A DNA stretch of 64,000 bases from Alkalibacter rhizosphaerae (GTDB taxonomy: Bacteria; Bacillota; Clostridia; Eubacteriales; Alkalibacteraceae). The notes beneath the pieces were generated by a model. The model searched no databases. It was not told where the DNA came from and was given only the letters and a program-made list of their open reading frames with translations. Both the position numbers and the translations under genes were made by a program. Numbering within the stretch: the first letter of the stretch is position 1; every line of letters begins with the position of its first letter. Shown in pieces: positions 1 through 64,000 of this stretch. The stretch is taken from assembly GCF_017352215.1 (NCBI RefSeq), contig NZ_CP071444.1, positions 1,178,001 through 1,242,000 on the forward strand, read 5' to 3'.

Positions 1-963
1 CTTTAACAGTAATTCTAAAGTATCTGTAACGACAGCATCCTCTGGAATAACTAGATTACCATTTAGATGCGAGCGTAATGAAACTTCTCTCAAGTTTTTT
101 AAATCAGAGTACTCATTGACAAATTCTCCAAACCAGAGTTCTAACTTGTAAATTTCTGTATAATCGAAACAATTAGCATATGGTGGCGAAAAAATTATTC
201 CACTTATTGAACCTTCAGAAATATAAGATTCCATGTTCAAACTACTATCATTATAAATTTCGATATTAAAATCGAAGTGATTGTTTGTAATATCTTCATA
301 GATGTTTTGGTAGTTATTGCCAATTACAGAAAACCCATCTTCTTTACTAAGTATCCTTGGTTTTACATATTTTCTCTTTTTTAAGCCATTACCAGCCTTT
401 CTATAATTTGATAATTCTTCGATGCTTGAAAGCCACCCTAATAACATAAGTTCTTGTGTCTCAACAAACTTGTATTCAGCTTTTTCAATAAATTGTTTAA
501 CGGTCATAAAAAAATCTTCAACTTCATCATCGAAGACTTTTTCGGAAATTGAAAGTTTTGGAAGAGGATATTTGTCCACTCTCTCCATTGCTTTTTTTGT
601 TATTTCATTAAACGATTTATGAAATTCTTTAATACAATCTTCTTCATAGTTTCGCAATTTGCATTTCGACAAAAAATATGAGAATGGATTAACTTCAAAT
701 CCAATTCCCTTAAAGCCTAGTTTATTAGCGGTAATAACAGTTGTCCCACTTCCTAAAAAAGGATCTAAGATAACCCCGTTTGGATTTTTATTATAATCTT
801 CAATTAACTGTTTAACTAGTTCTATAGAAAATCCTTCTTTATATCTATACCATCTTTGAAGTGGCTTCTTTAAGTCATCAGAGTAGTTCATAATGCTGGA
901 ATAAGTAGCATTTTTATTTGTTGGGTGTATTACATTAAACTTATCTTCTAATTTCTGGTGCAT
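1..963 (-). CDS. Site-specific DNA methyltransferase (N4-cytosine/N6-adenine type), partial
   Basis: An open frame runs from ATG at 963 to the window edge (about 321 codons) without a stop, so the C-terminus lies outside. The protein shows a SAM-binding motif I, DPFLGSGTT, near residue 80 and a catalytic motif IV, SPPYAN, near residue 270. SPPY is the form typical of N4-cytosine methyltransferases. Motif I precedes motif IV, unlike the usual beta-class order. The gene starts one base after the stop of the upstream helix-turn-helix gene, so the two are probably cotranscribed. Its base composition is clearly more AT-rich than the housekeeping genes, which suggests transfer. It may belong to a restriction-modification system whose nuclease would lie left of the window; that is inference. 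Confidence 0.85.
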   Translation of the reverse strand, partial: MHQKLEDKFNVIHPTNKNATYSSIMNYSDDLKKPLQRWYRYKEGFSIELVKQLIEDYNKNPNGVILDPFLGSGTTVITANKLGFKGIGFEVNPFSYFLSKCKLRNYEEDCIKEFHKSFNEITKKAMERVDKYPLPKLSISEKVFDDEVEDFFMTVKQFIEKAEYKFVETQELMLLGWLSSIEELSNYRKAGNGLKKRKYVKPRILSKEDGFSVIGNNYQNIYEDITNNHFDFNIEIYNDSSLNMESYISEGSISGIIFSPPYANCFDYTEIYKLELWFGEFVNEYSDLKNLREVSLRSHLNGNLVIPEDAVVTDTLELLLK

Positions 964-964
964 T

Positions 965-1147
965 TTAAGTCCCCTTATTCTCTTTTTTTGTCCTTCTGTC
1001 TTCCGGTTTATTTGCATCCTTAGGAATTATCCACATATTGCCCATTTTTTCTGCACCTTCAATTCTGTTTTCTGAACAGAGTACCTGAACACGTCTTTTT
1101 GTGATCCCCCATTTATCAGCAGCTTCTTGAGCTGACATGTAATTCAT
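965..1147 (-). CDS. Small helix-turn-helix DNA-binding protein
   Basis: This 60-residue protein carries a helix-turn-helix of the MerR/excisionase kind: SAQEAADKWGI, then TKRRVQVLC, then a short wing ending WIIP. A longer frame opens at 1162, but GGAGGTG at 1154-1160 sits six bases before the ATG at 1147, so the shorter start is preferred. It lies immediately upstream of the methyltransferase with a one-base gap and shares its promoter. By position it could be a controller or specificity partner of a restriction-modification system, but such small proteins are widespread in clostridial genomes and the role is inferred. Confidence 0.7.
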   Translation of the reverse strand: MNYMSAQEAADKWGITKRRVQVLCSENRIEGAEKMGNMWIIPKDANKPEDRRTKKENKGT

Positions 1148-1175
1148 GCTATACACCTCCATGGTCTATTACAAT

Positions 1176-1204
1176 ATTGTATTCCTTTCCGCGAACATTA
1201 TCAA
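1176..1204 (-). promoter_or_regulatory. Promoter for the HTH/methyltransferase unit
   Basis: On the minus strand, TTGATA (1199-1204) and TACAAT (1176-1181) are separated by 17 bases, a good sigma-A arrangement 29 bases or more upstream of the HTH start. The -10 box is half of a perfect 12-base palindrome, TACAATATTGTA (1170-1181), which could be an autoregulatory operator for the HTH protein. Confidence 0.6.
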
Positions 1205-1593
1205 GGATAGTTTCTTGAACTTAACACCAAAATATCCACTCAACAATACCACGAATATTTGTAATTTATCGGAATATAAGTCAGAACATATCTTACATTT
1301 CTTTTGCTAAACCGTTGAACCCTTAAAGCAAAACTACATTTTTAGTGGTGACTTCAATACGTCAAATCTCTTTCTTCTTCTTAAAACACACCAATGGATT
1401 TTTTCACCGAATCTACGTTTCGCCAAAAGGTTCCAACCTTTACGCAAAACTCATTTAGGGGGGTAAAACATTTTCCCCATAGCATGTATAAACACCAAAA
1501 TCGACCTAAAATCCTCTCACTCACACCAACCTCAAAAAATAGAAGAATCCACGGAAACACTGATGGCACAACGTTTCCAAGGATTCTGTACAC
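1205..1593. other. Intergenic stretch without convincing genes
   Basis: About 390 bases of AT-rich DNA between the methyltransferase promoter and the end of rlmD. Short ORFs on both strands here look random in composition and lack ribosome binding sites. The only structure noted is an inverted repeat, AAAGGTT-CC-AACCTTT, around 1426-1442. No clear poly-U terminator for rlmD was seen. Confidence 0.5.
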
Positions 1594-2955
1594 CTATTTT
1601 CTCGCCAGCAGAGCAACAGTCTCTACGTGCATGCTTTGTGGGAAATTGTCCACTGGTTGCACTTCCATCACGTCATACTCCGCCGAAAGCATTTGCAAAT
1701 CCCTTGCCAATGTCGCCGGATTGCAGGAAACATAGACTATTTTCTTTGGTTTTGCATCCATGACCGCCTGGATCAATACCTCGTCGCAGCCTTTTCGTGG
1801 AGGATCCAGCACCACATGGTCCGGCTCGATTTTTCGCTCTTTCAACAGGAATATGGCATCTTCCGCCTTCCCATGAAAGAACTCTGCATTTTCAATGCCA
1901 TTGAATGCAGCATTCTCCTTGGCATCACGGACGGCATCTTCGATGGATTCGATCCCATACACGAATTTGGCTTTATGAGCCAGGTACAGGCCGATGGTGC
2001 CCATGCCGCAGTACAAGTCAAAGACCGTTTCCTTTCCGCTCAGATCCAGCATCCGATCCACTGTTTGGTAAATGACTTCCGTCATGGCATTGTTCACTTG
2101 AAAAAAGGACAAGGGAGAGATCTGGAATCTTACGGATCCGATCTCATCCACCAACTTTTTCTCCCCATAAAGCAAATGGTTTTCATAGCCCATGGTCCGG
2201 TTGTTTCTGCCCTTGTTGATGCTGCAATAGATGCTTGCGACGGACCCGTTCTCCTTCGCCAAGCGCTTGGCAAAAGCTTGGATCTGATCGTTGACATCCC
2301 CGTTCCAGACCAAAATCAACATCATTTTGCCCGTTGCCTTGGAGAGCCGCTGGACCACCCCTCGTAATGATCCCTTTCCATTGGTCTCATCGTATATGGT
2401 GATCTTTAGATCCTGAATGGCAGCCTCCAGGCTTTTGATCAGATCCTCTCCGGGATCCTGCTGGATGATGCATTTGTCCAAAGGCACTACATGGTGGGAC
2501 TTCTTTTGGTAGAATCCGACTTTCCCATTTTTGGATATTTTATATTGGGCCTTGTTTCGATAAAAATATGGATCCTCCATACCGATCACATCTTTAGTGA
2601 TCTCCTGGGCATCGGACCGATCCCCCAATCGCTGCAGCACATCCACCACATGATCCCGCTTCCACTTTAGTTGGGCATCATATTGCAGGTTTTGGATCTG
2701 ACAGCCGCCGCACTCACCAAAGTAGGGGCAGGGCGGATCCTGCCGCAGTGGGCTGACTTTATGATACTGTATGGGAACCCCCATGGCGTACTGCTTTTTA
2801 ATAGTAGTCAGGCGCACCCTTACTTCGTCTCCCGGGACGCAATCCTCGACAAACACCGTAAACCCATCCACTTTTCCGATGCCTTCCCCCGTGTGGGTCA
2901 GATCCATGATGGCAACATTATATTCTTCATTCTTTTTGTATTTTATCGTATTCAT
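1594..2955 (-). CDS. rlmD: 23S rRNA (uracil-C5)-methyltransferase, RlmD/RumA family
   Basis: This 453-residue protein methylates uracil C5 in 23S rRNA using SAM. An N-terminal TRAM-like domain is followed by the 4Fe-4S cysteine cluster (C-x5-C-x2-C in CPYFGECGGC, plus the later DKC). The C-terminal Rossmann methyltransferase has FDLYCGMGTIG for SAM binding, DPPRKG, and the nucleophile motif VSCNPATLARD. The frame extends upstream to 3120, but the conserved family sequence begins at MNTIKYKKNE, and the usual family length of about 450 residues supports ATG 2955. A GAAGGG about 14 bases upstream is a weak ribosome site. In Bacillus the homologue methylates two 23S positions; which sites apply here is unknown. 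Confidence 0.93.
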   Translation of the reverse strand: MNTIKYKKNEEYNVAIMDLTHTGEGIGKVDGFTVFVEDCVPGDEVRVRLTTIKKQYAMGVPIQYHKVSPLRQDPPCPYFGECGGCQIQNLQYDAQLKWKRDHVVDVLQRLGDRSDAQEITKDVIGMEDPYFYRNKAQYKISKNGKVGFYQKKSHHVVPLDKCIIQQDPGEDLIKSLEAAIQDLKITIYDETNGKGSLRGVVQRLSKATGKMMLILVWNGDVNDQIQAFAKRLAKENGSVASIYCSINKGRNNRTMGYENHLLYGEKKLVDEIGSVRFQISPLSFFQVNNAMTEVIYQTVDRMLDLSGKETVFDLYCGMGTIGLYLAHKAKFVYGIESIEDAVRDAKENAAFNGIENAEFFHGKAEDAIFLLKERKIEPDHVVLDPPRKGCDEVLIQAVMDAKPKKIVYVSCNPATLARDLQMLSAEYDVMEVQPVDNFPQSMHVETVALLARK

Positions 2956-3077
2956 CACTACACCGCTTTCCCTTCTTGGTCCTTTCATTATATCCCATCC
3001 GGCCGGCCATTCCAACCGGCAAACAATGTCTGTATAAGATGCGGATATACTGGTTCGTTCACTTTTGAAACATTTGT

Positions 3078-3106
3078 TTGTCTTTGCATTTGGTTTCCTG
3101 TATAAT
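3078..3106 (+). promoter_or_regulatory. Promoter of the tetR-family gene
   Basis: TTGTCT (3078-3083) and TATAAT (3101-3106) are spaced by 17 bases, giving a start of transcription near 3113, about 30 bases before the ATG at 3144. Confidence 0.65.
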
Positions 3107-3107
3107 A

Positions 3108-3127
3108 AATTTAATGACACTTAAATT
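3108..3127. promoter_or_regulatory. Probable TetR operator
   Basis: A perfect inverted repeat, AATTTAA-N6-TTAAATT, begins two bases after the -10 box and spans the likely start site. That is the usual position and size for an autorepression site of a TetR regulator. It could also act on the divergent rlmD gene. The assignment rests on position and symmetry only. Confidence 0.5.
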
Positions 3128-3143
3128 AGGATAAGGTGATCGA

Positions 3144-3824
3144 ATGGCTGTATACAAAACCGGAGAAAAATCAAAAAACAGCATCCTGGAAGCGTGCAAG
3201 GAGTTGTTTTACACCCAGGGTTACAAGGGAACCACATACAAAGACATCTGCGAAAAGGCAAACAGCAACCCGGGGCTCATCAACTACTATTTCAAAACAA
3301 AAAAGAAGATCAGTGAAATCATATATGGCGATTTCTACATGGACATCAAAACCAAAGTAGAAGAGTACATCACCCGTCACCATGGGGACTACGACCTGCA
3401 AGTGGGTACCTGCGTGGAGATCCTCGTGGTCAACAAATTGATGGAAAAGGACAGCAACCTGCAGCGCTTTTACTACGACCTGAGTCTGGAAGGCGTAGAG
3501 TACGACATGAAGGTATTTTACTATTTCTACAAGCTCCACGTGGATCGCTACAACCTGCCCTTGAGCGATGAACAGATCCGCCTGATCTGGGTGGCCAATA
3601 CCTCCATCGGCATCGGGATCTCCAAGAAGTATATGGAAGGGTTTTTCGATATCCCACCACTGGAACTCTACGAATTCCGTATCAAAACCATGTACAATTC
3701 CATGGGCATCGACAACAAGCGGATCGAGGAAGTGATCGCAAAAGCCTATGAGATCAGCGATGATATGGAAGTAACCTTGCATGATTTCTTCGAGATCGAG
3801 CTCCATCGAAACAATTTAAAATGA
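3144..3824 (+). CDS. TetR/AcrR family transcriptional regulator
   Basis: A 226-residue one-component regulator. Residues 8-55 form the TetR DNA-binding domain: KNSILEACKELFYTQGYKGTT, then the recognition segment with DICEKANSNPGLINYYFKTK. The remaining roughly 170 residues are a helical ligand-binding domain rich in Tyr and Phe, whose ligand cannot be predicted. AAGGTGAT lies just before ATG 3144. The gene is divergent from rlmD and followed by a bidirectional terminator. No efflux or metabolic target gene is adjacent, so autoregulation and a distant target are most likely. Confidence 0.9.
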   Translation: MAVYKTGEKSKNSILEACKELFYTQGYKGTTYKDICEKANSNPGLINYYFKTKKKISEIIYGDFYMDIKTKVEEYITRHHGDYDLQVGTCVEILVVNKLMEKDSNLQRFYYDLSLEGVEYDMKVFYYFYKLHVDRYNLPLSDEQIRLIWVANTSIGIGISKKYMEGFFDIPPLELYEFRIKTMYNSMGIDNKRIEEVIAKAYEISDDMEVTLHDFFEIELHRNNLK

Positions 3825-3833
3825 GCATGAAAA

Positions 3834-3857
3834 AGGGGGATGCATAGGCATCCCCTT
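3834..3857. terminator. Bidirectional terminator between tetR and the riboswitch RNA
   Basis: A hairpin with arms AGGGGGATGC and GCATCCCCTT (approximately 10 bp) is followed by TTATTTGTTTT on the plus strand and by CCCCCTTTTT on the minus strand. It ends the tetR transcript and, in the other direction, the c-di-GMP riboswitch transcript. Confidence 0.8.
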
Positions 3858-3882
3858 ATTTGTTTTCAGAAAAGAAAAAAAC

Positions 3883-3974
3883 TCACCCTACGGCTTACTG
3901 GCTGCCACCCGTTCTGATTCGGAAGGCCCTTTAGTTTTGCGTCCTTGCCTTTCGGCAAGTTTGCCCTTTCGTGA
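3883..3974 (-). promoter_or_regulatory. Class I cyclic-di-GMP riboswitch (GEMM-I), no ORF behind it
   Basis: Read on the minus strand, the segment has the GEMM-I landmarks in order: GGGCAAAC, a P2 hairpin TTGCC-GAAA-GGCAA with the conserved tetraloop, GGACGCAAA, a TAAAGGGCCT segment, and the P3 receptor segment GGTGGCAGCCAG. TCAC and GTGA close P1. A U7 run follows P1, then the terminator at 3834-3857. No coding frame lies between aptamer and terminator. Read-through would run antisense to tetR and then into rlmD. The aptamer call is strong; the regulated target is unknown. Confidence 0.85.
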
Positions 3975-3989
3975 TAAGATTCTATCTGA

Positions 3990-4018
3990 ATTATATTTCA
4001 AAATCTCATTCTTTGCAA
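3990..4018 (-). promoter_or_regulatory. Promoter of the orphan riboswitch RNA
   Basis: TTGCAA (4013-4018) and a perfect TATAAT (3990-3995, read on the minus strand) are separated by 17 bases. The predicted start near 3983 gives a transcript of about 150 nucleotides ending at the terminator. Confidence 0.75.
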
Positions 4019-4054
4019 CCATTTTACGAAAATATTTCTCTATCCGACATTTTA

Positions 4055-4106
4055 TGTCAACCTATCACGTTTTTTGGTTGACACTTTTGTTTGGTCCACG
4101 TATAAT
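4055..4106 (+). promoter_or_regulatory. bioY promoter with overlapping BirA-type operator
   Basis: A consensus promoter, TTGACA (4078-4083) and TATAAT (4101-4106) with a 17-base spacer, precedes bioY. The inverted repeat TGTCAACC-N13-GGTTGACA (4055-4083) overlaps the -35 box. It resembles the Firmicutes BirA operator (GTTAACC, 14-16 bases, GGTTAAC), with one changed pair per arm and a slightly short spacer. Biotin-dependent repression by BirA is therefore inferred; birA itself is not in this window. Confidence 0.8.
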
Positions 4107-4139
4107 GGGATTCATCTGAACTGGAAAGGAACTTTTTTC

Positions 4140-4694
4140 ATGAAAAAAAACATCTTACCATCAAAAGTCATCGTTTATTGCGGTTTGTTCACCGCCCTGA
4201 TCGTGGTCGGAGCATTGACAAGAATACCCGTTCCCATAGTACCTTTTACGCTGCAACTTTTGTTCACCACCCTGGCCGGCATGGTATTGGGCCCGGTCTA
4301 CGGCAGTCTCTCCGTGGTCTTGTACGTCCTTTTGGGGCTGATGGGCCTTCCCGTATTCGCCAACGGCGGCGGCCTCGGATATATTTTCCAACCCACTTTC
4401 GGGTACCTGCTGGCTTTTATTGCCGGAACGGCACTGGTGGGTCATCTGACAAAAGACCCAAAAAAACGCTCCTTTCCCCGTCTTTTTCTGGCCGGCGTGG
4501 CCGGGTTGCTATTGGTTTATGTTGGGGGTTATGTCTACTATTATCTTCTAGCCACCCATGTGCTAGGTTTAACCATCGTGCCGAAAATATTGTTTTTTCA
4601 CGCTTTTCTGCTGCCTCTACCCGGCGATCTGGTTTCCTGCGTCATTGCTTCCATGATCGCACTGCGACTCCCTAAGTTTTCTCCAACCGGCTGA
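4140..4694 (+). CDS. bioY: Biotin ECF transporter substrate-binding protein BioY
   Basis: This 184-residue membrane protein is the biotin-capturing S component of an ECF transporter. It has about six hydrophobic segments and the BioY hallmarks VPFTLQ near residue 37, LGPVYG, and FANGGGLGYIFQPTFGYLLAF. AAAGGA lies before ATG 4140; an in-frame upstream start at 4074 would place the promoter inside the gene, so it is rejected. No ECF ATPase or T component is adjacent, so it probably shares the common energising module (group II) or works alone. The BirA-like operator supports biotin as substrate. Confidence 0.93.
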   Translation: MKKNILPSKVIVYCGLFTALIVVGALTRIPVPIVPFTLQLLFTTLAGMVLGPVYGSLSVVLYVLLGLMGLPVFANGGGLGYIFQPTFGYLLAFIAGTALVGHLTKDPKKRSFPRLFLAGVAGLLLVYVGGYVYYYLLATHVLGLTIVPKILFFHAFLLPLPGDLVSCVIASMIALRLPKFSPTG

Positions 4695-4709
4695 GCCGGT
4701 CTTTTTTTT
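4686..4709 (+). terminator. bioY terminator
   Basis: Stem ACCGGC-TGA-GCCGGT followed by CTTTTTTTT. The hairpin begins inside the last codons of bioY, and its loop is the TGA stop. Confidence 0.85.
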
Positions 4710-4794
4710 AACAAAATTTTAACATCCATCGCAAAATCTAAACACCATCTTTATACCGGTTCATTTATCATATATGTGAAAGGTGGTGAGCGCC

Positions 4795-5247
4795 ATGGAT
4801 GTGGCCTTGACATTGTTGTTGACTGGTTTGTTTCTATACATCGGATATGTGGTCATGGGACGCATCGATGCAAGTCTTCAGGGTGATTCCTTCCAGGATC
4901 AAACCCAGAAAGGCGCAGAACATGTGATGCTCTTGTACTTGGATGAGCAGACGCCAGTTTCTCCTTCTATAATGCAACGAACGGAAAACTGGACCGTAGT
5001 ACCCATGTTTGGCTCCTTAACGGAAATATTCACTCCTTTTGAAAGCATGATCACTTATTCAACCAGCGACCTGGACAACCTTCTGTGCATCAATCATGCA
5101 ATACACCGACAACCGGATTGTTTCATCGCCGCCAGGTGCAATGACCTTCTTTATGAAAATCTGTACAAAAGCGTTGGCGCCCAGCTGATCCTGACCGGAG
5201 ACACATCCTTGGAACAAGCACTGGACCACATGAAAGGACGTAACTGA
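4795..5247 (+). CDS. Membrane-anchored protein with a degenerate RCK/TrkA-N-like domain
   Basis: The first gene of the potassium operon encodes 150 residues. Residues 2-20 form one transmembrane helix (VALTLLLTGLFLYIGYVVMG). The soluble part resembles the second half of a TrkA-N Rossmann domain: DLDNLLCINHAI, then CFIAARCNDLLYENLYKSVGAQLIL, the pattern found where RCK domains track nucleotide-dependent loops. The dinucleotide-binding GxGxxG is missing. ATG 4795 follows AAAGGTGGTGA; GTG codons at 4783 and 4786 are alternatives. It ends two bases before trkH. A role as a membrane accessory to TrkH/TrkA is inferred; the domain call rests on visual similarity. Confidence 0.6.
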   Translation: MDVALTLLLTGLFLYIGYVVMGRIDASLQGDSFQDQTQKGAEHVMLLYLDEQTPVSPSIMQRTENWTVVPMFGSLTEIFTPFESMITYSTSDLDNLLCINHAIHRQPDCFIAARCNDLLYENLYKSVGAQLILTGDTSLEQALDHMKGRN

Positions 5248-5249
5248 CC

Positions 5250-6587
5250 ATGCAGAAACGATTTGCACTGGGTGCAAAACAAACCATTGCCGTTGGATTC
5301 GCCATCATCATTTTGGTGGGTGGGATCCTCCTCATGCTTCCCATCTCCAATCGAAGTGGGGAGAGCATCCCGTTTTTAAATGCCTTGTTTACCGCTGCCA
5401 GCGCCACCTGCGTCACCGGGCTGGTTGTCTATGATACCTGGAGTCAGTTCAGCTTTTTCGGACAGTTTGTCATTCTCATTCTGATCCAGATCGGAGCTTT
5501 GGGGTTTATGACCATCGCCATCCTTTTCAGCATGGTGCTGCGACGCCGGATCGGCCTGAAAGAAAGGACCTATCTGATGGAAGCCGTCAACTCCATGCAG
5601 ATCAGCGGTGTTGTCCGTCTGGTCCAACATATTCTCATCGGCACATTTATTTTTGAAGGAATCGGCGCCGCCATTCTTGCTTACAGCTTTTATCCGGTCT
5701 TCGGATTAAAAAAAGGGATCTGGTACGGGATCTTCCATTCCGTTTCCGCCTTCTGCAACGCAGGTTTTGATCTGATGGGGACTTTGGAGCCCTATACCTC
5801 CCTGGTACCATTTGTGTCAGACCCTGTAGTGAATATTACCATCATGGCCCTCATCGTCATCGGGGGGATCGGCTTCATCGTCTGGAAGGATATTATGGCC
5901 CACAAAGGTCATTTCAAACAGTACAACCTTCATACAAAAGTGGTCCTGGCCTCTACCGCAGGGTTGATCCTTGTATCTGCCGTCGTCCTATTTTTTCTGG
6001 AAAGAAATCATGCTTTTTCCCATCTGAATTTTGGCGATCAGATCCTTGCCTCCTTTTTTCAAGCCGTTACGCCCAGAACCGCCGGATTCAATACAGTAGA
6101 CAACGGAGCCCTCAGCGAAGGAGGTTCCCTGATCACCATGCTGCTCATGTTCATCGGTGGCGGCCCCGGTTCCACGGCGGGAGGCATCAAGGTCACCACC
6201 TTCGTCTTGCTGATCACCTCCATTATTGCATCCTCTCGGCGACAGGAAGACATCACCTTGTTCAATCGCCGGATCCACGAGGGACAGGTCCGCCGAGCCT
6301 ATTCCAATACGGCTTTGTATGCCCTCCTGGCTTTTTCCGGCTGTATGGTGTTGTTGGCCATGCAAAGCTTCTCTCTGAAAGAAGCCCTCTTTGAAACCTT
6401 ATCCGCTTTGGGGACCGTAGGACTTTCCACCGGCATCACCCGGGATTTGAATTCTATCTCCAGGTTGGCCATCATTTTGTTGATGTACAGCGGCCGATTG
6501 GGAAGCTTGACCCTGTTTATGGCAGTAGCAGAGAAAAGACAACGGAAACCCTTACGGGATCCGGAAGAAAAAATTATAATAGGATAG
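5250..6587 (+). CDS. trkH: TrkH/KtrB family potassium channel-type transporter
   Basis: The 445-residue ion-conducting membrane subunit of a Trk/Ktr potassium uptake system. It has four membrane-pore-membrane repeats, each with its selectivity-filter glycine visible: ATCVTGLV, SAFCNAGFDLMG, PRTAGFNTVD and TVGLSTGI. The GGGPGSTAGGIK loop typical of this family (intramembrane loop of the third repeat) is present. The length is closer to KtrB (about 450) than to E. coli TrkH. It is followed 10 bases later by the trkA gene, its cytoplasmic gating ring. The downstream kinase/regulator pair suggests potassium- or turgor-dependent expression. Confidence 0.93.
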   Translation: MQKRFALGAKQTIAVGFAIIILVGGILLMLPISNRSGESIPFLNALFTAASATCVTGLVVYDTWSQFSFFGQFVILILIQIGALGFMTIAILFSMVLRRRIGLKERTYLMEAVNSMQISGVVRLVQHILIGTFIFEGIGAAILAYSFYPVFGLKKGIWYGIFHSVSAFCNAGFDLMGTLEPYTSLVPFVSDPVVNITIMALIVIGGIGFIVWKDIMAHKGHFKQYNLHTKVVLASTAGLILVSAVVLFFLERNHAFSHLNFGDQILASFFQAVTPRTAGFNTVDNGALSEGGSLITMLLMFIGGGPGSTAGGIKVTTFVLLITSIIASSRRQEDITLFNRRIHEGQVRRAYSNTALYALLAFSGCMVLLAMQSFSLKEALFETLSALGTVGLSTGITRDLNSISRLAIILLMYSGRLGSLTLFMAVAEKRQRKPLRDPEEKIIIG

Positions 6588-6597
6588 GAGTGGTAGC

Positions 6598-7248
6598 ATG
6601 CGTTCCATGTTGGTGATCGGCCTGGGTCGTTTCGGACGACATCTGGCCATCAAATTGGTAGAATTGGGAAATGAAGTCATGGTGGTGGACACCGATGAGG
6701 ATGCCATCAATAAAATGGCCCCTTTTGTCACCAGGGCACAAATAGGAGATTGTATGGATGAAGATGTGCTCAAGTCCCTGGGTGTCAGCAATTTTGACGT
6801 CTGCTTCGTCTGCATCAGCGACAATTTTCAGTCTTCCTTGGAGATCACTTCCTTGTTGAAAGAATTGCACGCTCCTTGCGTCATCTCCAAAACGGACCGG
6901 GATATCCACGCCAAATTTTTGCTGAAGATCGGCGCTGATGATGTCATCTATCCGGAACGGGACATGGCCCAGCGGGCCGCTGTCAAATATAGTGCCAAAA
7001 ACACTTTCGATTATGTTGAACTGACCAAGGACTACGCCATCACCGAGATGTCTGTGCCAAATCAGTGGGCCGGCAAAACCGTCTTGGATTTAAACATCCG
7101 CTCCAAGTACAACATCAATATTCTGGGATTCAAAAATAATGGAGACGTAACTCCCCTCACTGATCCCCATTATGTGCTGCAGGCCAACGACCATCTGGTG
7201 GTGGCCGGCAATAAACAGGACGTATTCCGACTCATGGACAAAAAGTGA
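6598..7248 (+). CDS. trkA: TrkA/KtrA family potassium uptake regulator
   Basis: This 216-residue cytoplasmic protein contains an RCK N-terminal Rossmann domain with the nucleotide motif VIGLGRFGRHLA and the acidic VVDTDED that contacts the ribose. It continues with IGDCMDEDVL and a C-terminal TrkA-C domain (residues about 135-216). RCK proteins form an octameric ring under TrkH/KtrB and open the pore depending on ATP/ADP or NAD(H). AGGAGTGGTAGC precedes ATG 6598. The stop overlaps a GTG that could start the next gene. Confidence 0.93.
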   Translation: MRSMLVIGLGRFGRHLAIKLVELGNEVMVVDTDEDAINKMAPFVTRAQIGDCMDEDVLKSLGVSNFDVCFVCISDNFQSSLEITSLLKELHAPCVISKTDRDIHAKFLLKIGADDVIYPERDMAQRAAVKYSAKNTFDYVELTKDYAITEMSVPNQWAGKTVLDLNIRSKYNINILGFKNNGDVTPLTDPHYVLQANDHLVVAGNKQDVFRLMDKK

Positions 7249-7283
7249 TTTCCACCGTATACTACAACCATGGGGGTGACGTT

Positions 7284-8711
7284 TTGTCCTACGAATTTTT
7301 GAAAAAAACAGGCAGCAGTGCCGTTAAAACCCTGGTGGTTTTTCTTCTGGCCGTCAGTTGCTCCCTGGGCATGCACCTGCTGGGTGTCGGCAAGGAGAGC
7401 ATCATCATGGTCTATTTGCTGGGCGTTCTTTTTACTTCCGTCTTGACGGGAAGCTACAAGTGGGGGATCCTTCATTCATTTACCAGCCTCATGATCCTGA
7501 ACTTTCTCTTTACAGAACCCCGGTTCACCTTCATCATCTACAGCAGCAACGACATTATTTTGCTGGTGTTCTTCCTGATCACTGCTGTGGTTTCCGGTAC
7601 GGTCACCTCCAAATTGCAGAAGCAAATCGAGATCAGCGAGCGAAACGAAGCAACCACGAAGATCCTGTACCAGACGGCATCCGGGTTTTTGCCGGTGAGT
7701 GGTAAAAAGAGCATTATCCACCAGGGCATGATTTTTATCAAGGAATTCGCCGGCTTCGACAGTGCTGTATGCTTGGAAGAAGATGCCACTTATTGCTTCG
7801 AAGCGCCGAAGAATGAACATTCATACTTGTCCTACCCCATTGAAAGCAATCAGTTGAGGCTTGGAGAACTCCGCATCTTCAATGAGAACCGCCAACCGGA
7901 TCCTCAAAGTGAGCTGATCGTTCAAGCTGTTGCCACCCAGTTGGCCATTGCTCTGGACCGGGAACACCTTTATATGGAACGGGAGGAGATCCGCATTGCC
8001 ATGGAGCGGGAACACCTGCGAAGCACCTTGCTGCGTTCTGTGGCCCATGACCTTCGGACCCCTTTGACCGGATTGAGCGGAGCCGCAAATCTTTTGGCGG
8101 ACAATTACGAGACCCTTTCCTACGAAGAACGGCAAAAACTGGCCATGGACATGAGTGAAGAGATCATCTGGCTTACCAATCTGGTGGAAAACATTTTGAA
8201 CATGACCCGGATCAGCGATGCCCAGCTGCTCCTCCACAAGGAAGAGGAAGTCATCGACGACATCGTCAGTCAGGCCTTGTCCCACATATCAAGGCTGTTG
8301 AAAGACCGGCCCTTCACGGTACATCTTCCGGACGAGGTGGTCATGGTCCAAGCCGACGGAAAACTCCTGGTTCAGGTGCTCATCAACCTTCTGGAAAACG
8401 CCATCCGGCATACGGATCCCAATAGCAGCATTTCCCTGGAAGTGGTCAAGATGGACCATACCCTGAAGATCTCCGTTTGCGACACAGGATCGGGAATCGA
8501 TCCCAACATCAAGACCAAAATCTTTGAAAAATTTGTCACTTTGGATCGGAGCATTTCCGACGGAAAGCGAGGCATCGGTCTGGGACTGGCCATCTGCAAA
8601 GCCATTGTGGACGCCCATGGCGGAACCATCGTTGCCAGAGACAACGAACCTGCCGGCACCTGCATGATTCTTACTTTACCCTTGGAGGATCAAATATGGA
8701 ACGAAAAATAA
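7284..8711 (+). CDS. KdpD-like sensor histidine kinase with DUF4118 membrane domain
   Basis: A histidine kinase of about 475 residues. Four close transmembrane segments in the first 110 residues form a DUF4118 (KdpD-type) domain. A GAF-like region (about 130-235) follows, then a HisKA domain with phospho-acceptor SVAHDLRTPLTG and an ATPase with LLENAIRH (N box), DTGSGID (G1) and GIGLGLAIC (G2). It lacks the large cytoplasmic KdpD/Usp N-terminus of classical KdpD, so it probably senses through the membrane or GAF part. GGGGGTGA precedes the TTG at 7284; GTG 7245, overlapping the trkA stop, is the alternative start. It is in one operon with TrkH/TrkA and the regulator. Confidence 0.88.
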   Translation: MSYEFLKKTGSSAVKTLVVFLLAVSCSLGMHLLGVGKESIIMVYLLGVLFTSVLTGSYKWGILHSFTSLMILNFLFTEPRFTFIIYSSNDIILLVFFLITAVVSGTVTSKLQKQIEISERNEATTKILYQTASGFLPVSGKKSIIHQGMIFIKEFAGFDSAVCLEEDATYCFEAPKNEHSYLSYPIESNQLRLGELRIFNENRQPDPQSELIVQAVATQLAIALDREHLYMEREEIRIAMEREHLRSTLLRSVAHDLRTPLTGLSGAANLLADNYETLSYEERQKLAMDMSEEIIWLTNLVENILNMTRISDAQLLLHKEEEVIDDIVSQALSHISRLLKDRPFTVHLPDEVVMVQADGKLLVQVLINLLENAIRHTDPNSSISLEVVKMDHTLKISVCDTGSGIDPNIKTKIFEKFVTLDRSISDGKRGIGLGLAICKAIVDAHGGTIVARDNEPAGTCMILTLPLEDQIWNEK

Positions 8712-9391
8712 AAATATTGATCGTAGAAGACGACAAATACATCTCCAACTTCATCGCCGTATCTCTGAAAAAACAAGACTATGAGGTCCTGGTTGCAGAC
8801 AGCGGTGCCAGTGGTCTTTTTTACTTTCAGTCCCATCATCCGGATCTGATGCTCTTGGATCTGGGACTGGGTGACCGGGACGGACTGGAGATCATCGAAG
8901 AACTTCGGGCTTTTTCCGATATCCCCATTCTGGTGGTTTCCGCCAGAGGCCAGGAAAAGGAAAAGATCCAAGCACTGGATCTGGGTGCCAACGACTATAT
9001 CACCAAACCTTTTCATATGGGGGAACTCATGGCTCGGATCCGAGTGGCTGTCCGGGAGTTGGAACGGCACCCCAATACGGAGACAGACAACGTATTTTCA
9101 CGGGATTACCTGAGTGTAGACTACGTGAAGCGAAAGGTCCTGCTGGATGAAGAAGAGATCCATCTGACCCCCATCGAATACCGTTTGTTGCTATTATTGA
9201 TCGAAAACCAAGGAAAAGTATTGACCCACCGATACATAGTCAAAAAGATCTGGGGGTATGAAAACAGCGACGACACGAAGAGCCTACGGGTATACATGGC
9301 CAATCTACGAAGAAAAATAGAAAAAGATACCGCCAGACCCCGCTTCATTTTGACCGAAGTGGGCGTGGGGTATCGATTTGCTGATGAATGA
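8696..9391 (+). CDS. OmpR/KdpE-like response regulator
   Basis: This 231-residue protein has a receiver domain (acidic pair EDD near residue 12, phospho-acceptor in MLLDLGLGDRDG, Lys in TKPF) and a winged-helix DNA-binding domain (EEIHLTPIEYRLL, then GYENSDDTKSLRVYMANLRRKIE). GGAGGATCAAAT before ATG 8696 lies within the end of the kinase gene, with a 16-base overlap. It is the partner of the KdpD-like kinase and likely controls this potassium operon or a distant kdp operon. Confidence 0.93.
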   Translation: MERKIKILIVEDDKYISNFIAVSLKKQDYEVLVADSGASGLFYFQSHHPDLMLLDLGLGDRDGLEIIEELRAFSDIPILVVSARGQEKEKIQALDLGANDYITKPFHMGELMARIRVAVRELERHPNTETDNVFSRDYLSVDYVKRKVLLDEEEIHLTPIEYRLLLLLIENQGKVLTHRYIVKKIWGYENSDDTKSLRVYMANLRRKIEKDTARPRFILTEVGVGYRFADE

Positions 9392-9416
9392 TCACGGCCG
9401 TTGGTAAAGGGGCGGA

Positions 9417-10388
9417 TCACGTCTGGTCCGAAAAGAAAGCACCCAAAACCTCTTCGTTGTCATCCGGAACCCAAACGCTTTTTCCATTGATGGTTTTTGA
9501 CCTTCCCGACAAAGTAAAATACGAAATAGCGCCTTCCGGCAGCTGTTTCATGTAGGCAGCCAGTGCCAAGAGCTGTTTGGTGGAAAGATCGGTTTCGATC
9601 CCATCTCTATACCGAAGCGCGATCCTCATGGCTTCCACGATCTGTCCCTTTTCTTTCAACTGGCCGTACAAGCTGGCCAAAAAATGCTGCACTCGGAATA
9701 CCCGGTCGATGTCTCCTCCCGGAGTATCTCTCCATTGAAGATACAATAGTGCCTGCTTCCCGTCCACCGTTTGTTCTCCCTTTTTCAACTCCACATCATA
9801 ATCGGGATCGACCATGTCCACTTCCACATCCAGCTTCAAACCACCCAAATCATCCACAATGGCCGGTACCGGATCCATTTTAATGGCAAAGTAATGGTCC
9901 AATGCGGGACCTTCTAAAAATCCTTCCACTGCCTCCATGGCGGCTTTCGGCCCTGCATTATTCCTGCTACCGTATGCATAGGCACTGCTGACACGGTCGA
10001 ATTCCTCTCGAACAGGCAAATACACATAGGTATCCCTTGGTATACTCAATATTTTCACGGTATTTTGATCCAGATCCATCCGTGCAACCACCATGATATC
10101 GGAACGGTAAATACCGATGGTCCGATCTTTGGATTCATCGATGCCTAAAAACAAAAGATGGATCACATTTGTCTCGGAGCCGATGGCTTGCCGGTAATCT
10201 TCAGCGTCCGCAGGATCGTCTGTTGCGTCCTCCCCTTCTCCCGCTATATTTTCATACCGCTGTTCATCAGCTCTTTCCGATACCAGAACCTCTCTGTAGT
10301 TCAATGCGTCCACAACGAAGTATATCATTGATCCTGCCACAACAACGAACAACACGGCCAATACGGCCAATACGGTTTTTCTTTTCAT
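9417..10388 (-). CDS. LytR-CpsA-Psr (LCP) family cell-wall glycopolymer ligase
   Basis: A 323-residue membrane-anchored extracellular enzyme. One N-terminal transmembrane helix (residues 3-25) and a short acidic linker lead to the LCP domain: LLFLGIDES, YRSDIMVVARMD, LSIPRDTYVYLP, the Arg-rich WRDTPGGDIDRVFRVQHFL and a final GRSKTINGKSVW. LCP proteins transfer undecaprenyl-linked teichoic acid or capsule to peptidoglycan. The gene closes the glycopolymer locus, convergent with the potassium operon and 25 bases from it. ATG 10388 is preferred for a normal signal anchor; the frame remains open to 10439. It lies beyond the beta-helix terminator and may depend on read-through. Confidence 0.9.
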   Translation of the reverse strand: MKRKTVLAVLAVLFVVVAGSMIYFVVDALNYREVLVSERADEQRYENIAGEGEDATDDPADAEDYRQAIGSETNVIHLLFLGIDESKDRTIGIYRSDIMVVARMDLDQNTVKILSIPRDTYVYLPVREEFDRVSSAYAYGSRNNAGPKAAMEAVEGFLEGPALDHYFAIKMDPVPAIVDDLGGLKLDVEVDMVDPDYDVELKKGEQTVDGKQALLYLQWRDTPGGDIDRVFRVQHFLASLYGQLKEKGQIVEAMRIALRYRDGIETDLSTKQLLALAAYMKQLPEGAISYFTLSGRSKTINGKSVWVPDDNEEVLGAFFSDQT

Positions 10389-10460
10389 GACGGTCCACTT
10401 CTTTCCAAGGGATCTGCTCATCCATGATCCCTGCACCATCTATTTACCCTTTTTCCCTGC

Positions 10461-10510
10461 AAAAAAATCAACCCCAAACCCGAAACGCAGGGTTTCAGGG
10501 ATTGGAGTTG
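10461..10510 (-). terminator. Terminator after the beta-helix gene
   Basis: On the minus strand, arms AAACCC and GGGTTT extended by CAACTCC and GGGGTTG form a bulged stem followed by ATTTTTTT. It lies 25 bases past the beta-helix stop and before the LCP gene. Confidence 0.65.
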
Positions 10511-10534
10511 TTTATTTGTTCCGTTGTTTTGTTT

Positions 10535-12160
10535 TTAGTTCAAAAATGTATAGTTGGATCCTGCCAAGGCCAGGTCGATGGTCCTGTCGAAAATATTTCC
10601 GTCAATGGTGGTTTCCGACAACAAGCCTCCGTTTAGATGAATGGGGATCATGGAGCTGCTTCCGCTGATCTTGTTGTTTGTGATGTAAACATTTTTTGCA
10701 TCTGGATTGTTCAAATATACACCTCTGGAGGTGATCCCTGTCAAGGTATTGGCATTGAACTTGATGGTATCCATATCGTGGGAGTAGCCGCTGCTCCATC
10801 CACCTACAGCATATCCTGTGGAGCAATTTTTGATGGAGTTGTTGTGGATGTTCACATTTCTCAGCAACCCGCTTTTCTCTGTTGCCACTGCTATGCCCTG
10901 TCCACAATTGTATATGTTGTTGCCGTACACTTCGATGTTGCTGGATGTCTTGCTGTAAGCGTCGATGTAAATGCCGATCTTGGCAATATCATGAATGGTG
11001 TTGTTGTAGATCTTTCCATTGGAAGATCCATTCTTGGCGTCAATGGCTTCTCCACCGGCTCCTTGGGTGCTGTTGGTGATATTGAATACCTTGTTGTTTC
11101 GGATCGTAAAGGTGGCCACGTTGGAGATGGAGATGGCTTCTTGGGAGCCAATGGCCGTACAGGCCTTCTCTATGGAGTTCCCGTCTACTGTAATATTGGC
11201 GGCATGATAAAACGCAATGCCGGAAGCTTTCGTATTGTAGGTGGAGCAATTCGTCACGATGACGTTTTGGCTTCCGTTGTTGTCCGGTTGGGATCCGATC
11301 CCACCCCATCTGGAATTGACCACTCGCAACCCATTGATCTTGATATAATGCCTGGAGTTGACATTGAAGAGGGTCCCCCAGCTGTATCCCCAATCGATCC
11401 CGGCGCCGTCGATGACTACCGTGTCACCCGGATAATTGGTGTAAGTAATGTAATTTCCGCTGGAGCCGGAATTTTTCAATACCACCCGTTCATTATAAGT
11501 CCCCGCCTTGATGTAGACGGTCTGACCTGCCTGAAGGGTATTTGCCGCTTTCTGGATGGTTTTCCATGGTGCCGATTCCGTTCCCGGATTGGCATCATTT
11601 CCCGACTTGGAAACGAAGAAAGCTCCTGCAACAGTATTGGCTTTAGGCTCCTCTACCGGAGCCGGTGCTGGTGCTGGTTCCGGCGTTTCCGTTTTCGGTT
11701 CCGTCTGCGTCGTCACAGACGTACTTTCGGAAACTGGCTTTGTCGTTGTTGTGGTACTGCTTGTCGCCGGCTTTGTGGTCGTTGTCTGTGTCGCAGGTTT
11801 TGTCGTGGTATTGTCTTCCCTGGACACCGTGACTTTGTCTGATGTTTTCACATCGTCCTTGGTTGTGGACGCTTTATCCTCTTCTTCATTGGCAGGCGCT
11901 TTTTCTTCAGTCGAGTTCTTTTCTTCCGACGATCCCTCTTGGTCGACTTTTGCGATTGTACCTGTCCCTATATCTTTTGATGCGACATCGAAGCTGTCGT
12001 CTGTTTCGGTCAAGTTTTGAGTTGCCTTGTTGGTCTGATCCTCCGCTTTTCTGGAGGCAAAATCCCTGCTTTCGGTATATGCGTATACCGTTCCTGCAAT
12101 GGTCAGAAGGACCAGGACACTGATGATGCTCCATAGTACTTTTTTGTTTCCTTTTTTCAT
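10535..12160 (-). CDS. Secreted/membrane-anchored right-handed parallel beta-helix protein
   Basis: A protein of 541 residues. Residues 8-28 form a transmembrane helix or uncleaved signal, followed by about 130 residues of low-complexity, Thr/Lys/Glu/Pro-rich linker (TTTKPAT and PAPAPAP repeats) suited to spanning the wall. The rest (from AGAFFVSKSGND) starts with a DUF1565-type SKSGNDANPGT opening and continues as a pectate-lyase-like beta-helix with repeated N-x-I/V strands such as IYNNTIHDI and VNIHNNSIKN. Such folds bind, cut or epimerise polysaccharides. ATG 12160 follows AAAGGAAAG; the frame runs upstream to 12217 without a good site. Its leader holds a c-di-GMP riboswitch. The exact enzymatic activity is unknown. 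Confidence 0.85.
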   Translation of the reverse strand: MKKGNKKVLWSIISVLVLLTIAGTVYAYTESRDFASRKAEDQTNKATQNLTETDDSFDVASKDIGTGTIAKVDQEGSSEEKNSTEEKAPANEEEDKASTTKDDVKTSDKVTVSREDNTTTKPATQTTTTKPATSSTTTTTKPVSESTSVTTQTEPKTETPEPAPAPAPVEEPKANTVAGAFFVSKSGNDANPGTESAPWKTIQKAANTLQAGQTVYIKAGTYNERVVLKNSGSSGNYITYTNYPGDTVVIDGAGIDWGYSWGTLFNVNSRHYIKINGLRVVNSRWGGIGSQPDNNGSQNVIVTNCSTYNTKASGIAFYHAANITVDGNSIEKACTAIGSQEAISISNVATFTIRNNKVFNITNSTQGAGGEAIDAKNGSSNGKIYNNTIHDIAKIGIYIDAYSKTSSNIEVYGNNIYNCGQGIAVATEKSGLLRNVNIHNNSIKNCSTGYAVGGWSSGYSHDMDTIKFNANTLTGITSRGVYLNNPDAKNVYITNNKISGSSSMIPIHLNGGLLSETTIDGNIFDRTIDLALAGSNYTFLN

Positions 12161-12270
12161 TTTTCTTTCCTTTTTTTCTTTATTTGCCGATTTCTTACCG
12201 ACCCTCCAGCTTACCAACCCTCCCGTGGATCAGGGACGCTGCATGTTTCATTGTTGTTTTTACACAATAA

Positions 12271-12366
12271 AAAACTTCCTTTGGTAGCTGGCTGCCATGT
12301 GAAAGGCCCTGTAGCTTTGCGCCCCTGTTTTTCAACAGGTTTGCTATTATCAATTGAAGTTTTATT
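12271..12366 (-). promoter_or_regulatory. Class I cyclic-di-GMP riboswitch (GEMM-I) controlling the beta-helix gene
   Basis: On the minus strand: AGCAAACC, P2 hairpin CCTGTT-GAAA-AACAGG, GGCGCAAAGCTACAGGGCC, then P3 segment ATGGCAGCCAGCTACC. P1 is formed by AAAACTTC and GAAGTTTT, and its 3' arm merges into a U6 run, so the P1 helix itself could behave as a ligand-stabilised terminator. The start codon lies about 110 bases downstream. Whether c-di-GMP switches expression on or off cannot be told from sequence. Confidence 0.92.
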
Positions 12367-12423
12367 GCAAAAACAGTTCTTTATTGATGGGGTGCGATTA
12401 CACGATCCCCCTTGATGTGAATG

Positions 12424-12452
12424 ATACTAACACAGTATATCCTTTGAGTCAA
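12424..12452 (-). promoter_or_regulatory. Promoter of the riboswitch/beta-helix transcript
   Basis: TTGACT (12447-12452) and TAGTAT (12424-12429), 17 bases apart on the minus strand, start a leader of about 255 bases that carries the riboswitch. It lies between the Wzz-like gene and the beta-helix gene, so the beta-helix gene has its own regulated promoter inside the locus. Confidence 0.75.
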
Positions 12453-12518
12453 CATTAAATTTTCAAGGAAAAATTTGTAGAAAACTAAAAAATCGCATGC
12501 TTTCCTTCTTATTATATG

Positions 12519-13814
12519 TCATCCAAAATATTCCCTTCTGTTTTTATTGACGACGATTCCCATCAGGGGACAATGGAATGTCTCCATCCGGCTTATTGTA
12601 CGGTCGATCTGCTTGAATGTCGTCATCCCTTTTGCTACGACCAAAAGGAATCCACTGGCTTTTTTCGAAAGGATCCTTGTATCCGGGTATTCAAAAAACG
12701 AAGGACAGTCGATCAATACCAAATCATATTCTTTGGCCAGCTGCACCATCAAATCTTCCATTTGTTTTGACATCAACAACTTGATCCGATCTTCCATTTC
12801 TTTTCCCAATGGGATGAAAAACAAGTTTTCTTCCATCTGTACTGTGATCTCTGCCAATCCTACTTCCCTTCTCAAGCATTCCATCAATCCCGGATGGTCG
12901 GTCTCCTCCTCACGGGGTGTTGTTTTCGGTGTTTTCCAACCACTGTCCAGCAATAGGGTTTTTGCTCCCGTTTTACCACTGTACAATGCAAGTCCATGGG
13001 CGATCGTCGTTTTCCCTTCTCCTGGATTGCAGCTTGTGACCATGACCATTTTACCAAAGCGACTCTTGCCTCGTACAGCTTTCAAATTCGCCACCATCAT
13101 TTCAAAAGCATTTCCAACGGGCTTGCCAAAAATTCTCCAATCCTTGCTGGCATCGTATTTGGGGATCGCCCCCATAGATTTTCCCTCATATATTTCCATG
13201 ACATCTTCCCGGGTGTACACTTTCGGATCGAAGTATTCTGCCAGATAAAGAATGCTGAAGCCCACTACAAACCCTGCGACTCCGCCCAAAAGCACCATGG
13301 CGATCGTACCTTTTGGTTCCGGTTTTCCCGGCACTTCTGCCTGATCCAATATCCCCACATTGTCCGTATTGAGCAGTTCATGGATCGTGGCTGCAAATTG
13401 TGCCGCACTGGCATTGGCCACCTTCGCCGACAACTGAGGATCGCTGCTCTTTGCCCGTATGTAAAAAATATTGGCATCGATGCTGCTTTCGATCATGACC
13501 ATATCCAGTATCTCTTCTTCCGTCAATTGATACTCTGTTAATTCCTCCTGGACCACGGAAGTGACTCGTCGGCTATAGATAACATCACTAAACTGATCGA
13601 TGACCTCCCGGCTCAACTCAATGTCGTAATACTCCAGCTGGGCTCCTTCTTCCTGAAGTTTATTCAAATCCATGGAATAAAGCGTGACGACCGCATCGTA
13701 GACTGGCGGAGCCGACTGGATCATGATCCATCCAAGAATTGCTCCTGCCAAGGTGAAAGCTGCGATCAACCACCATTTTAACAATATCATCCCAATGATC
13801 CTTCTTATATTCAT
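12519..13814 (-). CDS. Wzz/CapA-CapB-like chain-length regulator fused to a BY-kinase-type ATPase
   Basis: The protein has 431 residues. The N-terminal half is a Wzz-type domain with two transmembrane helices (residues about 14-34 and 170-190) and an extracytoplasmic loop. The C-terminal half is a CpsD/tyrosine-kinase-like P-loop ATPase: Walker A SCNPGEGKTT, Walker A' LLLDSGWKTP and Walker B LVLIDCPS. The usual C-terminal tyrosine cluster is absent; the protein ends KNRREYFG with a single Tyr. Proteins of this type control polysaccharide polymer length and export. Loss of the Tyr tail suggests a changed or lost autophosphorylation cycle. AAAGGGGGAT precedes ATG 13814. Confidence 0.88.
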   Translation of the reverse strand: MNIRRIIGMILLKWWLIAAFTLAGAILGWIMIQSAPPVYDAVVTLYSMDLNKLQEEGAQLEYYDIELSREVIDQFSDVIYSRRVTSVVQEELTEYQLTEEEILDMVMIESSIDANIFYIRAKSSDPQLSAKVANASAAQFAATIHELLNTDNVGILDQAEVPGKPEPKGTIAMVLLGGVAGFVVGFSILYLAEYFDPKVYTREDVMEIYEGKSMGAIPKYDASKDWRIFGKPVGNAFEMMVANLKAVRGKSRFGKMVMVTSCNPGEGKTTIAHGLALYSGKTGAKTLLLDSGWKTPKTTPREEETDHPGLMECLRREVGLAEITVQMEENLFFIPLGKEMEDRIKLLMSKQMEDLMVQLAKEYDLVLIDCPSFFEYPDTRILSKKASGFLLVVAKGMTTFKQIDRTISRMETFHCPLMGIVVNKNRREYFG

Positions 13815-13843
13815 GGATATCCCCCTTTCATTGCCGTCTCAAA

Positions 13844-15358
13844 TCAGTGACTTCCAGGTAAAACCGACCGGAGCCTCTTTAAGGTAGCCTTGAATGCTTT
13901 TCGGTCAAAAATCCAATTGAAAACGATCCCGACCAATAAAGACCAAATAAAGGCAAGGGCCGCCCACCGGATCCAACCGTTATAACTGTTGATGTTCATG
14001 TCTATGCACATTCTGCACGGCAGATAGGCAAAGAATACAATGCCAAACATGCGAAAAGTGCGCCGACCTGTCGTCCAAGGATCCACTGTTGGCATCGCTT
14101 TTTTCACTGCCATGATGAGTCCCGTGACCCAATAAAAAACTGCCAGGATCATGGCCAACAGTACACCGGTCATATCCAAAACTTGTATGGCGATCACACC
14201 GGATACCACCAGTAAGAGGACTTGTACGACATTCACATTCCGTGTTTCCCGATACAGTCCTGAAGAATTGATGAGTGCCGTGTAGGGTATCCGTACATTG
14301 AAGAGGACACCCCAGATCACAAACAAGTATCCGTATAGAGCATTGTCGTACACCACATCCGTCACTCCTCTTGTGTAAACTCGTATGAATGGATCGATCA
14401 TGATCAACGCACATGCATACAAGACCGCCGTTACTGCAAATATGAAAAATTCAAACTGATCCTGGACTTCTTTAAGCTTCTCCGTTTCATTGTTGGCGAC
14501 TATATTGCCGAACAAGGCGGAAACACCAGCAGTAAAAATAGAAGTCAAAGCAATGAGCCCGGAAAAAACCATGTTGTAAATGGCATATACGCTGGCCATC
14601 TTCAAGGATGAAAAAACGGAGATGATCACAATAGGCGCTGATGTGTTGATGCTTACGCTCAATTTCATGATCAATGCATCCCAACGGCGCTTCAAATATT
14701 TTTCTTCCGCCGGTTCTTTATAGGTGATGTATGGATACCGCCTTTTTACATATCGGGACAACAACAGCACCCGCAAACCAAAGGAGACCAGTGGGACCGT
14801 CCTCACTAAAACGATATAGGCCCGAATGGAGATCATATATGCCGTGATTAGAAAATTGACGACATAGGCCAGCAACAAGACCATGGAAATCACGTATTCT
14901 CTTTGGTCTGCGATGATAAGGACCCGATATTTCGCCATAGTATAAAATTCCAATGCACCAAAGATCCCGATGACCAGCACCAGCAAGAATATGGTCCGCG
15001 AATCCGTTGTTTCGTTCTTTACAATAAAGGGATACACCATGGAAAGCACCACCACCAATGCCAGATAGATGGCGCTGGCTTTAGTATAAGATTTTTTTGC
15101 CAACGTCACGATGCCGTCCACCTGTGTTTTATCATGATCTGCCAAAGGTTTGTACAAGGCATAGATCAGGGCAGTCCCCAACCCGGCTTCCACGTAGCTG
15201 AAGTAGGATACGAACTGGACTACAGATGACACCAAACCATTGATCTCCGAACCGTAGGTGGTCAAATACATCCTCGTCAGTACAAGACCTCCGGCAATAG
15301 TAAGTATTTGCAGCATCGCAAAGGAAGCGGAGTTGTACAAAAACCTCTTTGTTCTCAA
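13844..15358 (-). CDS. Polysaccharide flippase (Wzx/MATE-like)
   Basis: A 504-residue integral membrane protein with about 14 hydrophobic segments and the PST-family opening FLYNSASFAMLQILTIAGGLVLTRM. It would flip undecaprenyl-linked repeat units across the membrane. The start is TTG 15358 behind AAAGGAG. It sits 13 bases after the LicD gene and 29 before the Wzz-like gene, consistent with a Wzx/Wzy-type export set. Confidence 0.88.
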   Translation of the reverse strand: MRTKRFLYNSASFAMLQILTIAGGLVLTRMYLTTYGSEINGLVSSVVQFVSYFSYVEAGLGTALIYALYKPLADHDKTQVDGIVTLAKKSYTKASAIYLALVVVLSMVYPFIVKNETTDSRTIFLLVLVIGIFGALEFYTMAKYRVLIIADQREYVISMVLLLAYVVNFLITAYMISIRAYIVLVRTVPLVSFGLRVLLLSRYVKRRYPYITYKEPAEEKYLKRRWDALIMKLSVSINTSAPIVIISVFSSLKMASVYAIYNMVFSGLIALTSIFTAGVSALFGNIVANNETEKLKEVQDQFEFFIFAVTAVLYACALIMIDPFIRVYTRGVTDVVYDNALYGYLFVIWGVLFNVRIPYTALINSSGLYRETRNVNVVQVLLLVVSGVIAIQVLDMTGVLLAMILAVFYWVTGLIMAVKKAMPTVDPWTTGRRTFRMFGIVFFAYLPCRMCIDMNINSYNGWIRWAALAFIWSLLVGIVFNWIFDRKAFKATLKRLRSVLPGSH

Positions 15359-15371
15359 TATGGTTGCTCCT

Positions 15372-16187
15372 TTACAGAAAATAAACGTGATGCTCCGGCT
15401 TCCTTTTGTCCACGGGAGGCAATTCCATGTAATTGCCGTACAATTGTTTTAAATAACCATCCCAATCCGCTGGTACCGGCAACTGTTTCCCTTCAAACTC
15501 CATCCATACGGGAACGCCGAATCGGGATGCCGGGTGGATCTGTTTTTCGTAGGAATACCGACTGGCCGTACTGCACACCAGGGAAGACTGAGATTCTTCA
15601 TATCGGCGCATGGTCTTCTCCCGCTTGTCCATCAGAAAGGAAAAGGACAAGGGCAACAAGACCTTCTGAACGATTTTTTTCCCGATCCATTTGCTGTAGA
15701 TAAACCCCTTGTTGTATACATAACCGGACTTTAGAAAAATCAATTGGTCGATCCTACGAATCTCCTTCGCTTGTTTTCTTTGCTGTTCCGGATCTTCCGG
15801 GACCTGGTCCAATGGAAAGATATCCACATATGCGCTCTTGTTGAATTTCAGATGCTCGGAGTAGCTTTCCTTTACGTATGTACCCATAATGCAGACTCTG
15901 GCCATGGATTGATAGAAGAAGGAATCTGTTCGAGGGGTTTGGAGAAAGTACCGGCCATCCAATTCTCCTTTTCCCTCTTGGACGAATCGATCGAAATCCG
16001 CCCTCATCATGGCGATGTCGATGTCGTCGTCCCAGGGAACGAATCCCTGATGACGGACCGCTCCAATAAGGGAACCTCCGATGAGATAATAGGTGATGCC
16101 TTGTTTCCTACACACCCGGTCCACTTCCATGAGGGCTTCCAGTTGCATCAGCTGAAGCTTTCTCAAATCGATCTTTTCCACGATCAT
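15372..16187 (-). CDS. LicD family phosphotransferase (second LicD of the locus)
   Basis: A 271-residue cytoplasmic enzyme with the LicD signature: YYLIGGSLIGAVRHQGFVPW followed by DDDIDIAMMR, a nucleotidyltransferase-fold metal site. LicD proteins transfer phosphocholine, or ribitol/glycerol phosphate, from CDP-linked donors onto glycans. GGAAGGGAGAGGG precedes ATG 16187; the frame opens earlier at 16202. It lies 34 bases after a TagD-like cytidylyltransferase, which probably makes its CDP-activated donor. The substrate is not determined by sequence. Confidence 0.87.
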   Translation of the reverse strand: MIVEKIDLRKLQLMQLEALMEVDRVCRKQGITYYLIGGSLIGAVRHQGFVPWDDDIDIAMMRADFDRFVQEGKGELDGRYFLQTPRTDSFFYQSMARVCIMGTYVKESYSEHLKFNKSAYVDIFPLDQVPEDPEQQRKQAKEIRRIDQLIFLKSGYVYNKGFIYSKWIGKKIVQKVLLPLSFSFLMDKREKTMRRYEESQSSLVCSTASRYSYEKQIHPASRFGVPVWMEFEGKQLPVPADWDGYLKQLYGNYMELPPVDKRKPEHHVYFL

Positions 16188-16221
16188 CCCTCTCCCTTCC
16201 AACGCCGTCTTCTTTCGGCGT

Positions 16222-16656
16222 CTATTCGTTTCGAATTTTCTGGATCAGCAACGTGGTGGAGATCTCCTTGGTATAGGGTAAAAAAATCATGTCGGAATGT
16301 ACGGTCTTCAAATCTGCTTCCGTCTTTATGTATCGCGGATGGCCCTTCCAGTCGTCCCCTTGAAAAAGCGCATCAAAATGAAGTGTTTTCCAGGCCTCCA
16401 GCTTGTCCAGATTTGTTTGCGCAATGGCCTCATCCACATATTTGATGGATCCGATGATCTCCAATCGCTGTTCAAAGGATATGACCGGAACCTTGCCCTT
16501 GTACTCCTTTACCAGCTCGTCCGTATTCACTCCGACGATCAGGTGATCACACAATGCTTTTGCATTTTTGATCAGATTCAAGTGTCCAATATGAAACAAA
16601 TCAAAAACACCGGTAGTGTATCCAACATGATACCTAGATCTTTCCACTTTGATCAT
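16222..16656 (-). CDS. Glycerol-3-phosphate cytidylyltransferase-like protein (TagD family), copy 2
   Basis: A 144-residue nucleotidyltransferase. GYTTGVFDLFHIGHLNLI holds the HxGH catalytic motif, and SFEQRLEIIGSIKYVDE is typical of TagD. The second signature, RTEGISTT in TagD, is changed to YTKEISTT. ATG 16656 overlaps the stop of the upstream deacetylase-like gene by ATGA; a longer frame to 16872 is only overlap. The product is expected to be a CDP-alditol or similar, feeding the following LicD. The altered signature leaves open a substrate other than glycerol 3-phosphate. Confidence 0.85.
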   Translation of the reverse strand: MIKVERSRYHVGYTTGVFDLFHIGHLNLIKNAKALCDHLIVGVNTDELVKEYKGKVPVISFEQRLEIIGSIKYVDEAIAQTNLDKLEAWKTLHFDALFQGDDWKGHPRYIKTEADLKTVHSDMIFLPYTKEISTTLLIQKIRNE

Positions 16657-17807
16657 CCCTTCATTTCCCCGCCCAATTCTACGGAGTGATAAAATTCCAG
16701 ATCCGGCCACTTTTTCATTGCCCGGGAAATAAGTTGGTGCAAAAATTCCAAGTTCCTCTTTCGGTTTCTTTCGTCGATAAAACCGATGTAATTCAACCGG
16801 TGGGTCCCGATGATGGCCGGCCGCTTCCAATGAAATGCACTTTCCATATCCGACAGGCAACTTTCCACCCAATCAATATCCTCTCTCCAGGACGGTTCAA
16901 ACTTGCAATTACGGATGAGATAATACTGGCCAAGGTCGTTTTTCTCCCCCATATGGTGGACCTGACGATGCAACCCGCCAGTCCCGACCCGTCTGCCGGG
17001 TTTGAGCTGGATCCGGCCTCCCTGGATGTATTCGATCCCTGTATCGTAAAAGATCCGCTCCAACTCTTCATCCCAGATATAACAGGACGGTATCAGGGAT
17101 CTGGAAGGATACCCAAATATCTCTTGAAAAAGTTTTGCTCCTTCCTCTACGATCATTTTTAAAGAGGCAAGCTCTTCTTTGGAATCGTAGTTGAAACTGT
17201 CCATATAGGCGTAACGGTTGGTAGGGGTGACGGATGCGCCGACGGAGATCATCCGGTGATCAAAAGCCAGGCGAACATCTTCTTTTCCATTAGAAAGATC
17301 ATTCATCCATCGATGTACGTTTATATGTTCCCGGCAATGGAGTTGGGGGTAAAAGACGCCTTTTTTCACGCCTTCCTTCCACCGAAGAAAGCTTCCTTCA
17401 TGCTCCGGGTATCTCCTGTAGGTTTCCGGAAAGGATTCATAATAATAGTCTTTAAAGCCATTTGCCTCGATCTTTTCAAAATCCGGATTGGCCACCGCAA
17501 CGTTCATGGTCATGACGGCAGGATGGCCCCTGCGGTCCGAAAATTCCGTCATCAGATCCATAAGACATTGGATATCCTTTTCGCTTTCCAAAGCATCCCA
17601 CCGGGTGAAAGGATCCGTCCCTGCCGGATCACCCAGATCCGTCAACTTTTGAAGCACTTCCTTCGAAGGCGTTCGAATGCTTCCCCAATCATCCGATTCC
17701 ATGACCAAAATCTTTTTCATGCTCTCCCAACCTCGTCGGTTGGTGGCTTCCCGTATTCGATCACGCTTGATTTTTTTGAGGATCCCCAATCCGGGCATTT
17801 CTTTCAT
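16653..17807 (-). CDS. Polysaccharide deacetylase-like protein of glycan gene clusters
   Basis: A 384-residue protein of the large family found in surface polysaccharide loci, beginning after a basic N-terminal segment with KKILVMESDDWGSIRTPS. The Asp pair and the HCREHINVHRW motif resemble the metal site of NodB-like deacetylases, and GTHRLNYIGFI lies near the C-terminus. It may deacetylate an amino sugar in the repeat unit. Start 17807 is chosen because relatives carry a basic N-terminal extension, although it overlaps the polymerase gene by 47 bases; ATG 17720 with GGGAG before it is the alternative. Confidence 0.72.
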   Translation of the reverse strand: MKEMPGLGILKKIKRDRIREATNRRGWESMKKILVMESDDWGSIRTPSKEVLQKLTDLGDPAGTDPFTRWDALESEKDIQCLMDLMTEFSDRRGHPAVMTMNVAVANPDFEKIEANGFKDYYYESFPETYRRYPEHEGSFLRWKEGVKKGVFYPQLHCREHINVHRWMNDLSNGKEDVRLAFDHRMISVGASVTPTNRYAYMDSFNYDSKEELASLKMIVEEGAKLFQEIFGYPSRSLIPSCYIWDEELERIFYDTGIEYIQGGRIQLKPGRRVGTGGLHRQVHHMGEKNDLGQYYLIRNCKFEPSWREDIDWVESCLSDMESAFHWKRPAIIGTHRLNYIGFIDERNRKRNLEFLHQLISRAMKKWPDLEFYHSVELGGEMKG

Positions 17808-19200
17808 GGTACACTACACCTTCTTCCAGGGATCGCTCCCACAAGTAACGTTTCAAAAGCATCCACATGATTGGAAAGTAAAAAAACTCTCGAAAAAACA
17901 GGACGTCCAAACCAAACCAGGGCATGATGACAGCCACTGCAAAGATGGCCATGGCTCCCCAGTTTGACAATCCAATGGACGACTTCTCTGCGAATGCTCC
18001 ATAAATGCTTTTCCACCATGCCAGAAGCAGCGCGAAACCGATGATGCCGACCTGGTATACGGTTTGGATCAGCGTCATGTGTGCATTGTTGGTATGGAGC
18101 AGGATCTGCAGCTGGTCCTGGGAAAGTCCGATACCGACGACCAGTTTATCCACATGTTCCAGCATGTATCCCCAATAGACCTGCCATAAGCCCAACCGAC
18201 CTGTGGTTAAGGATACTGCATCTTCCACTTTTCCAAACCGCAATAGGTAGAATCGAATCTGCTCCTCGAACACATTGTTTTTAACGACCCAAAATACAGC
18301 GAGCCCCATCAACAATAGAATGTAAAACTTGTAGAGGACCGACTTCTTTCCCAAAAGAAGGTGAACCCCCCAAAAGAACAACACCAGGATGCCGCTCAGC
18401 AAAAATGCTTTTGATACAGCCTGCACTGCAAAATACAACAAACCTCCTACAAAGAGGATCCCCAGTAGGGCCATTCTCCTTCTGTTCGCATGCAAAATCA
18501 GAATCAACCATCCGGCGATGGCCACCAGCATCTGGGCCGAGAAATAGTTGGGATCGCTGTAAAAAGCACTCCAGCGAAGTCCGACGATCATCTCTTCGTT
18601 GATGTCCATGAATTGCTGGACCCCTGGGTTGTTCAAATACACCATGGACGAGATGCAGGCGGAAAGATTGCCCAGGGTTAGAAAAAGCAAGAGGCGGTCA
18701 AAAGTAAGCTTTTCTCCGACTCGTTCCAGATAGATGGGGACGAACAGGATCATGGCCACAAAAAAGATATACTGGGGGTTGATGGCCAGTCGGTTATAAA
18801 ACTTCACCATCATGGTGTAGGTCAGAAAAAGGATGGAGAGTGCAAAATAGGGTTTTCTCAGATCTCCGCCTTCTTTCAACCACCGGATCAACAGTAGGAC
18901 CAAAAACAACAGAAGTCCGATGGAATGAAAGGAGCTGGTTGTCGGGTGGGTCCTCAACAGGGAGGACCAGGGCAAATAGAAGATCATGAGCGGAAGGAAG
19001 TATTCCTCCGGAAACATCAGGACGATCCACAAGAACATGAGGATCGACAAGAGCACCAGGACTGTGTTGCCGGTGGCATGGCCCATGGAAAGCAATGTCA
19101 CATTGATCAGAGACAAGCCTATGAGAATGGCACTCGTTCTTTTTCTATTTGGATCTTTATCATTTTGCGTTTTTTCCTTGTGACCTGCTCCACTGTTCAT
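17761..19200 (-). CDS. O-antigen polymerase/ligase-like membrane protein (Wzy)
   Basis: A 479-residue protein with about 11-12 transmembrane helices and a larger outside loop (about residues 320-375) containing LTTGRLGLWQVYWGYM and GIGLSQDQ, followed by NNAHMTLIQTVYQVGIIG. That pattern of GR...W, then H...L...G is typical of the O-antigen ligase/polymerase (Wzy_C) superfamily. With the flippase and Wzz-like gene it completes a Wzy-dependent polymerisation set. Its start overlaps the 3' end of the broken glycosyltransferase gene by about 40 bases. Confidence 0.85.
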   Translation of the reverse strand: MNSGAGHKEKTQNDKDPNRKRTSAILIGLSLINVTLLSMGHATGNTVLVLLSILMFLWIVLMFPEEYFLPLMIFYLPWSSLLRTHPTTSSFHSIGLLLFLVLLLIRWLKEGGDLRKPYFALSILFLTYTMMVKFYNRLAINPQYIFFVAMILFVPIYLERVGEKLTFDRLLLFLTLGNLSACISSMVYLNNPGVQQFMDINEEMIVGLRWSAFYSDPNYFSAQMLVAIAGWLILILHANRRRMALLGILFVGGLLYFAVQAVSKAFLLSGILVLFFWGVHLLLGKKSVLYKFYILLLMGLAVFWVVKNNVFEEQIRFYLLRFGKVEDAVSLTTGRLGLWQVYWGYMLEHVDKLVVGIGLSQDQLQILLHTNNAHMTLIQTVYQVGIIGFALLLAWWKSIYGAFAEKSSIGLSNWGAMAIFAVAVIMPWFGLDVLFFREFFYFPIMWMLLKRYLWERSLEEGVVYHERNARIGDPQKNQA

Positions 19201-19980
19201 AGCTTAACCCCTTGTCAAAAGATTGGATCCCTGCAACCTGCAACCTCCATGCCAGATACTTGCTCACCGTGGATTTTTTGGAAAACTTCCAGACGAAATA
19301 CCACACCAGCCAGTGCTTCCCCAAAGGGAATGCCGTTTGGAGCCAGGCCCCGTTGTCGAAAAAGTATCGTTCATCATATCCTCGAAACCAGGTGGAATCG
19401 TCCTTGTTCACGTATGCGATGGTGAAAGGGTAGGAATATACCTTCATCCCCTTTTTTAATGCCTCCCGTAAAAACAGGTTGTCCTCTCCTGCACAATATT
19501 TGGATCCTCCCCAAAGATCTGGGTGAAGGACAGGTTCTTCCGAAGAAGACTATCCCGCTTCACAACAAAACTGACGGTCCCATACCTCATGAAATTCCAC
19601 AGATGGACCCGCTTTGCTTTCTCTATGGGTGCCATTTTCCGGGAAGAGTCGGTGTCGTAGCGAAAAACGATCATGTCTGCATCGGGGAGTTTTTGAAACG
19701 CTTCCACCACGCCCTTGTCATAACCGTCCAGGTACACCATGTCGTCATCTGCAAACATGAGGATGTCGCCGCTGGAATGAAGAATGGCCATGTTTCGATT
19801 GTTGCCGACACCCCGGTATGGTGTAGTGATCATCTTGACCCGATGCCCGTCGATGATCGATTCCTCATAGTTCTGTCCTTCAGCCTGATTGGCGAAGACT
19901 GCGTCTGTCTGGATGTTCATCTCCTTAAATTTTTTAAGATCTTTCTGGTGCATGGTGACGCACAACACTTCAACTTTCAT
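19160..19980 (-). pseudogene. Family 2 glycosyltransferase, single frameshift
   Basis: The N-terminal 160 residues (from ATG 19980) are a GT2-like domain with VGNNRNMAI and the metal-binding FADDDMVY. The frame then goes out at a G4 run (19509-19512) and stops. Reading one extra G restores IFGGGSKYCAGEDNLFLREALKKG and runs into the frame starting at 19447, which ends at 19160. The missing base is directly visible; whether it is a mutation, a phase-variable state or a sequencing error cannot be told. The intact protein would have about 273 residues. Confidence 0.85.
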
Positions 19981-21013
19981 GCTCCACCTCCGTGCAGTCC
20001 CGATCTTTGAATATCTTTTGGAAGATCCCTTTAAGCTTCCTTCCTCGCCAATACATCCATTTTGCCAAGTTCCGCATGGTGATCAGGAAGGGGTACTTGC
20101 CGGCCATGATCCTAAGGTATTCCACATTCTCCGGATTCCATTTGTATTTATAGTCTGTGACTCCGGAAAAATCATAGAGCCTTCGACCATGGCTTCTACA
20201 GTATCGCATTCCGTACCAGAATAGATATTCGTTTGGCCGATACCACAGGTATTCTTGCCGGCTGGCGATGCACCAGCCAAAGCATCCCTTGTTCATGCCG
20301 CATCCGATGTAGGTTCCGATGGGCACTCCTTCCGGGTCTCTCGCAGTGACACATACGATGTGGTCCGTTTTGCCTACGTGTTTGAGCAGAAGCTGGATCT
20401 TTCGCAAGGTAAAAGTGGGCGCCAAGTGCTGTTTGGCAAAGACCTCGCACACCTGGGCATAGATCTCCCGCGCAAAGGCGTCGTCCGGTTCGGAAACTTC
20501 AGCCGTGGCCCCCCTGTTTTCAAATTGCCGGATCATCTGACGGCAGTTTCTTTTGATGTGTCCCAGGATTTCTTCGTCGGATCGATCAATGGAAAGCACC
20601 AAAGAATCCACGACCTGGGTCTCATAGGGGATGTCGTCCTGATCCGCCGGACCAAGGTTTCTGTCCACGATCTCCACATACACACATCCTGTGGTCTTGA
20701 ATATATATTGTATGGTAGGTTGGACCAGGTCTTTGATGATTTTTACGTCAAAGACATCGAAGGACATGAAACGGGTGCTCCACCCTTTAAACGGACTTCC
20801 AAAGATTTTGAACCCATATTTTTTTATGATCAGTCCGGTAAAGTATCCCAGGAGTTCTCCATCTTTGGTGATCCGAAGCAGGACGATCTCGCCATGATTG
20901 TCTTCCTCCAAAAAACGAAGCCATTCCACGGAAGTGAACACGCTTTTCGACTCAAAACCATAGTATTCATTCAAATCCACGTTATCCAGTTCAATGCGTT
21001 CAAATTCCAACAT
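19970..21013 (-). CDS. FemAB/GNAT-type acyl- or aminoacyltransferase
   Basis: A 347-residue protein with a two-domain GNAT fold of the FemAB/CelD kind: TSVEWLRFLEEDNHGEIVLLR at the start, IKRNCRQMIRQFENRGATAEV in the middle, and a C-terminal core ending RRLYDFSGVTDYKYKWNPENV, typical of proteins annotated as peptidoglycan bridge-forming or GNAT proteins in exopolysaccharide clusters. It may add an amino acid or acyl group to a sugar of the repeat unit. It overlaps the following GT2 gene by 11 bases. Confidence 0.75.
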   Translation of the reverse strand: MLEFERIELDNVDLNEYYGFESKSVFTSVEWLRFLEEDNHGEIVLLRITKDGELLGYFTGLIIKKYGFKIFGSPFKGWSTRFMSFDVFDVKIIKDLVQPTIQYIFKTTGCVYVEIVDRNLGPADQDDIPYETQVVDSLVLSIDRSDEEILGHIKRNCRQMIRQFENRGATAEVSEPDDAFAREIYAQVCEVFAKQHLAPTFTLRKIQLLLKHVGKTDHIVCVTARDPEGVPIGTYIGCGMNKGCFGWCIASRQEYLWYRPNEYLFWYGMRYCRSHGRRLYDFSGVTDYKYKWNPENVEYLRIMAGKYPFLITMRNLAKWMYWRGRKLKGIFQKIFKDRDCTEVEHES

Positions 21014-21014
21014 G

Positions 21015-21950
21015 TCATACCCTCCAGAAGACCTTTCTAAAAACCCGTTGGGACAACCACTTCATGTCCAGTTCCAGTTTGTTTTGCCAGTTCAGATAAT
21101 GGTCACCCTTCTTTTGCCCTTTCATGTAGTCCAATATCCGACAGGCAGGCACGAACCATCCGTTCAATGATGAAAGGTATTCGATCCGCTCCCGGAAAAC
21201 CGGATCTAGTCCATTCTCCGTAACAAAACCATACCCAAAGTGGGTGTAAACAATGGCGCAACCATGAGCTCTCACCAATTGATCCACTTTGTCCGGATGC
21301 AGCAGACGATTGAAGCTTTCACGATCGTATCCATCGGAAGAACTGAACCAATAGTTGGAGCAAAGATCCTTATTCCGCTCCCTGTATGGGAAAAAAGGGT
21401 CCTGCCTCATTGTGTCCAAACCGGTAAATACATGATTCCTTATGTAGTCCACGTGTTCTTTGGCGTAGTCTCCCCAGAAATACAAGCTCTCCGGATCATT
21501 TCCCAAAGACGGTACCAACTTTTCCCTTTGGATCCGTTTCATCAGCCAAAAGATTTCTGCAACAGGACTGTTGAACCGCTTAGTACCCCAGTACAAATTC
21601 TCTTTGTTGAATGCATGGTTGATAAAGATCCTGGGTTGCTCTCCCACCAGATTTTCGATGATTTGAAAAGATCGGAGGATCTCCTCCCTGGTGAAATCTC
21701 CGCTGCCCGGCCCATGGGATGCAATCTCGAATCCTTTCCGGTGCAGTTCTACAATAAATGATGCATACGACTTTTCGTTCAGACTTGCTCCTTCGAAACC
21801 GTCTCTGCCCGGATAAGCCCACACGGTCTTTGTCGTCCGAAAGTCTTTTTTACAGAGCAGGTCATACACTGGTTTTGTGTTTTCCAGGGTCCCTGCATCC
21901 GTATCGTCGATTATGGTGAACGCAAAATCTTTTCCCGATGGCCAATCCAT
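21015..21950 (-). CDS. NodB-like polysaccharide deacetylase family protein
   Basis: A 311-residue protein starting FAFTIIDDTDAGT (catalytic and metal Asp pair), with GFEIASHGPGSGDFTREEI corresponding to the H-x-G/H metal site region and IVYTHFGYG near the end. No signal peptide is visible, so it probably acts inside the cell on lipid-linked precursors. GGGGGAATATCC precedes ATG 21950. It is one of three deacetylase-type proteins in the locus. The substrate is unknown. Confidence 0.72.
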   Translation of the reverse strand: MDWPSGKDFAFTIIDDTDAGTLENTKPVYDLLCKKDFRTTKTVWAYPGRDGFEGASLNEKSYASFIVELHRKGFEIASHGPGSGDFTREEILRSFQIIENLVGEQPRIFINHAFNKENLYWGTKRFNSPVAEIFWLMKRIQREKLVPSLGNDPESLYFWGDYAKEHVDYIRNHVFTGLDTMRQDPFFPYRERNKDLCSNYWFSSSDGYDRESFNRLLHPDKVDQLVRAHGCAIVYTHFGYGFVTENGLDPVFRERIEYLSSLNGWFVPACRILDYMKGQKKGDHYLNWQNKLELDMKWLSQRVFRKVFWRV

Positions 21951-21978
21951 GGATATTCCCCCAGTCCACAAGACCCAT

Positions 21979-23161
21979 TCACGTGATCAGTTCTTCAAAA
22001 TGCCGAAGGGCATCGTCATTGGAATAGTTCTGCTTTCGAAGAAAATCCCGACATTCCTGCAACGTTTGCAGGTTCAATAAAATCTTTCGAAGGTCTTGAT
22101 AAATTCCTTCTTCGTTGTTGGGGCAAACAAATCCCTCTTTTCCTTCGATAATCATTTCCTTTGCGGAAATGGTATCGGTGCTGAGAACAGGCACTCCCAG
22201 TGATTTAGCTTCCATAATGACCATGGGTGCCGCCTCGTGAATGGATGGTAGCAAGAGCAGGTCTGCGTTTTTCAAAAATCGATACGGGTTATTCTGATCG
22301 CCGTAGAAGCGGATCCGGTCCTCCAGCCCCCGCCTGTGGACCTCTTCTTTTATGCTCGATTCCAGCGCGCCGCCCCCACCAGATGCCATTGGATTTGTTC
22401 TCCATCTTGAATCAAGCGATCCATTGCCGTCACTCCGCGGAGGATCCCCTTGCCTGCGTCCATTCTGGCAATGGTCACAACATTGAATGCCTCTTTCAAA
22501 TAAATGATAGGGTCTTCTTCCGCCTTTCGGCGATATTCCGGAATATTATGGCAGTTGGGTACGATACTGGTCCTACCTTCCAAGTCGGGCATGGCCGCCA
22601 AGAAACTTCTTTTGCAGCCTTCCGAGACCACGGCGATTCGATCGAATCGATCCATCAACTTGCGCGAGTATTTTGTATTGCTGCCGCAAGCCAAAAAGTC
22701 ACAATGGAGAAAAGTGATCTTTCTAGTTGCCTGAACACGACGAAGGACAAAATCGTTGCACCCACCGTAAAGGAGATGGCCTTCCACGTTGTGTAAAAAA
22801 CTGATCCCAGCATCATAACCGGAGAGCATCGGGTGAGAGTGGACCAAAAACCGAATGGGCCAGTGGTTGTTGAAAAATTTGGTATACATGGACAATACTC
22901 CCCGCAGACCATAGTAGATCCATCCCATGGATCTTGCCTCTTTTTGGGATAACCCAAGAAGCCGCAACAATCCACCCGCCTCCAGAACAGTAACATGCTC
23001 CGGAATTTGGTCGATATAATCTCCCTTCAAGCTGAACAGAAAGAGGGTGATGTCTGCGCGTCCTTCCAATTCCACCAGGAGGTTGATCAAAGCTCGTTGT
23101 ACCCCCCCAGATCCATGTTGTTGTTGACGATCAACAATCGCTTTTTTCGATCCGATTCCAC
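21979..23161 (-). pseudogene. Family 4 glycosyltransferase with two single-base frameshifts
   Basis: Three frames must be joined to give one protein. From GTG 23161 the reading gives RLLIVNNNMDLGG and fails in a G7 run (23102-23108). One more G gives LGGVQRALINLLVELEG, which continues to about 22380. There a G5 run before GCGGCGCGC is again one base short; adding it gives HLVGGGALESSIKEE and leads into the C-terminal half, with the GT-B donor-site motif LPSIHEAAPMVIMEAKSLGVPVLS. It would be a retaining GT4 enzyme of about 394 residues. Both lesions lack one G. Confidence 0.85.
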
Positions 23162-23164
23162 GAT

Positions 23165-23932
23165 CTACAATTCCTTTCTAATAGGTCGATACTTCACCAC
23201 GCTGTAATAGGCGTAATTCATAAAATAATACAAGCCCCGGATCCTTCCCATTTTCAAAAAATCCCGATAGATCTTCCAACGATGTCTGGCACAGGTCCAT
23301 TTGTTCCCGGATCTGCTTCCCTTCATGATGGTGATCTCCGCCAATTCTTCCGGTACACCGCAGGCACGTTTACATTCCTGAAGCATGCTGATCCAGGCTA
23401 CCAAATCTTCGTGATAATAGCTTTTATCAAAAGGATGACTCCGAAACAGCGTCGTTTCTCCGACTACTGTGGAACAACTGATCACATTTCGCTTCAACAG
23501 ACGTTGCAGATCCACCGATGCAGGTACGTGAAAAGTATCCCCGATCCTGTTTCCATCCTTGTCAAAAAACCCGTACCCGCAGTAGGAAATTCGACATCCG
23601 GTCTCCTTGATCTGTGCCATCTGCCGCTGCAGCTTGTCCTTGACCCACACATCGTCGCTGTCCAGCAATGCGACATATTTCCCCTCCGCCAGACAGATCC
23701 CCCGATTGCGAGTCTCCGCAACACCTGCATTCGTTTTGTTCCGGTACGTGCGGATCCGGGGATCTTGCCGTGCCACCTCCTGGATCTTATTCCAGCTTTG
23801 GTCCGTGGATGCATCATCGATAACGATGACTTCGATATCCTTAAACGTTTGGTTGAGGATGGATCGCAAGGTTCTTTCAATGTATTCTTCCCGATTGTAT
23901 ACGGGTATGACGACAGAACATTGGGGCGACAT
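23165..23932 (-). CDS. Family 2 glycosyltransferase
   Basis: A 255-residue inverting GT-A enzyme: SVVIPVYNREEYIERTLRSI at the N-terminus, VIDDASTDQS, and the metal-binding LLDSDDVWV near residue 95. GGAGG stands eight bases before ATG 23932; the upstream ATG at 23950 overlaps that site and is rejected. It probably transfers the second or third sugar of the repeat unit. It lies 35 bases downstream of the sugar-phosphate transferase gene. Confidence 0.9.
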   Translation of the reverse strand: MSPQCSVVIPVYNREEYIERTLRSILNQTFKDIEVIVIDDASTDQSWNKIQEVARQDPRIRTYRNKTNAGVAETRNRGICLAEGKYVALLDSDDVWVKDKLQRQMAQIKETGCRISYCGYGFFDKDGNRIGDTFHVPASVDLQRLLKRNVISCSTVVGETTLFRSHPFDKSYYHEDLVAWISMLQECKRACGVPEELAEITIMKGSRSGNKWTCARHRWKIYRDFLKMGRIRGLYYFMNYAYYSVVKYRPIRKEL

Positions 23933-23967
23933 CCGGCTTCCCTCCTTCATGGAAAATCCTTGTGACG

Positions 23968-25824
23968 CTAATTTTCAAAGGCCAATGCTTTCAATCCTTC
24001 CAACTCCGCATCGTTGAAATTTTCCCTCATGATATCCTGGATGATTTTGATCTCCTGCAACGTGTACCCGCCTTGATGAAGTCTCTCCACCAGCAGGAGT
24101 TCCTTTCTGGAGAGATTGGAAAGGAGCAGGAAGACGGAATGGATCTTGCTCTTGCTGTCCATGTTATCCACTTTCTTGCTGATATCCAGAGCACTCAACA
24201 TCACCGACTCATTCAAGGAAGCAGTCGGTATATCCTCCTCTTCGATAACCAATATTTCCTCCCCCATCTCCTCGTTGATGGGTATTTCTACGGACATGGC
24301 TTCCATCACAGAAATGGTCAATACTGTATAGCGAAGAAGTGTTCCGGCGACGACCACAACCAGGCAGGAGATCCAAATGGCCACTACTTTCTTCCTGCTG
24401 TAGGGTTTACACGTCCGTTTCCGGGACCTGGTATTCTTCAAGGATGCAGCCAACTCCGCGACCTCCACCGGCCTCGGCTCCTCTTCCGTTTTTGATACGC
24501 CTTGTGCCTGTTCTTTGGAAAACAGCACACCCACGGTTTTGATCAGAATGCCAAGATCGAATCCCGGAGAATACTTCTTGATGTACATCAAGTCGAATTT
24601 CAATTTGTTCTGGGGTGTTGTTGTGTAATTGGACAACACCTGGGCCAATCCGGTGATCCCTGGTTTCACCGCGAATCGATGGACGTATTCCGGATATCGA
24701 TGGAGATATTCCGTCACAAAAACCGGTCGTTCCGGTCTGGGACCCACAATGCTCATGTGCCCCAGGAATACGTTGAAAAATTGCGGAAACTCATCGATCC
24801 TGGTTTTCCGGATCCACTTTCCGACCTTGGTGATCCGTGGATCGTCCTTTTCCGCCAGTACTTCTCCCGTCCATTTTTCAGCATCGGGCACCATGCTCCT
24901 AAGCTTGATCATTGAAAAGGGTATTTGATCACGGCCACAGCGCGCTTGGACATAAAAAACCGGCCCCTTGTCTTCCCTTTTGATCAAGATCCCAACAACC
25001 AACAGGATCGGGGCGACTAGAATGATTCCGATCAAAGACAAGAAGATATCCAAGCATCTTTTAACAATGATCTGGGCTTCCGTCAACCGGTACCCCTCGA
25101 TGGCAAAAAGGGGTACGTCGCTGATCTGTGTCAAGACCGCATCTCGCATGGTGATCTCATGGCTTTCCGGCACCAGAAACATCTGAATGTCATGCAACTC
25201 ACAGTAGGATATGATCTGTTCCTTCAACGACAGGTCGGACGTGATCAACAGATAGACATAATCCGCCTTGTCGACATAGAAATACAGACGACGATCTTTT
25301 CCCGATACGAAGAGCACTCGCCCCAAGGTCTGTTTTCGGACCGCCTCCAACAACATGTTTCTATCTGCTTCTTCTCCGATGACGATGGACAACTGCCTTT
25401 GAAAAACATGCTCTTTCAGGCGATTGGAAAAAACTTTCACCGACAGGAGGGACATGACTTGAAAACCGCCGATGATCAGAAAGTAATATGGAGTCACTTC
25501 GTCGCTGTTGCTGAAATACAACAATACGATCATGGCTACATTGACCATGAAAACGACCTCTACCGATTTGCTGATGCTCTTTAAAAAAGAAGTGTCAAAA
25601 AAATTGAAATATTTTCTTGCAGATAAAAGGATCATCTCCAAGGATGCGGCAATGAGCCAATACAATCTACAGCGATAATAACCGAATGGATGTTCCACAT
25701 TGTAGACCAACCTATTAGCGGCATGCATGGAAACGTACATCAACAAAATGATCAATACCGCTTCCAAGATTTGGATCAGCAGTACAAACTTGTACTTGTT
25801 TTCTAAAACATATTTGCCATACAT
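23968..25824 (-). CDS. Initiating undecaprenyl-phosphate sugar-phosphate transferase with an extra C-terminal membrane domain
   Basis: A 618-residue protein. The first 245 residues have four transmembrane helices and a nucleotide-sugar-epimerase-like segment. Residues 255-455 are the bacterial sugar transferase domain: KRCLDIFLSLIGIILVAPI, KGPVFYVQARCGRD, KLRSM, RKTRIDEFPQFFNV and GPRPERP. This would start the glycan on undecaprenyl phosphate. A further 155 residues follow, with a basic stretch, a transmembrane helix (AIWISCLVVVVAGTLL) and an acidic, helical exterior tail, which is not normal for the family. ATG 25824 is preferred; a TTG at 25842 is less well placed. Confidence 0.9.
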   Translation of the reverse strand: MYGKYVLENKYKFVLLIQILEAVLIILLMYVSMHAANRLVYNVEHPFGYYRCRLYWLIAASLEMILLSARKYFNFFDTSFLKSISKSVEVVFMVNVAMIVLLYFSNSDEVTPYYFLIIGGFQVMSLLSVKVFSNRLKEHVFQRQLSIVIGEEADRNMLLEAVRKQTLGRVLFVSGKDRRLYFYVDKADYVYLLITSDLSLKEQIISYCELHDIQMFLVPESHEITMRDAVLTQISDVPLFAIEGYRLTEAQIIVKRCLDIFLSLIGIILVAPILLVVGILIKREDKGPVFYVQARCGRDQIPFSMIKLRSMVPDAEKWTGEVLAEKDDPRITKVGKWIRKTRIDEFPQFFNVFLGHMSIVGPRPERPVFVTEYLHRYPEYVHRFAVKPGITGLAQVLSNYTTTPQNKLKFDLMYIKKYSPGFDLGILIKTVGVLFSKEQAQGVSKTEEEPRPVEVAELAASLKNTRSRKRTCKPYSRKKVVAIWISCLVVVVAGTLLRYTVLTISVMEAMSVEIPINEEMGEEILVIEEEDIPTASLNESVMLSALDISKKVDNMDSKSKIHSVFLLLSNLSRKELLLVERLHQGGYTLQEIKIIQDIMRENFNDAELEGLKALAFEN

Positions 25825-25957
25825 CTCGTTCACTCTTTCCAAGTCCTGCTTTGGCCGGCGGGACCCTCAATCCACGAAGCATGCTCCTTTCTCTTGTGAT
25901 CCGTTTGGGCTTAGGCCCTGTTTTTGCATGGTGTACCAACAGATCCTGCCCGATCCG

Positions 25958-26395
25958 TCAGTCCGAAGTATGTTCATGTAAAATATCTTCCAAAATCTCC
26001 TTCAACTTGGTGGATGATGTCCCATCCGTATAGGGAAAATATACGATGTCCACACCGATGGCTCCGAACTGCTGCTCAAAGGCGTTCCATTTGTCCGTTC
26101 CCTGCCAGTCGCTTCCCACAAACATGGCATCGAAATGATACTTGTTCCAAGCGTCCATCTTGTCCATGGTTTCCTGAAGAACCACCTGGTCCACATATTT
26201 GATGCTTTCGATGATGGCCAGGCGCTCCTGTTGGGGAATGATGGCCTTGGTATTTTTGTAAGAAACCAATTCATCCGTGGTCACTCCAACGATCAGATGA
26301 TCGCATCGTTCTTTTGCTTTTTTCAAAATGTTCAAGTGACCGATGTGAAACATGTCGAAAACTCCTGTTGTGTAACCCACTTTATACTTTTTCAT
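25958..26395 (-). CDS. Glycerol-3-phosphate cytidylyltransferase-like protein (TagD family), copy 1
   Basis: A 145-residue nucleotidyltransferase with GYTTGVFDMFHIGHLNIL (HxGH) and QERLAIIESIKYVDQ. The RTEGISTT signature of TagD is replaced by YTDGTSST. ATG 26395 follows directly on the stop of the upstream deacetylase gene. It is related to copy 2 but clearly diverged, so the two probably serve different substrates or branches, each with a LicD gene in the same transcript. About 130 bases separate it from the next gene, with no clear terminator. Confidence 0.85.
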   Translation of the reverse strand: MKKYKVGYTTGVFDMFHIGHLNILKKAKERCDHLIVGVTTDELVSYKNTKAIIPQQERLAIIESIKYVDQVVLQETMDKMDAWNKYHFDAMFVGSDWQGTDKWNAFEQQFGAIGVDIVYFPYTDGTSSTKLKEILEDILHEHTSD

Positions 26396-27244
26396 TTACT
26401 CATCCCCTTCATCCAGATCATGAAACCCAATCAGGTGAAAGCTTTTTTGAAGTGCCTCTATCGTATTGGGGTCTTTGAAAAATTCGTATTCCTTCAATCG
26501 TTGGGTGTTCATGTCGCCAAAGAGAGGGTGAGACCCTCCCGTGGATGGATGCACCACCAGCTCGATGTTTTGTTTTGGCGAATGTTGGAGTGCGTCCATC
26601 AGTTTGGGGAGATTTGTTTTGCTTTTCTCTCCAAAGGCGATGATCCTCCCCTCCGGCATGGAAAACCTCCTTTTGATCACTTGACCGTACCATAAGTCCA
26701 TATATCGCCGCACCAACATCTCCCGGGCCCTCCGCAGTCCGTGGAGCACTTCCAGGTCCAGATACACCCGCTGATAATTTCTCGTCCGACGGATGCCCAA
26801 CTCTCCTGCCACATCGGAAAAAATCCTATAGGCTTTTCTGCATAACACGGTATTTTCGTGGACATTCCAGTAGTCTGCTTCTCCGCAATACTCCCGAAAC
26901 AATTCGTATTGACGGATCATTTCTTCCCGCAGCTGTGCCGGTTGGATCAAGCCTTTGGAAATCCGTCTCTTGAACCGGTCTCCATCATAAAAGTCTCCGT
27001 TTTCGTTCAAGAGCGTTGATACCTTTTCCGGTCGGCAAGTAGGCTTTCCCGTGGAGACATTCCAGTGGATGCCGACGGAGATCCGCGGATATTTTTCTTT
27101 CAGCAAAGCACTATTTTTTAGGGTCTCCATATTTGTGATCACATTTGTTGTGGTGATCATTCCCAACTCGATAAGATCCAGAATGGCCTGATCCACGATT
27201 TGACACATCCCAAAGTCATCGGCTGTGATCAACAGATTTTTCAT
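26396..27244 (-). CDS. ChbG/YdjC family carbohydrate deacetylase
   Basis: A 282-residue protein with the YdjC-family metal and catalytic residues: LLITADDFGMCQ, SVGIHWNVSTGKP, YWNVHENTV and ELVVHPSTGG. Family members remove acetyl groups from N-acetylglucosamine-containing oligosaccharides; inside a glycopolymer locus it may act on a repeat-unit amino sugar. GAGGTG precedes ATG 27244, which lies 18 bases after the stop of the LicD gene. No signal peptide is visible. Confidence 0.83.
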   Translation of the reverse strand: MKNLLITADDFGMCQIVDQAILDLIELGMITTTNVITNMETLKNSALLKEKYPRISVGIHWNVSTGKPTCRPEKVSTLLNENGDFYDGDRFKRRISKGLIQPAQLREEMIRQYELFREYCGEADYWNVHENTVLCRKAYRIFSDVAGELGIRRTRNYQRVYLDLEVLHGLRRAREMLVRRYMDLWYGQVIKRRFSMPEGRIIAFGEKSKTNLPKLMDALQHSPKQNIELVVHPSTGGSHPLFGDMNTQRLKEYEFFKDPNTIEALQKSFHLIGFHDLDEGDE

Positions 27245-27261
27245 AGTGCACCTCAATTTGC

Positions 27262-28122
27262 TCAAGACGGGATCAGAGATCGGATCTTCCCGTTTTCCAT
27301 TGTTTCGTACTCCGAGTAGTCTGTTGTAGGATCCACAAACACGGCATGGACCGGATAAGCCGCCTTCGTTTTTTCATCCGGAATTTCCATGTAGCCCAAG
27401 CCATAGCGCAATGCCAGGTACTCTTCCACTTTTTCGGGAACTGGCAGCAGATGACCGGAAAATTCCACCAGCCGGGGACGTCCCAGATACTCCCTTGGAA
27501 ACGATGTATTCTTGAATTTTGCCCGGCCGAAAAAGTGTCCCACCAAGGAAGTCTCTTTGTCGTTGTAACGGCGAACATGGTCCATCAACCCTTGAAAAAC
27601 AGGCCCTCTGACAACCATTGCGGAAATGATCAACGCCAGCTTCTTCCAGGTTCGGTCGGTCCGATAACCCTTTGATCCCAGTGTTCGGGCCACAAGCAGT
27701 CTTGCTGCCAAGTATTGAGAAAACCGGAGGACCTTGTTTCTCGCAGCATTGTTCAAGCACATCACGTCCACGTAAAACCCTTTGTGCATGGATCTTTCCC
27801 GAATGTCTTCTTCTATGAAAGTGGTGTTATTCATCCGCAGCTTGGTGAAGAAGAGAGGCCATTCTTCCGTATTTTCCTTTTGCAGATAAAATCGTTTTGT
27901 ATCCAAATGTTTTTCAGCGACTTGAAGAAATCGTCTGTAATTCTTGCGATCCATAAATACGTCAAAATCGTCGTCCCAAGGAATGAATCCTTTATGTCTC
28001 ATGGCTCCCAAAGCAGACCCGCCCATCAGAAAATAGACCACGCCATGTTCCCTGCAGAAAGCATCCAAATACAGGGCAACTTCCAGGATCTTGTCCTGGA
28101 CTTCCTTCATATCTCGATCCAC
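27262..28122 (-). CDS. LicD family phosphotransferase (first LicD of the locus)
   Basis: A 286-residue protein with the LicD signature VVYFLMGGSALGAMRHKGF, then PWDDDFDVFMDR, a central KGFYVDVMCLNNA and a C-terminal GYMEIPDEKTKAAYP region. It should move a phosphoryl-linked group from a CDP donor to a sugar. The GTG start at 28122 follows GAGGTGATGCATT. The protein has the same architecture as the second LicD of this locus but only modest identity, so two different phospho-decorations are plausible. Confidence 0.87.
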   Translation of the reverse strand: MDRDMKEVQDKILEVALYLDAFCREHGVVYFLMGGSALGAMRHKGFIPWDDDFDVFMDRKNYRRFLQVAEKHLDTKRFYLQKENTEEWPLFFTKLRMNNTTFIEEDIRERSMHKGFYVDVMCLNNAARNKVLRFSQYLAARLLVARTLGSKGYRTDRTWKKLALIISAMVVRGPVFQGLMDHVRRYNDKETSLVGHFFGRAKFKNTSFPREYLGRPRLVEFSGHLLPVPEKVEEYLALRYGLGYMEIPDEKTKAAYPVHAVFVDPTTDYSEYETMENGKIRSLIPS

Positions 28123-28128
28123 AATGCA

Positions 28129-28572
28129 TCACCTCAGTTCATTCTTCCTTTCGCGCAACCCGTCCTTTTCCACTTTCCACACCGCATACCCCAGACATGT
28201 GCCCAAGGTGTTGAGGATCACATCATCGATATCGGCAGAGCGTCCTGTGGGAAGAACATATTGGATCACTTCTATGGCCATGGAAAAAACAAATCCCATG
28301 AGGGCAACATCAACAAAACTTTTTTCTTTTCCTCCTCGATCCTTCCCCGTCAAGTATCCGAAGGGAATAAACAGTGCCACATTCACCCCTATGTTCCAAC
28401 ATGCCCGCGCCAAGTTCTTCGATGCAAAGATCATCTCCACCATGTTGCGAAATGGTACCAGGTTCAAGATCCTTTTCCCACCAGGTTCGAAACGAAAAGG
28501 AACCAGGGTGACAAGTAGGATCGACAAGACGGCCAAGTTCCATTTTTTATTGGTTCCCGATCTGTTTTTCAT
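28129..28572 (-). CDS. VanZ-like membrane protein
   Basis: A 147-residue protein with about four hydrophobic segments and VanZ motifs: PFRFEPGG, NLVPFRNM, NIGVNVALFIPFGYL and EVIQYVLPTGRSADIDDVILNTLG. VanZ-family proteins are linked to teicoplanin resistance and to surface polysaccharide loci; the biochemical role is unknown. ATG 28572 follows GAGGG; the frame opens earlier at 28650 but that start overlaps a hairpin. It is the first gene of the glycopolymer transcript. Confidence 0.85.
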   Translation of the reverse strand: MKNRSGTNKKWNLAVLSILLVTLVPFRFEPGGKRILNLVPFRNMVEMIFASKNLARACWNIGVNVALFIPFGYLTGKDRGGKEKSFVDVALMGFVFSMAIEVIQYVLPTGRSADIDDVILNTLGTCLGYAVWKVEKDGLRERKNELR

Positions 28573-28626
28573 CGTACCCTCATAATTTCGTGTATAAGAT
28601 TTCCAAAATTGTTCTTCTCCATATAA

Positions 28627-28697
28627 CAAAAAGCGACCCAATTCATCCAAGTCGCTCCAAAGGTGTTGCCTATGATGATCCTTCCTCCAAGGAAAGA
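28627..28697 (-). promoter_or_regulatory. Two leader hairpins, possible attenuator of the glycopolymer operon
   Basis: On the minus strand, a stem with arms ATCTTTCC and GGAAGGAT (about 28677-28697) is followed by a terminator-like hairpin, AGCGAC...GTCGCT with a TTTTT tail (28628-28656), 55 bases before the VanZ start. This fits transcription attenuation or processive antitermination, as known for LoaP/RfaH-type control of polysaccharide operons. No antiterminator gene is visible in the window. Confidence 0.45.
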
Positions 28698-28858
28698 TGT
28701 TTCTTTTGTGTAAGTATCTATACCCATTTCAAATATCCAAACACAGAATGGAGATGTATTGCTAAAAAAAACACGGGTTTATTTTATGACAAGGCAAATC
28801 ATTTCATATAGTCACTTTTTTGGTTTGTTGATTTCAAATAATGCGAATTGTTCCAAAT

Positions 28859-28900
28859 AAAAAAATCATACGAGAGATCTTTACAGATCTTCTTGTATGA
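28859..28900 (-). terminator. Terminator of the tRNA-Ser transcript
   Basis: On the minus strand, TCATAC-A-AGAAGATCT, loop, AGATCTCTCGTATGA, then TTTTTTT. It is a long near-perfect hairpin 60 bases past the second tRNA-Ser. It also isolates the glycopolymer leader from upstream transcription. Confidence 0.88.
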
Positions 28901-28961
28901 CTGTGTAAAATCAGACGTCCTGGAAACCCTGGTGGTTTCGGTGCTGATTCTTGAATTTGAA

Positions 28962-29052
28962 TGGCGGAGAAGGAGGGATTTGAACCCTCGCACCGGTTTC
29001 CCGGCCTATACCCTTAGCAGGGGCACCTCTTTAGCCACTTGAGTACTTCTCC
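28962..29052 (-). tRNA. tRNA-Ser (GCU)
   Basis: Acceptor arms GGAGAAG and CTTCTCC, discriminator G and an encoded CCA, the long variable arm typical of serine tRNAs, T-loop GGTTCAAAT, and anticodon GCT in loop CTGCTAA. It follows tRNA-Ser(UGA) by 37 bases. Confidence 0.95.
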
Positions 29053-29089
29053 TTAGCTAATTCCTACATATTTTATATGGTTTCGAGAA

Positions 29090-29178
29090 TGGCCGAGAGG
29101 GTGGGATTCGAACCCACGTGAGCTTTCACTCTAACGGTTTTCAAGACCGCCCCGTTATGACCACTTCGGTACCTCTCG
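29090..29178 (-). tRNA. tRNA-Ser (UGA)
   Basis: Acceptor arms CGAGAGG and CCTCTCG, discriminator G and encoded CCA, a long variable arm, T-loop GGTTCGAAT, and anticodon TGA in loop CTTGAAA. Both tRNA-Ser genes lie just downstream of serS. Confidence 0.95.
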
Positions 29179-29194
29179 GAATGAGACAATTGTT

Positions 29195-29223
29195 ATTATA
29201 CCAACGCCTTGAGCCGATGTCAA
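29195..29223 (-). promoter_or_regulatory. Consensus promoter of the tRNA-Ser pair
   Basis: A perfect TTGACA (29218-29223) and TATAAT (29195-29200) with a 17-base spacer on the minus strand, 16 bases before the mature tRNA-Ser(UGA). The tRNAs therefore do not depend on serS transcription. Confidence 0.9.
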
Positions 29224-29256
29224 GGCATCTTTTCTCCAACATTCTCCTTGATTTGT

Positions 29257-30531
29257 CTACTTCTTGATTTGCTCCAGTCCTCCCAAAAATCCTTGCAAAG
29301 CTGCCGGGATCCTTATACTTCCATCTTCATTCTGATAGTTCTCCAAAATGGCGGCAAAGGTTCTTCCTACGGCCAAGCCGGATCCGTTGAGCGTGTGGAC
29401 AAAGTTTGTTTTGCCCGTCTCCTTGTCCCGGTAGCGGATGTTGGCCCGTCTGGCCTGGTAGTCTTCAAAATTGGAGCAGGAACTGATCTCTACATACCGA
29501 TCGTAGCTGGGCATCCAGACTTCGATATCGTAGGTTTTTGCCGATGAGAAGGACATGTCCCCGGTGGACAGTTCCACGACCCGGTAAGGAAGCTCCAGCT
29601 TCTGCAGTATCTTCTCTGCATCCGCCGTCAACCGCTCCAGTTCCTCATAGGATGTTTCCGGTTTGCTGAACTTCACCACTTCCACTTTGTCGAATTGGTG
29701 GTTTCGGATCAATCCCCTGGTGTCCCGGCCCGCACTGCCCGCTTCCTTCCGGAAGCATGGAGAATATGCGGTGTAATACAGCGGCAAATCTTCCTCATTG
29801 AGTATCTCCTCCCGATGATAATTGGTCACCGGCACTTCCGCCGTGGGGATCAAGAACAGATCCCGATCCTCCACAACTCGAAATGCGTCGTCTTCAAACT
29901 TGGGGAATTGACCCGTTCCGGTCATGCAGTCCCTGTTGACCATAAAAGGGGTGGACAGCTCCGTATAGCCGCCCTCATCCGTATGGACCGCCAGCATGAA
30001 GTTGATGATGGCCCGCTCCAGCTTGGCGCCTTTTCCTTTGAACAAACTGAATCTGGCGCCGGTGATCTTGGAGGCTCGTTCAAAGTCCAGAATATCCAGA
30101 TCTGTTCCCAGATCCCAGTGGGCCTTTATATCGAAATCAAACTTCCTGGGTTCTCCCCAGATTCGGACCAATCGGTTGTCCGAGTCGTCTTTTCCGATGA
30201 CCACATCAGGATGGGGAATATTGGGCAGCTCCAGGAGGGTCTGGCGCACTTCCTCCTCGATGCTTTTCAGGATCTCGTCTTTTCCCTTGATCTCCTCGGA
30301 CAGGCTCTTCATCTCTGCAAGAATGTCCGTGACATCCTTCTTTTCTTTTTTATAAACGGGTATCATCTTGGAGACCCTGTTTTGCTCTGCCTTTTTCTCT
30401 TCCACTTCCGTGATCAGCTTTCGTCTTTTCTCATCCAAAGCCAACAGGGAATCCACACTATAATTGCCTTTTCGTTGGAGAAGTTCATTGACTTCTTGCG
30501 TATTCTCTCTGATTTTTTTGATGTCTAACAT
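29257..30531 (-). CDS. serS: Seryl-tRNA synthetase
   Basis: A 424-residue class II synthetase that charges tRNA-Ser. An N-terminal antiparallel coiled-coil arm (about residues 25-110, rich in Glu/Lys, e.g. [15 protein letters not shown]) reads the long variable arm of tRNA-Ser. The catalytic core has motif 2 [21 protein letters not shown] and motif 3 [20 protein letters not shown]. Length is normal. It is 32 bases downstream of the UPF0182 gene and upstream of the two tRNA-Ser genes. No T-box leader is visible. Confidence 0.97.
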
Positions 30532-30563
30532 GCTTTCCTTCCTTTCAGCGCGTTGATTTTCTT

Positions 30564-33380
30564 TTATTCTTCCACAACTTCCTCATTGACAGACTCTTCT
30601 ATCGTTTCCGGCAATGGCGTTTCCGGTACGCCCAGCTGCAGCGTCTGCAGCTGGCTTAGTACGTCTTCCAACTCCTGGATCAAACGTCCATATTCCGCCC
30701 AGTCGCCGTTTTGTTGGGCTTCCTGTGCCTGGTCGAACAAGGTATTGGCTTCCAGGATGAGGGAATTCAAATCACCGGGGATCACAACTCCCGGTTGTTC
30801 ATCGTCTCCGTCTCCTTCGTCGTCGTCCGGATCAGAAATTCCAAATATTTGATTCAAACCGTCTTGCAGGCTGTCGGCCATGATGATCCTGTTGTTGTAG
30901 GATACGATGATCTTTTTGACCTCCGGCAGGCTTCGGTCGCTGTCCCGGGCTCGGATGTAGACCGGTTCGATGTACAAGATAGCTTCTTCGATGGGTATGG
31001 CCATCATGTTTCCTCGGATGACCTCCGATCCCTGTTGACCCAGCAAGGTCAACTGGGGCGATATGACCGTATCCTGATCCACCCGCTGCTCGATCTGCAT
31101 GGGACCATAGACCAGGGTCTGTTTCGGGAAAGTATATACCATAATGTCCCCGTAACTGTCTCCGTCGTTCATGGCAGCCATCCAGGCGACCATGTTGTCC
31201 CGTTGTCTCGCCGTAAAAGGTACCATCAAGGTAAATTCTTCTTCCCGTTCGGGCAGCTTCATGATCAGATAGGTACTCTCCACCATCTCGATCTGTTTTT
31301 CGGCTCCATAGATCTGTCTGGGCAGTTCCCACTGGTCTTCCTTGTTGTAGAAGACCCTGGCATTGGTCATGTGATAGGTTCGGTACATGTCCGCCTGTAT
31401 ATCAAACATTTCCTGGGAATATCGTACGTGGCTTCGCAGATCTGCCGGCATCTGATCGATGGGCACTAAAATGTCTTTATATATGTTCTCATAGACAGTG
31501 GCGAGGGGATCATCAGGTTCCACTTGATAAAAAGTCACATCTCCATTGTAGGCATCAATGACTACTTTTACGGAATTTCTCACATAATTGAATGTTCCCT
31601 CTTCTCCAAAGGGCTTTGCATAGGGATAGCGGTCACTCAACGTGAAAGCATCCACGATCCAATACAGCTTCCCTTCCGATGCGACGACATAGGGATCTTC
31701 GTCATAGGCCAAAAATGGTGCAATGGTCTGGAGACGTTCAATGATATTCCGTCGGATCAGCATCTTGCTCTCACCGGTGATCTCGGAAGAAAGCAGGATC
31801 TTCGTTTCTCCCAGGTTTATCGTAAAAGCCAACCTGTTGAAGAAGTTCAACGGGATGCCTGCGTTTCCGGTATAGAAGTTTTCCTTGTTGTTGCTTCCTT
31901 CCGGATAGTCAAATTCCGGAGTCTTTGCATTGGTGATGGCGTAAGTGTCCGTCAATTCTCCAAAGTAGATCCGCGGTTCTTCAATGGTGATGTTATTGTT
32001 GGACATGGGAGGTATGTCCTTTATTGCAAGGTCTGGCTGGCCCACTTCATTGATTCTGTTGACGGGAGACATGGCAACGCCAAAACCATGGGTGTATTTC
32101 AAGTGTTGATTGATCCAAGTCCTGGCGTTTTCTTCCAGCTGCTGATTGTCCATTTCTCTTGCAGAAATGAATACTTGGGTATAATCGCCATCCAGCTCAT
32201 ACCGGTCGATATCCACATCATGGAACTGATAGTAGATCCGAAACGCCTGGATGGAGTTGTAGACATCCAGAGTGGGTCGATAATCATTGATGGGAATGTT
32301 GCTGATGGTCCTTTCGTTCTCTTCCAGGTCTTCCAGGGTGATGTTTTGTTTGGCCGAAAACTCCTTGGTCACCACATTTTCCAAGCCGTAGGCTTTGGTT
32401 GTAAAGTCGATGTGCCGCTCCAAATAGGCTTCTTCCCGACCGAATTGGTTGGGTCCTACGACATAGTTTTCCACGACCAAACCGGCGGCGCCTCCAAGGA
32501 AGGACACGGCGATCATGACAACAGGCGCTATGGCGATCCACTTCAATTTCTTTCGAAATCCGAAGAATATGGAGGCTGCAGCCGACGCCAGCGACAGAAA
32601 GATCATGGCCGTGTAAACCGGCAACCGAACAGTAGAATCCGTATATCCTGCCCCATAAGAGATCTCCGACACGGAGAAAAGCAAACCAAACCTTCTCAGG
32701 TAATAGCTATAAGCCGTCAATATAAAGAAAAGAGCGACAAATATTCCGACCTGTTTGACCATGATGTTGCCGAAGCTCATCAAAAAGTCCTTCAACTCCT
32801 GGACGCGATGATCCACCCCGACTTCCACTTCCACTTGGGGTGATTTTTTGAACCAAAAGAACATGGCCGTATAAACCAGCGTTGCTACAAAGATCACAAA
32901 TACCACTAGAGAGAGTACGTTGAAGAGGCTCTCTAAAAAAGGCAGTTGAAACACATAAAAGGAGACGTCTTTATTGAAGATGGGATCCAATACGCCAAAG
33001 GGTTCCGCATTGACATATTCCAGGATCCGATACCACAAGGCATTTGTGGCAATTACCGTCAAGACCAGTCCTACTACTGCTCCGGCTCCCAAGGAGATAA
33101 AATCCTTCTTTTTTTCTCGAATCACTACGATGCTGCTTTTATTGACGTATTTCTTGATGAACCGGAAATAAAAATACAGCAGGATCGTTGAGATGAGAAA
33201 CATTGGTACACCCAGCTGCAACTTGGTGACGATCTCCTTAAAAAACACTTGGGTATATCCCGTTTCCTTGAACCACAAATAATCAATGTAAAAATTGCTA
33301 AATAACGCAAAGAGTGCCCCCAATATGGCCACTGCTGCTATGATGATGGTGAGAAGTTTTTTGCTCTTGTTTGACTGCAT
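30564..33380 (-). CDS. UPF0182 family large membrane protein
   Basis: A 938-residue protein of uncharacterised family UPF0182. The first 320 residues carry about seven transmembrane helices, including [17 protein letters not shown] with the family's Trp-rich opening. A large outside domain follows (residues about 330-860) with [16 protein letters not shown] and [22 protein letters not shown], then an acidic tail ([13 protein letters not shown]) and a final Glu/Leu-rich segment. The function is unknown. AAGGAGG precedes ATG 33380, ten bases after niaR, so the two are cotranscribed, and probably serS too. Confidence 0.9.
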
Positions 33381-33390
33381 CGGATCCTCC

Positions 33391-33906
33391 TTAGTTTTCC
33401 AACAGGAAATCTTTTTCTCTTAAAGCTGTCTGGATCAATTCAAATATTTTCATGCTGGGTACTTCGATGGAATGGAGATGGACCCCATTGGTCACAACAG
33501 AAAGGGGAGATGCACCACTCGCTTGAAAATCCCGCACGAAATCATCTACTTCCTGTCTGGTGGACAGCATCAAGTTGCCCTTGATCTCTCCATAAATGGG
33601 ATGTTCCACGGTAATGTCCAATATTTTAGCGCCAAACTCTACGATGGTGTACAGCTCTTCGCCCATGGACTCCGACTTGTGTTTCACGGCAATGGTTTTT
33701 ACGATGGCATCCGTACTTCTATGAGGATACAGGTAACCTCTGGCTGTTGCCACAATGTCGTTTCCCTCCGCTCGAAGCAAGGCAATGTCCTGTACGATCA
33801 CCTGTCTGCTGACGCCGAATAGTGCCGCCAATTCATTTCCTGAGACAGCGGCATTCACTCGTTTCAGGTTTTCCATCAACTTTTTTCTTCGTTCCTGACT
33901 GTTCAT
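33391..33906 (-). CDS. niaR: Niacin-responsive transcriptional repressor NiaR (YrxA family)
   Basis: A 171-residue regulator: an N-terminal HTH_11 (SGNELAALFGVSRQVIVQDIALLRAEG) and a C-terminal 3H domain with conserved histidines (VEHPIYGEI, GVHLHSIEVPS). In Firmicutes NiaR represses NAD biosynthesis or niacin transport genes when niacin is present. None of those targets is adjacent here; the gene is followed by a UPF0182 gene. GAGGTGA precedes ATG 33906. Confidence 0.88.
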   Translation of the reverse strand: MNSQERRKKLMENLKRVNAAVSGNELAALFGVSRQVIVQDIALLRAEGNDIVATARGYLYPHRSTDAIVKTIAVKHKSESMGEELYTIVEFGAKILDITVEHPIYGEIKGNLMLSTRQEVDDFVRDFQASGASPLSVVTNGVHLHSIEVPSMKIFELIQTALREKDFLLEN

Positions 33907-33966
33907 CCCAATTCACCTCTAGTATTTCATTATACCACATCAATGCTTCAATTCCATTTGAACAAA

Positions 33967-33997
33967 CAAAAAACCCCCGGTATAAAACCGAAGGTTT
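33967..33997 (-). terminator. Terminator of rRNA operon 1
   Basis: On the minus strand, AAACCTTCGGT-TTTAT-ACCGGGGGTTT followed by TTTTGTTTGTTC, just after 5S. Confidence 0.88.
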
Positions 33998-34005
33998 GAT
34001 GTGTG

Positions 34006-34125
34006 GATTCCGCAGCGACATACTCTCCCAGGACGTCACCATCCAAGTACCATCTGCGCTGGAGGACTTTACTTCTGTGTTCGGGATGGGAACAGGTGTA
34101 GCCCCTCCGCCATTGCCGCGGAATC
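34006..34125 (-). rRNA. rrf: 5S ribosomal RNA, operon 1
   Basis: About 120 bases closed by GATTCCGC and GCGGAATC, with the conserved internal segments ACACCTGTTCCCATCCCGAAC and CCTCCAGCG. Ends are approximate to a few bases. Confidence 0.95.
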
Positions 34126-34205
34126 ATTTAGTTATAAATCTCATCAATGAGATTTGAAAACTGCATGGGAATCATCGTAAAGTATTCTTCTTCTTATCAT
34201 CTACT

Positions 34206-38838
<4,633 letters not shown>

Positions 38839-39245
38839 AAATAGTGTTTGAGTCCGTCTTAGAACTCTCTTTGGCTTTTGATGCTTTTGGCATCAACGTT
38901 GTTTGGTTTCTTTCTTCTAAGCTTGTTTTCATGTGCTATTCTATTTTCAAAGATCTTAAGCATCAGCAGGGATTCTGGCGAGTGATGGCGGAAAGCTTGC
39001 TTTCCGATCATCCTTCGGCGGAAGACCTATTGGGCGCAGCCCACGGACGGAGACCTTCTTCGAAGGTCGAAGTCTGTTGATGCTTCCTGCTCCACTCCCC
39101 TTACCCGAAGGTTGAGGTCAGCTGAAGCGCTATGAAACTGTGTCCCTCCCGCCTGCTTTCCTCTTCCAAAGTCCGCTGACACGAAGGTTTGTCGCCCTTT
39201 ATGTTGTCTCGTTCGTTGTTGGCATCTCTTGTGGCGACTCTTACT
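38839..39245 (-). other. rRNA leader with a branched hairpin structure, operon 1
   Basis: The 400-base leader between promoter and 16S holds a boxA-like GATCTTTGAAAATAG (about 38942-38956) and a four-arm structure. An outer stem pairs 38959-38968 with 39075-39084 (9 of 10). Inside it are CGGAAAGC/GCTTTCCG (38989-39006), TGGGC/GCCCA (39031-39043) and GACCTTC/GAAGGTC (39052-39068). It probably serves antitermination and 16S processing, but it is larger than a simple leader. Confidence 0.7.
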
Positions 39246-39274
39246 ATTATACGCATCACCCTACCACGTGTCAA
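39246..39274 (-). promoter_or_regulatory. Promoter of rRNA operon 1
   Basis: Perfect TTGACA (39269-39274) and TATAAT (39246-39251), 17 bases apart, with an A-rich UP-like stretch upstream. A weaker second promoter, TTGAAT (39402-39407) with an 18-base spacer to TATTAT (39378-39383), lies between it and the cbiZ stop. Confidence 0.9.
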
Positions 39275-39416
39275 CCGCTTTTTTATCTTTTTTCTCCACT
39301 TTCCTACAGAAAACTCGAAACCCTTGCAATACAAAGGTTTCAAAAGGTTGATCCTATGGATTGTGACTCCGTGTAAGATAATAGATACCCGGGTTAGTGT
39401 CATTCAAACATTTTTT

Positions 39417-40508
39417 TCAGAACAATCCCAACATGCGTTGACACAACCAGATCGTAAATTCTTCCATCAAGCACTTGTGCAGATCCGTCAAGTCAGCAAG
39501 ATCATGACCGTATCGTTTGCTTTCATCTACATGGATTTCATTCAATAAATTTCCGGATTCATTCACCACCACTTCTGGCGTAAGTAGATCCCAATGCATT
39601 TGGTCCAACAAATGAGCAAGCATGGAAGCTTTTGCAACCAATGCCGGATCTCGGTCCATTTGCTGCCACTTCTCATTTGCCATATGCCGGTCTATATCTT
39701 TGGCGAGATCCTCACATTTTTTCAAGACATCTTCTCCACGAAAACCAAAACGCATCAATCTTTTTTCGATGGAACACTGCTGCTTTGCATCCAACCCTGC
39801 GTGGTTGTAAAGAGACTCTTTCACTCCACGGTTTACAGTGATCCCGATCAGTTCGCCCAACTTGCTGTGCTTCCCTGCAAACATCAGTCTGTTCTTCGCC
39901 AAACCATTACAAACAATAATTGTTTCATCGGTGCCAGTTCCTGTTGCCAATTCGTGGGAGTAAACACTATGGGCCATCAATTCTTGAAGGGCGGCCGTCT
40001 TTGCCTCCGTGGCAGTTACGATGCAGCGAGCCATGGTCCCCGGATTCAAGTCCTGGTTGATCACCAACATGATGTTGATGGTTCCGGATACCAACTCTAC
40101 CGGCACACCGTTTTCTTCATGAAACCAGGCCGGATCTCCGACCCTTGCGGCATTCCCAGCGATCCCTGCTGTTACAATGGCTGTTACCGTCAAATCTTTG
40201 TAGCTTTCCTCTATGATGGCAACATGTTCCATGTTTACCGTTGTAGAAATCGCCACTGTGCGTTCTTCATCCAACTTCATCTGTTTAGCAACCAGTTTCA
40301 AGTCATCTACATAGGTTTCCGAATCTTGACAATAAGCACTGCCATTCTCCGGAGTGGAATCAAAGTTCATGACATGCGCAATGCTTTCCTGATATCCTCC
40401 ATTCAAATGGGCTGTCGAAAGTACTTTTCTTCCATCTTTTAAATGAACGATCAAAGCCCTTGAATATTTGTGAACCGTATCTCCCATATCCATTGTATAG
40501 ATCTTCAT
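39417..40508 (-). CDS. cbiZ: Adenosylcobinamide amidohydrolase CbiZ family protein
   Basis: A 363-residue protein. Residues 10-240 match CbiZ, which cuts the amide of adenosylcobinamide during corrinoid salvage: KVLSTAHLNGGYQESIAHVMNFD, TTVNMEHVAI, VTAGIAGNAARVGDPAWFHE, GTINIMLVINQDL and ATGTGTDETIIV. The last 120 residues are an extra helical part not typical of the short archaeal enzyme. AAGGGGGCATTTT precedes ATG 40508, and TATAAT at 40538-40543 is a likely -10 box. It is the only gene between the two rRNA operons, with no other cobalamin gene nearby. Confidence 0.85.
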   Translation of the reverse strand: MKIYTMDMGDTVHKYSRALIVHLKDGRKVLSTAHLNGGYQESIAHVMNFDSTPENGSAYCQDSETYVDDLKLVAKQMKLDEERTVAISTTVNMEHVAIIEESYKDLTVTAIVTAGIAGNAARVGDPAWFHEENGVPVELVSGTINIMLVINQDLNPGTMARCIVTATEAKTAALQELMAHSVYSHELATGTGTDETIIVCNGLAKNRLMFAGKHSKLGELIGITVNRGVKESLYNHAGLDAKQQCSIEKRLMRFGFRGEDVLKKCEDLAKDIDRHMANEKWQQMDRDPALVAKASMLAHLLDQMHWDLLTPEVVVNESGNLLNEIHVDESKRYGHDLADLTDLHKCLMEEFTIWLCQRMLGLF

Positions 40509-40569
40509 AAAATGCCCCCTTATCGACTCATGACAATATTATATAGTAATTTGAAGAAAAATGAACAAA

Positions 40570-40600
40570 CAAAAAACCCCCGGTATAAAACCGAAGGTTT
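40570..40600 (-). terminator. Terminator of rRNA operon 2
   Basis: Same hairpin and U-rich tail as operon 1; it separates 5S from the cbiZ promoter. Confidence 0.88.
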
Positions 40601-40608
40601 GATGTGTG

Positions 40609-40728
40609 GATTCCGCAGCGACATACTCTCCCAGGACGTCACCATCCAAGTACCATCTGCGCTGGAGGACTTTACTTCTGTGTTCGGGATGGGAACAGGT
40701 GTAGCCCCTCCGCCATTGCCGCGGAATC
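40609..40728 (-). rRNA. rrf: 5S ribosomal RNA, operon 2
   Basis: Identical to the operon 1 copy over its length as read here; the first difference appears just upstream of it (TTTAG against TTTGG). Confidence 0.95.
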
Positions 40729-40808
40729 ATTTGGTTATAAATCTCATCAATGAGATTTGAAAACTGCATGGGAATCATCGTAAAGTATTCTTCTTCTTAT
40801 CATCTACT

Positions 40809-43724
<2,916 letters not shown>

Positions 43725-43916
43725 TCTTTTGTTTCGTTTCCGAAACGATAGATGTTTAGATGATCGTTTGTTTCTTTACTTTACTTTTTCTTCCTATGCA
43801 GTTTTCAAAGATCACTGAGGATCAGCCGTGTTCCTGTGTGGTGCCGATCCAGCGTCATACGTTTGAGAAATACAAAGATCTCTCAAAATAAAATAGCACA
43901 TTACTCACTTGCTCCC

Positions 43917-45440
<1,524 letters not shown>

Positions 45441-45846
45441 AAATAGTGTTTGAGTCCGTCTTAGAACTCTCTTTGGCTTTGATGCTTTTGGCATCAACGT
45501 TGTTTGGTTTCTTTCTTCTAAGCTTGTTTTCATGTGCTATTCTATTTTCAAAGATCTTAAGCATCAGCAGGGATTCTGGCGAGTGATGGCGGAAAGCTTG
45601 CTTTCCGATCATCCTTCGGCGGAAGACCTATTGGGCGCAGCCCACGGACGGAGACCTTCTTCGAAGGTCGAAGTCTGTTGATGCTTCCTGCTCCACTCCC
45701 CTTACCCGAAGGTTGAGGTCAGCTGAAGCGCTATGAAACTGTGTCCCTCCCGCCTGCTTTCCTCTTCCAAAGTCCGCTGACACGAAGGTTTGTCGCCCTT
45801 TATGTTGTCTCGTTCGTTGTTGGCATCTCTTGTGGCGACTCTTACT
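45441..45846 (-). other. rRNA leader with branched hairpin structure, operon 2
   Basis: The copy of the operon 1 leader, with the same boxA-like element and three internal hairpins and one base fewer in a T run (CTTTGGCTTTGATG). Confidence 0.7.
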
Positions 45847-45875
45847 ATTATACGCATCACCCTACCACGTGTCAA
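45847..45875 (-). promoter_or_regulatory. Promoter of rRNA operon 2
   Basis: Same TTGACA (45870-45875), 17-base spacer and TATAAT (45847-45852) as operon 1. The upstream A-rich run is eight bases shorter than in operon 1. It lies 80 bases past the lysS terminator. Confidence 0.9.
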
Positions 45876-45955
45876 CCTCTTTTTTCTCCACTTTCCTGCA
45901 GAAAACTTGAAACCCTTGCAATACAAAGGTTTCATCCACCTTCAACTTTGGTTGA

Positions 45956-45986
45956 TAAAAAGCAGCCCTGACTTTTCAGGGCTGCT
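45956..45986 (-). terminator. lysS terminator
   Basis: AGCAGCCCTGA-AAAG-TCAGGGCTGCT followed by TTTTTATC on the minus strand: an 11-bp perfect stem eight bases past the lysS stop. Confidence 0.92.
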
Positions 45987-45993
45987 GGTGGTT

Positions 45994-47499
45994 CTATTCG
46001 TCGTCTTCCGTCTCTGCAACGCCTTTTTCCGGCTTCATGGTCGGGAACAGGATCACGTCTCGAATGCTGCGCTGGTCCGTCATCAGCATGACCAAACGGT
46101 CGATCCCGATGCCAAGGCCTCCTGTGGGTGGCAAACCGACCTCCAGGGCATTGATAAAGTCCTGATCATAGGGGTGAGCTTCTTCATCCCCCGTCTTTTT
46201 GTTTTCCACCTGGCTCAAGAAACGAGCTTTCTGGTCGATCGGGTCGTTCAACTCGGAGAACGCATTGGCATATTCGCTTCCTCGAATAAACAGTTCGAAG
46301 CGCTCCGTGTATTTCGGATTGCTGTAATCCTTCTTTGCCAGCGGAGAGATCTCCACCGGATGATGGGTGACAAAAGTTGGTTGGATCAGTTTGTCTTCCA
46401 CAAACGTATCGAAGGCTTCTTCGATGATTTTTCCGTAAGATGTGTGCGGTTCGATCTCCAACCCTAATTTTATTCCTTCTTCATAGGCCGTCTTCTGATC
46501 ATCGATTTGATCAAAGTCCACGCCTGTATGCTCTTTTACCAAATCTACCATGCGTGCTCTTTTGAATGGAGGCTTGAAGCTGATTTCATCTCCTTGAAAG
46601 ACGACCTCTTCCGTTCCTTTGATCTGGATGGCTACATAGTGGAGCAATTCTTCCACCATGTTCATCACATCTTCGTAATTGGCATAGGCTTCGTAGCTCT
46701 CCATCATGGTAAATTCAGGATTGTGGGTAGGGTCCATTCCTTCATTTCTAAAAACTCTGCTCAGTTCGTATACTTTGTCGAATCCTCCAACGATCAGTCG
46801 CTTTAAGGGCAGTTCCAATGCGATCCGCAAAAACATGGGTATGTCCAATGCGTTGTGATGGGTAACGAAAGGTCTTGCATTTGCACCGCCGGCCAAGTTG
46901 GAAAGGACAGGTGTCTCCACTTCCAAAAATCCCCGTCCGTTCATGAACTCTCTAATGGCATTGAGGATTTTCGAGCGAACCACAAAAACTTCCTTCACTG
47001 CCGGATTCATGATCAGATCCACATAACGCTGACGATACCGCAGGTCCGGATCTTTTAAACCATGGAATTTTTCCGGCAGGATCTGCAGAGATTTTGTTAA
47101 AAGAAGGATCTTGTCAACCCGAACGGACACTTGCCCCATCTTGGTCTTGAAAACTTCTCCCCCGATGCCGACCACGTCTCCTATATCATAGGTCTTCACA
47201 TCTTCGTAGATATCTTCCCCCAACAGGTCTTTTTTTAAAAACATCTGTATTCGTCCTGTAGAGTCCTGGAGGTCGTAAAAGGAAACTTTTCCTTGTCCCC
47301 TTTTGGACATGATACGACCGGCCATGGATACTCGAGTTCCTTCATATCGATCGTACTCGGTTTCCACAGTCAAGGCATGTGCCGAAACTTCATATTTTGT
47401 GTGCATGAAGGGATCCTTCTGGTCTGATATATGCTTTTCCAGTTTGTCTCTTCTTATTTGCAACAGTTCATTTATGCTTTCTTCATGATCCAATGTCAA
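45994..47499 (-). CDS. lysS: Lysyl-tRNA synthetase, class II
   Basis: A protein of about 501 residues with an N-terminal OB-fold anticodon-binding domain (VSMAGRIMSKRGQGKVSFYDLQD) and a class II core: motif 2 RVFRNEGMDPTHNPEFTMME and motif 3 GIGIDRLVMLMT. AAAGGAGGAG lies five bases before the TTG at 47499, so this start is preferred. A GTG at 47523 overlapping the greA stop opens the same frame but would put the ribosome site inside the gene. It pairs with greA in the common Firmicutes greA-lysS order. Confidence 0.95.
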   Translation of the reverse strand: MTLDHEESINELLQIRRDKLEKHISDQKDPFMHTKYEVSAHALTVETEYDRYEGTRVSMAGRIMSKRGQGKVSFYDLQDSTGRIQMFLKKDLLGEDIYEDVKTYDIGDVVGIGGEVFKTKMGQVSVRVDKILLLTKSLQILPEKFHGLKDPDLRYRQRYVDLIMNPAVKEVFVVRSKILNAIREFMNGRGFLEVETPVLSNLAGGANARPFVTHHNALDIPMFLRIALELPLKRLIVGGFDKVYELSRVFRNEGMDPTHNPEFTMMESYEAYANYEDVMNMVEELLHYVAIQIKGTEEVVFQGDEISFKPPFKRARMVDLVKEHTGVDFDQIDDQKTAYEEGIKLGLEIEPHTSYGKIIEEAFDTFVEDKLIQPTFVTHHPVEISPLAKKDYSNPKYTERFELFIRGSEYANAFSELNDPIDQKARFLSQVENKKTGDEEAHPYDQDFINALEVGLPPTGGLGIGIDRLVMLMTDQRSIRDVILFPTMKPEKGVAETEDDE

Positions 47500-47519
47500 C
47501 GGTTCTCCTCCTTTGTTGC

Positions 47520-47996
47520 TCACTTGCTGATTTCCATGATCTCCATGACGACATTCCCGTCAGGAACTTCAATGGAAACGACATCTCCCACTTTTTTACT
47601 CAATAGGGCCGCCCCTACTGGAGATTCATTGGAGATCTTGTCTTCCATGGGATCCGCTTCTGCAGAACCTACGATATGAAATCGTAAAACTTCGTTCAAT
47701 TCTCCATCCTTGACTTTAACGATGGATCCTATGCTGACAATATCTGTTCCCAGCTCATCCTCATCGATGATTCTCGCATTTTTGAGCTTATGCTCCAGTT
47801 CTGCGATTCGTCCTTCAATAAAGGCCTGCTCGTTCTTCGCTTCGTCATACTCGGCATTCTCGCTCAAATCGCCAAACTCTCTGGCCGTTTTGATTCTCTC
47901 CGCCACTTCACGTCTTCGGACGGTTTTTAATTTTTCCAATTCTTCTTCCAACTTTTTTAGTCCTTCATAGGTCAAAATCAATTCTTTTTGCGCCAT
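47520..47996 (-). CDS. greA: Transcription elongation factor GreA
   Basis: A 158-residue protein, the usual GreA length. The N-terminal coiled coil ([22 protein letters not shown], with [17 protein letters not shown] at its tip, the acidic DxxxE of the catalytic loop) enters the RNA polymerase secondary channel and stimulates cleavage of backtracked RNA. The C-terminal FKBP-like domain ends [26 protein letters not shown] at 47996 is chosen over the longer frame to 48056 because it matches the family start. Confidence 0.96.
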
Positions 47997-48141
47997 TATA
48001 TGATATCCCCTTTTCACTTTTCCATTTTTTATATTTGTTATAGGCTGGGAAGCCATCGCTGTTAAAGTCCGGACTTGTCCAGACAGAACATAGATAATAC
48101 AATTATTATTATATTATAGTTAATTTTTTAAAAAAAACAAA

Positions 48142-49101
48142 CTATTTTTCCATTTTCTCCATTTTCAATTCGTCTTTATAGATTTTTATGACTGTTAATA
48201 CTTCCTGAACGGTTTGGGTTTTATTGATCTGGTTGCGAAACTCACCGCTTCCCCGCAGTCCTTTTGTAAACCACGAAGCGTGTTTTCGAATTTCACCCAG
48301 CGCCACCTTTTCCGGTCTCGTTTCCAACAATTCCATGAAAAAATCTTTGCAGGTCTCCAATCGAACCAAGGGCAAAACCTCTGCCTCCTCTTCGTTGAAG
48401 ATCCACGGATTCCCCATGGCCGCTCGACCGATCATCACGCCGTCGCATCCAGTGAGGTCCTTCATCCTTTGTGCATCCTGCAGAGAATGTACATCTCCAT
48501 TTCCAATGACTGGTATATCCAGTATTTCCTTTACTTCTTTTATAATATCCCAATCGGCACGGCCTGCATAAAACTGGTCCCGGGTTCTTCCGTGGATCGT
48601 CAATGCACTGGCTCCTGCCTCTTGTGCGATTTTTCCTATTTGCACGGCATTGATGCTTCCCTGATCCCATCCGGCTCGAATCTTCAACGTCACCGGCTTG
48701 TCCGTGGCTTTCGTTGCCGCTTCCAGCAACCGGCCGATAAGCTCCGGTGTTTTCATCAGGGCGCTGCCTTCCCCATTTTTGACGATTTTGGGGGCCGGGC
48801 AGCCTGCATTGATGTCGATGATCTCAAAATCCGTTTCGTTGACGTACCGTCGAATAACATCTGCCAAAATTTCAGGTTCCTTGCCAAACAGCTGGATCCC
48901 GCATGGGCGGTCTTCCGGCGACGTCACAATGAGGTCGTTGGTCTTGATGTCTTCATAAGACAAGGCTTTGGCGCTCACCATTTCGCTGAACGCCAAGCCG
49001 CATCCTTCCTTCAAGCACAACTTTCGAAATGGCAGGTTTGTCACACCTGCCATGGGAGCCAAAAATATGTTGTTTTTCAAAACGATGTTACCTATTTTCA
49101 A
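48142..49101 (-). CDS. dusB: tRNA-dihydrouridine synthase DusB
   Basis: A 319-residue flavoenzyme that reduces uridine to dihydrouridine in the tRNA D-loop. The TIM barrel shows [34 protein letters not shown] (with the active-site Cys), [15 protein letters not shown] and [12 protein letters not shown]. It overlaps the 3' end of coaX by 14 bases. Confidence 0.95.
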
Positions 49102-49876
49102 TTCTTGTCCGCCTGTTCCTTTCGTAAATAAGCTTTATTCCCTTTAAGGACAAAGCAGAGTCCACAATGTCGATCACATTCGTTTCCGGAAATATGATCT
49201 TCGAATATCCGCCTGTAGCCACCACTTTTGCCTGGGGCTTGCCGGTTTCTTCCTTTATCTTCTTGACGATGTATTCCACCTGGCCGATATATCCATAGAC
49301 CAAACCCGCCTGCATGCTGGTAATGGTATTCCTGGCCAGAATGCTTTTGGGCTTTTCGATTTCGATGTTGGGAAGTTGTGCCGCCCGACTCCACAAGGCA
49401 TCGGCACTGATTTGAATGCCGGGAGCAGTCACAGCTGCACTGAACACGCCGTCCTCGTCCACATAATCGAATGTGGTGGCTGTACCAAAGTCGATGACGA
49501 TGGCAGGACCGCCGTAAATGTAGTAAGCCGCTACTACATCGCAGATCCGATCCGCCCCCACTTCTTTCGGGTTTTCCGTTTGGATGCGAATTCCCGTTTT
49601 GATCCCCGGTTCGATCACCATGGGATTGATGTTCAAATATTTTTTGATGCTGCTGGTCAAAGAATACATGATGTTGGGTACCACCGAAGATATGATGACA
49701 TCATCGATCTCCTTAGGGGTGATCCCTTTTGCCTGAAGCAGGGATAGAATAAACACACCGTATTCATCTGAAGTTTTTCTTGTTGCCGTGATCATTCGCC
49801 AGGTACCTACGAACTCGTCCCCTCGAAATATCCCAATTTCGATGTTTGTATTGCCTACATCGATGGCCATAAGCAT
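49088..49876 (-). CDS. coaX: Type III pantothenate kinase
   Basis: A 262-residue ASKHA-fold kinase, the first step of coenzyme A synthesis. Motifs: [12 protein letters not shown] (phosphate loop), [31 protein letters not shown] and the C-terminal [11 protein letters not shown]. This type is not feedback-inhibited by CoA. It is followed by dusB with overlap and preceded by an ECF S component, probably for pantothenate. Confidence 0.94.
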
Positions 49877-49906
49877 TGCATATCACATCCATTACTATAA
49901 AGTCGT

Positions 49907-50479
49907 TTACTTCTTGTACCTGGTATACACGTTGTACAAGATCGGCATCAAAACAGCTGCCGTGATCATTTCGATCAGTCCGTTGGATGCAAACAGCACA
50001 CCCAAAGTTGCAAAGAAACCTGCGCCCATGGCATCCACCATGTTTTGTCCGTGTACAACAAACAGCATTCCTATTACTAAAATCGTGTTGGTCAACATCC
50101 CGATGGCCCCGCCAACCGCCGCTGCCACAGTCCCCGGCGCTTTCATGGTGTTCTTGATCAACCGGAAAACCGATCCGGCCGCCAGGCCGATGAACATCCT
50201 GGGCAAAACGGACACCAATGGATTGATAAAAAAGTAATCAAAGGGAGACAGGGGCATGAACAAGGCCCGGGCCAGGGTGATGGCTCCTGCAAGGGCACCC
50301 ATGATCATTCCTTCCTTGATCCCAAGGACCATTGCTGTCAGCAAGGTGGGTAAAAACATGGCTACGGCCATGCTGATGGAAAAGTTCGGTATGGCCGTTA
50401 CCATAACGAACACGATGGTGATTGCCAGCATAACTGCCATAAAGGTCAATTTGCCGGTGTCGCTTTGTCTTTTATTCAT
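49907..50479 (-). CDS. panT: ECF transporter S component, probably for pantothenate (PanT-like)
   Basis: A 190-residue membrane protein with about six hydrophobic segments. KLTFMAVMLAITIVFVMVTAIP and FLPTLLTAMVLGIKEGMIMGALAGAI show the S-component pattern with the small-residue AxxxA-like helix 1 used to dock the T subunit. It lies 30 bases upstream of coaX on the same strand, which makes pantothenate the best guess of substrate; this is inference from context. Gene-specific AGGAGGA precedes ATG 50479. Confidence 0.78.
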   Translation of the reverse strand: MNKRQSDTGKLTFMAVMLAITIVFVMVTAIPNFSISMAVAMFLPTLLTAMVLGIKEGMIMGALAGAITLARALFMPLSPFDYFFINPLVSVLPRMFIGLAAGSVFRLIKNTMKAPGTVAAAVGGAIGMLTNTILVIGMLFVVHGQNMVDAMGAGFFATLGVLFASNGLIEMITAAVLMPILYNVYTRYKK

Positions 50480-50562
50480 TTTTTCCTCCTGTTCTCGTTC
50501 TCAAAAGAGATACAAGACATTTTTATTATATATGTAACGAAATCGTGAGAAATCGTCATATA

Positions 50563-50952
50563 TCAAAGGTTTTTGGATCGGCACCTGGCCATGAATTTTT
50601 CTTCCTGCACGATAAAACGCTGATGCTCGCATGTGGCGATGGCGTCCTTCCCATCCTCCGCTTCAATATGAAAGGTGATTTTTCTCCCCTCCACTTCCAC
50701 GACTCTTGCGGTAATTCTAACTTCCATACCTACAGGTGTCGCCGCCAAGTGCTTCAGTCCCACTTGGGTTCCTACGGTAGTGTCTCCATCTTCCATGTAC
50801 TCCTGGGCCAATTCGTAGGCCGTTTGTTCCATCCAGGTCAAAAGTACGGGTGTGGCCAACACTTCCAGCCCTCCGCTTTTCACGACAGCGGCCGTATGTT
50901 GCCTTTCCACCGTCCATGACTCTTGTCGTGTTTGGTCCAACATTTTTTCCAT
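50563..50952 (-). CDS. FlK-like hotdog thioesterase
   Basis: A 129-residue hotdog-fold protein resembling fluoroacetyl-CoA thioesterase FlK. The TPVLLTWMEQTA segment has the catalytic Thr and Glu, and VGLKHLAATPVG has the His. In ordinary bacteria such proteins hydrolyse unknown acyl-CoA. GGAGG lies nine bases before ATG 50952; the frame remains open upstream to 51003. TTGCTG and TATAGA 17 bases apart just upstream form a possible promoter. Confidence 0.82.
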   Translation of the reverse strand: MEKMLDQTRQESWTVERQHTAAVVKSGGLEVLATPVLLTWMEQTAYELAQEYMEDGDTTVGTQVGLKHLAATPVGMEVRITARVVEVEGRKITFHIEAEDGKDAIATCEHQRFIVQEEKFMARCRSKNL

Positions 50953-51020
50953 GTTCGGCATCCTCCGGATCGCATCTATATTTGCTATATATGATAACAG
51001 CAATTTGAATACAGTACAAG

Positions 51021-51047
51021 AAAAACCATCCTAAAAGGACGGTTTTT
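51021..51047. terminator. Bidirectional terminator after ftsH
   Basis: AAAAACC-TCC/GGA-GGTTTTT hairpin (AAAAACCATCC-TAAA-AGGACGGTTTTT); A and T runs on both sides make it usable in both directions. It ends the tilS-hpt-ftsH transcript. Confidence 0.85.
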
Positions 51048-51061
51048 GTCTTCCTCGTTTG

Positions 51062-52870
51062 TTAAACAGCTTCGCTGAACAGCAGGTCAAACTCTTTGCT
51101 GTTGATGGTTTCCTTTTCCAGCAACTCTTCACTGACGCGAATCAGCAGATCCTTGTGCTGTTCCAGAATGGAGAGGGATCTTTTGTATGCGGAATCAATG
51201 AGGGTGCGGATCTCCTTGTCGATGGCTGCAGCTACTTCTTCACTGTAGTTTCTGCTTCGAGAAAGATCCTTTCCGATGAACACCTCGTTCTGCTTGTTTC
51301 CGAAGGTCATGGGTCCCAAATAATCGCTCATTCCGAATTCTGTAACCATCTTACGTGCGATCTCTGTCGCCCGTTCGATGTCGTTGGTGGCTCCGGTACA
51401 GATGTCGTCCAAGGCGATCTTCTCCGCTGCCCGGCCTCCCAGCAAGCCGGAAATTTCATCGATGAGCTTTGCTTTGGAGATGTGGCTGTTGTCGTTGTCC
51501 GGCAGGGACAATGTATATCCGGCTGCCATTCCTCTGGGTATGATGGAGATCTCATGGACTTCATTGCAGTTCGGCAATACTTTCATGACGATGGCATGAC
51601 CGGCTTCGTGAACGGCGGTGATTTTTTTGTCGTGTTCCGTGATCAGCCGGCTTTTCTTCTCCGGTCCTGCAATGACCCGTTTGATGGCCTCTTCCATTTC
51701 CTCCATGCCGATGGTCTTTTTCTTTTTACGTGCTGCAAGAAGGGCAGACTCGTTCATGATGTTTTCCAAGTCGGCGCCCGTAAAACCAGGCGTACTTTTT
51801 GCGATCGTGCGAAGATTGATATCTTCGTCCAACGGTTTGTCTTTGATATGGACGCGAAGGATCTCTTCCCGGCCTTTCACATCGGGGATGCCGACCATGA
51901 CTTGTCGATCAAAACGTCCCGGGCGAAGCAGGGCCGGATCCAAAATGTCCGGTCGGTTCGTAGCGGCGATCATGATGATGCCTTCGTTTTCGCCAAAACC
52001 GTCCATTTCCACCAACAGTTGGTTCAAGGTTTGTTCCCTTTCATCATGGCCTCCGCCAAGGCCTGCGCCTCTTTGTCGTCCAACGGCATCGATCTCGTCG
52101 ATGAAGATGATGCAGGGGGAATTTTTCTTGGCGGTCTCGAAGAGATCCCGCACTCGAGATGCTCCAACTCCAACGAACATTTCCACGAAGTCGGAACCAC
52201 TGATGCTGAAAAAAGGAACTCCCGCTTCTCCTGCCACTGCTCGAGCCAGCAAGGTCTTTCCTGTTCCCGGAGGTCCCACCAGCAAGATCCCTTTGGGGAT
52301 GCGGGCTCCAAGTTCCAGGTATCGAACCGGGGCTTTCAGGAAATCAACGATCTCTTCCAACTCTTCCTTCTCTTCATCCGCTCCGGCAACATTCTTGAAG
52401 GTAACGCCGTTTTTCGTCGGGGTATGAAGTCTGGCTTTGCTTTTGCCAAAGGACATGACCTTTCCACCGCCACCTCCGGACTGCTGGGTGAACATGAGGA
52501 AAAACACCACCATCAAAACGACCAAAAACAGGGTGGGGATCAAGGTGAACCACCACGGGGTCTGTTCCGGTTCCACGTAGGTGAGATTGACCTCTCCGCC
52601 GCCTTCTATGTAGGTATTGACAAACTCTGCAAAAGAACTGGGGATAATGACGCTGACAAACTCACTGCCGTCTTTCAACGTACCCGAAGCCTTGTATTGA
52701 TCGATGTTTACGTTGATCTCATCAAAGCGATCTTCCTGCACCCCTGCGATCAACTGGTCGTATGTAAGTACTTCCACGTCGGTCTCGTTGGGGCTGATCG
52801 TCGTTACCGCCAATATGATTATCAATAGCACGATCAGATAAAAACTGATCATACGCATGTATTTATTCAA
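51062..52870 (-). CDS. ftsH: ATP-dependent zinc metalloprotease FtsH
   Basis: A 602-residue membrane protease. Two transmembrane helices (residues 8-25 and about 108-128) flank a short outside domain. The AAA domain follows with Walker A GPPGTGKT, Walker [13 protein letters not shown] and the [25 protein letters not shown], then the zinc protease motif HEAGH. It degrades misfolded membrane proteins and regulators. The start is TTG 52870 behind GGAGTG. It is the last gene of a tilS-hpt-ftsH operon, a classic Firmicutes order. Confidence 0.97.
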
Positions 52871-52953
52871 GCTTTCACACTCCTTCGTCTATGGAATTCC
52901 GATACACCATTCTAACATATCTTTTCTTTAAATACAATGAAGCTTAAGCAAGC

Positions 52954-53490
52954 CTAAAGGTATATCTCTTCCTTTAAAACCCCGATAAAAGGCAGGTTTC
53001 GGTACTTTTCTGCAAAGTCCAAACCATAGCCGACCACGAATTCGTCGGGGACTGCAAAACCGACATAATGGATGTCCACATTGGTGGTCCTTCGTTCCGG
53101 TTTGTCCAACAAACTGCACACCTTGACGCTTTTCGTATGGCGGTCCTTGAACATCTTGACCAGATAGGAAAGGGTCAGGCCGCTGTCCACGATATCTTCC
53201 ACGATGAGCAAGTGGCGTCCGTCCACGCTTTTATCCAGATCTTTCATGATCCGCACTTCCCCGCTGGTCCTGGTTTCATTGCCGTAACTGCTGACCGCCA
53301 TAAAGTCGATCTCCAAGGGGATGTCCATGTTTTTGATCAGATCGGACATGAACAGCACCGCTCCTTTGAGCACGCAGATCACCAGGGGATTTTTGTCCTT
53401 GTATTCTTCCGACAGCTCCTTGGCCAGGTCTTTCACCCGTTCCTTCAGCGTCATTTCGTCAATTAAAACATCTTTGATATCTTCAATCAT
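52954..53490 (-). CDS. hpt: Hypoxanthine phosphoribosyltransferase
   Basis: A 178-residue purine salvage enzyme that makes IMP and GMP from bases and PRPP. The PRPP-binding motif [17 protein letters not shown] and the purine-contact region [25 protein letters not shown] are present. AGGAGGAGACC precedes ATG 53490, which lies within the last codons of tilS (8-base overlap). Salvage here complements the de novo purine operon at 57-64 kb. Confidence 0.95.
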
Positions 53491-54883
53491 TGGTCTCCTC
53501 CTGAACATTATATATGGTTATATGTAAAACACGGCTGGTATTTTCCGTAGGCTGAAAGCAAAGGCTCTCTGCAGATCCCGGCACCCAAACCACTCCGTGC
53601 TCCAACGCAACGACAGGGATCTTGTCCCGTACTTCCACTGGAACTTTTTTATCGATGAGGATCTTCTTCAGCTTCCTGCCTGGCAAACCCTCTGTATTCA
53701 ACAGACGATCGCCGGCCTTGCGCTGACGCAGAGTCAATGTTGTCCCAATTTTTATCATTCTATCATAGTCCATGAAAATTTCGTTGCTCTTTTGTTGTTT
53801 TCCGTAAAATAATTCCGGATTTTCTTCCTGTAGCTCCACGATGATGCCCAATCTGGGGAATCCGTAGGTTTTGTTGGGCCGCAAAGAGTATTGGAAATCA
53901 TCCACGGTTTTCTTGTCCCCCTGCTTTTCCAACACCAACCAGTCATAGCTTCGCCGCAACTGGAGTCCTTCCGGCAGATCCAACTGCCACACTGTGTCCT
54001 CTTGGTCCCTGATCTTTTTCAAGGCCAGATCCAAATGACGGCTCTCCAATGGGGCTTTCTCTTTTTCTTCCTTTGCCGCCCGGAGCAGCATGGACTTTTG
54101 CATCAAGGCTTCCTCTTTCAAAAACAAGGCCACGGAAAAGCCTTTTTCCCTTCTGCATGCAGACCAGGATCTTTCCACCTGACGATCGAGATAGCGCTGA
54201 TGTTCATCGGCTTGCCGGGACAATCGAAGCAAGGCTTCCTCCACCCTTGGATTGTAGGTCTTCAACAGGGGAATCAATTGCAGGCGAAGTCGATTTCGGT
54301 GATAGGTGTCCTGCTCGTTGGTGGCATCCAGCCGGTAGGGTACCGACTCTCTTTTGCAGTAGGCCAGGATCTCCTCCTTGCTTATTTCAAGAAAGGGTCG
54401 CAGGACGCCGTCTGCGCGAACCGGCTCCATCCCCTGAAGACCGTTGATCCCGGTCCCCCGAAGAATCCGCATCAACACCGTCTCGACTTGATCGTCCCGA
54501 TGATGCCCTGTAACGATCTTACCCCTTGGGTCGTTATTCAGCAAGGTGCGGAAAAAGTCGTATCGAACTTCCCTACCCGTCTCTTCCACGCCCAGGCCCA
54601 GCTCTTTTGCCCGTCGCGCAACGTCCACCTTGATGGTGTGATGGGCAATGTCCCTTTCTTCACAGTAGGATTCCACCATTTCCTGGTCCAAGTCGGCATC
54701 CTTTCCCCGCAGACAGTGATTCACATGAGCAACGGTCAGATCCGCACCCCATTGCTCTTTATATTTCCAAAGAAAATGCAGCAAAGCCATGGAATCCGGT
54801 CCGCCGGAAACTCCAACCACCAAATGATCTTTTTTTTCGACCATCCGGTGTTCCTTCATATAGTTGATCACGGTCGTTTCCAT
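53483..54883 (-). CDS. tilS: tRNA(Ile)-lysidine synthetase
   Basis: A protein of about 466 residues that converts C34 of tRNA-Ile(CAU) to lysidine. The N-type ATP pyrophosphatase motif [16 protein letters not shown] is near the start, with [29 protein letters not shown] and a C-terminal TilS domain ([22 protein letters not shown]). GGTGA before ATG 54883 favours that start; ATG 54901 has its ribosome site too close. It heads the tilS-hpt-ftsH operon. Confidence 0.94.
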
Positions 54884-54918
54884 TTCTTCACCGGCTTCCA
54901 TCTTCCTCTATTAATGGT

Positions 54919-54947
54919 ATTGTACATTTTTTCCACAAGCGATTCAA
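54919..54947 (-). promoter_or_regulatory. Promoter of the tilS-hpt-ftsH operon
   Basis: TTGAAT (54942-54947) and TACAAT (54919-54924), 17 bases apart on the minus strand, about 36 bases upstream of tilS. Confidence 0.65.
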
Positions 54948-54977
54948 TAGAACTTCCGCTCCTGAATCCACGCCCAA

Positions 54978-55000
54978 TAAAAAAAGCCCTCCTAGAGGAC
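54978..55000 (-). terminator. Terminator of the five-tRNA transcript
   Basis: GTCCTC-TAG-GAGGGC followed by TTTTTTTATT on the minus strand, 16 bases past the tRNA-Val CCA. Confidence 0.8.
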
Positions 55001-55016
55001 GTCTTCCGTAAAAAAA

Positions 55017-55092
55017 TGGTGGTCGCAATAGGGCTCGAACCTATGACCCCCTGCTTGTAAGGCAGGTGCTCTCCCAGCTGAGCTATGCGACC
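55017..55092 (-). tRNA. tRNA-Val (UAC)
   Basis: Acceptor GGTCGCA/TGCGACC, discriminator A and encoded CCA, anticodon TAC in CTTACAA, T-loop GGTTCGAGC. Last of five tRNAs in the transcript. Confidence 0.97.
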
Positions 55093-55176
55093 ACATGACA
55101 AGTCGACGGCAATGCCTTCGACTTTCAAATTGCTCGTGCGACTTCGTCAGCGCAAACAATCTGTTGTTGAATAAAA

Positions 55177-55251
55177 TGGTGACCCCTAGGGGACTCGAAC
55201 CCCTGTTACCGCCGTGAAAGGGCGGTGTCTTAACCGCTTGACCAAGGGGCC
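55177..55251 (-). tRNA. tRNA-Glu (UUC)
   Basis: Acceptor GGCCCCT/AGGGGTC (one G-U pair), encoded ACCA, anticodon TTC in CTTTCAC, T-loop GGTTCGAGT. Confidence 0.97.
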
Positions 55252-55267
55252 TGGTTAAAAAATTAAA

Positions 55268-55344
55268 TGGTAGCGGCGAACGGATTTGAACCGCTGACAC
55301 TACGGGTATGAACCGTATGCTCTAGCCACCTGAGCTACGCCGCC
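55268..55344 (-). tRNA. tRNA-Met (CAU), elongator
   Basis: Acceptor GGCGGCG/CGCCGCT, encoded ACCA and anticodon CAT in loop TTCATAC. The body resembles the Bacillus elongator tRNA-Met; a lysidine-modified tRNA-Ile(CAU) is less likely. Confidence 0.92.
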
Positions 55345-55361
55345 ATGTTGGATGAAAAAAA

Positions 55362-55437
55362 TGGTTGCGGGGACAGGATTCGAACCTGCGACCTCCGGGT
55401 TATGAGCCCGACGAGCTTCCAGCTGCTCCACCCCGCG
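55362..55437 (-). tRNA. tRNA-fMet (CAU), initiator
   Basis: Begins CGCGGGGTGGAGCAG and ends CCCCGCAACCA; the unpaired C1-A72 and the three G-C pairs of the anticodon stem (GGGCTCATAACCC) mark the initiator. Confidence 0.97.
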
Positions 55438-55442
55438 CTACT

Positions 55443-55531
55443 TGGTGCCGGAGATCGGAATCGAACCGATACGATCTTTTGGGATCGCAGGATTTTAAGT
55501 CCTGTGCGTCTGCCAGTTCCGCCACTCCGGC
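55443..55531 (-). tRNA. tRNA-Leu (UAA)
   Basis: Acceptor GCCGGAG/CTCCGGC, encoded ACCA, long variable arm (GATCCC...GATCG), anticodon TAA in loop CTTAAAA. First tRNA of the cluster. Confidence 0.97.
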
Positions 55532-55551
55532 TCTCTTAAGAGACAAAAGTC

Positions 55552-55580
55552 ATTATAGTATAAATAAATTCTTTAGTCAA
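55552..55580 (-). promoter_or_regulatory. Promoter of the five-tRNA cluster
   Basis: TTGACT (55575-55580), 17-base spacer, TATAAT (55552-55557) on the minus strand. The -35 box overlaps the last codons of ppx. A CTCTTAAGAG palindrome lies near the start site. Confidence 0.88.
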
Positions 55581-56506
55581 TACTTTTGTGAAACATTGTC
55601 CCTTTTAATTTTATCGTAAACAGCACCCTCCAAATTGTCGGAATCACTGACGATCATCACCATTTTTTTTGCCGCCTTCATCCCTTCCAGAACAATGAGC
55701 ATCCCGGGAATGATCACGTCGGCACGGGCCGGCTGCAGCCCCGGTGTTTCCTTGCGCGCTTCCAGGGTCTGGCTACCAAGTTTCTCCAGCATTTCTTCCA
55801 TCTGAAGCAAGGTCACTTTGCTGTTTTGAATTTTTTCCGATCGATACTCGGTCATTTCCTGGTTCATGGCACTCATGGTGGTGGCGGTCCCGCCGATCCC
55901 CACGACAGCCAAGTCCGTGAGGTCCAAACCCTTCCAGGCTTGTGAGAAGGCGTCTTCCACATGTTTCCTGATGGCATCCAGCTCTTTGATGTCAGGGGGA
56001 TCGTTTTGAACGTATGCTTCCTTCATCCGCACAGCTCCCACATCAATACTGGCAGATCTCACCTTGTTCCCGTTTCGAACCACCACCCATTCCGTACTTC
56101 CGCCGCCTACGTCCAAAACGAGCATGTCTTTTTCTGGAACGGAAGCTATGATCCCCAAAAAAGCCAGGGTGCTTTCCTTGTCTCCACTGAGGACTTCTAC
56201 GGAAACACCAGTCCTGCACTTGGCTTCCTGCAGGAATTCTTCTTTGTTGGTGGCATCCCGCAGGGCGCTGGTTCCAAATGCGATGATGTGCTCCACTCCA
56301 TGGTCTTCACATATTTTACCGGCTTGGGTCAAGGCTTCCAGGTTTCTATCCATCACTTTCGGGTCAAGGACTTTGTCTTTACCTAAACCTTCCCCCATCC
56401 GGGTGGGAAACAGCCATTTTTGCTTGCCGGTCAGCACGCCGTTTTCCACCGTCGCGATCATCAGACGCATGGAATTGGTCCCGATGTCGATGGCCCCATA
56501 CTTCAT
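55577..56506 (-). CDS. ppx: Ppx/GppA phosphatase family protein (exopolyphosphatase-like)
   Basis: A 309-residue ASKHA-fold enzyme: YGAIDIGTNSMRLMIA, FGTSALRDATN, VLSGDKESTLAFLG, DVGGGSTEWV and VGIGGTATTMSA. It has only the N-terminal Ppx/GppA module, without the HD domain of E. coli Ppx, and should cut polyphosphate or pppGpp. AGGAGG stands seven bases before ATG 56506; the frame is open upstream to 56605. It follows an S1-domain gene. Confidence 0.9.
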   Translation of the reverse strand: MKYGAIDIGTNSMRLMIATVENGVLTGKQKWLFPTRMGEGLGKDKVLDPKVMDRNLEALTQAGKICEDHGVEHIIAFGTSALRDATNKEEFLQEAKCRTGVSVEVLSGDKESTLAFLGIIASVPEKDMLVLDVGGGSTEWVVVRNGNKVRSASIDVGAVRMKEAYVQNDPPDIKELDAIRKHVEDAFSQAWKGLDLTDLAVVGIGGTATTMSAMNQEMTEYRSEKIQNSKVTLLQMEEMLEKLGSQTLEARKETPGLQPARADVIIPGMLIVLEGMKAAKKMVMIVSDSDNLEGAVYDKIKRDNVSQKY

Positions 56507-56567
56507 ATCCATTCCTCCTGTCGTGAAAAATGCACCCCTTCCGGGATGCAATGAAAGATAAAAGTCC

Positions 56568-56975
56568 TTAACGATTGAATGATTTGTTTTTTCCTTTTTT
56601 TGCACTCTTTTTCAACGCTTGCTGCCGTTCGTCGCTGTCTTTCAAAAACTGGCTGATTTTATCCTCGATGGTGACCGGAGCCGTGTTTACAGGCGCACTT
56701 TTTCTATAATTGCTGGGTTTTGGTGCACGTGGAGCTTCCTCTTTCTTTGGTTGTGCCTGGCGAATGGACAAGCCGATCTTTCCTTCGGAGATGGAAATGA
56801 TCTTCACCTTCACCGTATCGTTTTGCTTCAAATAATCGGAGATCTCCTTTACGTACCCGTCTGCTACTTCCGATATGTGCACCAGACCGGTCTTTCCACC
56901 CAAATCAATGAATGCTCCAAAATTTGTGATGCTCTTTACTACGCCCTCAACAACTTGATTTACCTCAAATGGCAT
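56568..56975 (-). CDS. S1 domain RNA-binding protein (YabR-like)
   Basis: A 135-residue protein. Residues 3-72 are an S1 domain (VEGVVKSITNFGAFIDLGGKTGLVHISEV, then KVKIISISEGKIGLSIRQ). The rest is a basic, disordered-looking tail ending KKGKNKSFNR. Small S1 proteins next to divIC are common in Firmicutes and bind RNA or ribosomes. AGGAGGAAATTATTA precedes ATG 56975. It probably shares an operon with the divIC-like gene and ppx. Confidence 0.9.
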   Translation of the reverse strand: MPFEVNQVVEGVVKSITNFGAFIDLGGKTGLVHISEVADGYVKEISDYLKQNDTVKVKIISISEGKIGLSIRQAQPKKEEAPRAPKPSNYRKSAPVNTAPVTIEDKISQFLKDSDERQQALKKSAKKGKNKSFNR

Positions 56976-57000
56976 TAATAATTTCCTCCTTGTTTATTTG

Positions 57001-57306
57001 TTAGTTGTTTATAATGTCTTCATTCGGCTCTACTTCTATAATAATCTTCTCATGAGGATAGACCAGACCGAAGTAGCGCCTGGCCAAGGTTTCCATATAA
57101 TCATCGGTATGCATCTGCTCCAACTCCTGACTCAATCGATCCGATTTTTCCTGCTCGACCACGATCTGCATGTTCAACTGATCCCGCTGGCTCTTCAACT
57201 GGTGCAGCTGCAACTCTGTGGAAACAAGGCTATACAGAAAATAGCCTCCAAGCAAGAATACGATCAGGAAAGTCGATTTGTTGGTTTTTCTTCTTTTCTT
57301 TTTCAC
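57001..57306 (-). CDS. DivIC/FtsB-like septum formation initiator
   Basis: A 101-residue bitopic protein: basic cytoplasmic KKKRRKTNKS, one transmembrane helix (FLIVFLLGGYFLYSLVS), then a leucine-rich coiled coil (LHQLKSQRDQLNMQIVVEQEKSDRLSQEL) and a YFGLVYPHEKII motif shared with DivIC. It would join DivIB/FtsL at the division site. The GTG start at 57306 follows GAGGGAG; TTGTAT and AATAAT 17 bases apart form a possible promoter upstream. Confidence 0.85.
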   Translation of the reverse strand: MKKKRRKTNKSTFLIVFLLGGYFLYSLVSTELQLHQLKSQRDQLNMQIVVEQEKSDRLSQELEQMHTDDYMETLARRYFGLVYPHEKIIIEVEPNEDIINN

Positions 57307-57380
57307 CGATTATCTCCCTCAAAGATTCTTTCTACATTATTTCACAAAATTATTGGAAATACAAGGGAAACCCGGTACAA

Positions 57381-58634
57381 TTACTCCATTTGGCCGATAT
57401 CTGTCCGGTATTGCATCCCATTGAAAGAAATTTTGGGAATTTCCCTATATACGGTATCTCTTGCCGTCTCCAAATCGGCTCCCAATGCCGTGACTGCCAG
57501 GACCCGACCGCCGTTGGTGACCGTCTTTTGATCCAGGATCTTGGTACCGCAGTGAAAAACCACCACGTCTTCCACCTGGTCCAACCCCAAGATTTCCATT
57601 CCCTTTTCGTACTGATCCGGATATCCTCCGGAAGCAAGAACGACACAGGCGGCAGCTTCTTTTTTCCACGCCAGATCATCCTTGGACAGATCCCCCTTGA
57701 GGACCTTTCCCATCACATCCACCAAATCGCAATCCATTCGCATCAATACGGACTCCGTTTCCGGATCGCCAAAACGGACATTGAACTCCAAAACTTTCGG
57801 CTGGTCGTCCTTGATCATCAAACCGATGAACAATACACCCCGGAAATCCAATCCCTCTTCCATAAACCCTTTTTCAATGGGTCGGAGGATCTCCCTTTCC
57901 ATCACGACTTGAAAGTCCTCGTTGAAAAGCTGGTTGGGTGAATAGGTCCCCATGCCTCCCGTGTTGGGTCCTTCATCCTTGTCCCCGATCCGCTTGTAAT
58001 CTCTGGCGCTTTCCATTGGCACGATCCGCTTGCCATCCACAAAGCACAGGACGGATGCTTCCGTTCCTTCCAAAAATTCTTCCAGTACCACCCTTTCTCC
58101 AGAAGCGCCAAATACCGACTTTGCCATCATGTCTTCCAGAGCCTCTACGGCTTCCTTCCGGTTTTGGGCGATGATGACCCCTTTGCCGGCCGCCAGTCCG
58201 TCGGCTTTCACCACCAGGGGATAGCCGAAGTCATCCACAGCATCCAGGGCTTCTTCCAGCTGATGGAACTCCTTGTAAGCCGCTGTAGGAATGGCGTGCT
58301 TTTCTAAAAACTTTTTCGTGTAGGCTTTGCTTCCTTCAAACTGGGCGCATTCCCTGTTTGGTCCGAAAACAGTCAAGCCCCTTTCCTGAAACAGGTCTGT
58401 GATTCCCAAGACCAGTGGCAGTTCAGGACCCACCACCGTCAGATCCACCTTGTTGTTCTGTGCGAAATTCGCCAGTGACTCCAGGTCTTCCACGTTGATA
58501 TCTACATTTTCCGCCATGGCGGACGTTCCTGCATTCCCCGGCGCACAATAGATTTTCTCCACCTTGGGACTTTGTTGGAGTTTCCAAACCAGGGCGTGCT
58601 CTCTTCCACCGGAACCGATCACCAAAATTTTCAT
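57381..58634 (-). CDS. purD: Phosphoribosylamine-glycine ligase
   Basis: A 417-residue ATP-grasp enzyme making GAR, the second step of de novo purine synthesis. Motifs: VIGSGGREHALVW, APGNAGTSAMA, VVKADGLAAGKGVIIA, and EFNVRFGDPETE for metal binding. GGAGGGGAAA precedes ATG 58634, 12 bases after the purH stop. It is the last gene of the purine operon here. Confidence 0.97.
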   Translation of the reverse strand: MKILVIGSGGREHALVWKLQQSPKVEKIYCAPGNAGTSAMAENVDINVEDLESLANFAQNNKVDLTVVGPELPLVLGITDLFQERGLTVFGPNRECAQFEGSKAYTKKFLEKHAIPTAAYKEFHQLEEALDAVDDFGYPLVVKADGLAAGKGVIIAQNRKEAVEALEDMMAKSVFGASGERVVLEEFLEGTEASVLCFVDGKRIVPMESARDYKRIGDKDEGPNTGGMGTYSPNQLFNEDFQVVMEREILRPIEKGFMEEGLDFRGVLFIGLMIKDDQPKVLEFNVRFGDPETESVLMRMDCDLVDVMGKVLKGDLSKDDLAWKKEAAACVVLASGGYPDQYEKGMEILGLDQVEDVVVFHCGTKILDQKTVTNGGRVLAVTALGADLETARDTVYREIPKISFNGMQYRTDIGQME

Positions 58635-58645
58635 TTTCCCCTCCA

Positions 58646-60178
58646 TCAATGCTTGAAATGTCGCATGCCGGTGAACACCATGGCAATGCCGTAACGATCA
58701 CATAGTGCAATGGAATCATTGTCCTTTACCGATCCCCCAGGTTGGATGATGGCCGTGATCCCTGCCCCAAAAGCCGCCTCCACCGAGTCGGAAAAGGGGA
58801 AATAGGCGTCGGAGGCCAATACGGCGTTTTTCACCTTTTCGCCGCCCTGTCGAACGGCATTTTGCAGGGATGCGATCCTGCTGACTTGTCCTGGACCGTT
58901 TGCTACCAGCATTTTATCCTTTGCGATGCTGATGGCGTTGGACTTGGCATGCTTCACCACTTTCCAGGCAAACATCAGATCTTCCATTTCCTTTGCAGTT
59001 GGCTGACGTTTGGTGACCACTTCCAGTTCGTCTCCCAGAAGGGATCCATCCGTATCCTGAAAAAGGACCCCACCCATCACTTTTTTGACCTCGTACCCTT
59101 TGTAAGGACTAGTGATGTTTTCCAGCTGCAGCAGCCGAATGTTCTTCTTCCCTTTCAAGACCTCCAATGCTTTTGCATCGTAACCGGGGGCCACCAATAC
59201 TTCAATAAACAATTCCGAGATCCTGGCCGCCGTCCCTTCATCCACCACCTGATTGGTGGCGACGATCCCTCCAAAGATGGCCACCGGATCTCCTTCGTAG
59301 GCTTTCTCAAAAGCCTCCCCAATGGTCTTGCCACATCCCACGCCGCAAGGATTGGCGTGTTTGACAGCCACCACCGCAGGTTCGTTGTAGAATTCCTTCA
59401 AAAGTTCCAAGGCACTGTTGGTGTCGTTGATGTTGTTGTAGGACAACTCTTTCCCATGAAGTTGTTCCGCTTCCACCAGGGTCCCCCTTGTATTGACCAC
59501 ATCTTTATAAAAAGCGGCTTTCTGATGGGGGTTTTCTCCATAGCGAAGATCCTGTACCTTCTCGAAAGTGACGGTTTTCGTGGATCCGTAGGACGCATCC
59601 CCGGCTTGTTCATCCAGATAATCCACGATCATGGCATCATAGGAGGCCGTATGGGCAAAAACCTTTCTCGCCAGGCGAAAACGGGTCTGCTGGTCCACCT
59701 TCCCCTGGTCTTTCAATTGCAGGATCACTTCTTCATAGTCGGCCGGGTCCGTGACCACCACGACATCATTGTGATTTTTCGCAGCGGAGCGCAGCATGGT
59801 GGGACCGCCGATATCGATGTTCTCAATGGCTTCCTCCATGGTGCATCCTTCTTTCAAGATGGTCTTTTTAAAAGGATACAAATTGACCACCACCAGGTCG
59901 ATGGGGTCGATCTCCAGTTCTTTCAAGGTTTGTTGATGGTCCGGATCCTTGCGTACTGCCAAAATGCCGCCATGGACCATGGGGTGAAGGGTCTTGACCC
60001 TTCCATCCAGGCACTCCGGGAAATTGGTGATCTGGCTGACGTCCTTTACATCCATGCCTTCCTCCCGCAACAGGGAAGCCGTTCCTCCCGTGGAGATCAT
60101 ATCCACTCCCAAAGCCTGCAATTCCTTTGCAAAATCTACGATTCCAGTTTTATCCGATACGCTGATCAGTGCTCTCAT
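58646..60178 (-). CDS. purH: Bifunctional AICAR formyltransferase/IMP cyclohydrolase
   Basis: A 510-residue enzyme for the last two steps to IMP. The MGS-like cyclohydrolase domain is N-terminal ([30 protein letters not shown]); the AICAR transformylase follows, with [23 protein letters not shown] and the C-terminal [19 protein letters not shown] precedes tandem ATGs at 60181 and 60178. The gene overlaps the end of purN by about 30 bases. Confidence 0.97.
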
Positions 60179-60788
60179 CATTTCCTCCTTTGTCTAGCCT
60201 CACTTTTCGTCCGCAAACCTGCAGCCGTCCCTGGCAAAAATTCCGGACGGATTCCACCAGCAGCCGGTGTTCCACCTTCAGCACCCGCTGCTGAAGGGTT
60301 TTGGGGGTATCCTCCGTCACCACCCCAACCGGTTCCTGTGCGACGATGGGGCCCGTGTCCATCTCTTCATCCACAAAATGAACGGTGGCTCCGGATATTT
60401 TTACGCCGTATTCCAAAGCCCGTTCATGAACATGGATGCCGTAAAAGCCTTCTCCGCAAAAGGCAGGGATCAGGGACGGATGGATGTTGAGCATTCTGTT
60501 TTTAAAAAGGGCCACCAAGGCAGGGTCCACTTTTTTCAAATAGCCGGCCAAAACCACCAGATCGATCCCGGCTCCCTCCAACAGGTGCTGGAGCCGCTCA
60601 TGGTAGCCTTCCCTTTCCAAATGAATGGCGGGGATCCCGTATTTTTTGGCCCTTTCCAAGCCGTATGCATCCTTCCGGTCGGAAACGACGAGAACGATGT
60701 CCCCATCCCGCTGATGGATCTGGTCCAGCAGGCTTTGGAGATTGGATCCGCCGCCGGATACCAGTACGGCGATGCGCACCCGACTCAC
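60150..60788 (-). CDS. purN: Phosphoribosylglycinamide formyltransferase
   Basis: A 212-residue formyl-THF-dependent enzyme: [17 protein letters not shown] binds the phosphoribosyl part, [10 protein letters not shown] and [25 protein letters not shown] contain the catalytic Asn/His, and [22 protein letters not shown] the Asp. The C-terminus runs about 30 bases into purH. ATG 60788 overlaps the purM stop by four bases. Confidence 0.96.
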
Positions 60789-61810
60789 AGGGATACTCCC
60801 GACCCGGCTTCCACTCGTCCCAGGACCACCGGTTCTTCACCGGCCTGGATCAGTGCATCCAGGATCTTCTCCTTCTCTTCCTCCGACACGACCATCATCA
60901 ATCCGATGCCCATGTTGAAGGTGGAATACATTTCCTTGTCTGCAATGTTTCCTTCTTTTTGGATAAAATCAAAAATGGCCGGCCGTCGGATCGCGCTGGT
61001 GTCGATGACTGCCATGCACCCCTCCGGTAAAGCCCGGGGAATATTTTCATAAAATCCTCCACCGGTGATGTGAGCGATCCCTTTTACGACTCCCGCATCC
61101 AAGGCCGCCTGAATGGCTTTAACATAGATCCTGGTAGGAGTGAGCAGCACCGTGCCCAGTACATCCCCCAGTGCCTCCACATGATCTTTGGGATCGTACC
61201 CCTTGTGGTCGAACAATACTTTTCGAACCAGGGAAAATCCATTGGAATGAACGCCGCTGGAAGGAAGACCCAGGATCACATCTCCCGGCTTTATATCCGT
61301 TCCGTCGATCAGGCCTTTCTTTTCCGCCACGCCTACAGCAAAGCCGGCAAGGTCGTATTCTTCCGGCTTGTACATGTCCGGCATCTCCGCCGTCTCTCCC
61401 CCTACCAGGGCCATGTCGCCCTCCACACAACCGTCGCAAACCCCTTGAACGATGGCTTCGATGACAGCGGGATCGTTTTTGCCGCAAGCAATATAATCCA
61501 GAAAAAACAGGGGCCGGGCTCCCTGGCATGCAATGTCGTTGACGCACATGGCCACACAGTCGATGCCGATGGTGTCGTGTTTGTCCATGGCCTGGGCAAT
61601 GAGCAGTTTGGTGCCCACCCCGTCGGTCCCGGAGACCAGCACCGGATTTTCATATCCAGACGGCAATTCAAAGAGTCCGCCGAATCCTCCCAGACCGGAA
61701 AGAACGCCTTTTGTGGCGGTTCTTGCGACGTGGGCCTTGATCCGCTCCACCGATTCGTAGCCGGCTTCGATGTCCACGCCGGAATCTTTATAAGTAAACT
61801 GTTTTTCCAT
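60785..61810 (-). CDS. purM: Phosphoribosylformylglycinamidine cyclo-ligase
   Basis: A 341-residue PurM-fold enzyme making AIR. Motifs: [45 protein letters not shown] and [16 protein letters not shown]. Length is normal. It overlaps purN by four bases and lies three bases behind purF. Confidence 0.97.
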
Positions 61811-61813
61811 CTT

Positions 61814-63229
61814 TTACTCCTCCACTACAGGAACTTCCATGGGATAATCTCCGTCAAAGCAGGCTTTGCAATAGAAGTTTCCGCCGCCTACGGATTCCAC
61901 CAAGCCATTGGTGGTGATAAAAGCCAGGGTGTCGGCGCCGATCATTTCCCGGATCTCCTCTACAGTATGCATGGCTCCCACCAGATCCTTCCGATATGGG
62001 GTATCGATGCCGAAATGGCAAGTATGGGTAACGGGCGGACTGCTGACCCGGAAATGAACTTCACTGGCTCCTGCTTCCCGCAACATTTCCACCAACCGCT
62101 TGGAGGTGGTGCCCCGAACGATGGAATCGTCCACGATGACCACCCGTTTCCCCTCTACGTTGGCCTTGAGAACGTTCAGCTTGATCCGGACCCCCTCTTC
62201 CCGCAATTCCTGATTTGGTTGGATGAAAGTCCTGCCGATATACTTGTTCTTGATCAATCCCATGCCAAATGGGATCCCGCTGGCTTCTGCGTATCCAATG
62301 GCGGCAGGCATCCCGGAATCGGGAACACCGATGACCACATCCGCTTCCACTGGATTTTCCCGGGAGAGGATCTTGCCGGCATTGTGTCTGGACCGGTACA
62401 CGCTGATGCCGTCCATAACGGAGTCGGGACGGGCAAAATATATAAGTTCAAAAATACAAAGCTTTTTCTTGGCCCAATTGGTTTGGGCATAGCTGTTGAC
62501 ACCTTCCTCATCCACAATGACGATCTCTCCCGGTTCCAGATCCCTGACGTATTCCGCACCGACAGCGTCCAATCCGCAGGTTTCCGAGGAGAAGACATAT
62601 CCGTTTTTCGATTTTCCCATGCACAATGGCCGCATCCCGTGGGGGTCCCGGATGGCTATGAGCTTGTCCTCCGTGGTAATGACCAGGGCATAGGCCCCCT
62701 TGATCATTTCCACCATTCGCTTGATGGATTCCACCAGGCCGTTTTTAAGTCCTCTGGCGATCAGGTTCAACATCACTTCCGAATCCGTCGTGGTTTGGAA
62801 AACAACGCCGTTGTCTTCCAGCATCTCCCGCAACGCTCTTGCATTGACCAGATTTCCGTTGTGGGCCAGAGCCATGTGGCTGTTTTTGTAACTGACCACC
62901 AATGGTTGGGCGTTTTCGATATGACTTTCCCCTTCCGTGGAATAGCGTACATGACCGACGCCGATGTTACCCGCCAGGTCCAAGCCCACTTCACCTCCGC
63001 GGAATACTTCGTTGACCAATCCCATTCCCTTGTGCTGGTGGATCTTCCCATCTTTGTTGGTGGCGATCCCGGCGCTTTCCTGACCCCGATGCTGCAGGGC
63101 GTAAAGACCGTAGTACAGCAACTGGGCCACCGTTCTTTCCTTGTCATGCTTGTAGATGCCAAAAACTCCGCATTCTTCTTCCATTTTGTCCCGATCCAAG
63201 TAATTCAATGTTTTGTCCTCCCCATTCAT
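61814..63229 (-). CDS. purF: Amidophosphoribosyltransferase
   Basis: A 471-residue enzyme, the committed step of purine synthesis. Residues 1-19 look like a cleaved propeptide, leaving Cys-20 ([10 protein letters not shown]) as the N-terminal glutaminase nucleophile. The PRPP site is [15 protein letters not shown]. Cysteines in NFYCKACF near the C-terminus fit the 4Fe-4S, Bacillus-type enzyme. It overlaps purC by four bases. Confidence 0.97.
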
Positions 63230-63927
63230 ACCAGCCGCCTCAACACTTCCTGGTAGGTCTCTTCCACCTTCCCCAGGTCCCGCCGAAAACGGTCCTTGTC
63301 CATCTTTTCATTGGTTTTTACATCCCATAGCCGGCAAGTATCCGGTGAGATCTCGTCGGCCAAAATGACCTGACCTTCAAATCGTCCAAATTCCAATTTA
63401 AAATCAATGAGCTTCAGTCCCTTTTCGAGAAAGAAAGCCTGGAGTACGTCATTGATCCGAAGGGCCCATTCTTTGATTTGCCTCACTTCTTCTTCACTGG
63501 CAAGCCCCATGGCCCGAATGTGGTCGTCATTGACCAGAGGATCGTGAAAAGCGTCGTTCTTATAGGAAAACTCCAATACGGGTTTCTCAAACAAAATGCC
63601 TTCTTCCACGCCCAGCCGTTTGCTGAAGCTCCCTGCAGCCACGTTTCGCACGATGACTTCCAGGGGGATGATCTCCACCGCTTTTACCAGTTGTTCCGTA
63701 TCGGAAAGAACTTCTATAAAATGAGTGGGTATATGGTGCTGGTGGAGCAGGGAAAACAAGATCCCGCTGATTTTGTTGTTGACCACGGCTTTTCCTGCGA
63801 TCTGCCCCTTCTTCGTTCCATCAAATGCAGTGGCATCGTCCTTGTACTCCACCACGTACCGATCGCTTTCGTCTGTTCGAAAAACTCTTTTTGCCTTTCC
63901 TTCATACAACATCTCGAATTTTTTCAT
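63226..63927 (-). CDS. purC: SAICAR synthase
   Basis: A 233-residue enzyme joining aspartate to CAIR. Motifs: [63 protein letters not shown] and [24 protein letters not shown] precedes ATG 63927. It is 11 bases downstream of the upstream gene's stop. Confidence 0.97.
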
Positions 63928-63938
63928 GGGTTCCTCCT

Positions 63939-64000
63939 CTACCGGAAATATGCCGCGCCGGATTCAAACAACTGCTGGTCAAAAGGTCCTGGAATGTTTT
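63939..64000 (-). CDS. purL: C-terminal end of phosphoribosylformylglycinamidine synthase (PurL), partial
   Basis: Twenty codons in frame to TAG (63939-63941) read [19 protein letters not shown]. This resembles the last residues of the long clostridial single-chain PurL (pattern N-x-PG-x-x-DQ-x-x-FESG-x-x-YF). The position just upstream of purC fits. The call rests on a short tail remembered from the family and could be wrong. Confidence 0.55.

Follow-up and report, generated by a model that had tools for sequence, protein, structure and literature searches.

A gene-less c-di-GMP-I riboswitch unit of Alkalibacter rhizosphaerae and its relatives, with a conserved hairpin as the candidate working part of a proposed trans-acting small RNA

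The window, that is, the whole stretch of 64,000 nucleotides analyzed from Alkalibacter rhizosphaerae (contig NZ_CP071444.1, positions 1,178,001 to 1,242,000), carried on its minus strand, between 3830 and 4018, a promoter, a c-di-GMP-I aptamer, a U7 run, a terminator hairpin, and a T5 tract, and this unit contained no gene (Table 1). Such a gene-less array had been described in an earlier reading made from the sequence only, and it was confirmed. The aptamer scored above the RF01051 gathering cut-off of 35 bits, with an E value of 4.6e-7 when the whole window was searched, and the promoter was the sole exact match to its sequence in 64 kb, with no match in 100 shuffles. The start of transcription is predicted near 3983, which would give an RNA of approximately 154 nt. 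The hairpin had a folding energy of −14.9 kcal/mol and was followed by C and T5, while the folding of the whole RNA showed a moderate advantage over shuffled sequences (z −1.98; 7 of 200 were as good). Elsewhere in the window, the minus strand of 34007-45440 held two complete tandem rRNA operons with near-equal model scores.

Table 1. Positions of the RNA unit and its neighbours in the window, with the promoters found at the corresponding locus of family genomes
Feature	Positions	Strand	Basis
Promoter, TTGCAA-17-TATAAT	3990..4018	-	motif scan
c-di-GMP-I (GEMM-I) aptamer	3889..3975	-	RF01051, 51.1 bits
Outer stem P1, 5' strand CUUAUC	3973..3978	-	by eye
Outer stem P1, 3' strand GGUGAG	3882..3887	-	by eye
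U7 run directly 3' of P1, proposed ligand-stabilised stop	3875..3881	-	sequence
Hairpin GGGGATGC-CTAT-GCATCCCC, also the terminator stem	3836..3855	-	most conserved part
Terminator T5 tract	3830..3834	-	sequence
Convergent TetR-family regulator gene (tetR), neighbour outside the unit	3144..3824	+	Pfam TetR_N, E 8.1e-10
Divergent bioY gene, neighbour	4140..4694	+	Pfam BioY, E 8.8e-37; two-component operon there in relatives
Promoter, G001, TTGCAT-17-TATTAT			by eye
Promoter, G002, TTGCAA-17-TAACAT			by eye
Promoter, G005, TTGCAC-17-TAATCT			by eye
Promoter, G003, TTGTAA-17-TAATAT			by eye

The corresponding locus was compared among six genomes of the family, namely, that of the window (G000) and five others (G001–G005), which were searched for the aptamer and for TetR. 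The combination of promoter, aptamer, U-run, and hairpin was present in four of the six (G000, G001, G002, and G005), which represent two genera. In the three relatives, the aptamer lay downstream of tetR and was oriented towards it, with a similar promoter, a run of U6-7, the same hairpin, and no gene ahead of the terminator. In G003, which is a fragmented metagenome-assembled genome, a matching promoter and hairpin were found with the aptamer absent (L083, about 1600-1760, minus strand). In G004, tetR stood beside two-component genes, and neither the promoter–aptamer unit nor the hairpin was present. A search of G003 and G004 for a degenerate aptamer gave no match to a c-di-GMP family at E values up to 5; the 12 and 1 matches obtained, respectively, all belonged to other families and were below the cut-off, the top one being a plant-type microRNA model (E 0.0003, 29.9 of 66 bits). 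The retention of the parts at the corresponding locus in four of six genomes supported the earlier view of a stand-alone, terminated RNA that is not simply decaying. Moreover, a model combining the aptamer with the hairpin (R1) was built from the four orthologous units and scored them at 143.7–171.2 bits. Across 67 genomes of the order, the match ranking next was another G005 aptamer, with 103.7 bits, and in a 391-genome sample of the class nothing outside the family exceeded 93 bits; the two genome sets overlap, and both searches used strict filters. One class match (G105) was considered as a composite RNA and rejected as an ordinary tandem leader.

The neighbours of the unit were less constant. 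Orthologues of tetR in the five other family genomes were 49-70% identical to that of the window (51-70% in the genomes bearing the unit). In G001–G005, response regulator and histidine kinase genes adjoined tetR or the RNA, as assigned by Pfam for the G002 pair and by sight for the rest, while in the window genome about 0.49 Mb separates the RNA (1181889) from the response-regulator orthologue (1668114; 88% identity). In G001, the RNA adjoined the two-component genes, and two ORFs without Pfam matches lay between it and tetR. The distance from the start of the hairpin to the end of tetR was 12 nt in the window, 11 nt in G002, 0.2 kb in G003, 0.3 kb in G005, and 2.6 kb in G001. The unit outlasts its neighbours and is independent of either. 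As the neighbours change while the unit stays, neither is likely to be its cis target, and this independence speaks against both an antisense RNA to tetR and simple decay. As for the arrangement of aptamer, terminator, and tetR in relatives, the aptamer–hairpin part recurred in four of six genomes and the spacing to tetR did not. A cis-antisense RNA against tetR, which had been suggested from the sequence, would fit the convergent and close arrangement in the window and G002. However, the predicted RNA ends before the tetR ORF, an overlap with tetR was not a conserved feature in the relatives, and the gap widens in G005 and G001, so this reading was rejected as very improbable. The related suggestion that the unit and tetR share the terminator held in part, as the hairpin starts just past the tetR stop codon; towards tetR, however, the T-tract (TTATTTGTTTTC) is poor, and T5 lies on the riboswitch side.

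The coding potential of the transcript was also inspected. By eye, no ORF within the transcript was common to the four orthologous loci, and neither a gene nor a shared ORF preceded the predicted terminator, whereas a cis-acting leader would be expected to control such a gene. The window and G002 share a frame of 29-30 aa through the aptamer, with TTG and ATG starts, which was absent in G001 and G005; a 44-aa ORF (3888-4022) has its start upstream of the -35 box. An overlooked small ORF and a type I toxin were likewise rejected for both strands, as inspection by eye showed none that the four loci share. An Hfq-dependent RNA was rejected because no Hfq match was obtained in six of six genomes, the control search being positive in 5 of 14. 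No antiterminator pairing between the aptamer and the hairpin was seen by eye.

When the window aptamer was searched alone, the top match of the clan was RF03167 (c-di-GMP-I-GGC; 46.8 bits, E 4e-10), which is below the RF03167 gathering score of 59. The three orthologous aptamers scored 60.7, 64.9, and 68.1 bits against RF01051. The window genome contained five c-di-GMP-I aptamers, among which that of the unit was the lowest-scoring and the sole one without a gene; the other four preceded genes for a transglutaminase-domain protein (a tandem pair), a 1271-aa repeat protein, and a beta-helix protein. The last of these is a second aptamer within the window (12279-12354, minus strand; RF03167, 59.2 bits), followed by U6 in the leader of the beta-helix protein (10535-12217), and similar aptamers were found in leaders of G001 (L052) and G002 (L055). 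Mutual identity among the stand-alone aptamers was 0.60-0.68, lower than within three sets of leader aptamers (0.69-0.93). In the P2 stem, three pairs were changed on both sides among the four orthologues, a test on four sequences only, in which the number of pairs was reached by 31 of 500 shuffles and that of cells by 1 of 500. The outer stem P1 of the window, paired by eye, included two G-U pairs, and an automatic helix search picked a different pairing there, so that the pairing of the window P1 is ambiguous; this stem is also weak. The orthologous stems were CUUUUC/GAGAAG in G005 (6 of 6 pairs) and CUUGUC/GGGAAG in G001 and G002 (5 of 6).

In the window aptamer, one additional base adjoins the pocket. 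Model positions 11 and 83, located by counting from the match ends, were taken to be the Vc2 ligand-contact bases G20 and C92. They were G and C in the window aptamer, with the inserted base nearby. Two of the four stand-alone aptamers had G/C at these positions, G001 had U at 83, where the consensus is C, and G005 had A at 11. Among 32 other family aptamers, 24 had G/C, 7 had A/C, and 1, at a doubtful match end, had G/T. Because the stand-alone aptamers are divergent, with the extra base in the window and the changes at position 83 in G001 and 11 in G005, binding of c-di-GMP by the stand-alone aptamers is likely but not certain, and their ligand specificity could differ.

The hairpin was the most conserved part of the unit. 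In pairwise comparisons of the four orthologues, identity of the hairpin was 85-100%, that of the aptamer 61-70%, and that of the linker 10-50%, and all seven stem pairs were invariant in the four sequences, with the same stem in G003. The pattern GGGATGC-N(1-6)-GCATCCC occurred at this locus in five of the six genomes and at just one other place in the whole set, namely, as GGGATGC-CATG-GCATCCC at G000:C1:251544 (L093), after an rpmB-like gene named by sight. GATGC palindromes numbered 12 in G000, compared with 1-4 for seven control half-sites, and 2 in G002, compared with 1-6. As a control, stretches of G000 (800 kb) and G002 (787 kb) yielded 278 reciprocal best gene pairs, so that the comparison covers gene 3' ends of one genome pair. 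A terminator-like hairpin followed both genes in 22 pairs, and at most 10 bases were common in 21 of these, compared with 24 bases common to G000 and G002 in the hairpin of the unit. The one control pair with an identical hairpin encoded proteins that were 98% identical, which suggests a recent transfer. Similarly, the terminator hairpins of three c-di-GMP-I leaders of FapA-like genes (from G001, G002, and G005; Pfam FapA for L014, the others by sight) were unlike each other.

The same palindrome might be a site in DNA, an operator for a protein such as the neighbouring TetR, that terminates the RNA incidentally. A dimer on DNA would not easily tolerate a one-base change in spacing, and the half-sites here are 4 or 5 bases apart among the genomes; the long distance to tetR in G001 also argues against it. 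Nevertheless, the occurrence of the palindrome at the locus in nearly all of the genomes and only once elsewhere would fit an operator, and Zur was described as binding the terminator DNA of the Bc1 riboswitch (PMC11218506, in excerpt). On balance, an operator is considered improbable.

Another possibility is that the RNA is invariably made at full length and serves as a c-di-GMP sink or as a c-di-GMP-bound RNA, with the hairpin as a mere terminator. The precedent is merRNA, the aptamer of which belongs to class I. In Bdellovibrio bacteriovorus, merRNA is 445 nt long, massively expressed, and proposed to store c-di-GMP, and like the window RNA it contains a c-di-GMP riboswitch and no conserved ORF (PMC3627812, in excerpt). 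Judged from its sequence, the window unit is also a gene-less RNA with a c-di-GMP riboswitch, and the consensus-like promoter, the terminator, and the preservation of P2 through changes on both sides agree with a role of this kind. However, the aptamer is the less conserved part of the window RNA and less conserved than leader aptamers, G003 retains the promoter and hairpin with the aptamer gone, and a mere terminator would not need to keep its exact sequence. A merRNA-like role was accordingly regarded as unlikely.

The U-run that follows the aptamer was surveyed in 36 family aptamers; of the 38 detected, two in G005 were set aside for lack of a locus. A run of at least 5 T within 18 nt of the aptamer was present in 19 of the 36, compared with 1.1 expected, and in 4 of 24 aptamers from other families of the order, compared with 0.7 expected, the 24 being the best-scoring matches and not a random draw. 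In 17 of the 19 cases, the run was located 5-9 nt after the match, beyond a 3' strand able to pair with the 5' flank; in L038 and L044, it began at the aptamer end without P1. In L003, L037, L045, and L047, the run lay by eye between a Shine-Dalgarno-like stretch and the start codon, where it may serve as a spacer. Since 4 of the 19 runs are spacer-like and 2 lack P1, a U-run need not be a terminator. Two U-run aptamers of G005, by contrast, lay 202 and 396 nt ahead of a flagellar rod-protein gene, and a scan of the 220 nt following each showed no further terminator; the stand-alone RNAs, too, precede no gene. The U-run after the outer stem may represent a family-wide expression platform in which the aptamer itself is the terminator stem.

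Two other arrangements were observed in the course of the survey. In L087 (about 3265-3400; aptamer G000:C1:1813264), L017, L038, and L051, the aptamer 3' strand can pair by eye with a downstream strand that is followed by a U-run. In these leaders, the ligand should turn ON the production of a large secreted protein, in contrast to the proposed OFF platform. At L049 (G004:C15:19370), an aptamer and U-run were found, and no ORF of 80 aa in the same direction occurred within 1500 nt, so that this is possibly a second gene-less RNA.

The likeness of the platform to that of family gene leaders raises the question of whether the unit is the leader of a gene that was lost in the ancestor of the family, with the remainder persisting by chance or because it insulates convergent genes from each other. 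The low score of the aptamer in the window genome and its absence from G003 and G004 would agree with such an origin. However, the unit was kept in four genomes, between which tetR has diverged and the neighbourhoods have changed, with its stem invariant. A lost leader may be the origin of the unit but leaves the conservation of the hairpin unexplained; as a full account of the locus, it appears quite unlikely.

Of the readings considered, the one preferred here, tentatively and with somewhat less than an even chance of being correct, is that the locus encodes a c-di-GMP-gated, trans-acting small RNA of about 154 nt with the hairpin as its working part. The hairpin is proposed as the trans-acting part because its sequence is conserved beyond that of the aptamer and linker. 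Transcription would begin near 3983, and the aptamer would fold before the remainder of the RNA is made. With c-di-GMP bound, the stabilised P1 and the U7 run would act as a terminator and leave a stub of about 109 nt, as the family-wide layout of P1 plus U-run suggests; a P1 stem stabilised by the ligand and followed by a U-run would thus work as an OFF switch. At low c-di-GMP, the polymerase would continue and the hairpin GGGGAUGC-loop-GCAUCCCC would be made, which would end the RNA and, as its conservation suggests, bind a putative protein or RNA partner in trans. In G003, where the aptamer is missing, the hairpin RNA would be made without control.

Several points count against the gated-RNA reading. 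The aptamer is the weakest of the five in its genome and changes fast, G003 lacks the aptamer and G004 the unit, and P1 is weak. Further, a similar stem follows the rpmB-like gene, and GATGC palindromes are frequent in G000. The Bc1 riboswitch of Bacillus thuringiensis also counts against it, since its terminators are also close together and its genes were reported not to respond to c-di-GMP (PMC11218506, in excerpt). Bc1 resembles the window unit in that two terminators, separated by 28 bp, follow a c-di-GMP-I aptamer, but it precedes genes, and both of its terminators are typical rho-independent ones, of which the second masks the first (PMC11218506, in excerpt). In the window unit, the first terminator would be P1 of the aptamer with the U-run, and the second would be part of the product.

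A known system with this layout is EutX/Rli55 of Enterococcus and Listeria, in which AdoCbl causes the RNA to end early, at the aptamer, so that the dual hairpin bound by EutV is lost (PMC5821096, in excerpt). Like the window RNA, EutX/Rli55 is gene-less and has its own promoter and a separate downstream hairpin element; its terminator at the end of the aptamer corresponds in layout to the proposed stop at P1 and U7. It acts in trans and free of orientation, according to the same excerpt, whereas trans action of the window RNA is proposed from comparison of the sequences. The ligand and aptamer also differ, and the dual hairpin for EutV contrasts with the single hairpin here, which has a loop of 4-5 nt; with one conserved hairpin only, the window unit does not have the dual hairpin recognized by EutV (ANTAR). 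By analogy, the unit could be a decoy or guide RNA of the EutX type, in which an aptamer acting as terminator gates a conserved 20-nt effector hairpin and from which one relative has shed the gate, although this more specific version is rather doubtful.

The sequence-only reading had placed known c-di-GMP-I riboswitches in the 5' leaders of genes, which is not always the case, as merRNA and Clostridioides difficile provide counterexamples. In C. difficile, an orphan c-di-GMP-I riboswitch lies between CD2517 and CD2517.1, and others precede the RCd11 and RCd12 antitoxin RNAs (PMC11477304, in excerpt). These are, like that of the window, clostridial c-di-GMP-I aptamers without a protein gene. 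The excerpt assigns no role to the orphan riboswitch and describes the riboswitch promoter of RCd11/RCd12 as dispensable. RCd11/12 are prophage toxin–antitoxin antisense RNAs, unlike the window unit, in which no common small ORF was seen by eye. Gene-less c-di-GMP-I RNAs are thus already known, and the conserved, effector-like hairpin would be the new aspect. A literature search, with most subscription journals outside it, found no published gene-less c-di-GMP riboswitch RNA with such a hairpin and no publication mentioning both Alkalibacter and a riboswitch.

Trans-acting riboswitch RNAs are few in number. Within the RNA, the comparison presented here separates a sensor that changes faster from a hairpin that is almost invariant, and G003, which lacks the aptamer, provides a natural test case for a sensor-free RNA. 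The locus thus makes the role of gene-less c-di-GMP riboswitches directly testable. If the proposed reading is true, c-di-GMP would act in trans through a small RNA.
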